Positions 1 through 64,000 of a DNA stretch of 64,000 nucleotides are shown in pieces. Position 1 is the stretch's first letter, and each line of letters starts with the position of its first letter. Source of the DNA: Amycolatopsis jiangsuensis (lineage in GTDB: Bacteria; Actinomycetota; Actinomycetes; Mycobacteriales; Pseudonocardiaceae); the NCBI RefSeq assembly GCF_014204865.1, contig NZ_JACHMG010000001.1:558001-622000 (forward strand). The letters run 5' to 3'. Under the pieces are notes generated by a model. It was not told the DNA's origin and made no database searches. It was given only the letters and a program-made list of their open reading frames with translations. Position numbers and translations under genes: made by a program.

Positions 1-4160
<4,160 letters not shown>

Positions 4161-4211
4161 GCCCGGCGGGATCGGCTGGTTAGGCTGGAGGGAGAAACGA
4201 GGGGAGTGCGT

Positions 4212-4841
4212 GTGGACCGGTTGTTCCGGCGCGAGGAACTGGCACTGGACCCGGTCGACCTGGCCCGGCTGCTGCTCGGTGCGGTCCTGGAGGCCGACGC
4301 GGCCGAGGGGACGGTCGGGGTGCGGCTGGTCGAGGTGGAGGCCTACCGGGGCCTCGACGACCCCGCGTCGCACTGCTATCGGGGCAAGACCCCGCGCAAC
4401 GCAGTGATGTGGGGTCCGGCCGGGCACCTCTACGTGTATTTCGTCTACGGCATGCACTTCTGCGCGAACGTGGTCGGCACCGAGGACGGCCGGCCGGGTG
4501 CGGTGCTGTTGCGCGCGGGTGAGGTCGTCGAGGGCGCCGACCTGGTGCGGGCGCGGCGGCCCAACGCCCGTGGCAACGGCGAACTGGCCAAGGGCCCGGC
4601 CATTTTGACGTCGGTGCTCGGGCTCGACCGTGTGGACAACGGGGCCGATCTGACCGATCCGGCGTCGCCGGTGCGGCTGCTGGCCGGGGAGCGGGTGCCC
4701 CCGGACCAGGTCCGGACCGGCCCCCGGGTCGGCGTCGCGATGGCGATGGACACGCCGTGGCGGTTCTGGGTCGACGGTTCGCCTGCTGTCTCCACCTACC
4801 GCCGCGGCGGGAAACGGCGGACGGCACGCCCCGCGCGATAG
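4212..4841 (+). CDS. mpg: 3-methyladenine DNA glycosylase (AAG/MPG family)
   Basis: About 209 residues, the usual bacterial length. It excises alkylated purines from DNA in base-excision repair. Family features include EVEAYRGLDDPASHCYRG, where the conserved glutamate of VEAY activates the attacking water, followed by RNAVMWGPAGHLYVYFVYGMH. GTG at 4212 is preferred because GAGGGGAG (4199-4206) then sits at normal Shine-Dalgarno spacing; GTG 4206, which adds two residues, is an alternative. mpg directly before tyrS matches M. tuberculosis Rv1688-Rv1689. Confidence 0.93.
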   Translation: MDRLFRREELALDPVDLARLLLGAVLEADAAEGTVGVRLVEVEAYRGLDDPASHCYRGKTPRNAVMWGPAGHLYVYFVYGMHFCANVVGTEDGRPGAVLLRAGEVVEGADLVRARRPNARGNGELAKGPAILTSVLGLDRVDNGADLTDPASPVRLLAGERVPPDQVRTGPRVGVAMAMDTPWRFWVDGSPAVSTYRRGGKRRTARPAR

Positions 4842-4873
4842 TCGCTTGACCAGGTGCGGGAGGATCTACAGAC

Positions 4874-6148
4874 GTGAGCGAGCACATTCTTGACGAGTTG
4901 TCCTGGCGCGGCCTGATCGCGCAGTCCACCGATATCGACGCCCTGCGCCGGGAACTCGGCCAGGGACCGCTCACGCTCTATTGCGGCTTCGACCCGACCG
5001 CGCCCAGCCTGCACGCGGGCAACCTCGTTCCGCTGCTGATGCTCAAGCGCTTCCAGCGCGCCGGACACCGGCCGATCGTGCTGGCCGGCGGCGCCACCGG
5101 GATGATCGGCGACCCGCGGGACACCGGGGAACGTTCGTTGAACACCCTCGACGTCGTCTCGGAGTGGGCCGGGCGGATCCGCGGTCAGCTCGAGCGGTTC
5201 GTCGATTTCGACGATTCGCCGACCGGCGCGATCGTCGAGAACAACCTGAACTGGACCGGACAGCAGAACGTGCTGGAGTTCCTCCGGGACGTCGGCAAGT
5301 ACTTCCCGGTGAACGTGATGCTCAACCGGGAGACGGTGAAGCGCCGGCTCGAATCGGATGGCATGTCCTACACCGAGTTCAGCTACCTGCTTCTGCAGTC
5401 GCAGGACTACCTGCAGCTCTACCGCCAGTACGGCTGCAAGCTGCAGGTCGGCGGCTCGGACCAGTGGGGCAACCTGGTCGGCGGGGTCGACCTGATCCGC
5501 CGGGTGGAGAGCGGCACCGCGCATGCGCTGACCGCGCCGCTGGTCACCGACGCGGAGGGCCGAAAGTTCGGCAAGTCGACCGGTGGCGGGAACTTGTGGC
5601 TCGATCCCGAGATGACCTCGCCGTACGCCTGGTACCAGTACTTCGTGAACGTCGGCGACGCCGACGTGCTCCGCTACCTGCGGATGTTCAGCTTCCTCGG
5701 CCAGGAGGAGATCCAGGCGCTGGCCGAGGACACCGAGCAGCGCCCGCACCTGCGTTCCGCACAGAAGCGGCTCGCGGAGGAGTTCACGAACCTCGTGCAC
5801 GGCGAGGAGCAGACCCGGCAGGTCATCGCGGCCAGCCAGGCCCTCTTCGGCGGGGGTGAGCTGGGCGCGCTGGACGAGCGCACGCTCGACGCGGCGATGG
5901 CCGAGGTGCCGACCGGCAAGGTCGAGCCGACCGGGGACGCGACCATCGTCGACCTGCTGCTCGCCGGGGGCCTGGTGGACAGCAAGGGCGCCGCCCGGCG
6001 CACGGTGAAGGAGGGCGGCGCGTACGTGAACAACGTGAAGGTCGGCGACGAGGAGTGGAAGCCGACCGCTTCCGACGCACTCCACGGGCGCTGGCTCGTG
6101 GTGCGCAAGGGCAAGCGCAACGTGGCCGGCGTCCGGCTCGGTGGCTGA
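4874..6148 (+). CDS. tyrS: tyrosyl-tRNA synthetase
   Basis: Class I aminoacyl-tRNA synthetase of 424 residues charging tRNA-Tyr. The HIGH-type motif appears as PSLHAGNL near residues 44-51, and the KMSKS-type loop as KFGKSTGG near residues 233-240, a common actinobacterial form. A C-terminal S4-like RNA-binding domain follows from about residue 350 ([16 protein letters not shown]). The start is GTG at 4874. The rRNA operon follows on the same strand after a 368-base leader. Confidence 0.97.
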
Positions 6149-6516
6149 CTACTCCGGCCGCCCGGAACAGAGCCCCTGAACTGCGGAAACGCGGTTAAGG
6201 TACCCCCCTGTTTCGGGTGGTTGGGGGGCGTGTAAAGTTTCTCGAGTCGCCAGGGAGACCGGGTGGCTGCAGGGACACGAACCAAGCTCTCGCCCTGAGG
6301 GTGATTGAGTGGGTGTTCCGTTGATAACTTGCTAGAGATGACTGCTTCGGTGGAGTTCGGGCTCTTGTGGGGTTCGGGTTGTGTCGGGGTGTGTTGCTTG
6401 AGAACTCAACAGTGTGCTAGTGAACTAAGCCAGTAGAGCTTTTTGTATGGACCCCTCCTCGTGGGGTTTTTCTTTGAGGTATTTTGATTGAGTAGTCTCG
6501 ATCAGACTCGGATGCA
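6149..6516 (+). promoter_or_regulatory. rRNA operon promoter and leader region
   Basis: Gene-free 368 bases between tyrS and 16S rRNA, much more AT-rich than the flanks. It must contain the rrn promoter(s), but I cannot fix a convincing -35/-10 pair; TAAAGT at 6233-6238 is a weak -10 candidate. The stretch TTGAGAACTCAACAGTG near 6399-6415 resembles leader motifs seen before actinobacterial 16S genes. GGGTGTGTTG (6387-6396) can pair with CAACACATCC (8046-8055) just after the 16S 3' end, a candidate RNase III processing stem. A CCCC/GGGG hairpin followed by TTTTT lies at about 6452-6472. Confidence 0.6.
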
Positions 6517-11473
<4,957 letters not shown>

Positions 11474-11483
11474 GAAGAGGCTA

Positions 11484-11513
11484 CGCATCCACTCTACGGT
11501 TCTGAAACACCAC
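11484..11513 (+). other. 3' half of the 23S processing stem and 23S-5S spacer
   Basis: Reverse complement of 8294-8323 with only two differences. The rest of the spacer up to 5S (about 11514-11564) holds an imperfect GC-rich inverted repeat centred on CCCCGGGG at about 11529-11536, which may be a second processing structure. Confidence 0.75.
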
Positions 11514-11564
11514 ACCACCACCCACGCTCCCCGGGGCGTGGTGGGTGTGTGTTGTTTCGGAGTG

Positions 11565-11682
11565 TTTCGGTGGTTACAGCGTCAGGGAAACGCCCGGTCC
11601 CATTCCGAACCCGGAAGCTAAGCCTGACAGCGCCGATGGTACTGCAACCGAAGGGTTGTGGGAGAGTAGGACACCGCCGAAC
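11565..11682 (+). rRNA. rrf: 5S ribosomal RNA
   Basis: About 118 bases with the actinobacterial 5S signature: CGGTGGTTACAGCGTC at the start, GGGAAACGCCCGGTCCCATT, CCGAACCCGGAAGCTAAGCC, and the 3' end GGACACCGCCGAAC, which pairs with the 5' end. It completes the 16S-23S-5S operon. Confidence 0.95.
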
Positions 11683-11694
11683 CCAACATGAAGT

Positions 11695-11752
11695 AGCAGG
11701 GGCCCCGGTCCGAGAACCCAACACAACGGGTTCTCCCGGGGCCCCTCCTGCT
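11695..11752 (+). terminator. terminator-like hairpin of the rRNA operon
   Basis: A long inverted repeat: AGCAGG(11695-11700)/CCTGCT(11747-11752), GGCCCCGG/CCGGGGCC inside it, and GAGAACCC(11712-11719)/GGGTTCTC(11728-11735) next to an 8-base loop. It lies 12 bases after 5S. There is no U-tract, as is common for actinobacterial terminators. Confidence 0.75.
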
Positions 11753-11858
11753 ATCCACACCTTCTCCAGACGGCCCGACGTCGGCCTGCGCCGAACGGCC
11801 CCGTAGGATGGAGAGCCGGTCCTATAGCGGACCGCCCGTGAGAATTCAAGAGTTTTCG

Positions 11859-14800
11859 ATGGCAGGAGGCCAGGTGTCGGAGTTCGGTCGACGGGACTCA
11901 GCGGATGATGGGTCCGGACGGTCGGCTCGCCGCGACCAGGACTCCCGCGGCAGCCGGTCCGACGCGCCCCGGGGAGACCGGCGCGGCGCGAAACAGGACC
12001 GCGGCGGACGCGACAGCAGTCACCAGGGACGGCCACGGCGGGATGACCGGGGTGCCCGTGGCGCCGGCGGCTACGCCGGCCGTCCCGGCCGCGGCGACGG
12101 CCCCCGGGACAACCGCGGTTACGCCGGTAAACGCGACGACGACCGCCGCGGCAACGACTACCGCTCCAGCGGGCGACCGCAGGGCAAATCCGCCTACGGC
12201 GATCGCTCCACACGCCGCTGGGAAGACCGTCCGAACTCGCGCGACAATGACCGTGGCGACCGTCGCGACCGGCCGAACTTCCGCGACGATGACCGTCGCG
12301 GTGGTGCCACCCGACGTGATGGCGGCTCCCGCGGCGACGACCGACGGGACTATCGCGGTGACGCCCGCGGCACCGGGGACCGTGACTCCCGTGGTTTCCG
12401 CGGCTCCGGCGGGTTCCGCGACCAGCGGAATGACCGCGGGGGCAACGATTTTCGTGGCGGCCGGCGGGACGACCGCGCGGGCAGCGGGTACCGCGGGAGC
12501 AACGGGTTCAGCGACGATCGGCGGAATGACCGTGGTCCGAACGATTCCCGTGGCGATCGGCGGGACGACCGTGGGGGCGACGGGTTCCGCCAGGGGCAGC
12601 GTGATGATCGTGCGTCCCGTGGATTCAATGGTGGTCGCGGCGACGACCGGGGACCGGGTGGGTTTCGCGGGGAGCGGCGTGACGATCGAGGATCGGGCCG
12701 GTTCCGTGACCAGCAGGGTGATCGCGGGCCCGGTGGTGCCCGTGGCGATCGGCGGGACGACCGCGGGGGCGGTGGGTTCCGCCAGGACCGGCGTGATGAC
12801 CGTGGCTTCGGTGGCGACCGCCGAGAAGACCGTGGATCCCGAGATTTCCGCGGCTCCGGCGGGTACCGCGGGGATCGCCGGGACGATCGTGGCTCCGGTG
12901 GGTTCCGCGACCGGCAGGACGATCGCGGGCCCGGCGGGTACCGCGGGGAGCGTTCCGGGTCCGGTGGGGGTGGCTTCCGTTCCGGGAATCGGGACGACCG
13001 TGGATTCCGCAAGGATGACCGTCGGCCGTCAAGGGATCGCGACAGCGGTGCGCGGCCGGACCGTGGATTCCGCAAGGACGAAAGTGGTTTCCGGAAGGAC
13101 CGAGCCGGTGGTGGCTTCCGCGGTGAGCGAAGCGACGGCGGATTCCGCGACCGGCAGGACGACCGCGGTGGTTCGGGCGACCGGCGGGACCGCGGGGACG
13201 GATTCCGGGATCGGCCGGGTTCCGGTCGTGGATTCCGGGACCAGGAACAGGGTCAGCGCCGGGATCGGCAGGACGACCGTGGTGGGTTCCGCGAGGACAG
13301 CCGTACCGGCAGTGGATTCCGGAATGAGAGCGACGTTCGCGACGAACGTGCGGCCCAGGACGACGGTGCCCGGCTTGACGCAGGAGCGGGCGAGGCCGCT
13401 CAACGCGGCGAGTCGGCCGACCGGGCAGTGCAGCCGAGCGGCGCGACACCGGTAGACGACGCGGAAAGCGCCACGCGCGAAGGCGAAACGGCCGCAGCTG
13501 CAGGCCACGGCCAGGACCGCGACAACCGCGATGACAGGGCCGACGTCAGCAGCGACGACCGACGTGTGGACGAGAACCGCGACGACGAGAACGGTGGCGA
13601 CCAGGGCGGTTTCGGCCAGGGCCGTGGGGACCGGGGTGGTGACGAACGGGGCCGTGGCGAACGGGACCGTGACGGCCAGGACCTTGACGACCGGGACCGT
13701 GGCGAACGGGACCGTGACGGCCAGGACCTTGACGACCGGGACCGTGGCGAACGGGACCGTGACGGCCAGGACCTTGACGACCGGGACCGTGACGACCGGG
13801 ACCTTGACGACCGGGACCGTGACGGCCAGGACCTTGACGACCGGGACCGTGACGAGCAGGGCCGTAACGAGCAGGGCCGCGATGACCGAGGCCGTGACGA
13901 GCGGGACCAGCATGACCGGGGCGGTGACGAGCAGGGCAGTGCCGACAGCGACCGTGCCGACAGCGACCGTGCCGACCGGGGCCGTTACGGGCAGGGCCGT
14001 GACGAACGGGATCGCGGCGAGCAGGGCCGTGATGAGCAGGGCCGCGATGACCGAGGCCGTGACGTTCGGAGCAGTGCCGACCGAGGCCGTGACGAGCGGG
14101 GCCGTGACGACCGAGGCCGCGACGACCGAGGCCGTGACCGCGAGAGCCGCGACGGCCAGGGCCGCGACGACCGAGGTCGTGGCGGCCGGGGTCGCGACGA
14201 TGCTCGTGGACGGCGGGAGGATCGTGCGCCGCGGGATGGGCGTGGGGCTCGGGAGAGCCGTGCAGCCGGGCGTGGGCCGGGGGAGCGTCGGGGCTCGCGG
14301 GACGGGATGGACGACGCGGCTTTGGCGCGGGAGCTGCTCTCTGCTCCGGAGCTGCCCGAGGACGTCGAGTTCTCCGATCTCGACGAGGAGGTCCGGCGGG
14401 AGCTGCGGACGTTGCCGAAGGCTCTGGCCGAGACCGTCGGGAAGCACCTCGCGGCCGCGGGCGGGCTCGTCGACAGCGATACCGAGGCCGCGCTCGAGCA
14501 TGCCAGGTATGCCAAGACGAAGGCGTCGCGCGTGCCGATCGTGCGGGAGGCCCTGGGACTCGTCGCCTACCACGCGGGGAACTGGCAGGAGGCGCTGTCG
14601 GAGCTTCGCGCCGTGCGGCGGATGACCCGCAGCGACGAGCACATCGCGGTGATCGCCGACGCCGAACGCGCTCTCGGACGGCCGGAGCGGGCGCTCGACC
14701 TGGCCAAGGAGACCGACAAGGAACGGCTCACCAAGGCCACCCGCGTCGAGCTGGCGATCGTCGCGGCCGGTGCGCGGCGGGACCTCGGGCAGCTGGATGC

Positions 14801-15005
14801 TGCCGTCGTGTCGCTGCAGGGGCCGGACCTCGACCCGAAGCGGCGTGACCCGTGGAGTCCGCGGCTGTTCTACGCGTACGCGGACAACCTCCAGGCGGCG
14901 GGACGCGCCGAAGAAGCTGTGCGCTGGTTCCTCAACGCTGCCGAAGCCGACGCCGAAGGGGAGACCGACGCCGCCGAGCGGGCTTCGGAACTCGCGGATG
15001 AGTGA
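11859..15005 (+). CDS. TPR protein with an ~800-residue RGG/RDD-rich disordered N-terminus
   Basis: About 1048 residues in two parts. Residues 1 to about 816 are almost entirely low complexity: first RGG/RDDRGxxGFRxxRRDDRG units, then RDRDGQDLDDRDRGE-type acidic/basic repeats. From the Met at 14307 (residue 817) a folded alpha-helical domain follows with TPR-like helix pairs (ALEHARYAKTKAS, AGNWQEALSELRAV, LGRPERALDLA, AGRAEEAVRWFLNAAE). The C-terminal domain alone matches the size and position of M. tuberculosis Rv1691. The start is uncertain: ATG 11859 follows CAAGAG, but GTG 11874 follows AGGAGG at short spacing. GTG 11838 and ATG 11808 are further upstream, the last overlapping a candidate -10 (TAGGAT, 11804-11809). 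The ATG of the HAD gene overlaps its stop. An RNA-binding or condensate-forming role is only inferred from composition. Confidence 0.85.
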   Translation: MAGGQVSEFGRRDSADDGSGRSARRDQDSRGSRSDAPRGDRRGAKQDRGGRDSSHQGRPRRDDRGARGAGGYAGRPGRGDGPRDNRGYAGKRDDDRRGNDYRSSGRPQGKSAYGDRSTRRWEDRPNSRDNDRGDRRDRPNFRDDDRRGGATRRDGGSRGDDRRDYRGDARGTGDRDSRGFRGSGGFRDQRNDRGGNDFRGGRRDDRAGSGYRGSNGFSDDRRNDRGPNDSRGDRRDDRGGDGFRQGQRDDRASRGFNGGRGDDRGPGGFRGERRDDRGSGRFRDQQGDRGPGGARGDRRDDRGGGGFRQDRRDDRGFGGDRREDRGSRDFRGSGGYRGDRRDDRGSGGFRDRQDDRGPGGYRGERSGSGGGGFRSGNRDDRGFRKDDRRPSRDRDSGARPDRGFRKDESGFRKDRAGGGFRGERSDGGFRDRQDDRGGSGDRRDRGDGFRDRPGSGRGFRDQEQGQRRDRQDDRGGFREDSRTGSGFRNESDVRDERAAQDDGARLDAGAGEAAQRGESADRAVQPSGATPVDDAESATREGETAAAAGHGQDRDNRDDRADVSSDDRRVDENRDDENGGDQGGFGQGRGDRGGDERGRGERDRDGQDLDDRDRGERDRDGQDLDDRDRGERDRDGQDLDDRDRDDRDLDDRDRDGQDLDDRDRDEQGRNEQGRDDRGRDERDQHDRGGDEQGSADSDRADSDRADRGRYGQGRDERDRGEQGRDEQGRDDRGRDVRSSADRGRDERGRDDRGRDDRGRDRESRDGQGRDDRGRGGRGRDDARGRREDRAPRDGRGARESRAAGRGPGERRGSRDGMDDAALARELLSAPELPEDVEFSDLDEEVRRELRTLPKALAETVGKHLAAAGGLVDSDTEAALEHARYAKTKASRVPIVREALGLVAYHAGNWQEALSELRAVRRMTRSDEHIAVIADAERALGRPERALDLAKETDKERLTKATRVELAIVAAGARRDLGQLDAAVVSLQGPDLDPKRRDPWSPRLFYAYADNLQAAGRAEEAVRWFLNAAEADAEGETDAAERASELADE
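13654..13788 (+). repeat. three 45-bp direct repeats inside the TPR gene
   Basis: Copies begin at 13654, 13699 and 13744, each starting GTGGCGAACGGGACCGTGAC and encoding a 15-residue GERDRDGQDLDDRDR unit. Diverged half-units continue to about 13860 and looser GRDDRGRDE-type repeats to about 14180. The period is a multiple of three, so copy-number change would not shift the frame. Confidence 0.9.
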
Positions 15006-15984
15006 CGCACTCCTCGCCGGTTACGACGCGGTGCTGTTCGACCTCGACGGCACCGTGTACCACGGCGCGCAGGTGATCCACGGCGCTCCTGAGACGGTGA
15101 CGGCGGTGCGCAACCAGGGCACCGCCGTGCGGTTCGTGACCAACAACGCGTCGAAGGCGCCCGAAGACGTCGTCGCGCACCTGCGGGACCTCGGCTTGTC
15201 CGCGGAGTCCGCTGAGGTGCACACGAGCGCCCAGGCTGGGGTCGCCGTGCTCGGCGAGAGGCTGTCGAAGGGCGCTGAAGTGCTCGTCGTCGGTACTGAG
15301 TCGCTCGCGGATGAGGTCGCCGCGGCCGGGCTCGCGCCGGTGCGCAAGGCGGGCGACGGCGTGGCGGCGGTGGTGCAAGGGCACTCCCCGGACAACGCTT
15401 GGGCCGACCTCGCCGAAGCGTGCCTCGCGATTCGCGCGGGCGCGCTGTGGGTCGCCTGCAACGTCGACGCGACGCTGCCCAGCGAGCGCGGGCTGCTGCC
15501 AGGCAACGGCTCCATGGTCGCTGCCCTGCGCACGGCCACCGAGGCGGAGCCCGTCGTCGCCGGGAAACCCCAGCCGCTGCTGTTCGAGACGGCCGCGCGG
15601 TCTGCGGGCGCGAACCGGCCGCTGGTCGTCGGGGACCGGCTGGACACCGACATCGCCGGCGCGGTCGCGGCCGGGCTCGACGTGCTGTGCGTGCTGACCG
15701 GTGTCGCGACGCCGGCCACGCTGCTGCGTGCCGTGCCCGCCGAGCGGCCCACCCACCTCGGCTCCGACCTGACAGCGCTGACCCGGCCGGCCGAGGAGCT
15801 GCGCGTCGGCTCGCGGCCCGGCTGGGAGGTCGGAGAGGGCGACGTGCTCACCGCGCGGGGCGACGGCGATCCACTCGACCTGCTTCGCACGCTGTGTGCC
15901 GCCGCCTGGCGGACCGGGGTGAGCACCGTGCGCGCCGAGGGCGACGCGGCCGGTGCCGCGCTGACCCGGCTTGGCCTCGCCTGA
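14998..15984 (+). CDS. HAD-superfamily phosphatase (NagD-like; glycerol-3-phosphate phosphatase type)
   Basis: About 328 residues. Motif I is DLDGTVY near residues 16-22, with the nucleophile Asp and acid/base Asp. Motif II is FVTNNAS near residue 47, motif III the lysine of AGKPQP near residue 191, and motif IV VVGDRLDTDIAGA near residue 214. The NagD-type cap lies between motifs II and III, followed by an extra C-terminal segment of about 75 residues. The position before the small protein and tlyA matches Rv1692 of M. tuberculosis, described as a D-glycerol-3-phosphate phosphatase. The ATG at 14998 overlaps the TPR stop (ATGAGTGA). Confidence 0.88.
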   Translation: MSDALLAGYDAVLFDLDGTVYHGAQVIHGAPETVTAVRNQGTAVRFVTNNASKAPEDVVAHLRDLGLSAESAEVHTSAQAGVAVLGERLSKGAEVLVVGTESLADEVAAAGLAPVRKAGDGVAAVVQGHSPDNAWADLAEACLAIRAGALWVACNVDATLPSERGLLPGNGSMVAALRTATEAEPVVAGKPQPLLFETAARSAGANRPLVVGDRLDTDIAGAVAAGLDVLCVLTGVATPATLLRAVPAERPTHLGSDLTALTRPAEELRVGSRPGWEVGEGDVLTARGDGDPLDLLRTLCAAAWRTGVSTVRAEGDAAGAALTRLGLA

Positions 15985-16000
15985 CTGGTAGTTTGGGCAC

Positions 16001-16198
16001 GTGCATCCGAACGTCCACCCCGTTCCCGGGCCACCGCCGACCCCCGGCCCGCAGCAGACCGATCCCCGCGCCGGGATCGACGAGGCCGTCGCCGGGCTCG
16101 ACGACCTGGACACGCTGCCGCCCGCCGAGCACGTGGACCGCTTCGAGGCCGTGCACACCGAGCTGACCGTGGCCCTGTCCAGCATCGACAAGGTCTGA
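16001..16198 (+). CDS. small conserved protein between HAD phosphatase and tlyA
   Basis: 65 residues, proline-rich at the N-terminus and acidic-helical at the C-terminus (GIDEAVAGLDDLDTLPPAEH, then a segment ending SSIDKV). It occupies the position of the short Rv1693 gene of M. tuberculosis and sits 16 bases after the HAD gene and 5 bases before tlyA. No known domain is recognisable. The compact spacing and conserved order support a real gene. Confidence 0.75.
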   Translation: MHPNVHPVPGPPPTPGPQQTDPRAGIDEAVAGLDDLDTLPPAEHVDRFEAVHTELTVALSSIDKV

Positions 16199-16203
16199 TC
16201 GCG

Positions 16204-17033
<830 letters not shown>

Positions 17034-17037
<4 letters not shown>

Positions 17038-17999
17038 CTCCCAGCCGACCCGACATCTCCGACGGTGCCGTCCCCAGCGCCGAACGTGAAGTGCTGCTCG
17101 TGGCGCACCCGGACCGGGAGGCCACCCGGGAGGCCGCCCGCGAGGTGTCCCAGCGGTTCGCCAAGGCCGGGATCCGGCTGCGCGTGACCGACGAGGACAT
17201 GCTGAAGCTGATCGACCCGGACGGCTGCATGGCGATGCCGTGCACGGTGGTCGCGCCCCAGGACGATCCGGCCCGCGGCGCGGAGCTGGTGTTCGTGCTC
17301 GGCGGCGACGGCACCCTGCTGCGCGCGGCCGAGCTGGCCCGTCCGGCCGGGGTGCCGGTGCTCGGGGTCAACCTGGGCCGGGTGGGTTTCCTGGCCGAGG
17401 CCGATTCGGAGGCTCTCGGGGACGCCGTGCAGCGAGTGGTCGACCGCGAATACCACGTCGAGGACCGGATGACGGTCGACGTCACGGTCACCGACGCGGG
17501 CACCGAGCTGTACCGGACGTGGGCGCTCAACGAGGTCAGCGTCGAGAAGTTCACCCGCGAACGGGTGCTGGACGCGCTGATCGAGGTCGACGGACGGCCG
17601 GTGTCGTCGTTCGGCTGCGACGGCGTGCTGTGCGCGACCCCCACCGGCTCCACCGCCTACGCGTTCTCCGCCGGGGGCCCGGTCCTCTGGCCGGACGTCG
17701 AGGCGCTGCTCGTCGTGCCGAACAACGCGCACGCGATGTTCTCCCGTCCGCTGGTCGTCTCGCCCTCGTCGGTGATCTCGGTCGCGATCGATCCTACCGG
17801 TCCGAAAGCGGTGCTGACCTGCGACGGACTGCGGACTTTCGACCTGCCGCCGGGGGCGCTGGCGCAGGTGGTCTGCGGGCAGGAGCCGGTGCGGCTGGTG
17901 CGGCTGCGCGAGGGCGTGTTCACCGACCGGCTCGTGCACAAGTTCGGCCTGCCGGTGCGCAGCTGGCGCGAACGGCGCTCCGGCGGCCGCGCGGTCTGA
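17034..17999 (+). CDS. nadK: NAD kinase
   Basis: 321 residues from GTG 17034, which overlaps the tlyA stop. It phosphorylates NAD to NADP in the cytosol. The hallmark GGDGTLLRAA lies near residues 90-99 and the second conserved glycine-rich region TPTGSTAYAFSAGGP near residues 203-217. The gene order tlyA-nadK-recN is conserved in actinobacteria (Rv1694-Rv1696). Confidence 0.95.
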
Positions 18000-18098
18000 C
18001 TTCCGCGACGCGCCCGCACAGGTGTTCGACCAGCGAAAAGAGGATTGACCGGGCCTCGGGCGCCCCGAAGGTCGGTGGGGGCCGCTACGGTAGGCCTC

Positions 18099-19901
18099 GT
18101 GCTGGCCGAGATGCGCATCCAGGGCCTCGGGGTCATCGAGGAAGCCCTGCTCGAACTGCACCCGGGCTTCACCGTCGTGACCGGTGAGACGGGTGCGGGC
18201 AAGACCATGGTGGTGACCGGGCTGCACCTGCTCTCCGGCGGGCGGGCCGAGGCGTCCAAGGTGCGGAACGGAATGCTCAAGGCGTTCGTCGAGGGCCGGT
18301 TCACCCTCGGCGACGACGACGCGGCGAGCCGGATCGTCACCGACGCGGGCGCGGACGTCGACGAGGACGGCAGCGTGATCGCCTTGCGCACGGTCGCCGT
18401 CGACGGCCGCTCCAGAGCCCATCTGGGTGGCCGATCGGTGCCGGTGGGGGTGCTTTCCGACCTGTCCGAGCAGGTGATCGCCGTGCACGGGCAGAACGAT
18501 CAGCTGCGTCTGCTGCGTCCGGCCGAGCAGCGCGCGGTGATCGACCGGTTCGCCGGCGACGCCGTGGGCGAGCCGTTGGCGGCCTACCGCGAAGCGCGGA
18601 CGGAGTGGCTGGCCGTGCTCGCCGAGCTGACCGAGCGGTCGACCCGTTCCCGGGAGATGGCGCAGCAGGCCGATCTGCTCAAGCACGGTCTGGTCGAGAT
18701 CGACGCGGTCGCCCCGGAACCGGGCGAGGACGTGGAGCTCACCGAACAGATCAAGCGGCTCGCCGCGGTCGACGAGCTGCGGGCGACGGCGACCGAGGCC
18801 CATGCGGCGGTCTCCGGTTCCGCGGACGGCGATCCGGACGCGCCGGGGGCGCTCGGGCTGGTGGGCGAGGCCGTGCGCCGGCTGAGCACCGCCGAGGACT
18901 CCGCACTGCGCGACCTCGTGCCGCGGCTGGAGGAAGCGTCCGTGCTGCTCGGCGACGTGGGCGCGGAGCTGGGCGGCTACGTGGAGAACCTGGACGCCGA
19001 TCCGGCGCTGCTGGAGAAGGTGCTCGCGCGGCAGGCGGACCTGAAACGGCTCACCCGCAAGTACGCCGCGGACGTCGACGGGGTGCTGGCGTGGGCGGAC
19101 GACGCCCGCCGCCGGCTCGAGTCGATGGACACCTCCGAAGAAGCGCTGGGGGCGCTGGCAGCGCGCCGGGACGAGCTGGCGCAGCAGCTGGTGGGGCACG
19201 CCACCGAGGTCTCCGCGGCGCGTGGCAAAGCGGCCGCCGAGCTGGCCACCGCGATCACCAAGGAGCTCTCCGGTCTCGCGATGGGCCAGGCGGAGCTGGA
19301 GGTCACCGTCGAACAGCGTCCGGCCGAACGGGGTGACCAGCAGGCGCTGGCCATCGACGGGCACGCGGTGCACGCCGGCCCGGACGGCGTCGACGAGGTC
19401 GAACTGCTGCTGCGCGCGCACGACGGCGCGCCGCCGCTGCCGGTGCACAAGGCCGCGTCGGGTGGTGAGCTGTCCCGCGTGATGCTGGCCATCGAGGTCG
19501 TGCTCGCCCACGCGGACACCGTGCAGACGTTGGTGTTCGACGAGGTGGACGCCGGCGTCGGCGGCCGGGCCGCGGTGGAGATCGGCCGCCGGCTCGCCCG
19601 GCTCGCCCGCACCCACCAGGTCCTGGTCGTCACGCACCTGCCGCAGGTGGCCGCGTTCGCCGACCAGCACCTGGTGGTGGACAAGGGCACCAGCGGCGGG
19701 GTCACGCGCAGTGGCGTGCAGCTGCTGGACCAGGGCGACCGGGTGCGCGAGCTGGCCCGCATGCTGGCCGGGATGGACGGGACGGAGACCGGCCGGGCGC
19801 ACGCGGAGGAACTGCTCGCGGCGGCGGAGAAGGACAAGAGCGCCGCGCCGGCCGGGAAAGCCGGCGGTGCGGCAAAACGCAAACGGGCCAAGAAAGCCTG
19901 A
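18099..19901 (+). CDS. recN: DNA repair protein RecN
   Basis: SMC-like ATPase of about 600 residues acting in double-strand break repair. The Walker A GETGAGKTM lies near residues 29-37. A coiled-coil arm region follows. The ABC signature KAASGGELSRVMLA lies near residue 450, followed by Walker B TLVFDEVDAGVGG. The start GTG at 18099 gives the canonical N-terminus VLAEMRIQGLGVIEEA. The C-terminal tail (KAGGAAKRKRAKKA) is lysine-rich. Confidence 0.95.
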   Translation: MLAEMRIQGLGVIEEALLELHPGFTVVTGETGAGKTMVVTGLHLLSGGRAEASKVRNGMLKAFVEGRFTLGDDDAASRIVTDAGADVDEDGSVIALRTVAVDGRSRAHLGGRSVPVGVLSDLSEQVIAVHGQNDQLRLLRPAEQRAVIDRFAGDAVGEPLAAYREARTEWLAVLAELTERSTRSREMAQQADLLKHGLVEIDAVAPEPGEDVELTEQIKRLAAVDELRATATEAHAAVSGSADGDPDAPGALGLVGEAVRRLSTAEDSALRDLVPRLEEASVLLGDVGAELGGYVENLDADPALLEKVLARQADLKRLTRKYAADVDGVLAWADDARRRLESMDTSEEALGALAARRDELAQQLVGHATEVSAARGKAAAELATAITKELSGLAMGQAELEVTVEQRPAERGDQQALAIDGHAVHAGPDGVDEVELLLRAHDGAPPLPVHKAASGGELSRVMLAIEVVLAHADTVQTLVFDEVDAGVGGRAAVEIGRRLARLARTHQVLVVTHLPQVAAFADQHLVVDKGTSGGVTRSGVQLLDQGDRVRELARMLAGMDGTETGRAHAEELLAAAEKDKSAAPAGKAGGAAKRKRAKKA

Positions 19902-19961
19902 GCCCGTGGCCGGAGAGACCGCGGCACTCACGGGCGCCGGAGAGCGGCCCGAGGGCCGGAA

Positions 19962-19996
19962 GCCGGAAGCTGACCTGAGAGCCGGAAGCTGACCTG
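19962..19996 (+). repeat. 19-bp-period direct repeat in the recN downstream gap
   Basis: GCCGGAAGCTGACCTG occurs at 19962-19977 and 19981-19996, with further degenerate GGAAG-C-GA copies to about 20045. The whole gap 19902-20183 has no gene I can support; it is GC-rich with small repeats and must hold the promoter of the next gene. Confidence 0.6.
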
Positions 19997-20183
19997 GGAG
20001 CGGGAAGGCGGAAACCGACCCAGGAGCGAAAAGTCGGAAGCTCGCGGCGCGGCGCCCCGGGAACGGATCGGCTCCCGCGTCCGGCGCCGTCCGCAGCACC
20101 GGCCGGGCACCAGCACCGGCCGCGCACCAGAGCCGGTCAGCCGGCCACTCGTGTCCGGAATCAGGAAGGACGGAACACCGCGT

Positions 20184-21338
20184 ATGACCTGGGCCGCGGC
20201 CGTCGACGTCGAGGCCGAGCTGACGAGGGCGTGCCGTGACGGCGACCTCGACCGGTTCCTCGGGCTCCTCGGTGACGAGGAGCTGTTCGTGCCGATCCAC
20301 CGGGACCAGGCGGAGCAGCTCGCGCGGGAGCGCGTGTGGGTGCCCGCCCGAATCTGTTGTGCGCACGAGGGCGAGCCGTCGTTGCAGGTCTTCACCCGCG
20401 GTGCGGTGCCCGATCTCGGGGCCGGTGTGGTGTTCCTCAGCGGCGACCTCGACTGGGCCACCTGCGGCCTCGGCCCGGGGGAGCAGGTGGTGTTCAACCG
20501 CGGCACGTCCGCGCAATGGCGGGTCGACGCGTCCGTCGTGCAGCCGTGGCTCGACGCCAACCCGCATCGGCTCACCGCGGTGGAACAGCAGGTCGAGCGG
20601 CTCAACACAGTGAGCTACGGGCATCTGGACGGCCCGATCGCGCGGGCGCTCGCCTGTGGAGTGCCGCAGGCGGTCCTCGTCGCGGAGCCGTGGAACCTGC
20701 TCGACGCGCGCTACCACGACTACGTCGCCGAAGTCCGTGGGCTGCGGGACTGGTGGGGCGTCACGGACACGGCGGGCTGGCGTGCCGCGGTCGACGGGTT
20801 GCTCGGTGACCGCCGCCGGTTCACCCCGGAGGCGGTCGCGCTCGCGCTGCGGACACGCGGTGGTGCGGAGCTCGATCCGCTGTCGTGGGCACGGCTGGTC
20901 GCGAGCTGGTGCGCGGAGAACGACCTGTCCGGGCAAGCGGATGCGCTCGTCGACGCGGTCCGCCGGATCGTGCGCTACGAGCAGCGGCTCCGGGCGGACG
21001 CGGTACTGCCGCCGGACGCGGTGGTGGGCAGCACGTTCGGCTGGGACGTCGCGCGGGTGCTGGAGCTGGTGCGTCGTGGCCTGGCAGTCGGGCACTGCGA
21101 CGAGCTCACCGCCGAACTGCAGGTGCTGGAGGCCGGTGCGCTCGCCCGCCGCTACCACGAGTCATGGGCACAGCTGTCCGCCGGTTTCGTGTTGGGCCGG
21201 GTGCTGGCGCTGGACGAGGAACAGTTCGGCGAGCACTACCGGAGTGCCGTGCGGGTCCACCACCTGCTGCTGAACGATCCGGCGAGCCCCTGGTGGAATC
21301 TCGGTTTCGCGGACGAACCGACCGGCGGCCGCCCCTGA
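20184..21338 (+). CDS. SseB-like / DUF1266 domain protein
   Basis: About 384 residues. The N-terminal third (roughly 5-130) resembles the SseB N-terminal fold found in actinobacterial hypothetical proteins (ACRDGDLDRFLGLLGDEELFVPIH, abbreviated here). The C-terminal third from about residue 270 has DUF1266 features: GWDVARVLELVRRGLAVGHC, ESWAQLSAGFVLGR and a final WWNLGF. No catalytic motif is visible. ATG 20184 is preferred over GTG 20151 because AAGGACGG precedes it. It interrupts the recN-steA order of M. tuberculosis. Function unknown. Confidence 0.75.
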   Translation: MTWAAAVDVEAELTRACRDGDLDRFLGLLGDEELFVPIHRDQAEQLARERVWVPARICCAHEGEPSLQVFTRGAVPDLGAGVVFLSGDLDWATCGLGPGEQVVFNRGTSAQWRVDASVVQPWLDANPHRLTAVEQQVERLNTVSYGHLDGPIARALACGVPQAVLVAEPWNLLDARYHDYVAEVRGLRDWWGVTDTAGWRAAVDGLLGDRRRFTPEAVALALRTRGGAELDPLSWARLVASWCAENDLSGQADALVDAVRRIVRYEQRLRADAVLPPDAVVGSTFGWDVARVLELVRRGLAVGHCDELTAELQVLEAGALARRYHESWAQLSAGFVLGRVLALDEEQFGEHYRSAVRVHHLLLNDPASPWWNLGFADEPTGGRP

Positions 21339-21435
21339 ACCGGAGCACGGCGCGAGCGCACGGCAGCACAACGAGTCACGTCCGCTTCGGCGCGTCGGCG
21401 GTACTCCCGGGGACAAGTTTGTCACCATCAGCCAC

Positions 21436-22620
21436 ATGAAGCTCACCGGTTTGCTCGCGCGGAACCACGAAGCCCTCCCCGGCATCACCGGCGTCGCGCG
21501 GGCCGACCGCCGCACGCGGGAGCTGCTGCGCCGGGTCAGCGCGGGCGACGTCGTCGTGCTCGACCAGCTCGATCTGGACCGTGCCACCGCCGACGCGCTG
21601 GTGGCCGCGGAGGTCGCCGCCGTGATCAACGCCTCGCCGTCGATCTCCGGGCGGTTTCCCAACCTGGGGCCGGAAATCCTCGTCGCGGCGGGGATCCCGC
21701 TGATCGACTCGGTGGGCGGCGAGCTGCTGCGCACGGTCAAGGACGGCACGAAACTGCGCGTGCACGAGGGCGCGGTGTACCTGGGCGAGCGCCAGCTCGC
21801 CACCGGCGTGGAGCAGACCGCGGAGAGTGTCGCGGACCAGATGATCGAGGCCAAGGCCGGGATGTCGACCCAGCTGGAGGCCTTCTCCGCGAACACCATC
21901 GAATTCCTCCGCCGCGAACGCACGCTGATCCTCGACGGCGTGGGCGTGCCGGAGCTGAAGGTCGCCATCCGTGACCGGCACGTGCTCGTCGTGGCCGGCG
22001 GCACCGGGCACGCGGAGGACCTGAAGCGGCTCAAGAAGTACCTCGGCGAGCACCGTCCGGTGCTGATCGGGGTGGACGCCGGCGCGGACACCCTGCGCAC
22101 GCAGGGCTACACCCCGGACGTGGTCGTCGGCGACCCGACCGGCATCGGCACCGCCACGCTGCGCGGCGGCGGTGAGGTCGTGGTGCCCGCGCAGCCGGAC
22201 GGGCACGCCCCTGGCGTCGAGCGGATCCAGGACCTCGGCATCGGCGCGGTCACCTTCCCCGCGTCCGGCAACGCCGAGGACCTCGCGCTGCTGCTGGCCG
22301 ACGCGCACGGCGCGAGCCTCGTGGTCACCGTCGGCTTCCAGGCCACGCTGCGGGAGTTCCTCGACCACGGCCGGTCCGGGTCCAACCCCTCGACCTTCCT
22401 CACCCGGCTCAAGCTGGGCACCAAGCTCGTCGACGGCAAAGCCGTCGCCACGCTGCACCGCAGCCGGGTGTCACTCGGCGCCGTCGCGCTGCTCGTCCTC
22501 GCCGCCGTCGTCGTGGTGGTCGCCGCACTGCTCGTGTCCGACGTCGGTTCCGTCTACCTGGACTGGATCCAGCACACCTGGTCCACGTTCACCGCCTGGG
22601 TGAAGGGGCTCTTCACGTGA
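21436..22620 (+). CDS. steA: SteA, cytokinetic-ring-associated protein
   Basis: 394 residues. The soluble N-terminal region contains VINASPSISGRFPNLGPEIL near residues 63-82, and a thiamin-pyrophosphokinase-like region follows (VLIGVDAGADTLRTQGYTPDVVVGDPTG, split here only for length). One transmembrane helix lies near residues 346-368, with a short C-terminal tail. This is the SteA family, whose Corynebacterium member acts with SteB in cell separation; Rv1697 is the equivalent. The stop overlaps the GTG of steB by four bases. Confidence 0.88.
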   Translation: MKLTGLLARNHEALPGITGVARADRRTRELLRRVSAGDVVVLDQLDLDRATADALVAAEVAAVINASPSISGRFPNLGPEILVAAGIPLIDSVGGELLRTVKDGTKLRVHEGAVYLGERQLATGVEQTAESVADQMIEAKAGMSTQLEAFSANTIEFLRRERTLILDGVGVPELKVAIRDRHVLVVAGGTGHAEDLKRLKKYLGEHRPVLIGVDAGADTLRTQGYTPDVVVGDPTGIGTATLRGGGEVVVPAQPDGHAPGVERIQDLGIGAVTFPASGNAEDLALLLADAHGASLVVTVGFQATLREFLDHGRSGSNPSTFLTRLKLGTKLVDGKAVATLHRSRVSLGAVALLVLAAVVVVVAALLVSDVGSVYLDWIQHTWSTFTAWVKGLFT

Positions 22621-23564
22621 TTTCCCTGCGCTACCACATCGTTTCCATCACCGCGTGCTTCCTCGCACTGGCCGTCGGCGTGGTGCTGGGCTCGACCGCG
22701 CTGAACGGCTCGCTGCTGTCCGGGCTCTCGGACCAGAAGAAGGACCTGGGCACCCAGGTGTCCGATCTGGAGGCGCAGCGCAACGTGCTGAACGCCCGGC
22801 TGTCGGACGCGGACGCGTTCGCCGGTTCGATGGGGCCGAAGATCGTGGCCGGTGCACTGGACAAGCGCAGCGTGGTATTGGTCACCACGCAGGACGCCCG
22901 CCCGGCCGACCGCGACGCGCTCAAGAAGCTCGTCGGCCAGTCCGGTGCCTCGGTGACCGGGGAGCTGCAGTTGACCGAGTCGTTCACTGATCCGGCCAAG
23001 GCCGACCAGCTGCGGGACGTGGTGACCCGGCTGCAGCCTGCCGGGGCGCAGTTCCCGACCGCGGGTGATTCCGGCACGCTCGCCGGCGCGCTGCTGGGAT
23101 CGGTGCTGCTGCTGGACAAGAGCAGCGCCAAGCCGCAGTCCAGCCCGGACGAGCTGGCCGCGGCGCTCGGCGGGCTCACCGACGGGGGGTTCGTCAAGCC
23201 GAGCCAGGGGGTGCAGCCCGCGCAGCTGGCGATCGTGCTCACCGGAGCGCAGCAGTCCGGTGAGGGCGCCGGCGACCGGGCGGCCTCCATCGCGAGGTTC
23301 GCCGCGCAGCTCGACCGCTCCGGGGCGGGCACGGTGCTCGCCGGCGATCCGGGTTCGGCCGAGGGCAGCGGGCCGCTCGGCGTGGTCCGCGCGGACACCT
23401 CGTCGACCTCGATTCTGTCCACTGTGGACAACGTCGACTCCCAGGCCGGCCGGGTGGCGACCCTGCTGGCGCTGAAGGAACAGCTCGAGGGCGCCGCCGG
23501 CCGCTACGGCATCGCAGGCAACGCACAGGCTCCCGCACCCGGGGTGGGTTCCGAGGGCAACTGA
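22617..23564 (+). CDS. steB: SteB/MctB family protein
   Basis: 315 residues starting at GTG 22617 in a four-base overlap with steA. An N-terminal transmembrane or uncleaved signal helix (residues 8-28, ITACFLALAVGVVLGS) is followed by a coiled coil near 38-60 (SDLEAQRNVLNARLSD), then an alpha/beta extracytoplasmic domain. The M. tuberculosis homologue Rv1698 (MctB) is linked to copper tolerance, whereas the corynebacterial one acts with SteA in cell separation. The sequence alone does not decide between these roles. Confidence 0.85.
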   Translation: MISLRYHIVSITACFLALAVGVVLGSTALNGSLLSGLSDQKKDLGTQVSDLEAQRNVLNARLSDADAFAGSMGPKIVAGALDKRSVVLVTTQDARPADRDALKKLVGQSGASVTGELQLTESFTDPAKADQLRDVVTRLQPAGAQFPTAGDSGTLAGALLGSVLLLDKSSAKPQSSPDELAAALGGLTDGGFVKPSQGVQPAQLAIVLTGAQQSGEGAGDRAASIARFAAQLDRSGAGTVLAGDPGSAEGSGPLGVVRADTSSTSILSTVDNVDSQAGRVATLLALKEQLEGAAGRYGIAGNAQAPAPGVGSEGN

Positions 23565-23580
23565 GCGGCGGCTTCCGCGC

Positions 23581-23640
23581 ATCGGCGGCGGCACGGGGAT
23601 CCCTTCGAGGGTGCGGGAGCCCCGGGTCGCCGCCGATTTT
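23581..23640 (+). terminator. hairpin terminator after steAB
   Basis: ATCGGCGGCG (23581-23590) pairs with CGCCGCCGAT (23628-23637), with a second CGGGG/CCCCG helix inside, followed by TTTTCG. It lies 17 bases after the steB stop. Confidence 0.75.
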
Positions 23641-23806
23641 CGCGTGGTACAAACCAGCCGGTTCCCAGCATCCGGACGAGTGTGCCGGACATCCCACCCC
23701 GGTGAGGCTGCATCAGGTTCTCCTCAGCGAGAACATGGGTCATTCACAGCCTGGCAGGCGAATCTGGCACGATGATCGCCAACGACCCCGGGAGCATGGC
23801 TCGACG

Positions 23807-24952
23807 ATGACGACCACCGAGATGCCGCGTGCCCACGCGGAGGAACCGGCGCCCGCGCCGGCGGCGAAATCGCCCCACCTGCGACAGCTGGACCTGTACC
23901 GGGTGCTCACCTTCGCCGTGGTGATCTTCATCCACGTGCTGGTCGCCACGACCTATCCGGAAGACGTGCCCGCCGGCGCGTTCGAGGTACCGCTGCACTT
24001 CGCCCGTGCGGCGTTCTTCGCACTGACCACGTTCGTGCTGATGTTCCAGTACCGGAGCCGGCCGCTGCAGGCGAAGAAGTTCTGGCGCCGCCGGGTGCCG
24101 CTGGTCGCGGTGCCGTACGTGGTCTGGTCGGTGCTCTACTGGGCTTATTCGATGCTGACCTCGCCGCAGCCGGTGGGCCCGCTGTCCGGTCAGCTGCGGG
24201 CGCTGCTGATCGAGATCGGCACCGGCACCGCCTGGTACCACCTGTACTTCCTGCTCGTGACGCTGCAGGTGTACCTGCTGTTCCCGCTGCTGCTGAAGCT
24301 GGTGGGGCTCATCCGGCGCCATCCGCTGCCGGTGCTCGCGGTGTCCGGCGTGGTGCAGATCGCGGTGATGGTGTTCCTGAGCTATCCACCGGAAAGCCTC
24401 GACTACGGCGTGCTCAGCCGGTTCTTCGTCACCCTGCTGCCCTACCAGTTCTACTCGGTCCTCGGCATGGTCACCGCGGTCCACCTCGAGACGGTGCACG
24501 ACTGGCTGCGCGGGCACGTCCGCTGGGTCGTGGCCGCGCTCGTGGCCGGGCTGGTCATCACCGAAACCGGCTACTTCCTCAGCGTCCGGCACGGAGTGTG
24601 GCCGGAGTCGGCGGCGGACGCGTACCGGCCGTACCTGCTGCCGTGGATCGTCGCCGCGGTCTGCGGGCTGTACCTGGCGGGCAGCCGATGGGCCGAGGGC
24701 AGGCAGCGGGCCGGGAGGTTCGTCTCCTGGGCGGTGGACCGCTCGTTCGCGGTGTTCCTGTCCCACCCGCTCGCGCTCGCCCTGCTGGCGCCGCTGATCT
24801 CGTTCGTCGGCGACCGCTACGGCGCCCCGTGGACGACGTTCGTGATCTATCCGCTCACGGTGGCGCTGACCTTCGCCATCGTGACGGTGCTGCGCCGGGT
24901 GCCGTGGAGCAAGGCGCTGACCGGGCGGGCGCGGGTACGGGCCTCGGCCTGA
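23807..24952 (+). CDS. membrane acyltransferase, acyltransferase-3 family
   Basis: About 381 residues with roughly ten hydrophobic helices. It has the acyltransferase-3 N-terminal signature HLRQLDLYRVLTFAVVIFIH near residues 25-44, with the conserved Arg and the catalytic-type His at the end of the first helix, and the following FFALTTFVLMFQYRSRP. Such proteins O-acylate cell-surface glycans, lipids or secondary metabolites; the substrate here is unknown. ATG 23807 gives a normal N-terminus. The stop lies 3 bases from the convergent racemase gene. Confidence 0.8.
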   Translation: MTTTEMPRAHAEEPAPAPAAKSPHLRQLDLYRVLTFAVVIFIHVLVATTYPEDVPAGAFEVPLHFARAAFFALTTFVLMFQYRSRPLQAKKFWRRRVPLVAVPYVVWSVLYWAYSMLTSPQPVGPLSGQLRALLIEIGTGTAWYHLYFLLVTLQVYLLFPLLLKLVGLIRRHPLPVLAVSGVVQIAVMVFLSYPPESLDYGVLSRFFVTLLPYQFYSVLGMVTAVHLETVHDWLRGHVRWVVAALVAGLVITETGYFLSVRHGVWPESAADAYRPYLLPWIVAAVCGLYLAGSRWAEGRQRAGRFVSWAVDRSFAVFLSHPLALALLAPLISFVGDRYGAPWTTFVIYPLTVALTFAIVTVLRRVPWSKALTGRARVRASA

Positions 24953-24955
24953 TCC

Positions 24956-25666
24956 TCAGCCACTCGGCCACTGGCGGTGCTTGTCCAGCGGCCGGGCGTA
25001 GGACCCGGCCCTGCTGGTGTGCAGGCCCAACGCGACCAGGGATTCCGCGAGCCGGACGGCCGCCGCGACGCCGTCCACCACGGGCACGTCGAGCAGTGCG
25101 GACATCCGCCGGTCGAGCCCGGTCATCCCGGCGCAGCCGAGCACGAGCACCTCGGCGCCGGAGTCCCGCACCCGGCGGGCGGCGGTCAGCAGGGCCGCTT
25201 CGGTGCGGGCCTCGTCACCGAGCTCCAGCACACCCAGCCCCGCTCCGGCCACCGCGACGCAGTTGCGGTCCACGCCGGCGCTGTGCAGGCTGTCCTCGAT
25301 CAGCCCGCAGGTGCGGTCCAGCGTGGTGACCACGCCGTAGCGCCGCCCGAGCAGCCCGGCCAGATGCGCCGCGGCCTCGGTGATGTCGACCACCGGCACG
25401 TCCAGCAGCTCCCGCGCACCCTCCCGGCCGTGCTCGCCGAACCCGGCCATCACCACGGCGTCGAACGGCTCGTCGATGTTCCGCAGCAGGTCCAGTACCG
25501 CGGCCGCGGAGAGGAAGCTGTCGAGCCAGCCCTCCGCGGATTCCGGGCCCCACGACGGCGTGCGCGCGAAGACCTCGGTACCCGCGCTCGCGGCCGCGCG
25601 GGCCCCGGCCTCGATCTCCTTGGTCATCGCCTCGGTGGTGTTGCAGTTGGTCACGAGGATGCGCAT
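24956..25666 (-). CDS. Asp/Glu/hydantoin racemase family protein
   Basis: 236 residues. N-terminal NCNTTEAMT motif, then the HyuE-family scaffold with PVVDITEAAAHLA and the C-terminal catalytic-type cysteine in LGCAGM near residue 180. The first catalytic cysteine of hydantoin and allantoin racemases (usually A-C-F/Y-G/C-D-P-G) is replaced by glycine in AGFGEHGREG near residue 75. The gene overlaps the 3' end of the NCS1 permease gene by 16 bases, so the two are probably co-transcribed, suggesting a hydantoin or allantoin-like substrate. Start ATG 25666. Confidence 0.82.
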   Translation of the reverse strand: MRILVTNCNTTEAMTKEIEAGARAAASAGTEVFARTPSWGPESAEGWLDSFLSAAAVLDLLRNIDEPFDAVVMAGFGEHGREGARELLDVPVVDITEAAAHLAGLLGRRYGVVTTLDRTCGLIEDSLHSAGVDRNCVAVAGAGLGVLELGDEARTEAALLTAARRVRDSGAEVLVLGCAGMTGLDRRMSALLDVPVVDGVAAAVRLAESLVALGLHTSRAGSYARPLDKHRQWPSG

Positions 25667-27093
25667 GCGGCCCTCCGCTGCCGGGACGAGACGGCGAAGT
25701 AGAGCGCCCCGGCGGTCGTGGTGCCGAGGAACCAGGAGTACGGCGCGGCCGGGGCGAAGAAGGGCACCAGCGCGATCACCGCGGACAGCGCCGCGCACGG
25801 GAGGAACGTCGCCATCGCCCGCGGGTTCACCTTGCGGTAGACGCTCTCACGCGCGAACAGCTGTCCGACGTCGACCTTCCCGCGCCGCACCAGGTAATAG
25901 TCCACGACCATGATCCCGAACAGCGGCCCGAGGAACGCGCCGAGCCCGCCGAGGAAGTAGTTGACCACCACCGGCGACGAGTAGAGCTTCCACGGCAGCA
26001 CGCACAGCGCGGCCACCGCGCTGATCATCCCGCCGACGGTGAACGAGATCCGCTTCGGCCAGATGTTGGCCAGGTCGTAGGCGGGGGAGACGAAGTTGGC
26101 CACGATGTTCACTCCCATCGTGGCGATCGCGAAGGTCAGCGCGCCGATGATGAGGACCGGGGTGCTGTGCACGCGGGCCAGCAGTTCGGCCGGGTCGGTG
26201 ATCGCCTCGCCGAAGACCTGCAGGCTGCCCGCGGTCACGATGACCGACAGCAGCGCGAACGCCGAGGAGTTGACCGGCAGGCCCCAGAAGTTCCCGCGCC
26301 GCACGGTTTTCTGGTCCGGTGCGAAGCGGGAGAAGTCGCAGAAGTTGAGCATCAGCGTGCCGTAGGTGGACAGGATCAGCCCGGCCGCGCCGAACCACTG
26401 GCGCACCTGCTCCCCGGCCGGCAGCGAGCGCGGGCTGGCGGTGAAGGAGATCCGCCAGTGCGCGGCGGCGAGGATCCAGACCGCGAGCGCGATCATCACC
26501 ACCCAGATCAGCGGCCCGCACCAGTCCTGGAACTTGCGCACCGCCTCCATTCCGCGGGTCAGCACGAGCGCCTGCACCAGCCACAGCGCGAGGAAGCAGA
26601 TCCAGCCGAGCGCGTGCAGGCCGAGGAAACTGTGCTCGGTCCACGGTTTCAGCGCCGGGTCGATGGCCAGCACGAGCAGGGTGATGGCGACGCTGGCGAG
26701 GTAGGTCTGGATGCCGTACCAGAAGATCGCGATCACCGCGCGGATCAGCGCGGGCAGGTTCGCGCCGAAGGTGCCGAAGCTGATCCGCGCGACCACCGGG
26801 AACGGCACGCCGGTGCGCTGCCCGATCCGGCCCATCAGGTTCATCCCGGCGAAGATGACCACGAACCCGAACAGCAGCGCGGTGAGCACCTGCCAGGCCG
26901 AGAGGCCGAGCACGAACAGCCCGGCGGCGAAGGTGTAGTTGCCGAGGTTGTGCACGTCGGACATCCACAGCGCGAAGATGTCGTAGACCTTCCAGGTGCG
27001 TTTCCCGGCAGGGGCGAGATCGGCGTTCCACAGCCGGGGATCCGGCTCGGCGGGCAGGCTGGTGGTGGTTCCGGTGGACGAGGCGGCTTTCAT
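25651..27093 (-). CDS. NCS1-family nucleobase/hydantoin transporter
   Basis: 480 residues with about twelve transmembrane helices. NCS1 features include LWNADLAPAGKRTWKVYDIF before helix 1, the helix-1 segment SDVHNLGNYTFAAGLF, and IFWYGIQTYLASVAI. Family members (Mhp1, PucI, CodB) import hydantoins, allantoin, purines or cytosine with Na+ or H+. Pairing with a hydantoin-type racemase and a GntR regulator points to a hydantoin/allantoin-like substrate; this is inference. It is transcribed away from the GntR gene. Confidence 0.88.
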   Translation of the reverse strand: MKAASSTGTTTSLPAEPDPRLWNADLAPAGKRTWKVYDIFALWMSDVHNLGNYTFAAGLFVLGLSAWQVLTALLFGFVVIFAGMNLMGRIGQRTGVPFPVVARISFGTFGANLPALIRAVIAIFWYGIQTYLASVAITLLVLAIDPALKPWTEHSFLGLHALGWICFLALWLVQALVLTRGMEAVRKFQDWCGPLIWVVMIALAVWILAAAHWRISFTASPRSLPAGEQVRQWFGAAGLILSTYGTLMLNFCDFSRFAPDQKTVRRGNFWGLPVNSSAFALLSVIVTAGSLQVFGEAITDPAELLARVHSTPVLIIGALTFAIATMGVNIVANFVSPAYDLANIWPKRISFTVGGMISAVAALCVLPWKLYSSPVVVNYFLGGLGAFLGPLFGIMVVDYYLVRRGKVDVGQLFARESVYRKVNPRAMATFLPCAALSAVIALVPFFAPAAPYSWFLGTTTAGALYFAVSSRQRRAACASS

Positions 27094-27121
27094 GCGGGCC
27101 TCCGCTCAGCGGTCCGGCAGA

Positions 27122-27150
27122 TTTGGTATCCCAAAGCTTGGTATCCCAAA
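27122..27150. promoter_or_regulatory. tandem operator-like sites for the adjacent GntR regulator
   Basis: Two copies of TTGGTATCCCAAA start at 27123 and 27138, 15 bases apart. Each is an imperfect palindrome with TTGG/CCAA arms, similar to the TTGGTATACCAA-type boxes of FCD-GntR regulators. They sit in the 153-base divergent gap, 28 bases from the NCS1 start. Confidence 0.7.
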
Positions 27151-27246
27151 TATCACCCCGCTGTCCCGCCGCGTCAACCCTTCCGGCGATAAACTCGCCG
27201 GTGCCGGGCGGGTGTTCTCGCCGGCGTCCGCGGAGAGAGGGGACCG

Positions 27247-27927
27247 GTGAGCAGCACCGACGACCGCCGGCCGTTCGCGGCGACCCGGCAGCGGGTGCGC
27301 GACGAGCTGCGCGAGCGGATCCTGACCGGCCGGCTGCGGCCGGGTGACCGGCTCGTGGAACGGGAGCTGGCCGAGGACCTCGGGGTGTCCAGGGTGCCGG
27401 TGCGCGAGGCGATCCGCAGCCTCGAGGCCGAGGGGTTCCTGGTCGTGCAGTCGCCGCGGCGGGTCGTGGTGCGTCAGCTCGCGCGGGTCGACGTCGAGGA
27501 GCTGTTCGACGTGCGGGAGGCGCTGGAGAGCCTCGCCGCCGGGCTGGCCGCCGAGCGGGCCGGGAAGCCGCAGCTGCGCCGGCTCGAGCGGCTGCTGGCC
27601 GAGGCCGCCCGCGCCACCCAGCGCGGCGACGGCGCGCGGATCGCGACGCTCAACAGCCGGTTGCACGACGAGATCGTGACGATCGCGGGCAACGGACTGC
27701 TCTCCACCGTGCTGCAGCCGCTTGAAGGCAGGCTGCGCTGGCTCACCAGCCAGAACGAACACTGGAGTGACCTGCTGGGCGAGCACCGCCGGCTGGTCGA
27801 GGCGATCGCCTCCGGCGACGCCGCGCGCGCTCGCGAACTCGCCGCCGAACACGTCCGGGTCAACCGCGCGGTGACCTTGCGGGCGCTCTTCGGTGCGGAC
27901 GGCGAGGACGAGCGTCCGGCCGGGTGA
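27247..27927 (+). CDS. GntR-family regulator, FCD (FadR-type) subfamily
   Basis: 226 residues. The winged helix occupies residues 8-75 (TGRLRPGDRLVERELAEDLG, VSRVPVREAIRSLEAEGF), followed by an all-helical FCD ligand domain with conserved Asp/His positions such as LNSRLHDEIVTIAGN. It is divergent from the NCS1-racemase pair and probably represses it through the twin boxes at 27122-27150. The stop overlaps an alternative GTG of the next gene. Confidence 0.9.
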   Translation: MSSTDDRRPFAATRQRVRDELRERILTGRLRPGDRLVERELAEDLGVSRVPVREAIRSLEAEGFLVVQSPRRVVVRQLARVDVEELFDVREALESLAAGLAAERAGKPQLRRLERLLAEAARATQRGDGARIATLNSRLHDEIVTIAGNGLLSTVLQPLEGRLRWLTSQNEHWSDLLGEHRRLVEAIASGDAARARELAAEHVRVNRAVTLRALFGADGEDERPAG

Positions 27928-28004
27928 GGTCCCGCGTGCCAGTGCATGGCGAACGCGTGTCCACAGTGGAGCTACCGGCGGCAGAGGTGGTCCGGAGGGC
28001 GGGA

Positions 28005-28883
28005 ATGGCGCATACGCAAGGTGTTCCGGAGTGGTTGTCCACCTCGGACGGGAGGTGGCTGCACGCGATGGTGCGGCCCGGTCCGGCGGACGCGCCCAAG
28101 GTGGTGTTCGAAGCAGGTGCCGCGGCGAGCCGTTCGTCGTGGGGGCTGGTGCAGCCACTGGTCGCGGAGTTCGCGCGCACTGTGGTCTACGACCGGTCCG
28201 GGCTCGGGCGCAGTGCCCCGGATCCGGCCGGGCGCACGCTCGACCGAATGGCGGCGGACCTGGTCGAGGTGCTCGCGCACTTCGGTCCGGGGCCGTACGT
28301 GCTGGCCGGGCACAGCGCGGGCGGCCCGATCGTCCGGCTCGCCGCTGCGCGCACCGGCGCGGACATCGCCGGACTGGCCCTGGTCGAGCCGACCGACGAA
28401 GCCGCGGAAGTGCTGTTCTCGCCGCGGTTCCGCCGGAACGAGCGGATCTTCGCGCGCCTCGGCGTGGGGCTCGCCTCCGTGGGACTGCTGAAGCCGCTGT
28501 ACCGCCCGATGCTGCGCGCGGTCCCGGACGACGTGCGGCGCGACCTCGTCCGGGAAGCCTTCACCCCGCAGGTGATGCGCACGATGGGTGAGCAGGCGCG
28601 GACGTTCCTCGACGAGCTGGCCGCCTGGCGAACCACGCCACCGGATCCCCGCGGCATCCCGGTGACGATCTTGTCCGGCGGCCGTGCGGGGGACGGGATG
28701 AACGCCGCGGTGCGGGCGCAGGCGAACGCGGCGCACGCACATCGCGTGGCGAATTCGCCGCACGGGCGGCAGGTGTACGCGCACCGCTCCGGGCACCTCG
28801 TGCCGATCACCGAACCGGAGCTGGTCGCGGAGGAGGTCCGCCGGCTGGCCCTCAGCCGGCCAGACCGTCCCAGGTCCCGGTGA
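28005..28883 (+). CDS. alpha/beta hydrolase
   Basis: About 292 residues from ATG 28005, chosen because a GGAGGG Shine-Dalgarno sequence precedes it; GTG 27924, overlapping the gntR stop, would add 27 residues. The nucleophile elbow is GHSAGG (AGHSAGGPIVRLA), preceded by YDRSGLGRS, the usual oxyanion-side segment, and followed by a cap region. The catalytic His is likely in HRSGHLVPI near the C-terminus. The substrate cannot be predicted. Its 3' end overlaps the convergent aroA gene by 32 bases. Confidence 0.82.
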   Translation: MAHTQGVPEWLSTSDGRWLHAMVRPGPADAPKVVFEAGAAASRSSWGLVQPLVAEFARTVVYDRSGLGRSAPDPAGRTLDRMAADLVEVLAHFGPGPYVLAGHSAGGPIVRLAAARTGADIAGLALVEPTDEAAEVLFSPRFRRNERIFARLGVGLASVGLLKPLYRPMLRAVPDDVRRDLVREAFTPQVMRTMGEQARTFLDELAAWRTTPPDPRGIPVTILSGGRAGDGMNAAVRAQANAAHAHRVANSPHGRQVYAHRSGHLVPITEPELVAEEVRRLALSRPDRPRSR

Positions 28884-30147
28884 ACTCCGGAAAGGTCTTC
28901 CCGACCGTGCCCGGGTTCTCCACCCGGACCCCGGGCACGCGCAGGCCCAGCACTGCCGCGGCCATCACCAGGCGGTGGTCGTCGTAGGTGCGGAACACCC
29001 CGCCGTGCAGCGGCGCGGGGGTGATGCGCAACCCGTCCCCGGTTTCGGTCACGCCCGCGCCCAGCCCGGACAGCTCGGTGGCCAGCGCGGTGAGCCGATC
29101 GGTCTCGTGCCCGCGCAGGTGCGCCACGCCGGAGATCGCCGACGGGCCCTCGGCGAAGCACAGCATGGCCGCGATGACCGGAGTCAGCTCGCCGACCTCG
29201 TGCAGATCGAGTTCCACCCCGGGAATCACCGATCCGCCGGTGACCGTGAGCCCGCTGTCGTCCAGCGTCACCTTCGCGCCCAGCGCGGGCAGCAGGCTGC
29301 GCAGCCAGTCACCCGGCTGCGTCGTGTACTTCGGCCAGCCCTGTACGCGTACGGTGCCGCCGGCCACCACTGCGGCGGCAGCGAATGGTGCCGCCGTGGA
29401 AAGGTCCGGCTCCACCACATACTCCGGACAGGACAGCTTCGACGGTGCGACGTGGAATTCGCTGCCTTCACGCTCCACAGTGGCACCGAAGCGGCGCAGC
29501 ATGTCCAGCGTCATCGCGATGTGCGGCTCGCTGGGCGGCGCGTCTCCCACGAGGCGCACGGTGATGCCCTGGTCGAACGCTGGGCCCGCAAGCAACAGCG
29601 CGGACAGGAACTGGCTGGACGCCGACGAGTCGAGATCGACCTTGCCGCCGCGAAGCCCCCCTTCGCCGTGCACGGTGAACGGCGGAGCGCCGCGGCCCTC
29701 GTCGTCGATGCGCGCGCCGAGCCGTCGCAGCGCGGTCAGCAACGGGCCGATCGGGCGCCGGCGGATCGCCTCGTCACCGTCGAACCGCACCGCGGCGCTG
29801 CCCAGCGCAGCCAGCGCCGGGGTGAACCGCGCGACGGTGCCGGCGTTGCCCATTGTGACGGTGGCCTCGTCGACGCGGCCTCCGGCCGGGCCGAGCGGGT
29901 GCACGAGGAAGCCGTCCGCGGTCTGCTCGGACCGCGCACCCAGGGTGGCCAGTGCGCCGAGCATGAGCCGGGTGTCACGCGAGTCGAGAGGCACGCGCAC
30001 ACGGGTCGGCGCGCTCGCCAGCGCAGCGAGTACGTACGCGCGGTTGGTGATCGACTTCGATCCCGGGACGCGCACCGCGGCGTCGAGAGGGGTGTTCGCG
30101 ACCGGGGCCGCCCAGTGGTCTTCGTGCGCATCCGTCACGCGGAGCAC
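28852..30147 (-). CDS. aroA: 3-phosphoshikimate 1-carboxyvinyltransferase (EPSP synthase)
   Basis: 431 residues. [17 protein letters not shown] near residues 28-44 binds phosphoenolpyruvate and shikimate 3-phosphate. [10 protein letters not shown] near 96-105 matches the NAGTA-type glyphosate-site motif in a variant with valine after the threonine. [12 protein letters not shown] and the C-terminal [12 protein letters not shown] are also typical. It makes EPSP in the shikimate pathway. It is oriented against its neighbours and its 3' end overlaps that of the alpha/beta hydrolase gene. Confidence 0.95.
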
Positions 30148-30214
30148 CCTAGCGCGACGCGCTGCCGGTCGGGCTGCCGAGCGGTTCCGCGCGGGTGCGA
30201 TATGCTGGCGGCCC

Positions 30215-31911
<1,697 letters not shown>

Positions 31912-31915
<4 letters not shown>

Positions 31916-32544
31916 GCGCCCCCGGCGAGCACGAGTTCACCGTCGCCGGCAGCGAGGTCGTCCACATCGGACGGGTCGTCGGGCTGCGCATCGACGACGT
32001 GGTGATGCCCGGCGGGAAGACCGCGAAGCGCGAAGTCGTGGAGCACCTCGGGGCGGTCGCGATCCTCGCGCTCGACGAGCACGACGAGGTCACCCTGATC
32101 CATCAGTACCGGCACCCGCTCGGGCACCGGTTGTGGGAACTGCCCGCGGGGCTGATCGACAAGCCGGGGGAGGACCCGGTGGACTCGGCGCGACGCGAAC
32201 TGGTCGAGGAGGCCGGCCTCACCGCCGGTGACTGGGTGACGCTGGTCGACGTGGCCGCCTCGCCCGGTTTCACCGACGAGGTGGTGCGGGTCTTCCTCGC
32301 CCGTGACTTGTCCGAAGTGGACCGTGAACTGCTCGGCGAGGAGGAAGCCGACCTCGTGGCGCGGAAATTCCCGCTGGCCGAGGCGGTGCGCATGGCGCTG
32401 GCCGGCGAGCTGGTTAACGGCGCCACGGTGTCCGGAGTGCTCGCCGCGCACGCGGTGCTCTCCGGCGCCGCACCGGCCCGCCCGGCCGACGCACCGTGGC
32501 GCGACCGGTCCAGCCGGTTCGCCCAGCGGCTCGCCGAAGGCTGA
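31912..32544 (+). CDS. NUDIX hydrolase, ADP-ribose pyrophosphatase type
   Basis: 210 residues from GTG 31912. The Nudix box reads [18 protein letters not shown] near residues 84-101, preceded by [11 protein letters not shown], which fits the ADP-ribose/NADH pyrophosphatase group; Rv1700 in the same position is an ADP-ribose pyrophosphatase. It likely hydrolyses ADP-ribose to AMP and ribose 5-phosphate with Mg2+. Confidence 0.9.
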
Positions 32545-32578
32545 CGCTTCGCCCTCCCCTCCGGTGCGCGGTCCTGTA

Positions 32579-32603
32579 GTCCGTGAAGGCCTCCTTCACG
32601 GAC
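32579..32603. repeat. perfect 11-bp-arm palindrome between NUDIX and xerD genes
   Basis: GTCCGTGAAGG and CCTTCACGGAC flank a CCT loop. It could act as a transcription terminator for the pyrG-NUDIX pair. Its form resembles intergenic GTGAAGG/CCTTCAC palindromes that I recall as common in Amycolatopsis genomes; only this one copy was noticed here. Confidence 0.75.
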
Positions 32604-32623
32604 CGCGGAGCTAGAGTGTCCGC

Positions 32624-33550
32624 GTGACGAGCCAGGGCGTGACCGACGTGATCGCCGCGTACCTCGACCACCTGGTGGTCGAGCGGGGCACGGCTCGCAA
32701 CACGCTCGACAGCTACGCGCGCGATCTCCGCCGTTACGCCGCCCATCTGACCGCGGAAGGCGTCGAGCGCCTGCCCGAGGTGGTGCCCGGCCACGTCACG
32801 TCCTTCGGCGCCGCGCTGCGCGAGGGCGACGACGAACACCGTCCGCTGGCTGCTTCTTCGGCCGCGCGGGCCCTCGTCGCGGTGCGCGGCCTGCACAAAT
32901 TCGCGCACGCGGACGGCATCACCGAACACGATCCGGCCCGCGACGTGCGCCCGCCCGCGGCGGCGAAACGGCTGCCCAAAGCCCTGCCGGTGGCCGACGT
33001 GCTCAAGCTGCTCGACACTCCGCCGCCGGACGGCGAACGTCCGCTGCGCGATCGTGCGTTGCTGGAACTGCTCTACTCCACCGGAGCGCGCATTTCCGAG
33101 GCGGTCGGGCTCGACGTGGACGACGTCGACGACGACGAGCGGACCGTGCTGCTGGACGGCAAAGGCGGCAAGCAGCGGTTGGTACCGATCGGCCGCCCCG
33201 CGCTGGAAGCGCTGCACTCCTACCTCGTCCGCGCTCGTCCCGGGCTCGCCGTGCGCGGACGAGGTACCTCCGCGCTGTTCCTGAACGCGCGCGGCAGCAG
33301 ACTTTCCCGTCAAAGCGCGTGGCAGGTGCTGAAGGACACCGCCGAGCGCGCCGGGATCACGGCTGCCGTCTCACCGCACACGCTGCGCCACTCGTTCGCC
33401 ACGCATCTGCTGGAAGGCGGGGCGGACGTCCGGGTGGTGCAGGAGCTGCTCGGCCACGCGTCGGTGACCACCACGCAGGTGTACACGCTCGTCACCGTCA
33501 CAACTCTGCGCGAGGTGTACGCGACGGCCCATCCGCGCGCACTCGGCTGA
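32624..33550 (+). CDS. xerD: site-specific tyrosine recombinase XerD
   Basis: 308 residues from GTG 32624. The N-terminal SAM-like domain contains [23 protein letters not shown] (split for length). The catalytic domain carries the first Arg in [12 protein letters not shown] near residue 156, HTLRHSF near residue 252 with the His and second Arg, and [13 protein letters not shown] with the second His and nucleophile Tyr. It resolves chromosome dimers at dif with XerC. pyrG-NUDIX-xerD matches Rv1699-Rv1701. Confidence 0.94.
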
Positions 33551-33671
33551 CCGCCAAGGGCGTTCGCACGCTGCGGTGACTCGCCCCCGGCGGTCCGGCG
33601 CGGCGCTTTGCCGGTGCTCCGGAATCCCGCATAGGCTGCCGGGGACCACGCCGAAGAGGAGCTTTCCCGCC

Positions 33672-34685
33672 ATGTCGACACCGACACCGACACCGAACCA
33701 GCCGGAGCGCCCGGCCGCGTCCGCCGGGTCGGCCGCGGCGAACCTGGGCCGCGCGGAGATCGCCACGCCCGCCGAGCACGAGGGCGACGAGCCGGACCGC
33801 GCACCGAAGTCCCGGGCGGAACGCGCCCGCGCCCGGGCGAAGGAACGCGCGGAGAGCGGGATCGGGCCGACCGGACGGCCGTGGCGGGAGGTCCCCGAGC
33901 CGCCGCCGCTCGAGCGGCACGGGCCGGCGCGGGTGCTCGCCATGTGCAACCAGAAGGGCGGCGTCGGCAAGACCACCTCGACCATCAACCTCGGCGCGGC
34001 GCTCGCCGAGTGCGGCCGCCGGGTGCTGCTCGTGGACTTCGACCCGCAGGGCGCGCTGTCGGTCGGACTCGGCATCCAGCCGCACGAACTGGACCAGACG
34101 GTCTACAACGTGATCATGGAGCGCTCGGTGCAGATCGAGGACGTGCTCCGGAAAACCCGCGTCGACGGCGTTGACCTGCTGCCGAGCAACATCGACCTGT
34201 CCGCGGCGGAGGTCCAGCTCGTCGCCGAGGTAGGGCGCGAGCACACGTTGTTACGGGTCCTTCGTCCGGTGATGAACGACTACGACTATGTTCTTGTCGA
34301 CTGCCAGCCCTCGCTCGGCCTGCTGACGGTGAACGCGCTGACCGCCGCGGACGGCGTGATCATCCCGCTGGAGTGCGAGTTCTTCAGTCTGCGAGGCGTC
34401 GCGCTCCTGATCGACACGATCGAGAAGGTGCAGGAACGGCTCAACCCCAAACTGGACATAGTGGGGATTCTCGCCACGATGTACGACCCGAGAACCCTGC
34501 ACTCGAAGGAGGTCATGGCTCGCGTGGTGGAGGCATTCGGCGACACCGTGTTCGACACGGTGATCAACCGCACCGTGCGGTTCCCCGAGACGACAGTCGC
34601 GGGCGAGCCGATCACGACCTGGGCCCCCAAGTCCGCCGGCGCGGCGGCGTACCGCCAGCTGGCCCGCGAGGTGATCGCTCGGTGA
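33672..34685 (+). CDS. parA: ParA/Soj-family ATPase
   Basis: 337 residues from ATG 33672, preceded by GAAGAGGAGC. A disordered, proline- and alanine/arginine-rich N-terminus of about 90 residues precedes the deviant Walker A KGGVGKTTS near residue 98, Walker A' DFDPQGALS, and Walker B DYVLVDCQPSLG. This is the second, scpAB-linked ParA of actinobacteria (Rv1708 type), not the oriC-linked one. The stop overlaps the GTG of the next gene. Confidence 0.92.
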   Translation: MSTPTPTPNQPERPAASAGSAAANLGRAEIATPAEHEGDEPDRAPKSRAERARARAKERAESGIGPTGRPWREVPEPPPLERHGPARVLAMCNQKGGVGKTTSTINLGAALAECGRRVLLVDFDPQGALSVGLGIQPHELDQTVYNVIMERSVQIEDVLRKTRVDGVDLLPSNIDLSAAEVQLVAEVGREHTLLRVLRPVMNDYDYVLVDCQPSLGLLTVNALTAADGVIIPLECEFFSLRGVALLIDTIEKVQERLNPKLDIVGILATMYDPRTLHSKEVMARVVEAFGDTVFDTVINRTVRFPETTVAGEPITTWAPKSAGAAAYRQLAREVIAR

Positions 34686-35092
34686 GCAGGCGCGCTTCCC
34701 TGCCCGGAGCCGCAGAGCTGTTCCGCCTCACCTCCAGCGCCGCCGGCCCCGCACTCGAACGGCCCCCGGCCCCCGTCGCACCGGCGCCGGCCGAGCCGCC
34801 GGCGAAGAAACCGCGGGACGGCGACCAGCTCACGCGAGGCGCCACCCGCAGCGGTTCGGGCCGCACCAAGCACGACGCGAAGATCACCGTCTACGTTTCG
34901 GGTGAGGAACTGCTCGCGATGGAGCAGGCCCGGCTGAACCTGCGGGCCAAGCACGACCTGGTGGTCGATCGCGGCAGGCTGGTCCGCGAGGCGGTCGCCG
35001 TGCTGCTGGCCGACCTCGACCAGCGCGGCGAGGAATCGGTGCTGGTGCAACGATTGCGTGCGGTCGACGAGGACGGCGGAGCCGAAGGCTGA
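34682..35092 (+). CDS. small basic protein with a ribbon-helix-helix-like C-terminus
   Basis: 136 residues from GTG 34682, overlapping parA by four bases; its stop overlaps the scpA ATG. The first ~60 residues are proline/alanine-rich and probably disordered. The rest (HDAKITVYVSGEELLAMEQA, then VVDRGRLVREAVAVLLADLD) fits a CopG-like beta-strand plus two helices. Being locked between parA and scpA suggests a partner of this ParA, possibly in place of a ParB. That role is inference. Confidence 0.75.
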   Translation: MSRRASLPGAAELFRLTSSAAGPALERPPAPVAPAPAEPPAKKPRDGDQLTRGATRSGSGRTKHDAKITVYVSGEELLAMEQARLNLRAKHDLVVDRGRLVREAVAVLLADLDQRGEESVLVQRLRAVDEDGGAEG

Positions 35093-36048
35093 TGGACGAA
35101 CCGGCATCGGCCGTGCAGCCGGAGCCGGAAGCGGCGGCCCCGGAAGCCGTCGAGGACGTGGCGGCCGCCGGGCCCCCGGAAGCACCCGCCGTGCACGAGA
35201 CCGTGCACGGCGGCACCATCCCCGAGGGGTTCGCCGAGGAACTGAGCACGTCGAAGTTCAAGGTGCGGCTGCAGAACTTCGAGGGCCCCTTCGACCTGCT
35301 GCTGCAGCTGATCTCCCAGCACCAGCTCGATGTGACCGAGGTGGCGCTGCACCAGGTCACCGACGACTTCATCGCCTACACCCGCGCACTGGGCGCGGAC
35401 TGGAACCTCGACGAGACCACCGAGTTCCTGGTCATCGCCGCGACCCTGCTCGACCTCAAGGCGGCCCGGCTGCTGCCCTCGGCCGAGGTGGAGAACGAGG
35501 ACGACCTCGCCCTGCTCGAGGCCAGGGACCTGCTTTTCGCGCGGGTGCTGCAGTACCGCGCGTACAAGCAGGTGGCGGCGTTGTTCGGTGAGCTGGAACA
35601 AGGGGCGCTGCGGCGTTACCCGCGGTCGGTGGCGCTCGAGGAACGGTACGTCGGGCTGCTGCCCGAGGTGATGCTCGGCGTCACACCGGAGCGGTTCGCG
35701 GAGATCGCGGTGGCGGTGTTCCGGCCGAAACCGCCGCCGACGGTGTCGCTGGCGCACCTGCACATGGGCCGGGTGTCGGTACGCGAGCACGCCGCACTGC
35801 TGCGGATGAGGCTCGCCGAGTCCGGTCAGGCCACGTTCAAGGAACTGGTGGCCGACTGCGAGCACACGGTGGAGATCGTCGCGCGGTTCCTCGCGCTGCT
35901 GGAGCTCTACCGCGAGTCGACCGTCCAGTTCGACCAGCTGGAGGCACTGGCCGAACTGCACGTCCGCTGGACCGGCGGCACGGTCGCCGAGGCGTCCGCC
36001 GCCGCGGCCCACGACCGCGCGGCGGCCGAACAGGAGGAATACGGGTGA
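35092..36048 (+). CDS. scpA: segregation and condensation protein A
   Basis: 318 residues, kleisin subunit of the SMC-ScpAB complex. An acidic N-terminal extension of about 55 residues precedes the core FKVRLQNFEGPFDLLLQLI, then VTEVALHQVTDDFIAY and FLVIAATLLDLKAARLLP. The winged-helix C-terminus includes TFKELVADCEHTVEIVARFLALLEL (split for length). It overlaps the small gene upstream by one base and scpB by four bases. Confidence 0.94.
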   Translation: MDEPASAVQPEPEAAAPEAVEDVAAAGPPEAPAVHETVHGGTIPEGFAEELSTSKFKVRLQNFEGPFDLLLQLISQHQLDVTEVALHQVTDDFIAYTRALGADWNLDETTEFLVIAATLLDLKAARLLPSAEVENEDDLALLEARDLLFARVLQYRAYKQVAALFGELEQGALRRYPRSVALEERYVGLLPEVMLGVTPERFAEIAVAVFRPKPPPTVSLAHLHMGRVSVREHAALLRMRLAESGQATFKELVADCEHTVEIVARFLALLELYRESTVQFDQLEALAELHVRWTGGTVAEASAAAAHDRAAAEQEEYG

Positions 36049-36887
36049 GCACCGAAGACGACCACATCCCGCCCCCTGCGGATCCGGCGGACGCAGGTGT
36101 CGAGACCGCGGTGGAAACCGTTGCACCACAAGGGGACCCTGAGCCGCCGGAAGAACCGGAGGCTGTGGTGGCGGCCGCCGAGCCGGAAACCCCGGCAGCC
36201 GAGCCGGAAACCGCGGAGCCGGCCGTCGAGGACGGACCCGGATCCGCTCCTGTGCCCGAGTCCGTCCTCCCGACCGGCGACGCGACCGGCCACGCGTCCG
36301 GCGAGGAGAACGTCGAGGACGCCGAGGACAGCGGCCTGCCCGCGATCGAGGACGACGAGGCGCTGGAGGCCGCGCTCGAGGCGCTGTTGCTCGTGGTCGA
36401 TTCGCCGGCCGCGGAGGAGAGCCTGGCGGAAACGCTCGAGCAGCCGGTGGCCAGGGTGACCGTCGCGCTGTCGACCATGGCGCAGAAGTTCACCGAGCGG
36501 GCCAGCGGGATCGACCTGCGGCGCGTCGGTGAGGGGTGGCGGTTCTACACTAGGGACACCTACGCCCCGTTCGTGGAGAAGCTCCTGCTGGACGGCCAGC
36601 GGTCGAAGCTGACCAGGGCCGCGCTGGAGAGCCTCGCCGTGATCGCGTACCGGCAACCGGTGACCCGTGCGCGGGTCGCGGCGGTGCGTGGCGTGAACGT
36701 GGACGGCGTGATCCGGACCCTTCTGGCGCGGGGGCTCATCGAGGAGATGGGCACCGATCCGGAGACGACCGGCACGCTCTACGTGACGACCGAGCTGTTC
36801 CTGGAGCGGCTGGGGCTGTCGTCGCTGAACGACCTGCCCCCGATCGCTCCGCTGCTACCCGAAGTGGACTCCATCGATGACATCTGA
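36045..36887 (+). CDS. scpB: segregation and condensation protein B
   Basis: 280 residues from GTG 36045. The first ~100 residues are a highly acidic Glu/Pro/Ala-rich tail; the two winged-helix domains follow (LEAALEALLLVVDSPAAEESL, then LTRAALESLAVIAYRQPVTRARVAAVRGVNVDGVIRTL, each longer than quoted motifs need). ScpB dimers bind the ScpA kleisin in the condensin complex. Its 3' end overlaps the start of the pseudouridine synthase gene by 11 bases. Confidence 0.93.
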   Translation: MSTEDDHIPPPADPADAGVETAVETVAPQGDPEPPEEPEAVVAAAEPETPAAEPETAEPAVEDGPGSAPVPESVLPTGDATGHASGEENVEDAEDSGLPAIEDDEALEAALEALLLVVDSPAAEESLAETLEQPVARVTVALSTMAQKFTERASGIDLRRVGEGWRFYTRDTYAPFVEKLLLDGQRSKLTRAALESLAVIAYRQPVTRARVAAVRGVNVDGVIRTLLARGLIEEMGTDPETTGTLYVTTELFLERLGLSSLNDLPPIAPLLPEVDSIDDI

Positions 36888-37629
36888 GCAACATCCCGAC
36901 GGCGTCCGGCTGCAGAAGGTCCTTTCGCAGGCGGGCATCGCGTCCCGCCGCGCGGCCGAGGACCTGATCGAGGCCGGCCGGGTGGAGGTGGACGGCGCGG
37001 TGGTCACCGAGCTGGGCCGCCGCGTGCATCCGGACGAGGCGGTGATCCACGTCGACGGCACGCGGGTCAACCTGCGCGACGACTTGGTCTACCTGTCGTT
37101 CAACAAGCCCAAGGGCGTGCACTCCACCATGTCCGACGACCGGGGCCGCCCGTGCGTCGGGGACTACCTGCGCGGCCGTTGGGAGGAGACGCCCGGCGTG
37201 GTGCACGTCGGAAGGCTCGACGAGAACACCGAGGGCATGCTGCTGCTCACCAACGACGGCGATCTCGGGCACCGGCTGATGCACCCGTCCTACCGCGTGC
37301 TCAAGACCTACTTCGCCGAGGTCGAGGGCCTGGTCCCGCGCGGTCTGGGCAAGCAGCTGCGATCCGGCTGGGAGCTGCCGGACGGGATCGTCAAGGTCGA
37401 CCAGTTCCGGGTCAAGGACATGCACTCCGGCCGGACCATGGTGGAACTGGTGATCCACGAGGGCCGCAAGCACATCGTGCGCCGGCTGCTCGCCTCGGCC
37501 GGGCATCCGGTGCGCAAACTCGTGCGCACCGCGGTCGGGGACGTCCAGCTCGGCAGCCAGCGTCCGGGCACGATCCGCCGGCTCAACCGCGGCGAGGTCG
37601 GTTCGCTGTACCGCAACGTCGGTCTCTGA
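36877..37629 (+). CDS. pseudouridine synthase, RsuA/RluB family
   Basis: 250 residues. An S4 RNA-binding domain (VRLQKVLSQAGIASRRAAED) is followed by the RsuA-type catalytic domain with GRLDENTEGMLLLTNDG near residues 110-126, whose Asp is the nucleophile, and GRKHIVRRLLASAGHPV near residue 196. Based on gene order (Rv1711 position) it most likely modifies 23S rRNA like RluB, but an rsuA-type target is not excluded. Confidence 0.92.
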   Translation: MTSEQHPDGVRLQKVLSQAGIASRRAAEDLIEAGRVEVDGAVVTELGRRVHPDEAVIHVDGTRVNLRDDLVYLSFNKPKGVHSTMSDDRGRPCVGDYLRGRWEETPGVVHVGRLDENTEGMLLLTNDGDLGHRLMHPSYRVLKTYFAEVEGLVPRGLGKQLRSGWELPDGIVKVDQFRVKDMHSGRTMVELVIHEGRKHIVRRLLASAGHPVRKLVRTAVGDVQLGSQRPGTIRRLNRGEVGSLYRNVGL

Positions 37630-37635
37630 GCCGGA

Positions 37636-37664
37636 CCGGCGGGCACCTCCACCGGGCCCGCCGG
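37636..37664 (+). terminator. hairpin terminator after the parA-scpAB-rluB operon
   Basis: CCGGCGGGC (37636-37644) pairs perfectly with GCCCGCCGG (37656-37664) around an 11-base loop, 7 bases after the stop; no U-tract. Confidence 0.65.
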
Positions 37665-37747
37665 GCAAGACCCCACTTTCCGCCGTGGTGGCCGGGCCGG
37701 CGCACTCCTAGCGTGAGCATCATCCGAGATCGCTGGGAGGCGAGGGA

Positions 37748-39637
37748 ATGCGCGTGCGTGCCGGATTCTGCGTGGCCGCGGTGCTCGCGGCCGGGCTGGT
37801 GGCCACCCCGGCCACGGCTGCGGCGGCCACCGAGCCGCAGTACGACTTCGCCGGGGCGATCCGCGAGACGGTGTGGGTCGACATCGGCCGCGACGGGGAC
37901 GGAGACGGTGTCACCGACCGGGTCGCCGCGGACATCGTGCGTCCCGCCGAACCCGCCGCCTCGGGCGGGAAGGTACCGGTGATCATGGACGCCAGTCCGT
38001 ACTACTCCTCGGTCGGGCGAGGCAACGAAACCGAGTTCAAGACCTACGACGACCAGGGCCGTCCGGTCGGGTTCCCGCTCTACTACGACAACTACTTCGT
38101 CCCGCGCGGGTACGCGGTGGTGCTGGTGGACCTGGCCGGCACCAACCGGTCGACCGGCTGCGTCGACGTCGGCGGGAAGTCCGACGTCACGTCCGCGAAG
38201 ACGGTGATCGACTGGCTCAACGGCCGCGCCACCGCCTACAGCGCGAAATCCGGCGGCAGCGCGGTGAGTGCGGACTGGAGCACCGGCAACGTCGGCATGA
38301 TCGGCAAGTCCTACGACGGCACGATCGCCAACGGCGTCGCCGCCACCGGGGTGGACGGGCTCAAGACGATCGTGCCGATCTCCGCGATCAGCTCCTGGTA
38401 CGACTACTACCGCTCCGACGGCGCGACCTTCGGCTTCGACCCGGACGGGCTCGCGCAGACCGTCGAAAACCGCAACGGCGGCCAGGACTGTTCCGCGCAG
38501 AACAAGAAGCTCGCCGACGGCGCCACGCAGAACGGCGACTACGGCCCGCTGTGGGCCGAGCGGGACTACGCGGCGCAGGCGAAGAATGTGCACGCCAGCG
38601 TGTTCGTCTCGCACGGCGTCAACGACCTGAACGTGAAGACGATCAACTTCGGCCAGTGGTGGGACGGGCTCGCGGCCGCCGGGGTGCAGCGCAAGATCTG
38701 GCTGTCGCAGACCGGGCACGTGGACCCGTTCGACTACCGGCGCACCGAATGGGTGGACACCCTGCACCGCTGGTTCGACCACTACCTGCTGGACATCGAC
38801 AACGGCATCGAGAAGGAACCGGTGGCCACCGTCGAGCGCGAGCCCGACCAGTGGGCGGACCAGCCGGCGTACCCGGCGAAGGACGCGTCGGAGACCACGT
38901 TGAACCTGCAGGCGGGCAGCACGCCAGGGATCGGGACGCTGGGCACCGGCGCCGGGTCCGGTACCGCGTCGTTCACCGACCGGGCGAAGACCGGTGAGGA
39001 CGCCTGGGCGGCGAACCCGTCGGAGACCTCCGCGGACCGGGTGCTCTACAGCACCGGCGCGCTGTCGTCGCCGGTGCAGGTTTCCGGCACCTCGTCGGTC
39101 ACCGTGACCGCGACGCCGAGCACCGACTCGGCGCGGTTGTCCGCGATGCTCGTGGATTACGGCCCGGCGAAGATCCGCAACTTCTCTGCCGGTGGCGAGG
39201 GCATCACGACCGGCAGCGACGAGACCTGCTGGGGGGAGAACGCCACCGGGGACGACGCCTGTTACAAGACGACCAGCGCGGACATCGCGGACGTGGACTA
39301 CACGATCGTCAGCCGCGGCTGGGCCGACCTGGCCAACCACCAGTCGCTCAGCGAGGAATCCCCGCTGACGCCGGGCACGCCGTACTCCATGACGTTCCGG
39401 CTGGCCAGCACCGACCACGTCGTCCCGGCGGGGCACCGGCTCGCGCTGGTCATCGGCGGCACCGACATCGACTTCATCACCCCACCGGCGAACCTCCCGA
39501 AGCTCTCGCTCGACCTGGCGAAGACCTCCGTGCGGATCCCGCTGGCCGGCGCGGTGCCGGCCGGGCCGCGGGCGGACCGGCTCCCGGCCGGTCCGCTGGC
39601 ACACGTCGCCGGGCGGGCGAGTGGCGATCTGCGGTGA
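37748..39637 (+). CDS. secreted Xaa-Pro dipeptidyl-peptidase-like hydrolase (S15/CocE family)
   Basis: 629 residues. A Sec signal peptide (MRVRAGFCVAAVLAAGLVAT, cleavage near ATAAAA) precedes the S15 fold. The nucleophile Ser lies in MIGKSYDGTIANG near residue 193, the Asp in VSHGVNDLNV near residue 293, and the His in SQTGHVDPFD near residue 325. A C-terminal jelly-roll domain follows. Such enzymes release X-Pro dipeptides or cleave esters extracellularly. GGGAGG precedes the ATG. It is inserted relative to the mycobacterial order. Confidence 0.9.
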   Translation: MRVRAGFCVAAVLAAGLVATPATAAAATEPQYDFAGAIRETVWVDIGRDGDGDGVTDRVAADIVRPAEPAASGGKVPVIMDASPYYSSVGRGNETEFKTYDDQGRPVGFPLYYDNYFVPRGYAVVLVDLAGTNRSTGCVDVGGKSDVTSAKTVIDWLNGRATAYSAKSGGSAVSADWSTGNVGMIGKSYDGTIANGVAATGVDGLKTIVPISAISSWYDYYRSDGATFGFDPDGLAQTVENRNGGQDCSAQNKKLADGATQNGDYGPLWAERDYAAQAKNVHASVFVSHGVNDLNVKTINFGQWWDGLAAAGVQRKIWLSQTGHVDPFDYRRTEWVDTLHRWFDHYLLDIDNGIEKEPVATVEREPDQWADQPAYPAKDASETTLNLQAGSTPGIGTLGTGAGSGTASFTDRAKTGEDAWAANPSETSADRVLYSTGALSSPVQVSGTSSVTVTATPSTDSARLSAMLVDYGPAKIRNFSAGGEGITTGSDETCWGENATGDDACYKTTSADIADVDYTIVSRGWADLANHQSLSEESPLTPGTPYSMTFRLASTDHVVPAGHRLALVIGGTDIDFITPPANLPKLSLDLAKTSVRIPLAGAVPAGPRADRLPAGPLAHVAGRASGDLR

Positions 39638-39646
39638 TCCGCGGGC

Positions 39647-40885
39647 TCAGCTGCCGGTGACCGGCTGGCTGTCGGCCTCGGTCTTGGCGGCTTCGGTCTT
39701 CGGTTCCGGTTCGGCCGGGGGCTTGCGCTTGCGCTGCAGGGCCTTCGCGATCGGCTCCACGACGCGGGCGGCGGTCGGGCCGAGCACCGCCATCAGGAGC
39801 ACGTACGCGGTGGCGAGCGCGGCGAGTTCCCCGTCGACCGCGCCGGCGGTGACGGCGAGGCCGGCGATCACGATGGAGAACTCCCCGCGGGCGACCAGCG
39901 CCGCACCGGCGCGGGCGCGGCCCAGCTTCCCGATGTTCTGCCGGCGCGCGGCCCACCAGCCCGTGCCGACCTTGGTGAGCGTGGTCGCCACGGCGAGCAC
40001 CACCGCCCAGCCCAGCACCGGCGGGATCGACTTCGGGTCGGTGTTGAGGCCGAACACCACGAAGAACACCGCGGCGAACAGGTCCCGCAACGGTTCCAGC
40101 AGCCGGGTCGCGTTGTGCGCGGTCGACCCGGACACCGCGATGCCGAGCAGGAACGCGCCCACCGCGGCGGACACCTGCATCGCCGAGGCGAGGCCGGCGA
40201 CCAGCAGGGCCGCGCCGAGGATCTTCAGCAGGAACACCTCGCGGTCGTCGCTGTCCACGAGCGCGGAGACGTAGCGGCCGAACTTGAGCGCGATCACCAG
40301 CACCACGGTGATCACCAGCAGCGAGATGCCGACCGCCTCGAGCCCGCCCAGCAGGCTGACCCCGCCGAGGATCGCGGTGAGGATCGGCAGGTACAGCGCC
40401 ATCACCAGGTCCTCGAACACCAGGATGGACAGCACCACCGGCGTTTCCCGGTTACCGAGCCGGCCGAGGTCGCCGAGCACCTTCGCGATGATCCCGGACG
40501 AGGAGATGTAGGTGACGCCTGCCATCACGATCGCGCCGATCGGGCCCCAGCCCAGCAGCAGCGCGACCGCGGCGCCCGGCGCGGCGTTGAGCACGATGTC
40601 CAGCAGCCCGGCCGTCCACGAACGGCGCAGCCCGGTGAACAGTTCGGCCGCGGAGTACTCCAGCCCGAGCAGCAGGAGCAGCAGCACCACGCCGATCTCG
40701 CTGGCCAGATGGGTGAAATCGCCGATGTCGGTGAGCGGGATCAGGCCGCCGGACCCGAAGCACAGGCCACCCAGCAGGTACAGCGGGATCGGGGAGAGTC
40801 CGATCCGGCCGGCCAGCCTGCCGAGCACCCCGAGTGCGAAGAAGACGGCACCGAGCTCGATCAGCGACAGCGCGGTGTGATCCAT
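39647..40885 (-). CDS. CPA2-family cation:proton antiporter
   Basis: 412 residues with about twelve transmembrane helices. KefB/NhaS-like features: ELGAVFFALGVLGRLAGRIG at the start, LLLLLLGLEYSAAELF, and SAAVGAFLLGIAVSG. The charged C-terminus (ALQRKRKPPAEPEPKTEAAK) is cytoplasmic. It is the second gene of a two-gene unit; its ATG overlaps the stop of the regulatory subunit (ATGA). Likely K+(Na+)/H+ exchange across the membrane. Confidence 0.9.
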   Translation of the reverse strand: MDHTALSLIELGAVFFALGVLGRLAGRIGLSPIPLYLLGGLCFGSGGLIPLTDIGDFTHLASEIGVVLLLLLLGLEYSAAELFTGLRRSWTAGLLDIVLNAAPGAAVALLLGWGPIGAIVMAGVTYISSSGIIAKVLGDLGRLGNRETPVVLSILVFEDLVMALYLPILTAILGGVSLLGGLEAVGISLLVITVVLVIALKFGRYVSALVDSDDREVFLLKILGAALLVAGLASAMQVSAAVGAFLLGIAVSGSTAHNATRLLEPLRDLFAAVFFVVFGLNTDPKSIPPVLGWAVVLAVATTLTKVGTGWWAARRQNIGKLGRARAGAALVARGEFSIVIAGLAVTAGAVDGELAALATAYVLLMAVLGPTAARVVEPIAKALQRKRKPPAEPEPKTEAAKTEADSQPVTGS

Positions 40886-41376
40886 CAGCCGTGCTTCAGG
40901 ATTTTGGCGGCGGCCTCGAGACCTTCCGAGGTGCCGACCACGACCAGCAGATCACCCGCGGTGAACAGGAAGTCCGGCGTGGGGGAGGGGTGCACCTGGC
41001 CGGCCCGCATGACCGCGACGATCGACACGCTGGTGCGCGTGCGCATCGCGGTGTCGCCGAGCGTGCGGCCGTCGAACGGGCTGTTCTCGGTGATCGGCAG
41101 CTGCTTGGTGTTGATGCCCGGCAGCTCGCGGTGCTCCTCGTTGAGCTGCGCCACCAGCTGCGGCGCACCGAGCAGGTTGGCCAGCGCGCCGGCCTCCTCC
41201 GCGCTCAGCGGCAGCGAGGCGAGACAGGCATCCGGATCGTCCGATTTGGACACGATCAGCTCGATCTTGCCGTCCCGCTGGGTGACGACGCCGATGCGCC
41301 GTCCGCCACGGGTGGCGAAGTCTTTGCGGACACCGATGCCGGGAAGGGGGGTGACTTCGACGTTCACACCCGCCAC
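40885..41376 (-). CDS. TrkA-C domain regulatory subunit of the antiporter
   Basis: 163 residues. An N-terminal alpha/beta region (VEVTPLPGIGVRKDFATRGG) is followed by a C-terminal RCK_C/TrkA_C domain (TSVSIVAVMRAGQVHPSPTPDF, FTAGDLLVVVGTSEGLEAA). This two-gene pattern, a soluble regulator followed by a CPA2 transporter, is common in actinobacteria and suggests ligand control of the antiporter. Confidence 0.88.
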   Translation of the reverse strand: MAGVNVEVTPLPGIGVRKDFATRGGRRIGVVTQRDGKIELIVSKSDDPDACLASLPLSAEEAGALANLLGAPQLVAQLNEEHRELPGINTKQLPITENSPFDGRTLGDTAMRTRTSVSIVAVMRAGQVHPSPTPDFLFTAGDLLVVVGTSEGLEAAAKILKHG

Positions 41377-41424
41377 GGTAACCCATCCGCCGATTGTCCG
41401 TTTCGAGGAGTTCCCCCGGCAGGT

Positions 41425-41793
41425 TCACGCCAGCACCAGCGTCAGCGCGATCGCCACCATGACCAGGCCGGTCGCCCCGTGCACGCCGAACGCGAGTGCC
41501 CGCTTCCCCCGGTACCGCAGCACGATCAGCATGTCGCTGAACGCGGCGAACGACTCGGCCAGCACGATCCAGCCCACCACCTGCGGGCTGCCGGCGAGCA
41601 TCGCCGCCCCGAGCGCAAGGCCGGACGCGACATCCCGGTCGCCCTTGATCCGGAAGAACGCCGTGCTCCCGGCCGGCAGCACCGGCAGCCCGAACGTCGC
41701 GGCGGCCTTCTCCGGGGTCAGCAGGTAGGTGATGCCGATGTAGATGATGCCGGCGGCGATGACACCGGCGAGCACGTACGCGGTGACGATCAT
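41425..41793 (-). CDS. small four-helix membrane protein, DUF4267 type
   Basis: 122 residues with four hydrophobic helices (VTAYVLAGVIAAGIIYIGITYLL near the N-terminus, then ASGLALGAAMLAG, VVGWIVLAESFAAFSD and a C-terminal helix). RIKGDRDVASGLALG is typical of DUF4267 proteins. Function unknown. It is divergent from a TetR gene across three operator-like palindromes, so it is probably that regulator's main target. Confidence 0.82.
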   Translation of the reverse strand: MIVTAYVLAGVIAAGIIYIGITYLLTPEKAAATFGLPVLPAGSTAFFRIKGDRDVASGLALGAAMLAGSPQVVGWIVLAESFAAFSDMLIVLRYRGKRALAFGVHGATGLVMVAIALTLVLA

Positions 41794-41811
41794 GATTCTC
41801 TCCCCTGGTAA

Positions 41812-41874
41812 CTAGCAACGCTAGGAATTCTGTCAACGCTAACTTAGCGACGCTAGATTGTCTAGCAGTGCTAG
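41812..41874. promoter_or_regulatory. three TetR operator-like palindromes
   Basis: CTAGC-N3-GCTAG occurs at 41812-41824 (spacer AAC) and 41862-41874 (spacer AGT, fully palindromic around the central G), with a near copy TTAGC-GAC-GCTAG at 41844-41856. They fill the 90-base gap between the DUF4267 gene and the TetR gene and stand out because CTAG is rare in this GC-rich DNA. Confidence 0.85.
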
Positions 41875-41883
41875 TATCGGGTC

Positions 41884-42447
41884 ATGGGCCAGCGACTGCG
41901 CCGGGAACGGGACCGGGCGGAACGAGAACAGCGGATCGTGTCCGCGGCACGCGAACTCGCCGAGGCGGAGGGATGGGAGGCGGTCACCACCCGCAGGCTG
42001 GCCGCGGTCATCGAGTACAGCCAGCCGGTGCTCTACAGCCACTTCACGGGCAAGGACGCGATCATGCGTGCCGCCGCGCTGGAGGGCTTCACCGAGTTCG
42101 CCGAACAGATCGCCGCGGCCCGTCAAGGCGGGGTGCGGGCGGTGGCGGAGGCCTACCTGTCGTTCGCGGACGAGAAGCCGGCGCTGTACGACGCGATGTT
42201 CACGCTCGCGACCGATCTGCCGTTCGGCGCGGACGACACGCCGCCGATCCTTCGCACGGGCTTCGAGACCCTGCGGGAGGTGCTCGCTCCGACCGCGGGG
42301 GATCTGGATTCCGGAACGCTCACCGAGGTGTTCTGGGCGGCGTTGCACGGCCTGGTCACGCTGGACCGCGGCGGGCGCCAGCCGCCGGGATACCGCGCGG
42401 AGCGGCTGGCGCTGCTCGTCACGCGGTTCGCCGGGACGCCCGGCTGA
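41884..42447 (+). CDS. TetR-family regulator
   Basis: 187 residues. The HTH occupies about residues 15-60: IVSAARELAEAEGWEAVTTR, LAAVIEYSQPVLYSHFTGKDAI. The C-terminal half is a helical ligand domain of the WHG type (EAYLSFADEKPALYDAMF). It probably represses itself and the divergent DUF4267 gene through the CTAGC-N3-GCTAG sites. Confidence 0.92.
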   Translation: MGQRLRRERDRAEREQRIVSAARELAEAEGWEAVTTRRLAAVIEYSQPVLYSHFTGKDAIMRAAALEGFTEFAEQIAAARQGGVRAVAEAYLSFADEKPALYDAMFTLATDLPFGADDTPPILRTGFETLREVLAPTAGDLDSGTLTEVFWAALHGLVTLDRGGRQPPGYRAERLALLVTRFAGTPG

Positions 42448-42515
42448 CCGGCCGGCACGCACGCCGGGCAGAATGAGCGGTGGCCGACGACCAGGACGAC
42501 GCGAGGAGTGAATCG

Positions 42516-43247
42516 GTGACCGGAGCCCTACGCGGGGTGGTGGCGCTGGACGGGCCGTCCGGAACCGGCAAGACCACGGTGGCGCGCACCCTCGCCGGCC
42601 GGCTGAGCGCGGGCTACCTCGACACCGGCGCGATGTACCGCCTGGTCACGCTCGCCGTGCTGCGCTCGGGAACGGACCCCGGCGACGCGGAGGCGGTCGG
42701 GCACCTCGCCCACGACGCCGAGTTCGCCATCGGCACCGATCCGGAACGCCCCGAGGTCCGGCTCGCCGGTCAGGACGTGGCCGCGGAGATCCGCGGCCCC
42801 GAGGTCACCGGCGCGGTGTCCGCGGTGTCGGCGGTACCGCAGGTCCGCGAGCTGCTGGTCGCCCGCCAGCGCCGGATCATCGCCGACGTGCTCGCCGAGA
42901 CCGGCGGCATCGTGGTCGAAGGCCGCGACATCGGCACCACGGTCGCCCCCGAATCCCCGCTCAAGGTCTACCTCACCGCGTCGGCCGAGATCCGCGCCGC
43001 TCGCCGGAACACCCAGGACAGCGCCGCCGGCCGCCGCACCAGCGTGGCGGACGCGCGCGAATCCGTGGAGCGGCGCGACCGGCTCGACTCCAGCCGCGCC
43101 GCCTCGCCGCTGCGCGCGGCCGAGGACGCGGTGCCGGTGGACACCTCCGAACTCACGATCGACCAGGTGATCGTGGCGCTGTCCGAGCTGGCCTGCCGGC
43201 GTGGCCTGCTGGCCGGGTGCCCGGCTGAGGCCGAGGTCGGCTCGTGA
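42516..43247 (+). CDS. cmk: cytidylate kinase
   Basis: About 243 residues from GTG 42516, preceded by GAGGAG at good spacing; GTG 42480 would add 12 residues. The P-loop is DGPSGTGKTTVA near residues 10-21, followed by YLDTGAMYR, the CMP-binding EIRGPEV, and VEGRDIGTTVAP. It phosphorylates CMP and dCMP. The stop overlaps the next gene's GTG. The cmk-der order is conserved (Rv1712-Rv1713), here with plsC between. Confidence 0.94.
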   Translation: MTGALRGVVALDGPSGTGKTTVARTLAGRLSAGYLDTGAMYRLVTLAVLRSGTDPGDAEAVGHLAHDAEFAIGTDPERPEVRLAGQDVAAEIRGPEVTGAVSAVSAVPQVRELLVARQRRIIADVLAETGGIVVEGRDIGTTVAPESPLKVYLTASAEIRAARRNTQDSAAGRRTSVADARESVERRDRLDSSRAASPLRAAEDAVPVDTSELTIDQVIVALSELACRRGLLAGCPAEAEVGS

Positions 43248-43900
43248 GCGGCGCCCTTCCCGAGGGCGCGAACGGACTCCTGCACGACATCGGGCGGTTC
43301 TCCGGCCGGTACTATCTGCGTCCGGCGTTCCGGATCCACGTGCACGGGCGTGCCCGCGTGCCCGCCGACGGGCCGGTCGTGGTGATCGGGAACCACAGCT
43401 CCAACGTCGATCCGCAGCTGATCATCGGAATGCTGCCGCGGCGCAGCGCGTTCCTTGCCAAGGCCGAGCTGTTCACCGGGGTGGGTGGCTGGTTCCTCCG
43501 GGCGATCGGGCAGATCCCGGTACGCCGGGGCGAGATCGACCGCGCCCCCCTGATGACCGCCGTGGGTGTGCTCAAAGCGGGTGGCGTGGTGGGTGTCTTC
43601 CCGGAAGGCACCCGCGGCGAGGGTGACGTCGGTGCGGCCGAACGCGGTGCGGCGTGGCTCGTGCGCGCCACCGGCGCCACGGTGCTGCCGATCGCGACCA
43701 GGGGCACGCGCAAACCGGCGGACGGCCGCCGGCGCTGGCGCCCCCGCGTGGACCTCCTCGTCGGGGAGCCGTTCACGCCGAAGGTCGGCCCCGGACGGAC
43801 CGGGCTCGACCAGGGCACCGAGGAGCTCCGCGGGGAGCTCGCGGCGCTCGTGCGGACTTTGGACGACTGGCGTGGCGAACACGGGTTCGCCACGCCGTAG
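43244..43900 (+). CDS. 1-acyl-glycerol-3-phosphate acyltransferase family (PlsC)
   Basis: 218 residues from GTG 43244. The HX4D motif is GNHSSNVDPQL near residues 49-59 and the glycerophosphate-binding motif FPEGTRGEG near residues 117-125. Members acylate lysophosphatidic acid or related lipids at the membrane. It overlaps cmk by four bases and its stop is followed at once by an alternative GTG of der. Confidence 0.9.
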   Translation: MSGALPEGANGLLHDIGRFSGRYYLRPAFRIHVHGRARVPADGPVVVIGNHSSNVDPQLIIGMLPRRSAFLAKAELFTGVGGWFLRAIGQIPVRRGEIDRAPLMTAVGVLKAGGVVGVFPEGTRGEGDVGAAERGAAWLVRATGATVLPIATRGTRKPADGRRRWRPRVDLLVGEPFTPKVGPGRTGLDQGTEELRGELAALVRTLDDWRGEHGFATP

Positions 43901-43915
43901 GTGAAGTGGGAAACG

Positions 43916-45478
43916 ATGACAGGGTTTGATGCCGCCTCCGCGGGAAAGAATGCGTCGGCGGGGTTTGATGCCGCCTCCGCGGGAAAGAGTGCGTCGGCGG
44001 GGTTTGATGCCGCCTCCGCGGACGCGGTCGCGGGGCTGGGTGAGATCGACGGGACCTGGTCCGACGAGTCCGAGTTCGCCGCGCTCGACGCGCGGATCGA
44101 GGCCGAGGCCGCGGCCGGCGAGGCGGACCTCGCCCAGCCGGTGCTGGCCGTGGTGGGCCGGCCGAACGTGGGCAAGTCCACGCTCGTGAACCGGATCCTC
44201 GGCCGCCGCGAGGCCGTGGTGCAGGACGTGCCGGGGGTGACCCGCGACCGCGTCGCCTATGACGCCTACTGGAGCGGCCGCCGGTTCACGCTGGTCGACA
44301 CCGGCGGCTGGGAACCGGACGCGACCGGCCTGCAGGCGGCGGTGGCCGCGCAGGCCGAGATGGCCATGCAGACCGCGGACGCGGTGCTGCTGGTCGTCGA
44401 CGCCACGGTCGGCGCGACCACCACCGAGGAGACCGTCGCGCGGGTGCTGCGGCGCTCGAAGAAGCCGGTACTGCTGGCGGCGAACAAGGTGGACGACGAC
44501 CGGCTGCTCGCCGACACCGCGTCGCTGTGGTCGCTCGGCCTCGGTGAGCCGCATCCGGTCAGCGCGTTGCACGGCCGCAGCTCGGGCGATCTACTCGACG
44601 CGGTCGTCGCCGCGCTGCCGACCGCGCCGCGCGAGATCGGGACGGTCAGCGCCGGACCGCGCCGGGTGGCGCTGGTCGGCAAGCCGAACGTGGGCAAGTC
44701 GAGCCTGCTCAACAAGCTGTCCGGCGAGCAGCGCGCGGTGGTCGACTCGGTCGCCGGCACCACCGTCGACCCGGTGGACTCGCTGGTCGAGCTGGACGGC
44801 GAGCCCTGGCGGTTCGTGGACACCGCCGGGCTGCGCAAACGGGTCAACTCGGCCAACGGCGCGGAGTACTACGCCTCGCTGCGCACGAAGACCGCGATCG
44901 ACGCGGCCGAGGTCGCGATCGTGCTGCTGGACGCCGCCGAACCGCTGTCCGAACAGGACCTGCGCGTGCTCACGATGGTGGTCGAGGCGGGCCGTGCGTG
45001 CGTGCTGGCGTTCAACAAGTGGGACCTGGTCGACGAGGACCGCCGGCACGCCATGGTGCGCGAGCTGGACCGCGGACTGGTGCGCGTGCCGTGGGCGGAG
45101 AAGGTGAACATCTCCGCACTCACCGGCCGTTCGGTGCGCAAGCTCGCGCCCGCCCTGCGCACCGCGCTGAAGTCGTGGGACCAGCGGGTGCCCACCGGCC
45201 AGCTCAACGGGTGGCTGTCCGACCTCGTCGCGGCCACCCCGCCGCCGGTGCGCGGCGGCAAACAGCCGAAGGTGCTGTTCGCGACGCAGGCCGGCATCCG
45301 GCCGCCCACGCTCGTGCTGTTCACCACCGGGTTCCTCGAGGCCGGCTACCGGCGCTTCATCGAGCGGAAGTTCCGTGAGCAGTTCGGCTTTCCGGGCAGT
45401 CCCGTCCGGGTGAACGTGCGGGTGCGGGAAAAGAAGCCCAAGCCCAAGGCGGGCGGTAAAGCGGCCCGCCGCCGCTGA
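43916..45478 (+). CDS. der: ribosome assembly GTPase Der (EngA)
   Basis: About 520 residues. Two GTPase domains: GRPNVGKST with DTGGW, and GKPNVGKSS with DTAGL; NKxD motifs are NKVD and NKWD. A C-terminal KH-like domain ends in a lysine/arginine-rich tail. Der acts in 50S subunit maturation. Unusual is the N-terminus: residues 3-36 are three tandem copies of [17 protein letters not shown] sequence encoded by near-identical 39-bp repeats. ATG 43916 is chosen; GTG 43901 would add five residues. Confidence 0.95.
43922..44020 (+). repeat. 39-bp tandem repeat at the 5' end of der
   Basis: Copies at 43922-43960 and 43961-43999 differ by one base (AAT/AGT codon); a third, 21-base partial copy is at 44000-44020. 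Each begins GGGTTTGATGCCGCCTCCGC. The codons TTT and GAT are rare in this GC-rich DNA, so the repeat looks compositionally foreign to the gene. Confidence 0.95.
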
Positions 45479-45579
45479 CCGTCCGCCGCCGAGGGAGAGG
45501 TGACGTCCGCCACGCGGTCGTTACCCTCGCGTGATGGGGCGGGCCCGGGTGCGTAATGTGGACGTCTCGCACCGGGCGC

Positions 45580-45606
45580 CTCAATCGGAGAGCCAGCCCG
45601 ATTGAG
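45580..45606 (+). terminator. hairpin between der and the NRPS leader ORF
   Basis: CTCAATCGG (45580-45588) pairs with CCGATTGAG (45598-45606) around a 9-base loop. It may terminate der transcription, or regulate the downstream genes from their 5' untranslated region, since it ends only 19 bases before the leader ATG. Confidence 0.6.
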
Positions 45607-45624
45607 GCTCGCGAAAGGTGAGTG

Positions 45625-45708
45625 ATGGGCTTGCGCGCCCAGCGTACGACCCTGCCCGCCCCCGTCCGGAAACCCGGAGCCGCCCGGCCCGCCGGCGGCC
45701 TCCGGTGA
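45625..45708 (+). CDS. 27-residue leader ORF overlapping the NRPS start
   Basis: The ATG at 45625 follows AAAGG (45614-45618) with a 6-base spacing, the best Shine-Dalgarno placement in this region. The frame encodes 27 residues beginning MGLRAQRTTLPAPVRKPG and ends at TGA 45706-45708, overlapping GTG 45705 of the synthetase in a GTGA arrangement. Translational coupling is the likely effect. Basic and proline-rich; no homology recognised. Alternatively, the synthetase starts at GTG 45618 and this frame is not used. Confidence 0.5.
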   Translation: MGLRAQRTTLPAPVRKPGAARPAGGLR

Positions 45709-48700
45709 CGCTGACCGCTGATTCCGGCAGCACCGAGCTGGCCCGCGCGGTCGAAGCCGCGCTCGCACCGGCGCTGTTCCGCACCGAGTCCGCCGTTGTC
45801 CGTCGCACGCTGCTCGACGTGCTCACGACCACGGCCGAACGGCACCCGAACGCCCCGGCGCTCGACGACGGCGTCAGCACGCTGAGCTACCGGCGGCTCC
45901 TGGAGGAGATCGAGGACTACGCGCGCCGGCTCCGCGAGCACGGGGTGGGCCTCGGCGACCGCGTCGGCGTCCGGATCTCCTCCGGCACAGCCGAGCTGTA
46001 CGTGGCGATCCTGGCCACGTTGTCGGTCGGCGCGGCCTACGTGCCGGTCGACGCCGACGACCCGGACGAGCGTGCCGAGCTGGTCTTCGGCGAGGCGGGC
46101 GTCGCCGCGGTCGTCACCGACGGCACCATCACCGCGCACGGCACGCCGGGCGGCCGCACCGGGCGCCCCGGCCCGGCCGACGACGCGTGGATCATCTTCA
46201 CCTCCGGCTCCACCGGAAAACCCAAGGGCGTCGCCGTCACGCATGGTTCAGCGGCCGCGTTCGTGGACGCCGAGGCGCAGCTGTTCCTCACCGACGAGCC
46301 GATCGGGCCGGGCGACCGGGTGCTGGCCGGACTGAGCGTGGCCTTCGACGCCTCCTGCGAGGAAATGTGGCTGGCCTGGCGGCACGGCGCCTGCTTGGCG
46401 CCCGCGCCACGTGCGCTGGTGCGCACGGGGGTGGACCTCGGCCCGTGGCTGGTCGCGCAGCGCATCACCGTGGTGTCGACGGTGCCGACGCTCGCCGCGC
46501 TGTGGCCCGCGGACGCGCTGGAAGACGTGCGGCTGCTCATCTTCGGCGGCGAAGCGTGCCCGCCGGAGCTGGCCGAACGCGTCGCCGTCGAGGGCCGCGA
46601 GGTCTGGAACACCTACGGCCCGACCGAGGCCACTGTGGTCGCCTGCGCCGCGCAGTTGACCGGCGAAGGTCCGGTGCGTATCGGCCTTCCGCTGGCGGGC
46701 TGGCAGCTGGCGGTGGTGAACGACGACGGTGAGCTGGTCGCCATGGGCGAGACCGGCGAGCTGGTCATCGGCGGGGCCGGGCTCGCCCGCTACCTCGACG
46801 AGGAGAAGGACGCGCAGAAGTTCGCACCGCTGCCGGCACTCGGCTGGGAGCGCGCGTACCGCAGCGGGGACATGGTCCGCGCGGAGACCGAGGGCCTGCT
46901 GTTCCTCGGCCGGCTCGACGAGCAGGTCAAGCTCGGTGGCCGCCGCATCGAGCTCGGTGAGGTCGACGCGGCGCTCCAGGCGCTGCCCGGCGTGCTCGGT
47001 GGCGCGGCCGCGATCCGTCGTACCAAGGCGGGCAACCAGGTGCTGGTCGGCTATCTCGTACCCGAGGACGGCCGGTCGCTGGACCTCGACGACGCGGCCA
47101 CCCGGCTGCGCGCGCAGCTGCCCGCCGCGCTCGTACCGCTGCTGGCCGTGGTCGCCGGCCTGCCGACCCGGACCTCGGGCAAGGTGGACCGGGCCGCGCT
47201 GCCCTGGCCACTGTCCACTGTGGACGCGAGTGCGGCCGGCCTGTCCCCCACCGAGGCGTGGCTGGCCGAGGGCTGGGGCGAGATCCTCGGCGTCTCGGTG
47301 AGCACCGCGCGCGCCGACTTCTTCACTCACGGCGGCGGCAGCCTCACCGCGGCGCAGCTGATCGCCCGCATCCGGACCCGGCACCCCGACGTGTCGGTCA
47401 GCGACATCTACCAGCACCCGAAGCTCGGTGACCTGGCCGCGAAACTCGACGCGCTGTCGGTCCGGGAGACCGAACGCCGCGACATCGCGCCGGTCCCGCG
47501 GCGCGCGGGCGTACTGCAGAGCCTGCTGATGGTCCCGCTGATGGGGCTGGTCGGGCTGCGCTGGGCGACGCTCGCCGGGGCGGGTTCGAACGTGCTGGCG
47601 CTGCTCGGGTTTTCCTGGGCGCCCACGCTGAACTGGGCGTGGCTGGTGCTCGCCTGGCTGGTGCTGTTCAGTCCGGCCGGCCGGATCGCGATCGCCGCGG
47701 GCGGTGCCCGGATACTGCTGTCCGGCGTGCGCCCGGGCAGCTACCCGCGGGGTGGCAGTGTCCACTTGCGACTGTGGACCGCGGAGAAGCTGGCGGGGTT
47801 CAGCGGTGCGGACAGTGTGGCCGGCGCGTCGTGGATGACCACGTACGCGAAGGCACTCGGTGCGCGCATCGGCAGGGACGTGGACCTTCACTCGCCGCCG
47901 CCGGTCACCGGGTTCCTCAAGCTCGGCCGCGGGGCCGCGGTGGAACCGGAAGCCGACCTGTCCGGGCACTGGGTCGACGGCGACCTGGTGCACATCGGCA
48001 AGGTCCGGATCGGTGCCGAGGCACGAGTCGGCGCACGCAGCACACTCTTTCCCGGCGCGCGGGTCGGCAAAGGCGCGGAGATCGCCGCGGGTTCGACCGT
48101 GCGTGGTGCGGTCCCGGCCGGGCAGCGCTGGGCCGGTTCGCCCGCGGTCCGCGTGGGCAAGGACGTCAAGGACGCGCTGAAATGGCCGGCGAGCCGTCCG
48201 CCGCGTTCGCGGTTCTGGGCCGCGGTCTACGGCGCGACGTCGCTGACGCTCGGGCTGCTGCCCGGAATCGCCGCGCTGGCCGGAGTCGCGGTGCTGGGCT
48301 CCGCGATCGCCGGCGCGCCGACGCTCGCCGACGCCGGGCTTCGCGCGCTCGCCGCGGTGCCGCTCGCGACCCTCGCTTACTTCCTCGCGTACGCGCTGCT
48401 CGTGCTGATCGGAGTCCGGTCGCTCGCGGCCGGCCTGGTCGAGGGCTACCACCCGGTGCACGGCCGGGTCGCGTGGCAGGTCTGGGCCACCGAACGGCTC
48501 ATGGGCATGGCACGGGAAGGTCTGTTCCCGCTGTACGCCAGCCTGTTCACCCCGGTGTGGCTGCGGCTGCTCGGGGCGAAGGTGGGCCGGGGCGTCGAGG
48601 CGTCCACCGTCCTCGCACTGCCCAAGATGACCAAAGTGGACAGTGGTGCGTTCCTCGCCGACGACACCATGGTGGCCACCTACGAACTGGGCCACGGCTG

Positions 48701-49595
48701 GCTGCACGTGGCGCCCGCGCGGATCGGCAAACAGGCCTTCCTCGGCAATTCCGGGATGACCGCGCCGGGCCGTTCGGTGCCCAAACGCGGACTGGTCGGG
48801 GTGCTCTCGTCCACGCCGGCCAAGGCGAAGAAGGGCTCGTCCTACCTCGGGATGCCGCCGCTGCCGGTGCGCAGGGCGGTCGGTGACGCGGACACCAGCC
48901 GCACCTACACGCCGCCGCTGCACCTCAAGGCCGCGCGGGCGCTGGTGGAGCTGTGCCGGATCGTGCCGGTGATGTGCGGGGTCGCGCTGACCGTCGGCGT
49001 CGCGGTGACGCTGCTGGCGCTGGCCGCCGAGGCCGGGTTCCTGGTGGCCGCGCTGCTGGCCGGTCCGGTGCTGCTGGCGGCGGGGATCGTCGCCGCGCTC
49101 ACCGCGACCGCGGCGAAGTGGCTGCTGGTCGGGAAGTTCCGCGAGGTCGACCATCCGCTGTGGAGTTCCTTCGTGTGGCGCAACGAACTGGCCGACACGT
49201 TCGTGGAGACGTTCGCCGTGCCGTGGCTGGTCGGCTCGCTCGGCGGCACGCCGCTGCTGAACGCCTGGCTGCGCACGATGGGCGCGCGAATCGGCCGGGG
49301 CGTGTGGCTCGAGACGTACTGGCTGCCGGAGTCCGACCTGGTCTCCCTCGGCGACGGCGCGACGGTCAACCGCGGCTGCGTGGTCCAGACCCATCTGTTC
49401 CACGATCGGATCATGACCATGTCCCGGGTCGAGGTGGCCGAGGGCGCGACGCTGGGCCAGCACGGCATCGTGCTGCCCGGCGCGAGTATCGGCGCGCGCA
49501 CCACGGTGGGCCCGGGTTCGCTGGTGACCCGGGGCGACGCGGTGCCGGCGGACACCCGCTGGCTGGGCAACCCGATCTCGGTCTGGCGCGGGTAG
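45705..49595 (+). CDS. Pls/PosA-type single-module NRPS (amino-acid homopolymer synthetase)
   Basis: About 1296 residues from GTG 45705; GTG 45618 would add 29. Adenylation domain about 35-510: FTSGSTGKPKGVAVTH, FDASCEEMW, NTYGPTEATVVAC, YRSGDMV, GRRIELGE. Carrier domain with Ser546 in HGGGSLTAAQ. Then membrane segments alternating with three left-handed beta-helix (hexapeptide) regions, the last ending VTRGDAVPADTRWLGNP. This is the layout of epsilon-poly-L-lysine synthetase and related enzymes, in which membrane-linked tandem domains join one amino acid repeatedly. By manual alignment to GrsA I read the specificity residues as D-A-E-S-I-G-T-V-V-K, close to a known lysine code. The product, lysine or another diamino acid polymer, is inferred. 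An M1 peptidase gene follows. Confidence 0.88.
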   Translation: MTLTADSGSTELARAVEAALAPALFRTESAVVRRTLLDVLTTTAERHPNAPALDDGVSTLSYRRLLEEIEDYARRLREHGVGLGDRVGVRISSGTAELYVAILATLSVGAAYVPVDADDPDERAELVFGEAGVAAVVTDGTITAHGTPGGRTGRPGPADDAWIIFTSGSTGKPKGVAVTHGSAAAFVDAEAQLFLTDEPIGPGDRVLAGLSVAFDASCEEMWLAWRHGACLAPAPRALVRTGVDLGPWLVAQRITVVSTVPTLAALWPADALEDVRLLIFGGEACPPELAERVAVEGREVWNTYGPTEATVVACAAQLTGEGPVRIGLPLAGWQLAVVNDDGELVAMGETGELVIGGAGLARYLDEEKDAQKFAPLPALGWERAYRSGDMVRAETEGLLFLGRLDEQVKLGGRRIELGEVDAALQALPGVLGGAAAIRRTKAGNQVLVGYLVPEDGRSLDLDDAATRLRAQLPAALVPLLAVVAGLPTRTSGKVDRAALPWPLSTVDASAAGLSPTEAWLAEGWGEILGVSVSTARADFFTHGGGSLTAAQLIARIRTRHPDVSVSDIYQHPKLGDLAAKLDALSVRETERRDIAPVPRRAGVLQSLLMVPLMGLVGLRWATLAGAGSNVLALLGFSWAPTLNWAWLVLAWLVLFSPAGRIAIAAGGARILLSGVRPGSYPRGGSVHLRLWTAEKLAGFSGADSVAGASWMTTYAKALGARIGRDVDLHSPPPVTGFLKLGRGAAVEPEADLSGHWVDGDLVHIGKVRIGAEARVGARSTLFPGARVGKGAEIAAGSTVRGAVPAGQRWAGSPAVRVGKDVKDALKWPASRPPRSRFWAAVYGATSLTLGLLPGIAALAGVAVLGSAIAGAPTLADAGLRALAAVPLATLAYFLAYALLVLIGVRSLAAGLVEGYHPVHGRVAWQVWATERLMGMAREGLFPLYASLFTPVWLRLLGAKVGRGVEASTVLALPKMTKVDSGAFLADDTMVATYELGHGWLHVAPARIGKQAFLGNSGMTAPGRSVPKRGLVGVLSSTPAKAKKGSSYLGMPPLPVRRAVGDADTSRTYTPPLHLKAARALVELCRIVPVMCGVALTVGVAVTLLALAAEAGFLVAALLAGPVLLAAGIVAALTATAAKWLLVGKFREVDHPLWSSFVWRNELADTFVETFAVPWLVGSLGGTPLLNAWLRTMGARIGRGVWLETYWLPESDLVSLGDGATVNRGCVVQTHLFHDRIMTMSRVEVAEGATLGQHGIVLPGASIGARTTVGPGSLVTRGDAVPADTRWLGNPISVWRG

Positions 49596-49686
49596 CAGGC
49601 CACAGTCCACGGCGAGCGTTGCGGTCCCGGCGCGGGCGCGCGATGCTGATGACGAGCACAGCAGGCGGAAGCGGGGTTCTTCTCGG

Positions 49687-51030
49687 GTGAGTACGAAGGC
49701 AGCCGCACCGGCGCCCGGTGCGGAAACCTCCGGCGACACGTACCTCCCGGACCACGGCAACGGCGGGTACCGGGTCCGGCACTACGATCTGGACCTCGAC
49801 TACCGCATCGGCCCCAACCGGCTCGCCGCCACCGCGGTGCTCACCTGCGAGGCCACTCAGGCGCTGTCGCGGTTCTCGCTGGACTTCGGCGAGTTCCGGG
49901 TGGGCCGGGTGCTGGTCGAGGGCCGGGCCGCCAAGTACCTGCGGCGTGGCCTGAAGCTGCAGGTCCGTCCCGCGCGCCCGATCCCGGCCGGTGCGGTGTT
50001 CCGGGTGGAGGTCCGCTACTCCGGAAACCCGAAGCCGGTGCGAAGCCGCTGGGGCGACATCGGCTGGGACGAGCTGACCGACGGCGCGCTGGTGGCGAGC
50101 CAGCCGGTCGGCGCCCCCTCCTGGTTCCCGTGCAACGACCACCCCGCCGACAAGGCGTCCTACCGGGTCGCGGTGGCCGCCTCGTCGCCGTACCTGGTGG
50201 TGGTGACGGGAAACCTGATGTCGCGCCATCAGGCGGCGAGTACCACGAGATGGGTCTACGAGCGGGCGGAGCCGACCGCGGCGTACCTGATGAGCGTGCA
50301 GATCGGCCGGTACGACGAAATCGAGCTGGCCGGCGAACTGTCCTCGCCGGGGAGCGGGGTCGTGCAGCGGGCCGCCGTGCCGCCCCGGCTGCGGCGGCAG
50401 TTCATCCGCGATTTCGGGCGGCAGGGCCGGATGATGGCCGCGCTGCAAGGATGGTTCGGGCCTTATCCGTTCGGCGAGTACGTGGTCGTGGTGACCGACG
50501 ACGAACTGGACGATCCGATCGAAGCGCAGGGGATGTCGATCTTCGGGGCCAACCACGTGGACGGTCACCGCACGCACGAGCGACTGGTGGTCCACGAGCT
50601 GGCCCACCAGTGGTTCGGCAACAGCCTGACCGTGGCCGACTGGCGGCACATCTGGCTCAACGAGGGGTTCGCGACCTACACCGAATGGCTGTGGTCGGAG
50701 GAATCCGGCGGAGAGTCCACGGCGTCGCAAGCCCGCGGCTGGTACGACCACGTCCGTGCCGAACCGGCCGACGTGGCGATCGGCGATCCCGGCGCGGCAC
50801 GCATGTTCGACGAACGCGTGTACAAGCGCGGTGCGCTCACCCTGCACGCGTTGCGCGGTGAAATCGGGGACGCGGCGTTCTTCGCGGTGGTGAAAGCGTG
50901 GGCGGCGCAGTACCGGCACGCAGTGGTGCGTACCGAGGATTTCGTCGCGCTGGCGGAGAAGCAGGCGGGGCGTTCGCTGGCGGAGTTCTTCGACCGCTGG
51001 CTCGGGAAGTTCCCGCTGCCGCGGCTGTGA
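49687..51030 (+). CDS. M1-family zinc metallopeptidase
   Basis: 447 residues, the short actinobacterial form containing the N-terminal beta-saddle and catalytic domain but not the long C-terminal domain of PepN. The zinc site is HELAHQW (H303, E304, H307) with NEGFATY supplying E326 after 18 residues. The substrate N-terminus loop reads GAMEN in classical M1 enzymes; here the matching region is QGMSIFG, a clear variation. No signal peptide, so cytosolic. It lies 91 bases after the Pls-like gene; M1 peptidases are known polylysine-degrading enzymes in Streptomyces, so a link to that polymer is plausible but inferred. Confidence 0.9.
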   Translation: MSTKAAAPAPGAETSGDTYLPDHGNGGYRVRHYDLDLDYRIGPNRLAATAVLTCEATQALSRFSLDFGEFRVGRVLVEGRAAKYLRRGLKLQVRPARPIPAGAVFRVEVRYSGNPKPVRSRWGDIGWDELTDGALVASQPVGAPSWFPCNDHPADKASYRVAVAASSPYLVVVTGNLMSRHQAASTTRWVYERAEPTAAYLMSVQIGRYDEIELAGELSSPGSGVVQRAAVPPRLRRQFIRDFGRQGRMMAALQGWFGPYPFGEYVVVVTDDELDDPIEAQGMSIFGANHVDGHRTHERLVVHELAHQWFGNSLTVADWRHIWLNEGFATYTEWLWSEESGGESTASQARGWYDHVRAEPADVAIGDPGAARMFDERVYKRGALTLHALRGEIGDAAFFAVVKAWAAQYRHAVVRTEDFVALAEKQAGRSLAEFFDRWLGKFPLPRL

Positions 51031-51032
51031 CC

Positions 51033-51605
51033 AATCGCGAGTCCCCGCCTCGAACGGATAGTCGAGGGAGAACAGCACGTTGCCGGCACCGATCTCGGCG
51101 ATCGCGTCGAGCAGTGCCGCGTGCGAGAACACCCCCGACGTGGTGATCGTGACGTTCCGCCCGAAGTACTGCGAGGGCAGCCGCTCCAGCGGAGGCTGCA
51201 GCTCGGGGGCCAGGTCGCGGTAGCGGGCGTCGATGCGGTACAGCTGCGCGGGCAGGAACTCACCCATGTGCCCCAGGATGAGCCGGGCGCCGGGGAACCA
51301 GTCGAAGACGCCGCCGAAGATCAGCCGCAGGGCGTGCCCGCCGGTGCGCTGGTTTCCGCCCCAGGTCGCGTGGTCCAGTCCCGGATATCCGCGCAGCATC
51401 TGCCATTCGTCCGACGGCACGGGTTCGGGTGCAGGTAGAGCGGGACCCCGAGTTCCTGCAGGGTCTCCCGGAACGGGGCGTACCGCGGCTCGTCCAGGTA
51501 GTGGCCGAGAGTTCGGTGAAGTCGGCCAGCCTCCGTCGCCAGTCGGCGGCCACTTCCGGTTTCGCCGGAAGGTGGGGCAGCGGGGGTCCGTCGGTCGAAA
51601 GCTCG
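51033..51605 (-). pseudogene. amidohydrolase (decarboxylase-type) remnant with two frameshifts
   Basis: Read from right to left, three frames join into one amidohydrolase-2 protein. Segment one contains YDELSTDGPPLPHLPAKPEV; segment two continues GHYLDEPRYAPFRETLQELG and PLYLHPNP; segment three continues WGGNQRTGGHALRLIFGGVF, then RLILGHMGEFLPAQLYRID and NVLFSLDYPFE. HMGE and FSxDYPFE are typical of gamma-resorcylate or carboxyvanillate decarboxylase relatives. The N-terminal metal-binding region and the last ~40 residues are missing, so this is a truncated pseudogene. Confidence 0.85.
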
Positions 51606-51608
51606 TCG

Positions 51609-51959
51609 TAGGAGAACGCTCGCGCCACCCTGCTGTGGCGGGCGCATGACTGGTTTCGCGGCGCCGTGACGACCGGCCGGCGCGGCGAGCCGGGCTGGGT
51701 GAGTCCCGCGCACGCGACCCTGCTGAGCCAGCTCGACCCCGGCGGAATGCCGATGGCCGACCTCGGCCGGTCGAAACTCGTCGTGCCGCCCCCGGAAGGC
51801 ATCGTCCGGCGACGGCAGGCACGCGAGCTGCGGCGCGAACCGAAAGCCGGATTGGCCGAACGCATCGGGCCACAGCGGATGCCGGCGCTGCGGGACGCGC
51901 TGGAACAGGACTGGGGCGAGGTCGCCGGCCGCGGTGGGCAACGGCGCCCGACGCTGTGA
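51609..51959 (+). pseudogene. MarR-family regulator remnant
   Basis: The frame opens after a TAG at about 51606 and reads LLWRAHDWFRGAVTTGRRGE, then WVSPAHATLLSQLDPGGMPMADLG, which is a MarR dimerisation helix and first wing helix. The recognition helix and wing are missing: the sequence passes directly into a degenerate stretch and then the C-terminal MarR helix (LAERIGPQRMPALRDALEQDW). No good start is visible upstream, so I call it a pseudogene with internal deletion. It is divergent from the amidohydrolase remnant, and may once have regulated it. Confidence 0.65.
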
Positions 51960-51967
51960 GCAAGTCC

Positions 51968-52000
51968 GGAGTGGACTGTCCCTCTGCGACAGTCCACTCC
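51968..52000. repeat. 13-bp perfect inverted repeat
   Basis: GGAGTGGACTGTC (51968-51980) and GACAGTCCACTCC (51988-52000) flank a CCTCTGC loop. It lies between the MarR remnant and the convergent udh gene, where it could serve as a bidirectional terminator or be a dispersed palindromic element. The remaining gap to 52095 shows nothing recognisable. Confidence 0.8.
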
Positions 52001-52095
52001 AGACTGCCGAAGACATGCGGTGGGTCGATCAGGCAGTCGCGCCGCGGTGCCGATGACCGCGCTGCCGGTGGCCGCGGTGTCTCAGCGCGGGTGCG

Positions 52096-52920
52096 TCACA
52101 GCGGGTTGAACGCCCCCAGCGGCGCGGTGCAGAACGGTCCGCCGACGCATTCCGCGGCGATCCCGGACGGTCCGGGCTGTCCGGCCAGCTGCTCGGCGAA
52201 GACCTCGGCGTCGTCGTGTGAGGTGTAGCCCAGCGCTTCGGCTTCGGCGAGGGAGTAGATCCGCCGCGTGTTGTCCGAGACGCCCCAGATCAGCCGGTAA
52301 CCGGGGGAGGGCGCGCTGAGGCACGCCTCGAACAGTCGCGCACCGTCGTCCGGGGACAGCCAGGTGACCAGTCCACGCGGACCGAGCGGCAGCGGGGTCT
52401 CGAAGCACGAGCCGATCCGCACCACGATCACGTCCATGCCGAAACGCGAGGCGTACAGGCTGCCCAGGGCCTCGATGGCGGCTTTGCTGACGCCGTAGTA
52501 GGTGTCGGGCCGCGGGCTCGAATCGGCGGGCAGCCCGCTCTCGCCGGCGTCGGCGATGCGGCGGAACCCGACCGCGTGGTTGCTCGAGGCGAGGATCACC
52601 CGCTTGATCCCGGCCTCGCGGGCTGCCTCGAGCACGGTGTGCGTGCCATTGATGTTCACGTCGAGGGTGGCTTCCCACGAGTTCTCCCGGCTGTGCCCGC
52701 CGAGGTGGATCAGCGCGTCCGCGCCCTCGCACGCCGCGGCCATCGTCGCGGCGTCGGTGACCGAGCCGGTCAGGATTTCGACCGCTTCGCCGGGCTCAGC
52801 CGCGGGCTGCCCGGCGAGGTCCAACAGGCGCAGCACCCGGCCGGGTTTGCGCAGCCGCGGCCGCATCAGGGTGCCGACGACGCCGGCCGCTCCGGTGATC
52901 AGCACACGCTGGTCTGGCAT
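52096..52920 (-). CDS. udh: uronate dehydrogenase (NAD-dependent SDR)
   Basis: 274 residues of the extended SDR/epimerase class. VLITGAAGVVGTLMRPRLR at the N-terminus binds NAD; LIHLGGHSRENSWEATLDVN, ILASSNHAVGF and the catalytic YYGVSK (Tyr-x-x-x-Lys) follow. The segments RIGSCFETPLPLGPRGLVTW and LSPDDGARLFEACLSA are characteristic of uronate dehydrogenases, which oxidise glucuronate or galacturonate to the aldarolactone with NAD+. It lies downstream of iclR on the same strand and opposite the kdgD operon, completing a uronate oxidation pathway. Confidence 0.88.
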   Translation of the reverse strand: MPDQRVLITGAAGVVGTLMRPRLRKPGRVLRLLDLAGQPAAEPGEAVEILTGSVTDAATMAAACEGADALIHLGGHSRENSWEATLDVNINGTHTVLEAAREAGIKRVILASSNHAVGFRRIADAGESGLPADSSPRPDTYYGVSKAAIEALGSLYASRFGMDVIVVRIGSCFETPLPLGPRGLVTWLSPDDGARLFEACLSAPSPGYRLIWGVSDNTRRIYSLAEAEALGYTSHDDAEVFAEQLAGQPGPSGIAAECVGGPFCTAPLGAFNPL

Positions 52921-53009
52921 GGGGGAGTCCTCTCGCGAACAGAGCTGGACTCGTGCGTGGCGAGGCCGGTCGGAACCGGCGTCGCCACGCACGAGGCGGG
53001 GAAGGGGGG

Positions 53010-53837
53010 TCAGCGGATGCCGGCCCGGCGCAGCTGCTGGCCGAGTTCGGCGGTGGTTTCGGCCAGCAGCGTGCCCACGCGTTCGGCGTCGGCATCGCTC
53101 ACCTGGCCGACCGGCATCGAGCAGCTCATCGCGTCGGTGCCGGGAATGCGGTACGGGATCACCGCGGCGACGCAGCGCACGCCCGGGGTGCCTTCTTCGA
53201 ACTCGGCCGCGTATCCGCGGTCACGCGTGCGTGCGAGGTCGGCGTGCAGTGCCTCGCGGGAGGTGATGGTGTGCGAAGTGAGCGGCGAGAGCTCGGCCGG
53301 CACGAGGTCTTCGATCTCCTCGTGCGTCAGCTCGGCCAGCAGCGCCTTGCCCAGCGCGGTGGCGTGCGCCGGCAGCGTGCGCCCGACCCGGGAGACCAGA
53401 TGGGTGGAGTGCTGTGATTCGCGGGTTTCCAGGTACACGACCTCGGTGCCGTTGCGGCGGGCGAAGTGCGCGGTGAACCCGGTTTTCTCGCGGATGCGCT
53501 CCAGCGCCTCGGTGGCGAACGGCACGATCGCGTCGCGGTCCAGGTAGGCGGTCCCGCAGATCAGCGCCCGCACGCCGAGCCGGTACCGCGCCGAGTTCGC
53601 GTCCGCTTCCAGCCAGCCCGCATCCAGCAGGGTGCGCAGCAGTCCGTGCAGACTGGACCGTGGGAACCCGGTGCGGGCGTGCAGGTCCGACAGGGAGAGC
53701 CACACGTCGTTCGCGGCGAAGGTCTCGAGCAGGTCGATGGTGCGCCGGGCGGACTTCACGCCCGACGCGCCCGGCTCGCCACCCGCGGCGTGCTCCGGCG
53801 TGCCAGGGGTGCCTGCGGCGGCGAGTTTCTGCGCCAT
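53010..53837 (-). CDS. IclR-family transcriptional regulator
   Basis: 275 residues. The N-terminal winged helix spans about 25-90 (RTIDLLETFAANDVWLSLSD, RTGFPRSSLHGLLRTLLDAGW). The C-terminal IclR ligand domain includes LPAHATALGKALLAELTHEE and VAAVIPYRIPG. It is divergent from the kdgD operon and upstream of udh, so it is the likely pathway regulator, responding to a uronate or aldarate intermediate. Confidence 0.92.
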   Translation of the reverse strand: MAQKLAAAGTPGTPEHAAGGEPGASGVKSARRTIDLLETFAANDVWLSLSDLHARTGFPRSSLHGLLRTLLDAGWLEADANSARYRLGVRALICGTAYLDRDAIVPFATEALERIREKTGFTAHFARRNGTEVVYLETRESQHSTHLVSRVGRTLPAHATALGKALLAELTHEEIEDLVPAELSPLTSHTITSREALHADLARTRDRGYAAEFEEGTPGVRCVAAVIPYRIPGTDAMSCSMPVGQVSDADAERVGTLLAETTAELGQQLRRAGIR

Positions 53838-53859
53838 GTGCGTCCTCCGACCGGGGGCG

Positions 53860-53920
53860 TTGACTTGTGAGTCCGGCCATATTAGCGTCCCGAACTGCGT
53901 TCTTGTGGATGAATATGGTC
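53860..53920 (+). promoter_or_regulatory. candidate promoter and operator of the kdgD operon
   Basis: TTGACT (53860-53865) and TAGCGT (53883-53888) are spaced by 17 bases and direct transcription toward kdgD. An inverted repeat, GGCCATATT (53875-53883) and AATATGGTC (53912-53920), overlaps the -10 and start region and could be the IclR operator. Both are pattern-based proposals. Confidence 0.5.
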
Positions 53921-53967
53921 ACGATAACAGACTCCATTCAAGAATGTGAACATTGGAGCAGAAACTG

Positions 53968-54909
53968 ATGGCACAGACCGAGATCGCGCTGGACGGCCTG
54001 CTGGCGTTCCCGCTGACGCCGTTCGCCGACGACCTCGAGGTCGACCTCGACGGGTTCGCGGAGAACGTGGAAGGCCACATCGCCGCCGGTGCCGGCGCGC
54101 TGTTCGTCGCGTGCGGCACCGGTGAGTTCAGCTCGCTTTCGGCCGACGAGGTCGCCGCTGCGCTGGCGAAGGCGCGTGAGGTGGCCGCGGGCCGCGTCCC
54201 GGTGTGGGTCGGGGCCGGCGGTGGCGCCGCGAACGCGCGCGCGGGCGTGGCCGCGGCGCAGGCCGGCGGTGCGGACGGAGTGCTCCTGCTGCCGCCGTAT
54301 CTGGTCAAGGGCCCGCAGGCCGGGCTCGCCGAGTACGTGCGCTTCGCGGTCGGCGACAGCACCGTGCCGGTGGTGGTCTACCACCGCGGCACCGGTGTGT
54401 TCAGCGCTCCGACGGCGGCAAAGCTGCTGGACATCCCGTCCGTCGCCGGGATCAAGGACGGCTACGGCGACGTCGACACGATGACCCGCATCGTCACCAC
54501 CATCCGCGCGCTGGGCACGAGGCGTTCGGAGGAGTTCCTGTTCTTCAACGGGTTGCCGACCGCTGAAGTGTCCGCGAAGGCGTACGCGGCGATCGGCGTG
54601 GCGCGCTATTCCTCGGCTGTGCACTGCTTCGCGCCCGAGATCGCGCACCGTTTCCACCGTGCCCTCGGTGAAGGCGACGAGGCCGCGATGGACGCGCTGC
54701 TCGCCGGGTTCTACGTCCCGCTGGTGGCGTTGCGCGACGAAACACCCGGCTTCGCGGTGTCGCTGGTGAAGGCGGCCGCCCGGTTGCGCGGCGACAAGGT
54801 CGGCACGGTACGGCCGCCGTTGGTAGAGCCGACTGCCGAGCAGATCGACCGGCTGGGGACGATCGTCGAAGACGGCTTCGCAGTGCTGAAGCGGATCGAG
54901 GCCCGTTGA
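53968..54909 (+). CDS. kdgD: 5-dehydro-4-deoxyglucarate dehydratase
   Basis: 313 residues of the DapA/N-acetylneuraminate lyase (TIM barrel) family. FPLTPFADDLEVDLDGF at the N-terminus, GTGEFSSLSADEV (GTGE instead of the GTTGE of DapA), the conserved Tyr in VVVYHRGTGVF, and the Schiff-base Lys in AGIKDGYGD near residue 184. It dehydrates and decarboxylates 5-dehydro-4-deoxyglucarate to 2-oxoglutarate semialdehyde. ATG 53968 is used; TTG 53953 would add five residues. The stop overlaps the glucarate dehydratase ATG. Confidence 0.92.
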   Translation: MAQTEIALDGLLAFPLTPFADDLEVDLDGFAENVEGHIAAGAGALFVACGTGEFSSLSADEVAAALAKAREVAAGRVPVWVGAGGGAANARAGVAAAQAGGADGVLLLPPYLVKGPQAGLAEYVRFAVGDSTVPVVVYHRGTGVFSAPTAAKLLDIPSVAGIKDGYGDVDTMTRIVTTIRALGTRRSEEFLFFNGLPTAEVSAKAYAAIGVARYSSAVHCFAPEIAHRFHRALGEGDEAAMDALLAGFYVPLVALRDETPGFAVSLVKAAARLRGDKVGTVRPPLVEPTAEQIDRLGTIVEDGFAVLKRIEAR

Positions 54910-56165
54910 TGAAGATCCGGGACGTGGTGCTCACCCCGGTCGCGTTCGCGGACCCGCCGCTGCTGAACGTGATGGGTGTGCACGAGCCGTACGCGTTGCG
55001 CAGCGTGGTGCAGCTGGTCTGCGAAGACGGCGTGGTCGGGCTGGGCGAGTCCTACGGCGACGAGGCGTTCCTCGGCGAGGTGCGCAAGGTCGTGTCGGAG
55101 CTGGCCGGGCACGACGTCTTCGACCTGCCGGGGCTCAAGCGCGTCGTCGCGCGCACGCTGGCCGGCGCCGTGCTGACCGACGAGCACGGGCTGATCGGCG
55201 GATTCTCCATCCGCAAGACGATCGCGAGCGTGTACTCGCTGTTCGAAGTGGCCTGCCTGGACGCGCAGGGGCACGCGCTCGGCCGTCCGGTGGTGGATCT
55301 GCTCGGCGGCAAGGCGCGTGACGCGGTCGAGTTCTCCGCCTACCTGTTCTACAAGTACGGCGCGCACCTCGGCGCGGACGAGGACAGCTGGGGCGAGGTC
55401 GTCACCCCGGAGGCGCTCGTCGGCGAGGCGGCGCGGATGGTGGGGGAGTACGGGTTCCGCTCGATCAAGCTCAAGGGTGGTGTGTTCGAGCCGGAGCAGG
55501 AGATCGCGGGCATCCGTGCCCTCGCCGAGGCGTTCCCGGGCCATCCGTTGCGGATCGACCCGAACGCCGCGTGGACGCCGGAGACGAGCGCGCGCGTGGC
55601 CGGGGAACTCGAAGGCGTGCTGGAGTACCTGGAGGACCCGACGCCGGGGATCGAGGGCATGGCACGCGTGGCGGAGCGGGCGAGCATGCCGCTGGCCACC
55701 AACATGTGCGTGGTGAACTTCGGGGACATCGAGCCGGCCTTCCGCGCGCGGGCGATCGGCGTGCTGCTGTCCGACCACCACTTCTGGGGCGGGATGCGGG
55801 ACACGCAGGCACTGTCGGTGACCTGCGAGAGCTTCGGCATCGGGCTGTCCATGCACTCCAACAGCCACCTGGGCATCAGCCTCGCCGCGATGGTGCACGT
55901 GGCCGCCGCGACGCCGCATCTGACCTACGCCTGTGATACGCATTGGCCGTGGAAGACCGCAGACGTGATCACGCCGGGCGCACTGGAGTTCACCGGCGGT
56001 GCCGTGCCGGTGCCGGACAAGCCGGGCCTAGGCATCGAGCTGGACCAGGACTCGCTCGCCCGCGCGCACGAGGACTACGTCCGATGTGGACTGACCAAAC
56101 GGGACGACGTGACCTACATGCGCCGGTACCGGCCGGGATTCGAGCCGAACACCGCGAGGTGGTGA
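54909..56165 (+). CDS. glucarate dehydratase-type enolase
   Basis: 418 residues of the enolase superfamily, mandelate-racemase subgroup. KLKGG near residue 194 has the KxK base; RIDPNAAW, EDPTPG and NMCVVNF carry metal ligands; SDHHFWGG and SMHSNSHLGIS near residue 317 have the catalytic His-Asp region and the glucarate-dehydratase HSNSHLG signature. It dehydrates D-glucarate to 5-dehydro-4-deoxyglucarate, the substrate of KdgD. Length is slightly below the ~440 typical of E. coli GudD. It overlaps kdgD by one base. Confidence 0.92.
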   Translation: MKIRDVVLTPVAFADPPLLNVMGVHEPYALRSVVQLVCEDGVVGLGESYGDEAFLGEVRKVVSELAGHDVFDLPGLKRVVARTLAGAVLTDEHGLIGGFSIRKTIASVYSLFEVACLDAQGHALGRPVVDLLGGKARDAVEFSAYLFYKYGAHLGADEDSWGEVVTPEALVGEAARMVGEYGFRSIKLKGGVFEPEQEIAGIRALAEAFPGHPLRIDPNAAWTPETSARVAGELEGVLEYLEDPTPGIEGMARVAERASMPLATNMCVVNFGDIEPAFRARAIGVLLSDHHFWGGMRDTQALSVTCESFGIGLSMHSNSHLGISLAAMVHVAAATPHLTYACDTHWPWKTADVITPGALEFTGGAVPVPDKPGLGIELDQDSLARAHEDYVRCGLTKRDDVTYMRRYRPGFEPNTARW

Positions 56166-56169
56166 CTCG

Positions 56170-57318
56170 GTGAAGGTGACCGGATACGCCTACCCGTGGG
56201 ACGTGCTCGGCGACCCGGGTTTCGTCGAACGCGCGCGTGACCTCGATGTCGACGAGGTGGCGGTCGCTCTGAGCTATCACAGCACCCGTGCGGCCACGCC
56301 GTGGTCGGCTGAGCGCACGTCGGTGGTCGCGCGCACCGCGGCGTTCTATCGGCCGGTGCGCGAAGAGGCGTGGGAAGGGCGCGAGCTGGTGCCCGCGGTT
56401 CCGGACTGGGTGGCGCAGCCGGACAGCGGCGGCGACGCCGTACGTCTGCTGAACGCCGCGGGGATGCCGGCCGCCGCGTGGCTCGTGGTGACGCACAATT
56501 CCCAGCTGGGGACGGCGTTTCCGGGTTACGCGGTGCAGAACTGCTTCGGGGAGACCTACCCGTGGGCGCTGTGTCCTGCGCAGCCCGCGGTGCGGGAGTA
56601 CGCCGCGACGCTGGTCGCCGAAGCCGTCGCGGGACTCGAGCTGTCGTCGGTGATCCTGGAAGCCTGTGGTCCGCTCGGCGTGGTGCACCAGCACCAGCAC
56701 GAGAAGACCGACGGCGTGTGGGCGCCGGCGGTCGCGCGGGTGCTTTCGATCTGCTGCTGCGACGCGTGTGCCGAAAGCTGGAACGGCAAGAATCCCCAAG
56801 CGGTGCGCGAAAAGCTGCGCGCGGAGGTGCACCGGCTGCTGGCCACGGCCGATATCGCGGTGACCGAGGACCGGCTCCCGGGATCGCTGAAGGAGCTGCT
56901 GCTCGCCGGGCGGCAGCAGGCCACGGACACGCTGCGCGCGGCGGTGCTCGAGAAGCTGGAGCCCGGTACGCGAGTCGTCCTGCACGGTGCGCTGGATCCG
57001 TGGGCCACCGGTGCGCTGCCCGGGCTCACCCCGGCCGCTGCCGGTGACACGGCAGCTGTGGTCCTGCAAAACTGGGCGCCGGGCCCGGGAAGCGTCCGGA
57101 CGGTGGCCGCGGCCCGGAAGACGTTGCCCGCGGACGTCGCGGTGGGCAGCTACGTCACCGCCGTCGCGGCGAGCCCGGTGCCGGACATCGAGGCGTACGT
57201 GCGCGAGCTCGGCAAGGCGGGCGCCACCGAACTGCACCTCTACCATCTGGGCCTGGCCGGTCCCGCGCGCTGGCCGGACCTGCTTTCCGCGGTCGCCGCC
57301 GCCCAGCAACCGTCGTGA
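56170..57318 (+). CDS. unknown protein of the uronate cluster, TIM-barrel glycosidase-like
   Basis: 382 residues from GTG 56170, five bases after the previous stop. I do not recognise a characterised family. Visible features: a barrel-like N-terminus (GYAYPWDVLGDPGFVERARD), a segment PWALCPAQPAVREYAATLVA followed by a strand VILEACGPLG with an exposed Glu, a His-rich stretch HQHQHEK, and a cysteine cluster CCCDAC. The order (a PAVREY helix, then a strand ending in an acidic residue) resembles actinobacterial TIM-barrel glycosidase-like proteins. Its place between glucarate dehydratase and the aldehyde dehydrogenase argues for a role in the pathway. No signal peptide. Confidence 0.7.
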   Translation: MKVTGYAYPWDVLGDPGFVERARDLDVDEVAVALSYHSTRAATPWSAERTSVVARTAAFYRPVREEAWEGRELVPAVPDWVAQPDSGGDAVRLLNAAGMPAAAWLVVTHNSQLGTAFPGYAVQNCFGETYPWALCPAQPAVREYAATLVAEAVAGLELSSVILEACGPLGVVHQHQHEKTDGVWAPAVARVLSICCCDACAESWNGKNPQAVREKLRAEVHRLLATADIAVTEDRLPGSLKELLLAGRQQATDTLRAAVLEKLEPGTRVVLHGALDPWATGALPGLTPAAAGDTAAVVLQNWAPGPGSVRTVAAARKTLPADVAVGSYVTAVAASPVPDIEAYVRELGKAGATELHLYHLGLAGPARWPDLLSAVAAAQQPS

Positions 57319-57334
57319 ACCGAACGAGGAGATC

Positions 57335-58789
57335 ATGAGCCTGGAAACCTCCGCAGCGGACCTGGAACGGGTGCTCACCTCGGCGGCCGCCGCCGCGCGC
57401 CCGTTCGCCGCGAGCACGCCCGCCGAACGGGCCGGCTGGCTCACCGCCGTGGCCGACGCCCTCGACGCCGAAGCCGACGAGCTGGTCGCGCTCGCGCACG
57501 CCGAAACCCACTTGCCCGCCACGCCCCGGCTGAAGGGCGAGCTGGCCCGCACCACCTTCCAGCTGCGATTGTTCGGCGAGGTGCTGGGCGACGGCGCGTA
57601 CCTCGGCGCCACGGTCGACCACGCCGATCCGGACTGGCCGATGGGCGCGCGCCCGGACATCCGCCGGGCGCTCGTGCCGATCGGGCCGGCGCTGGTGTTC
57701 GCCGCGAGCAACTTCCCGTTCGCCTTCAGCGTGGCAGGTGGTGACACCGCGGCCGCGCTCGCCGCCGGATGCCCGGTGGTGCTGAAGGCCCACCCGGGGC
57801 ACGAAAAGCTCTCCTCCCGCACGGGGGAGATCGTGGCCGGCGCGCTGGCCGCCGCCGGGGCTCCCGACGGCGCGTTCGCCGTGATCCACGGGGTCGAGGA
57901 GGGCGTGAGCGCGTTGAAGGACCCGCGGATCGCGGCTGCCTCGTTCACCGGTTCCGTTCCCGGCGGGCGGGCGCTGTTCGACATCGCGATGGCTCGGCCG
58001 ACGCCGATCCCGTTCTACGGCGAGCTGGGCAGCGTGAACCCGGTGGTGGTCACGCCGGGTGCGGTCGCCGCGCGAGGCGAAGCGGTCGCCAGGGCCTACA
58101 CCGGATCCTTCAGCCTCGGAGCCGGCCAGTTCTGCACCAAACCGGGCCTGCTGTTCCTGCCGGAAGGGCATGGGCTGGAGGACATCCTTCGCGAGGCCGT
58201 CGGCGGTGTCGCGCGGCAGGACATGCTGAACGAGCGGATCGCCACCGGGTTCTCGGACAAGCTGAGCGCACTACGGGAAGCGCCGGGCGTTTCGGTGGTG
58301 GCGGACGGCGACCGGCGGGAGCTCGGCTGCACGCCGAGCCTGATGAGCACCACGGCCAAGCAGTTCCTGGCCGGCGGTGAGGCGATGCGCGAGGAACACT
58401 TCGGCCCGGCTTCGCTGATCGTCACCTACACCGATCAGGCCGAGCTGATCGAGGTGCTGGACACGCTCGACCCCGGGCTCACCGCGACCGTGCAGGGCGA
58501 GGAGGACGAGGCAGAGTACGTGCGTGCGCTGCTGCCGTCGCTGACCAGGCTGGCCGGGCGGCTGCTCTGGAACGACTGGCCGACCGGTGTCACGGTGAGC
58601 TGGGCACAGCAGCACGGCGGCCCGTACCCCGCCACCACCGCGCCGACCACGACGTCGGTCGGCACCGCGGCCATCGAGCGGTTCCTGCGCCCGGTGGCGT
58701 GGCAGGGTTTCCCCGACGCACTGCTGCCCGAGCCGCTGCGTGAGGCCAATCCCTGGCAGCTGCCCCGCCGCACCGACGGGGTGCGCTGA
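57335..58789 (+). CDS. aldehyde dehydrogenase, 2-oxoglutarate-semialdehyde type
   Basis: 484 residues from ATG 57335, preceded by ACGAGGAG. The NADP-binding region has AASNFPFAFSVAGGDTAAALAAG (split for length) and KAHPGHE; the catalytic Glu lies in GELGSVNPVVV near residue 230 and the nucleophile Cys in AGQFCTKPG near residue 267. The SNFPFAFS-AGGD and QFCTKPG features fit 2,5-dioxovalerate dehydrogenases, which oxidise 2-oxoglutarate semialdehyde to 2-oxoglutarate, the final step after KdgD. Confidence 0.92.
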   Translation: MSLETSAADLERVLTSAAAAARPFAASTPAERAGWLTAVADALDAEADELVALAHAETHLPATPRLKGELARTTFQLRLFGEVLGDGAYLGATVDHADPDWPMGARPDIRRALVPIGPALVFAASNFPFAFSVAGGDTAAALAAGCPVVLKAHPGHEKLSSRTGEIVAGALAAAGAPDGAFAVIHGVEEGVSALKDPRIAAASFTGSVPGGRALFDIAMARPTPIPFYGELGSVNPVVVTPGAVAARGEAVARAYTGSFSLGAGQFCTKPGLLFLPEGHGLEDILREAVGGVARQDMLNERIATGFSDKLSALREAPGVSVVADGDRRELGCTPSLMSTTAKQFLAGGEAMREEHFGPASLIVTYTDQAELIEVLDTLDPGLTATVQGEEDEAEYVRALLPSLTRLAGRLLWNDWPTGVTVSWAQQHGGPYPATTAPTTTSVGTAAIERFLRPVAWQGFPDALLPEPLREANPWQLPRRTDGVR

Positions 58790-58867
58790 CCCTTTCGCAC
58801 CACCCACAACAGCAGACCGCCGCCACGGATCCGCAAGCCGCACTTCTTGCTCCTGGGAGGCGTTGTC

Positions 58868-61207
58868 ATGCCCGTGAACCGGAGAACCGCGCTGCGTGGC
58901 GGCGCCGTCGTAGCGGCCACGGCCGCGTTGACCGCCGCGGTGCGGCCCGCCTGCGCGGCGGGGCGCACCGCGGCCGATCCCTTCGCTGCCATCGTCGCCG
59001 GGTACCGGGAGTTGCAGACCGGGATCAACCGGCCCTCGCCCGAGCGCACTGCCGCGCTGAAGAACCTCGGCCGGGTGGCGAAGTCGTACCATGACACCAT
59101 GTCCGTGTCCGGCGAAGGTCCTTTATGGAGTGACCTGCCGCTCGGTCCGGGTAGTGACTACACCACCTCGATGTACGCGCGGTTGCGGGCGATCGCGGTG
59201 GACTGGGGCACTCCCGGCAGCACGCTCAGCGCTGACCCGGAGGTGCCGGCCCGGATCGGGAAAGCGCTGCAGCTGCTGTACGCCAGTCAGTACCACCCGG
59301 ATATCGAGGAGCTCGGGAACTGGTACACCTACGAGATCGGCGTCCCGTACTACCTTCTGCAGATCCTGGTGAGCGTGGCGGACCGGCTGACCGCGGACGA
59401 GCTGGCCCGCTATGTCAGCCCGGTCAAGCGCTTCGCCGGCGACCCGAACCGGCGTGCGAACGATCCGGAGGTCGTCGAAACCGGCGCCAACCGAGCGGAC
59501 AAAGCGCTGATCTCGATCGTCTCCGGCGCGCTGACCGGCGACACGGCGTGGATCCGGACCGGGGTCGACGCCCTCACCGACGTCGCGGGCGGCGGTGCGG
59601 CGAGCGTGCTCGCCAGGCTCGACCGGGCCGCTGGCGACGGCTTCCACGTCGACGGGTCCTTCCTCCAGCACGAGACCATCCCGTACGCCGGGCACTACGG
59701 AATCGTGCTGCTGACCGCGCTTTCCGGCACGATCCACGTGACCGAGGGCACCGAGTACGCGCCGCCGGCGGAGCTGAAGAACAAGGTGTACGCACTCGTC
59801 GGCGACGCCTTCGCACCGTTCGTCCACGCCGGTGCGTTGATGGAGCCGGTGCGTGGCCGGATGCTGTCGCGGCAGGGCGAAACCGGCCACGACATCGGGC
59901 ATCAGCTGACCGTCGCCACGCTCGTGCTCGCGCGTTCCGCGACCGGGGAGGCCCGCGCGGAGCTGTCCGGCCTCGCCGCCGAGTGGATCGCGGAAGGCAG
60001 TCACGCGCCGTTCCTGGAAATTCCCGACCCGGAGCGGTTCGCCCCCGGACCGGACCTCGTGGGCACGCCGGGTATCGAATTCGCCCAGGACATGCTCGCC
60101 GGGCAGATCCGGCCGGCGCCGATCGTGGCCGCCCACCGGGTGTTCGGCCAGCAGGACCGCATGGTGCACGTGACCGGGGGCTGGTCCGCGTCGCTCGGTG
60201 CGGGATCCACGCGGATCTCCCGCTACGAGGCGATCAACGGGATGAACCAGCACGGCTGGAACGTCGGCGACGGCGTGCTGTACCTGTTCCTGCCGAACGC
60301 GAAAGGCCACTACTCCGACGCGTACTGGCCCACTGTCGACCCGCTGCTGCTGCCGGGCACGACGGCGAAAGCCGGCCCACCCGGTCCGCTGGGCTCCACG
60401 CCGCTGTCGACGAAGGACCACGTCGGCGGCGTGCGCTGGGACGCCCGCCACGGCGCGTACGCGATGGATTTCGTCTCCGAGGACGGCACGGTTTCGGCGA
60501 AGAAGTCGTGGTTCTTCACGCCTTCGGGCATCGTGTGCCTCGGTGCCGGAATCACCGGCACGTCCGGGCAGCCGGTGCGCACGACGATGGAAAACCGCAA
60601 CCTCGGCGAGAACGGGCGGCGTGTGCTGCTGGCCGACGGACGGCTCGTCCCGGCGACGTCGAGCACACTGCGGAATCCGCGGTGGCTGCATCTCGAGGAC
60701 GTGGCCGGGTATGTCCTACTGGACGAGGTCTCGGTGACCGCGCTGCGCGAAGACCGCACCGGCGCGTGGCGGGACATCGACACCGGCGCGAACACGAAGG
60801 GCACGACCGATCCCTACACCCGGCGGTACCAGAAGCTGCTGATCGAGCACGGCACGAACCCCGTGGACGCGAAATACGCTTACGCGGTGCTGCCGACGGC
60901 CTCGCGTCCGGGGACTGCCGCTTCGACGCTCTCCTGGCGGATCCGGGCCAACACCACGACAGCGCAAGCGGTGCGCCTGTGGGACAACACCTTGCTGGCG
61001 AACTTCTACGGTGCGGGTAACGTGGACGAGGTCACTGTCTCGGGACCCGTCTCTCTCGCGCTCGGCCGGAGCGATTCGGGCTGGCAGCTCGCCGTGTCCG
61101 ACCCGACCCAGCGCCAGAACCACGTCACGGTGACGGTGCGCCGCCGCACCGTGAAAGTCGCACTGGCAGGCACGTTCGGCGCCACCCAGGTGATCCCGTT
61201 GCGGTGA
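58868..61207 (+). CDS. Tat-exported polysaccharide lyase family 8 (hyaluronate/chondroitin/xanthan lyase type)
   Basis: 779 residues from ATG 58868, with GGGAGG upstream. A Tat signal peptide (NRRTALRGGAVVAATAALTA) precedes an alpha/alpha-toroid domain and beta-sandwich domains. PL8 catalytic positions are all visible: Asn in GNWYTYEIGVP near residue 153, His and Tyr in DGSFLQHETIPYAGHYG near residues 262-278, and Arg in RGRMLSRQ near residue 330. PL8 lyases cut uronic-acid-containing glycans and leave unsaturated uronate ends. It lies 78 bases after the aldehyde dehydrogenase and supplies uronate to the intracellular pathway. The exact glycan is not decided by sequence. Confidence 0.92.
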   Translation: MPVNRRTALRGGAVVAATAALTAAVRPACAAGRTAADPFAAIVAGYRELQTGINRPSPERTAALKNLGRVAKSYHDTMSVSGEGPLWSDLPLGPGSDYTTSMYARLRAIAVDWGTPGSTLSADPEVPARIGKALQLLYASQYHPDIEELGNWYTYEIGVPYYLLQILVSVADRLTADELARYVSPVKRFAGDPNRRANDPEVVETGANRADKALISIVSGALTGDTAWIRTGVDALTDVAGGGAASVLARLDRAAGDGFHVDGSFLQHETIPYAGHYGIVLLTALSGTIHVTEGTEYAPPAELKNKVYALVGDAFAPFVHAGALMEPVRGRMLSRQGETGHDIGHQLTVATLVLARSATGEARAELSGLAAEWIAEGSHAPFLEIPDPERFAPGPDLVGTPGIEFAQDMLAGQIRPAPIVAAHRVFGQQDRMVHVTGGWSASLGAGSTRISRYEAINGMNQHGWNVGDGVLYLFLPNAKGHYSDAYWPTVDPLLLPGTTAKAGPPGPLGSTPLSTKDHVGGVRWDARHGAYAMDFVSEDGTVSAKKSWFFTPSGIVCLGAGITGTSGQPVRTTMENRNLGENGRRVLLADGRLVPATSSTLRNPRWLHLEDVAGYVLLDEVSVTALREDRTGAWRDIDTGANTKGTTDPYTRRYQKLLIEHGTNPVDAKYAYAVLPTASRPGTAASTLSWRIRANTTTAQAVRLWDNTLLANFYGAGNVDEVTVSGPVSLALGRSDSGWQLAVSDPTQRQNHVTVTVRRRTVKVALAGTFGATQVIPLR

Positions 61208-61217
61208 CCCGTGATCT

Positions 61218-61256
61218 CCCCGCCGGACCGGTGGTTCCCGACCCGGCCCGGCGGGG
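61218..61256 (+). terminator. hairpin terminator after the PL8 gene
   Basis: CCCCGCCGG (61218-61226) pairs with CCGGCGGGG (61248-61256). It starts 11 bases after the stop and probably ends the catabolic operon. Confidence 0.65.
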
Positions 61257-61700
61257 CCCCAGCTGCCTCGGGTGGGGTTCCGGCGTTGGCTGGGCTTGTG
61301 GTGGCCGGCTTGTGGCGCTGGCTGAGGTTCAGCCGCCTCGGCTGCGGTTCCGGTATCGAGACCGCGCGGCAAAGGGGCTTGACAGACCTCACGCCGGCCG
61401 ACCTCACCGCCCCAGCCGGCGAGGGGCTGAGCCGCACGCGGACGGGATTCGCCCGGCCGGCGAGCTGCCGGCAGCAGCCCGCCATCACCAGATCTCGCGG
61501 GCTTGGTCGCACCAGCCGCGGCCAGCCGCGCGATTCCCGCCGCGCGGGTCGTGCTCGGCACCGGCGGATTCGTCGTGCTGGTGGTGGTCAGCCTTGTCGG
61601 GCCTGCCACCCGGGTAACAGGCCCGGCCGGCTTTGTCGTGCCGGTGGTGGGATTCAGGCCTCGTCAGTTTTGCCACCCGGGCGGCAATTTCAGCCTTGGC
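61257..61700. other. intergenic region without a supportable gene
   Basis: Open frames here have unlikely protein composition (Gly/Arg/Cys/His-rich, no conserved motif). From about 61555 onward the sequence is made of increasingly degenerate versions of the 40-bp repeat that becomes clear at 61701. A TTGACA at about 61378 has no matching -10. Confidence 0.6.
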
Positions 61701-61809
61701 GGGCTTTGCCGCGCCGGGCGGCGGGGGGTTCAGCCCTGGCGGGCTTTGCCGCGCCGGGTGGCGGGGGGTTCAGCCTTGGCGGGCTTTGCCGCGCGGGTGC
61801 TCCCGGTTG
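61701..61809 (-). repeat. 40-bp tandem repeat derived from the 3' end of rpmJ
   Basis: GGGCTTTGCCGCGC occurs at 61701, 61741 and 61781, exactly 40 bases apart. The copy at 61781 lies inside the rpmJ coding end (GKARQG plus stop on the minus strand); the other two are downstream copies including the stop codon. The period is not a multiple of three, so the copies are not one reading frame. Degenerate copies extend toward 61555. Confidence 0.85.
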
Positions 61810-61892
61810 ATCACCAGGACCTTGCCGTGCCGGCGGATCACCTGGGCGCCGGGCCGGCGGGCCAGCGAACGGACCGAGGTGCGAACCTTCAT
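61770..61892 (-). CDS. rpmJ: ribosomal protein bL36, 40-residue cysteine-free paralogue
   Basis: 40 residues: [20 protein letters not shown] at the start and [11 protein letters not shown] at the end, matching the longer type of bL36 that lacks the zinc-binding Cys/His set (no Cys at all). In actinobacteria this type B paralogue usually replaces the zinc-binding form under zinc limitation. No Zur-like box could be seen in the 72 bases upstream. It is a lone gene between the PL8 and VWA genes, and too small to stand out on length alone. Confidence 0.92.
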
Positions 61893-61964
61893 GACTGCCG
61901 TCCTCTCCTGGGTCGGGGTGCGGCGTGGTCGGCCGCATCGGTCTCAACACCGGCGGGTCCGTGG

Positions 61965-63110
61965 TTAGTCCCCGGTCGCCCAGCGGCTCAGGTCCTCGTG
62001 GCGCAACGCCGCGGCCAGCAGGTCCGGGAACCGGTCGGGCGTGCAGGCGAACGCCGGGACCCCCAGTTCTCCCAGCGCCGCGGCGTTGTCGTGGTCGTAG
62101 AACGGGGTGCCCGAATCCGACAGCGCCAGCAAGGTCACCACCTGTACTCCGGCGCCGGTCAGCTCGGCGACCCGGCGCAGCAGGTCCTCGCGCACCCCGC
62201 CCTCGTACAGGTCGCTGATCAGCACCAGCAGCGTCCGCTCGGGCCGTTCGACGAGGCCCTGGCAGTAGGCCAGCGCGCGGGCGATGTTCGTGCCGCCGCC
62301 GAGCTGGGTGCCGAAGAGCAGGTCGACCGGATCGTCGAGGTGGTCGGTGAGGTCCGCGACCGCGGTGTCGAACGCGACGAATTTCGTGCTCAGCGCCCGC
62401 ATCGAGGCGAGCGCCGCGCCGAACACCCCGGAGTACACCACGGATTCCGCCATCGACCCGGACTGGTCCACGGCCAGCACCACGTCCCGCCGCACGCTGT
62501 TCGCGCGGCGGCCGAAGCCGATCAGCCGCTCCGGCACGATCGTGCCGAGGCTGGGGGAGTAGTGCCGCAGGTTTGCCCGTACCGTGCGGTCCCAGTCGAT
62601 GTCCCCGCCCCGCGGCCGCCGGCCCCTGGCCGCGCGGTCGAGTGCCCCGCGCACCGCCGAACGCGTGCGTTCGGCGAGCCGCTCCTCCAGCTCCGCGACG
62701 ACCTTGCGCACGACCGTGCGGGCGGTCTCCTTCGTCTCCTCCGGCAGTACTCCGTTCAGCGACAGCAGCGTGCCCACCAAGTGCACGTCCGGTTCCACCG
62801 CGGCGAGCAGCTCCGGTTCCAGCAGCATCCGGGTCAGCCCGAGCCGGTCCACCGCGTCGCGTTGCAGCACCTGCACCACGGAACCGGGGAAGTACTGCCG
62901 GATGTCGCCCAGCCACCGTGCGACCCGCGGCGCCGACGCGCCCAGTCCGCCGCCGCGCCGATCACCACCCCGGGTGCTCGCGCTGCGTTCGTCGTAGAGC
63001 GCGGCCAGCACACCGTCTATCCCGCTGTCCTCTTCGGACAGCCCGCGGCCGGTGCCGTCCTCCTCCCCGCCGAGGACGAGGCGCCAGCGGCGGGCGCTCT
63101 CGTCGTTCAT
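61965..63110 (-). CDS. VWA-domain protein (CoxE-like)
   Basis: 381 residues. The N-terminal helical part contains ARWLGDIRQYFPGSVVQVLQ; the VWA domain starts near residue 215 with a complete MIDAS: DQSGSMAES (DxSxS), the Thr in GGGTNIARAL and the Asp in LISDLYEGG. Such proteins act with MoxR-type AAA ATPases as metal-binding assembly or remodelling partners. Its ATG overlaps the stop of the upstream DUF5682-type gene (ATGA), so the two are co-translated; the ATPase would be expected further upstream, beyond the window. Confidence 0.88.
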   Translation of the reverse strand: MNDESARRWRLVLGGEEDGTGRGLSEEDSGIDGVLAALYDERSASTRGGDRRGGGLGASAPRVARWLGDIRQYFPGSVVQVLQRDAVDRLGLTRMLLEPELLAAVEPDVHLVGTLLSLNGVLPEETKETARTVVRKVVAELEERLAERTRSAVRGALDRAARGRRPRGGDIDWDRTVRANLRHYSPSLGTIVPERLIGFGRRANSVRRDVVLAVDQSGSMAESVVYSGVFGAALASMRALSTKFVAFDTAVADLTDHLDDPVDLLFGTQLGGGTNIARALAYCQGLVERPERTLLVLISDLYEGGVREDLLRRVAELTGAGVQVVTLLALSDSGTPFYDHDNAAALGELGVPAFACTPDRFPDLLAAALRHEDLSRWATGD

Positions 63111-64000
63111 CGGGTGGCTCCCAGCAGGGCGGCGAAGACCGGCAGCACGGCCTCGCCGCGCCCGGCGTCGCCGAAGTCCTCGGCGCGCGCGACCGCGGGG
63201 ACAGCCGAGGACAGGGCGACGGCACGTTCTCCGATCGCCCGCTTCTCCGGTCCGGCGAAGGCCCCGAAAGTCCGTCGCAGCAAGGGAAGCACCTCCGGGA
63301 ACACGTCGGGTGGGATTGCGCCGAGCCAGGTGTCCACGACGTGCAGCATCCGCTCGTCGTGGATCAGCAGCAGCCCACCACCGGCGAAGAAGCCCTCCAC
63401 GTACGCTGCCGCGTCGGCGGGGGCGACGCCGGCGGTGAGCGCCCGGCCCAGCCGGAGTTCGACGTCCGCGGTGGCGAGCAGGTCGGCGTCGTGCAGCAGC
63501 CGGGCGGTCCGGCCGGCGAGCAGCGGCGGCAGCGAACCACCGGCGGCGAGCCGGGCCAACGCGGTGAGCCAGCGTTCCCGGGCCGCCTCTCCGAGCAGGT
63601 CCGCCGCTTCGTGGACCTGCTCGATCAGCTCGCAGAACTGTGCGGCGGCCTCCTCGTCCAAGCCGTGCACGGCGGGGGCCAGCCCGGTGCACACCCGCGC
63701 GAGAATACGATCGGCGACCTCGCGCAGCTGACCGGTTCCGGTGCCGCGCACGTCGCCGTACCGGGTGGCCCGCGCCAGCGGGGACAACGCAGCCATCAGG
63801 TGCGCGACGTCGGCGTCGGCTGCCGCGCGGGTGTCGAGCGCGGTCAGCACGTCGGGCAACGCGTCGCCGAGGTCGGCCAGCAGGCAGTTCTCCACCGCCG
63901 TGGTGATGTCGGCCAGCGGCGGGCTCGAGGCCACGGATTCGCGCACCACCGCAGCCGCGGCTGTGGGCACCGTGGTGCCGTGCGCGGCCGCCGCGACCAG
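63107..64000 (-). CDS. DUF5682-type protein, C-terminal part (partial at right edge)
   Basis: About 297 codons are present and the frame is open to the window end, so the N-terminus is missing. The visible part is all-helical and alanine/leucine-rich, with blocks typical of the C-terminus of DUF5682 proteins: LARATRYGDVRGT, VEGFFAGGGLLLIHDERMLH, VDTWLGAIPPDVFPEVLPLL, and LLRRTFGAFAGPEKRAIGER. DUF5682 genes commonly accompany VWA and MoxR genes. Function unknown; assignment from remembered family features and context. Confidence 0.75.
   Translation of the reverse strand: MVAAAAHGTTVPTAAAAVVRESVASSPPLADITTAVENCLLADLGDALPDVLTALDTRAAADADVAHLMAALSPLARATRYGDVRGTGTGQLREVADRILARVCTGLAPAVHGLDEEAAAQFCELIEQVHEAADLLGEAARERWLTALARLAAGGSLPPLLAGRTARLLHDADLLATADVELRLGRALTAGVAPADAAAYVEGFFAGGGLLLIHDERMLHVVDTWLGAIPPDVFPEVLPLLRRTFGAFAGPEKRAIGERAVALSSAVPAVARAEDFGDAGRGEAVLPVFAALLGATR

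Follow-up and report, generated by a model that had tools for sequence, protein, structure and literature searches.

The closest described systems set a peptidase gene beside pls, the gene for epsilon-poly-L-lysine (epsilon-PL) synthetase. In Streptomyces albulus the peptidase gene pldII overlaps pls by 4 bp (PMC4361855). PldII is reported to sit outside the membrane (PMC9223678, PMC9205021), and the first of these two papers calls it pivotal for the self-protection of the producer. Corynebacterium variabile also has a pls and peptidase gene pair. Its Pls, expressed in S. coelicolor, gave 26-35-mer epsilon-PL in cultures; C. variabile itself yielded no epsilon-PL and its Pls protein was undetected, and in recombinant C. 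glutamicum the Pls protein was detected with polymer absent from cultures (PMC8117764). An epsilon-PL cluster was present in every strain of a further study, under the antiSMASH label ‘epsilon-poly-lysine, 100%’ (PMC11004387). With the S. albulus operon, the C. variabile pair and epsilon-PL clusters of Amycolatopsis all published, the pls-peptidase pair is already known, and Amycolatopsis is already on record as having it.

We describe such a locus from an Amycolatopsis genome of 8.05 Mb in 2 contigs (A. jiangsuensis, contig NZ_JACHMG010000001.1). The window, by which we mean the whole stretch of 64,000 nt that was analysed, carries on its + strand a pls gene for a protein of 1296 amino acids (45705..49595), assigned to the Pls/PosA family of epsilon-poly-L-lysine synthetases on its TIGR02353 match, the identity of its adenylation domain and its place in a tree. 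The start is taken as the GTG at 45705; an alternative in-frame GTG at 45618 is possible. On the same strand, 91 nt past the Pls stop, a GTG at 49687 starts a gene for an M1 zinc peptidase of 447 amino acids (49687..51030; Pfam PF01433), as an earlier sequence-only reading of the locus had it. Upstream of pls lie cmk, an acyltransferase gene and der (EngA GTPase; 43901..45478, + strand; NCBIfam NF002828), the last being the neighbour of pls and outside the two-gene module. Of the named species among the matches listed, A. ultiminotia and A. jejuensis have the most similar Pls, at 91% and 89%. The locus shares with pls-pldII of S. albulus the synthetase architecture, the lysine code and a co-oriented peptidase gene as the next gene after pls, but has a 91-nt gap in place of the 4-bp overlap and its translational coupling. 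The C. variabile pair resembles this locus in coming from a non-Streptomyces actinobacterium; it belongs to another genus, and its product was shown heterologously.

Pls residues 603-1291 score 721 bits with TIGR02353, whose cut-off is 423. The only Pfam families found in the protein are AMP-binding, PP-binding and hexapeptide, so that adenylation (A) and carrier (T) domains are present (residues 41-362, PF00501, 45825..46790; residues 519-579, PF00550, 47259..47441; both + strand), and the same scan gave no condensation or thioesterase domain. The nearest solved structure is 7wew, an epsilon-poly-L-lysine synthase A domain that we take to be the one of S. albulus Pls; identity is 67.5% over 492 amino acids. 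With the ten code positions set by PheA landmarks, the alignment reads DAESIGTVVK in the window and is the same in 7wew at ten of ten positions. The final residue, the core Lys, lies beyond the PF00501 stretch. This code is common to all 81 loci of the comparison below (80 relatives and the window) and occurs in 20 further Streptomyces loci. The manual reading of these ten residues was right; the nearest code known, that of S. albulus Pls, is identical throughout. Code position two, which is Ala in the window, has been proposed as a chain-length residue, with Ala for lysine, Met for ornithine and Phe for Dap/Dab (PMC10522769). PosA, the delta-poly-ornithine synthetase of the same paper, shares the family architecture but has the code DMEHNGTVSK and a single-gene operon. 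We infer that the product of the window Pls is epsilon-poly-L-lysine.

The C-terminal part of Pls (47511..49592, + strand) is predicted to comprise three tandem acyltransferase-like domains and six transmembrane helices, arranged as a transmembrane hairpin followed by a left-handed beta-helix domain, three times over. This arrangement comes from hydropathy and from an AlphaFold model (m0f9f99c76a0a; mean pLDDT 81.7) with helices and a beta-helix in three repeats; fold matches to the model are weak, Foldseek giving none at E 0.001 or below and reaching hexapeptide acyltransferases only above that value. Pfam, TIGR02353 and the model together bear out the A, T and membrane-triple hexapeptide layout first read from the sequence. 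Across 32 sequences, mean Lys/Arg counts are 0.19, 0.78 and 0.22 for the three hairpin loops, which are about 7-18 residues long. Of the six inner flanks, five are 17-27 residues long and average 3.06 to 5.06 Lys/Arg; the one before TM1, under four residues in length, has none. Since Lys/Arg are few within the hairpins and more numerous on the flanks, a cytosolic orientation is expected for the A and T domains and for all three C domains.

The window M1 is a two-domain M1 like that of Deinococcus radiodurans (6a8z), whose fold it matches along almost its whole length (TM 0.85-0.90) at 29-30% identity; the model (m04b81935c975) has a mean pLDDT of 92.4. Its zinc site, HELAH ... E (HExxH-18-E; 50593..50664, + strand), is kept in 81/81 loci, which retain the zinc ligands together with the Glu and the conserved Tyr of M1. 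Comparison with other M1 places P-I-E-A-Q at the GAMEN loop position (50515..50529, + strand), with the Glu kept; P, E and A are fixed in all 81 loci. The altered loop pointed out earlier is thus present, but as the mark of a special enzyme it is ruled out: each of the 67 small M1 compared, drawn from all three M1 groups and including exported ones, has no GAMEN and keeps its Glu, so the change does not set this locus apart. The Ala after the loop Glu is fixed in the lineage of the window (39/39 in the 67-protein comparison, besides the 81 loci), and S. albulus-type M1 has Asn there (14/14). The window M1 is a putative epsilon-PL-cutting enzyme.

The 80 related loci are the best 80 of at least 592 confirmed relatives, and the figure that follows therefore describes the nearest relatives: tblastn places an M1 homolog behind Pls in every one of the 80, at 47-79% identity. 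The gap is mostly within 250 nt, with about 640 to 690 nt in two loci (L069 and L076). The pairing is confirmed, and is not due to chance. A Pls ortholog of 76% identity or more occurs in 79 of 80 Amycolatopsis genomes, in one of them (G037) spread across two contigs. M1 stands behind it in 79/79, and der upstream on the same strand in 79/79, at gaps of 210 to 2654 nt, so the order der-pls-M1 holds in 79 of the 80 genomes. The eightieth (G062) is without Pls, M1 and der; because der is missing too, an assembly gap is probably the cause, and likelier than loss. Outside Amycolatopsis conservation is patchy. At a threshold of E 1e-290, matches occur in 87 of the 160 genomes of the family sample (25 of 46 genera), a sample with 8 Amycolatopsis in it. 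With 7wew as query and a threshold of E 1e-150, 125 of 295 Streptomyces genomes have a matching A domain, both Pls types pooled.

What the comparison adds to the known pair is its division, as far as the sequences tell, into two sister lineages. As stand-ins for S. albulus PldII we used 16 loci from Streptomyces, with 73-93% identity between their Pls A domain and 7wew. M1 lies behind Pls in 14 of them, the other two (L123 and L125), with no M1 in the stretch taken, being excluded from the set of 14. From the M1 gene behind pls in these near relatives, PldII of S. albulus is itself probably an M1 enzyme. At least 7 of the 14 show a 4-nt overlap between the Pls stop and an M1 start, the arrangement described for pldII; L116 and L117 show none. 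Window-type and S. albulus-type M1 are 41-44% identical. One tree was built for 67 M1 proteins and one for 76 Pls proteins, both by a quick method with SH-aLRT support only. With other M1 as outgroup, the window M1 sits outside the S. albulus-type clade and is sister to it (98 for the window lineage, 100 for the S. albulus type, 100 for both against other M1). The Pls tree, which has no mixture model and a long-branch warning at its outgroup, shows a parallel split, with clades at 100 and 100 joined at 96. Three Streptomyces genomes (G228, G325 and G337) hold both Pls types; G228 and G337 have both M1 types, and G325 only the window type, its S. albulus-type Pls copy (L123) having no M1 in the stretch taken.

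The two lineages differ at the M1 N-terminus. Signals were called by our own plain hydropathy rule, whose reach stops short of unconventional export. By this rule a Tat-type signal (S/T-R-R-x followed by a hydrophobic run) is present in 14/14 S. albulus-type M1, whereas an export-signal-like stretch was found in 0/81 M1 of the window lineage, the window included. Twenty of the 81 were unscoreable by this first rule, their N-termini being short or without Lys/Arg; a laxer test, blind to start codons and charge and covering those 20, also gave 0/81. Four further window-lineage M1 from Streptomyces (L127-L130) gave 0/4, and the positive control, other M1 paralogs from seven genomes, gave 14/14. 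The bare Tat pattern occurs in 2 of the 81 (L035 and L053), without the hydrophobic run. The window M1 appears, then, to be cytosolic and not exported. Export among the outgroup M1 would fit loss of the signal in the window lineage, but the trees leave gain versus loss unsettled. We found no published account of a cytosolic pls-linked peptidase in a search that reached a minority of subscription papers. Protection outside the cell as the obvious role of the enzyme finds no support here, since M1 shows no export signal. The two-lineage split and the genus-wide conservation both go beyond that earlier account.

A lysine homopolymer synthetase with a polymer-cutting M1 is still the best-supported reading, by the code, the tree and the 80/80 pairing, although nothing supports calling the pair unusual, pls-pldII being published. 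To this we would add that the locus is probably a conserved two-gene module that makes and recycles epsilon-PL, with turnover inside the cell. Pls would activate L-lysine with ATP and load it onto the carrier domain, and the membrane-anchored beta-helix domains would link the lysines via the epsilon amine. Lacking a recognisable export signal, M1 is proposed to act in the cytosol, on the same side as polymer synthesis, where it would cleave polymer or short chains retained in the cell. The fixed chromosomal place across Amycolatopsis makes a standing cell function likely, and the module may turn polymer over inside the cell, control its length or keep a reserve of lysine or cations, instead of supplying an occasional secreted antibiotic. 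Cyanophycin, made by cyanophycin synthetase and recycled by its own intracellular peptidase, offers a partial analogy; the likeness lies in the intracellular make-and-recycle logic, the proteins being unrelated and the polymer another one. On the signal evidence, the simplest account of the two lineages would be that both make and break down the polymer, with breakdown outside the membrane in one and inside it in the other: external breakdown would fit protection against secreted polymer, and internal breakdown turnover or length control of polymer that is retained.

The strongest competitor, which we regard as rather unlikely, is that the locus simply works like the one in S. albulus: it would yield epsilon-PL as a secreted antibiotic, and M1 would leave the cell by a route that escapes recognition and give self-protection outside. 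The window Pls shares its code and family with S. albulus Pls, and PldII is reported to have that site and pivotal role (PMC9223678). The polymer that C. variabile Pls gave in S. coelicolor cultures (PMC8117764) also means that enzymes of this wider kind, in this case one outside our Pls tree set, can yield polymer outside the cell. Against this stand the signal counts (0/81 vs 14/14 and 14/14 in the comparison sets), the presence of both lineages within single genomes, and the fixed position beside der. A different product is improbable, whether a set of short oligomers, a lysine polymer that is branched or modified, or a polymer built from another diamino acid. Few residues decide the substrate in the Pls/PosA family (PMC10522769), and sequence does not reveal chain length, but the code is identical at ten of ten positions to that of a Pls of known product, and the Dap/Dab synthetases carry Phe at position two (PMC10522769). 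We give slighter credence to M1 being a general aminopeptidase that merely adjoins pls: the Deinococcus-type two-domain fold, solved for that type in complex with amino acids and a tripeptide, would suit such an enzyme, but adjacency in 80/80 (of the best 80 from at least 592) and 79/79, and trees that split alike, argue against it. That the locus is a silent relic retained by chance is hardly credible, for although C. variabile had no detected epsilon-PL or Pls protein (PMC8117764) and three Pls matches of the family sample contain an inner stop (G402, G385 and G528), no inner stop is found among the Pls matches listed for the 80 Amycolatopsis genomes, and the M1 zinc ligands, Glu and Tyr are retained in 81/81 loci.

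If the make-and-recycle module is the right explanation, the internal M1 of the window lineage points to a role other than that of a secreted antibiotic. With this lineage in 79 of 80 Amycolatopsis genomes and its M1 apparently cytosolic, a search for the polymer should include the cell interior besides the supernatant. The antiSMASH label ‘epsilon-poly-lysine, 100%’ (PMC11004387) need not imply a secreted antibiotic, and the proposed internal turnover could bear on the polymer-free cultures of C. glutamicum expressing C. variabile Pls (PMC8117764).

A broader proposal, which we put forward tentatively and think doubtful, is that most actinobacterial pls-type loci do not serve antibiotic production but represent an old intracellular epsilon-PL cycle, in which Pls would make the polymer and an M1 lacking a signal would recycle it, with the S. 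albulus type as the external-degradation form that allows secretion. Such a cycle would stand as the cationic equivalent of the metabolism of cyanophycin or polyphosphate.

More distant relatives of Pls in the genus were also surveyed. The code is DAES[IV]GTVVK in 7 of 20 such proteins, picked by hand, and no M1 lies near any of the 20 within roughly 5 kb on each side, which rules out M1 pairing as a hallmark of all lysine-code Pls. Outside the Pls-M1 span no wider gene cluster was found, with no family recurring in more than 6 of 31 genera; the widest recurring neighbours, in 6 of the 31, are response-regulator-like.

Additional Pls copies (L086-L092), with 50-57% identity to the window Pls, occur in some other Amycolatopsis genomes. 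They carry the lysine code, with one change in L090, and in the Pls tree they fall outside both lineages of Pls-M1 pairs, the window type and the Streptomyces albulus type; no M1 neighbour was found in the flanking stretches compared (about 5 kb on each side).

The window's own genome encodes a second Pls-family synthetase outside the window (L085, G000:C1:1030814-1034701). Its code, DFEYLGTVTK, appears Dap/Dab-like because of its Phe, and no M1 gene was found in the flanking stretch compared. The two more distant Pls-family loci L100 and L101 share the code DSECYGGVTK, which is also that of a Bdellovibrionales protein treated in PMC10522769.

Small M1 peptidases (L131-L144) are also present in all seven genomes sampled, L131 being in that of the window; the sequence scan finds export signals in them, and GAMEN is absent.

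Near the Pls-M1 locus, window positions 52096-56165 hold what looks from sequence like a sugar-acid catabolic set: an NAD-dependent epimerase-like protein, an IclR regulator, a 5-dehydro-4-deoxyglucarate-dehydratase-like protein and a glucarate-dehydratase-like enolase. Elsewhere in the window, the sole Pfam match of a 1065-aa ORF (11808-15005) is a sub-threshold one to TPR.
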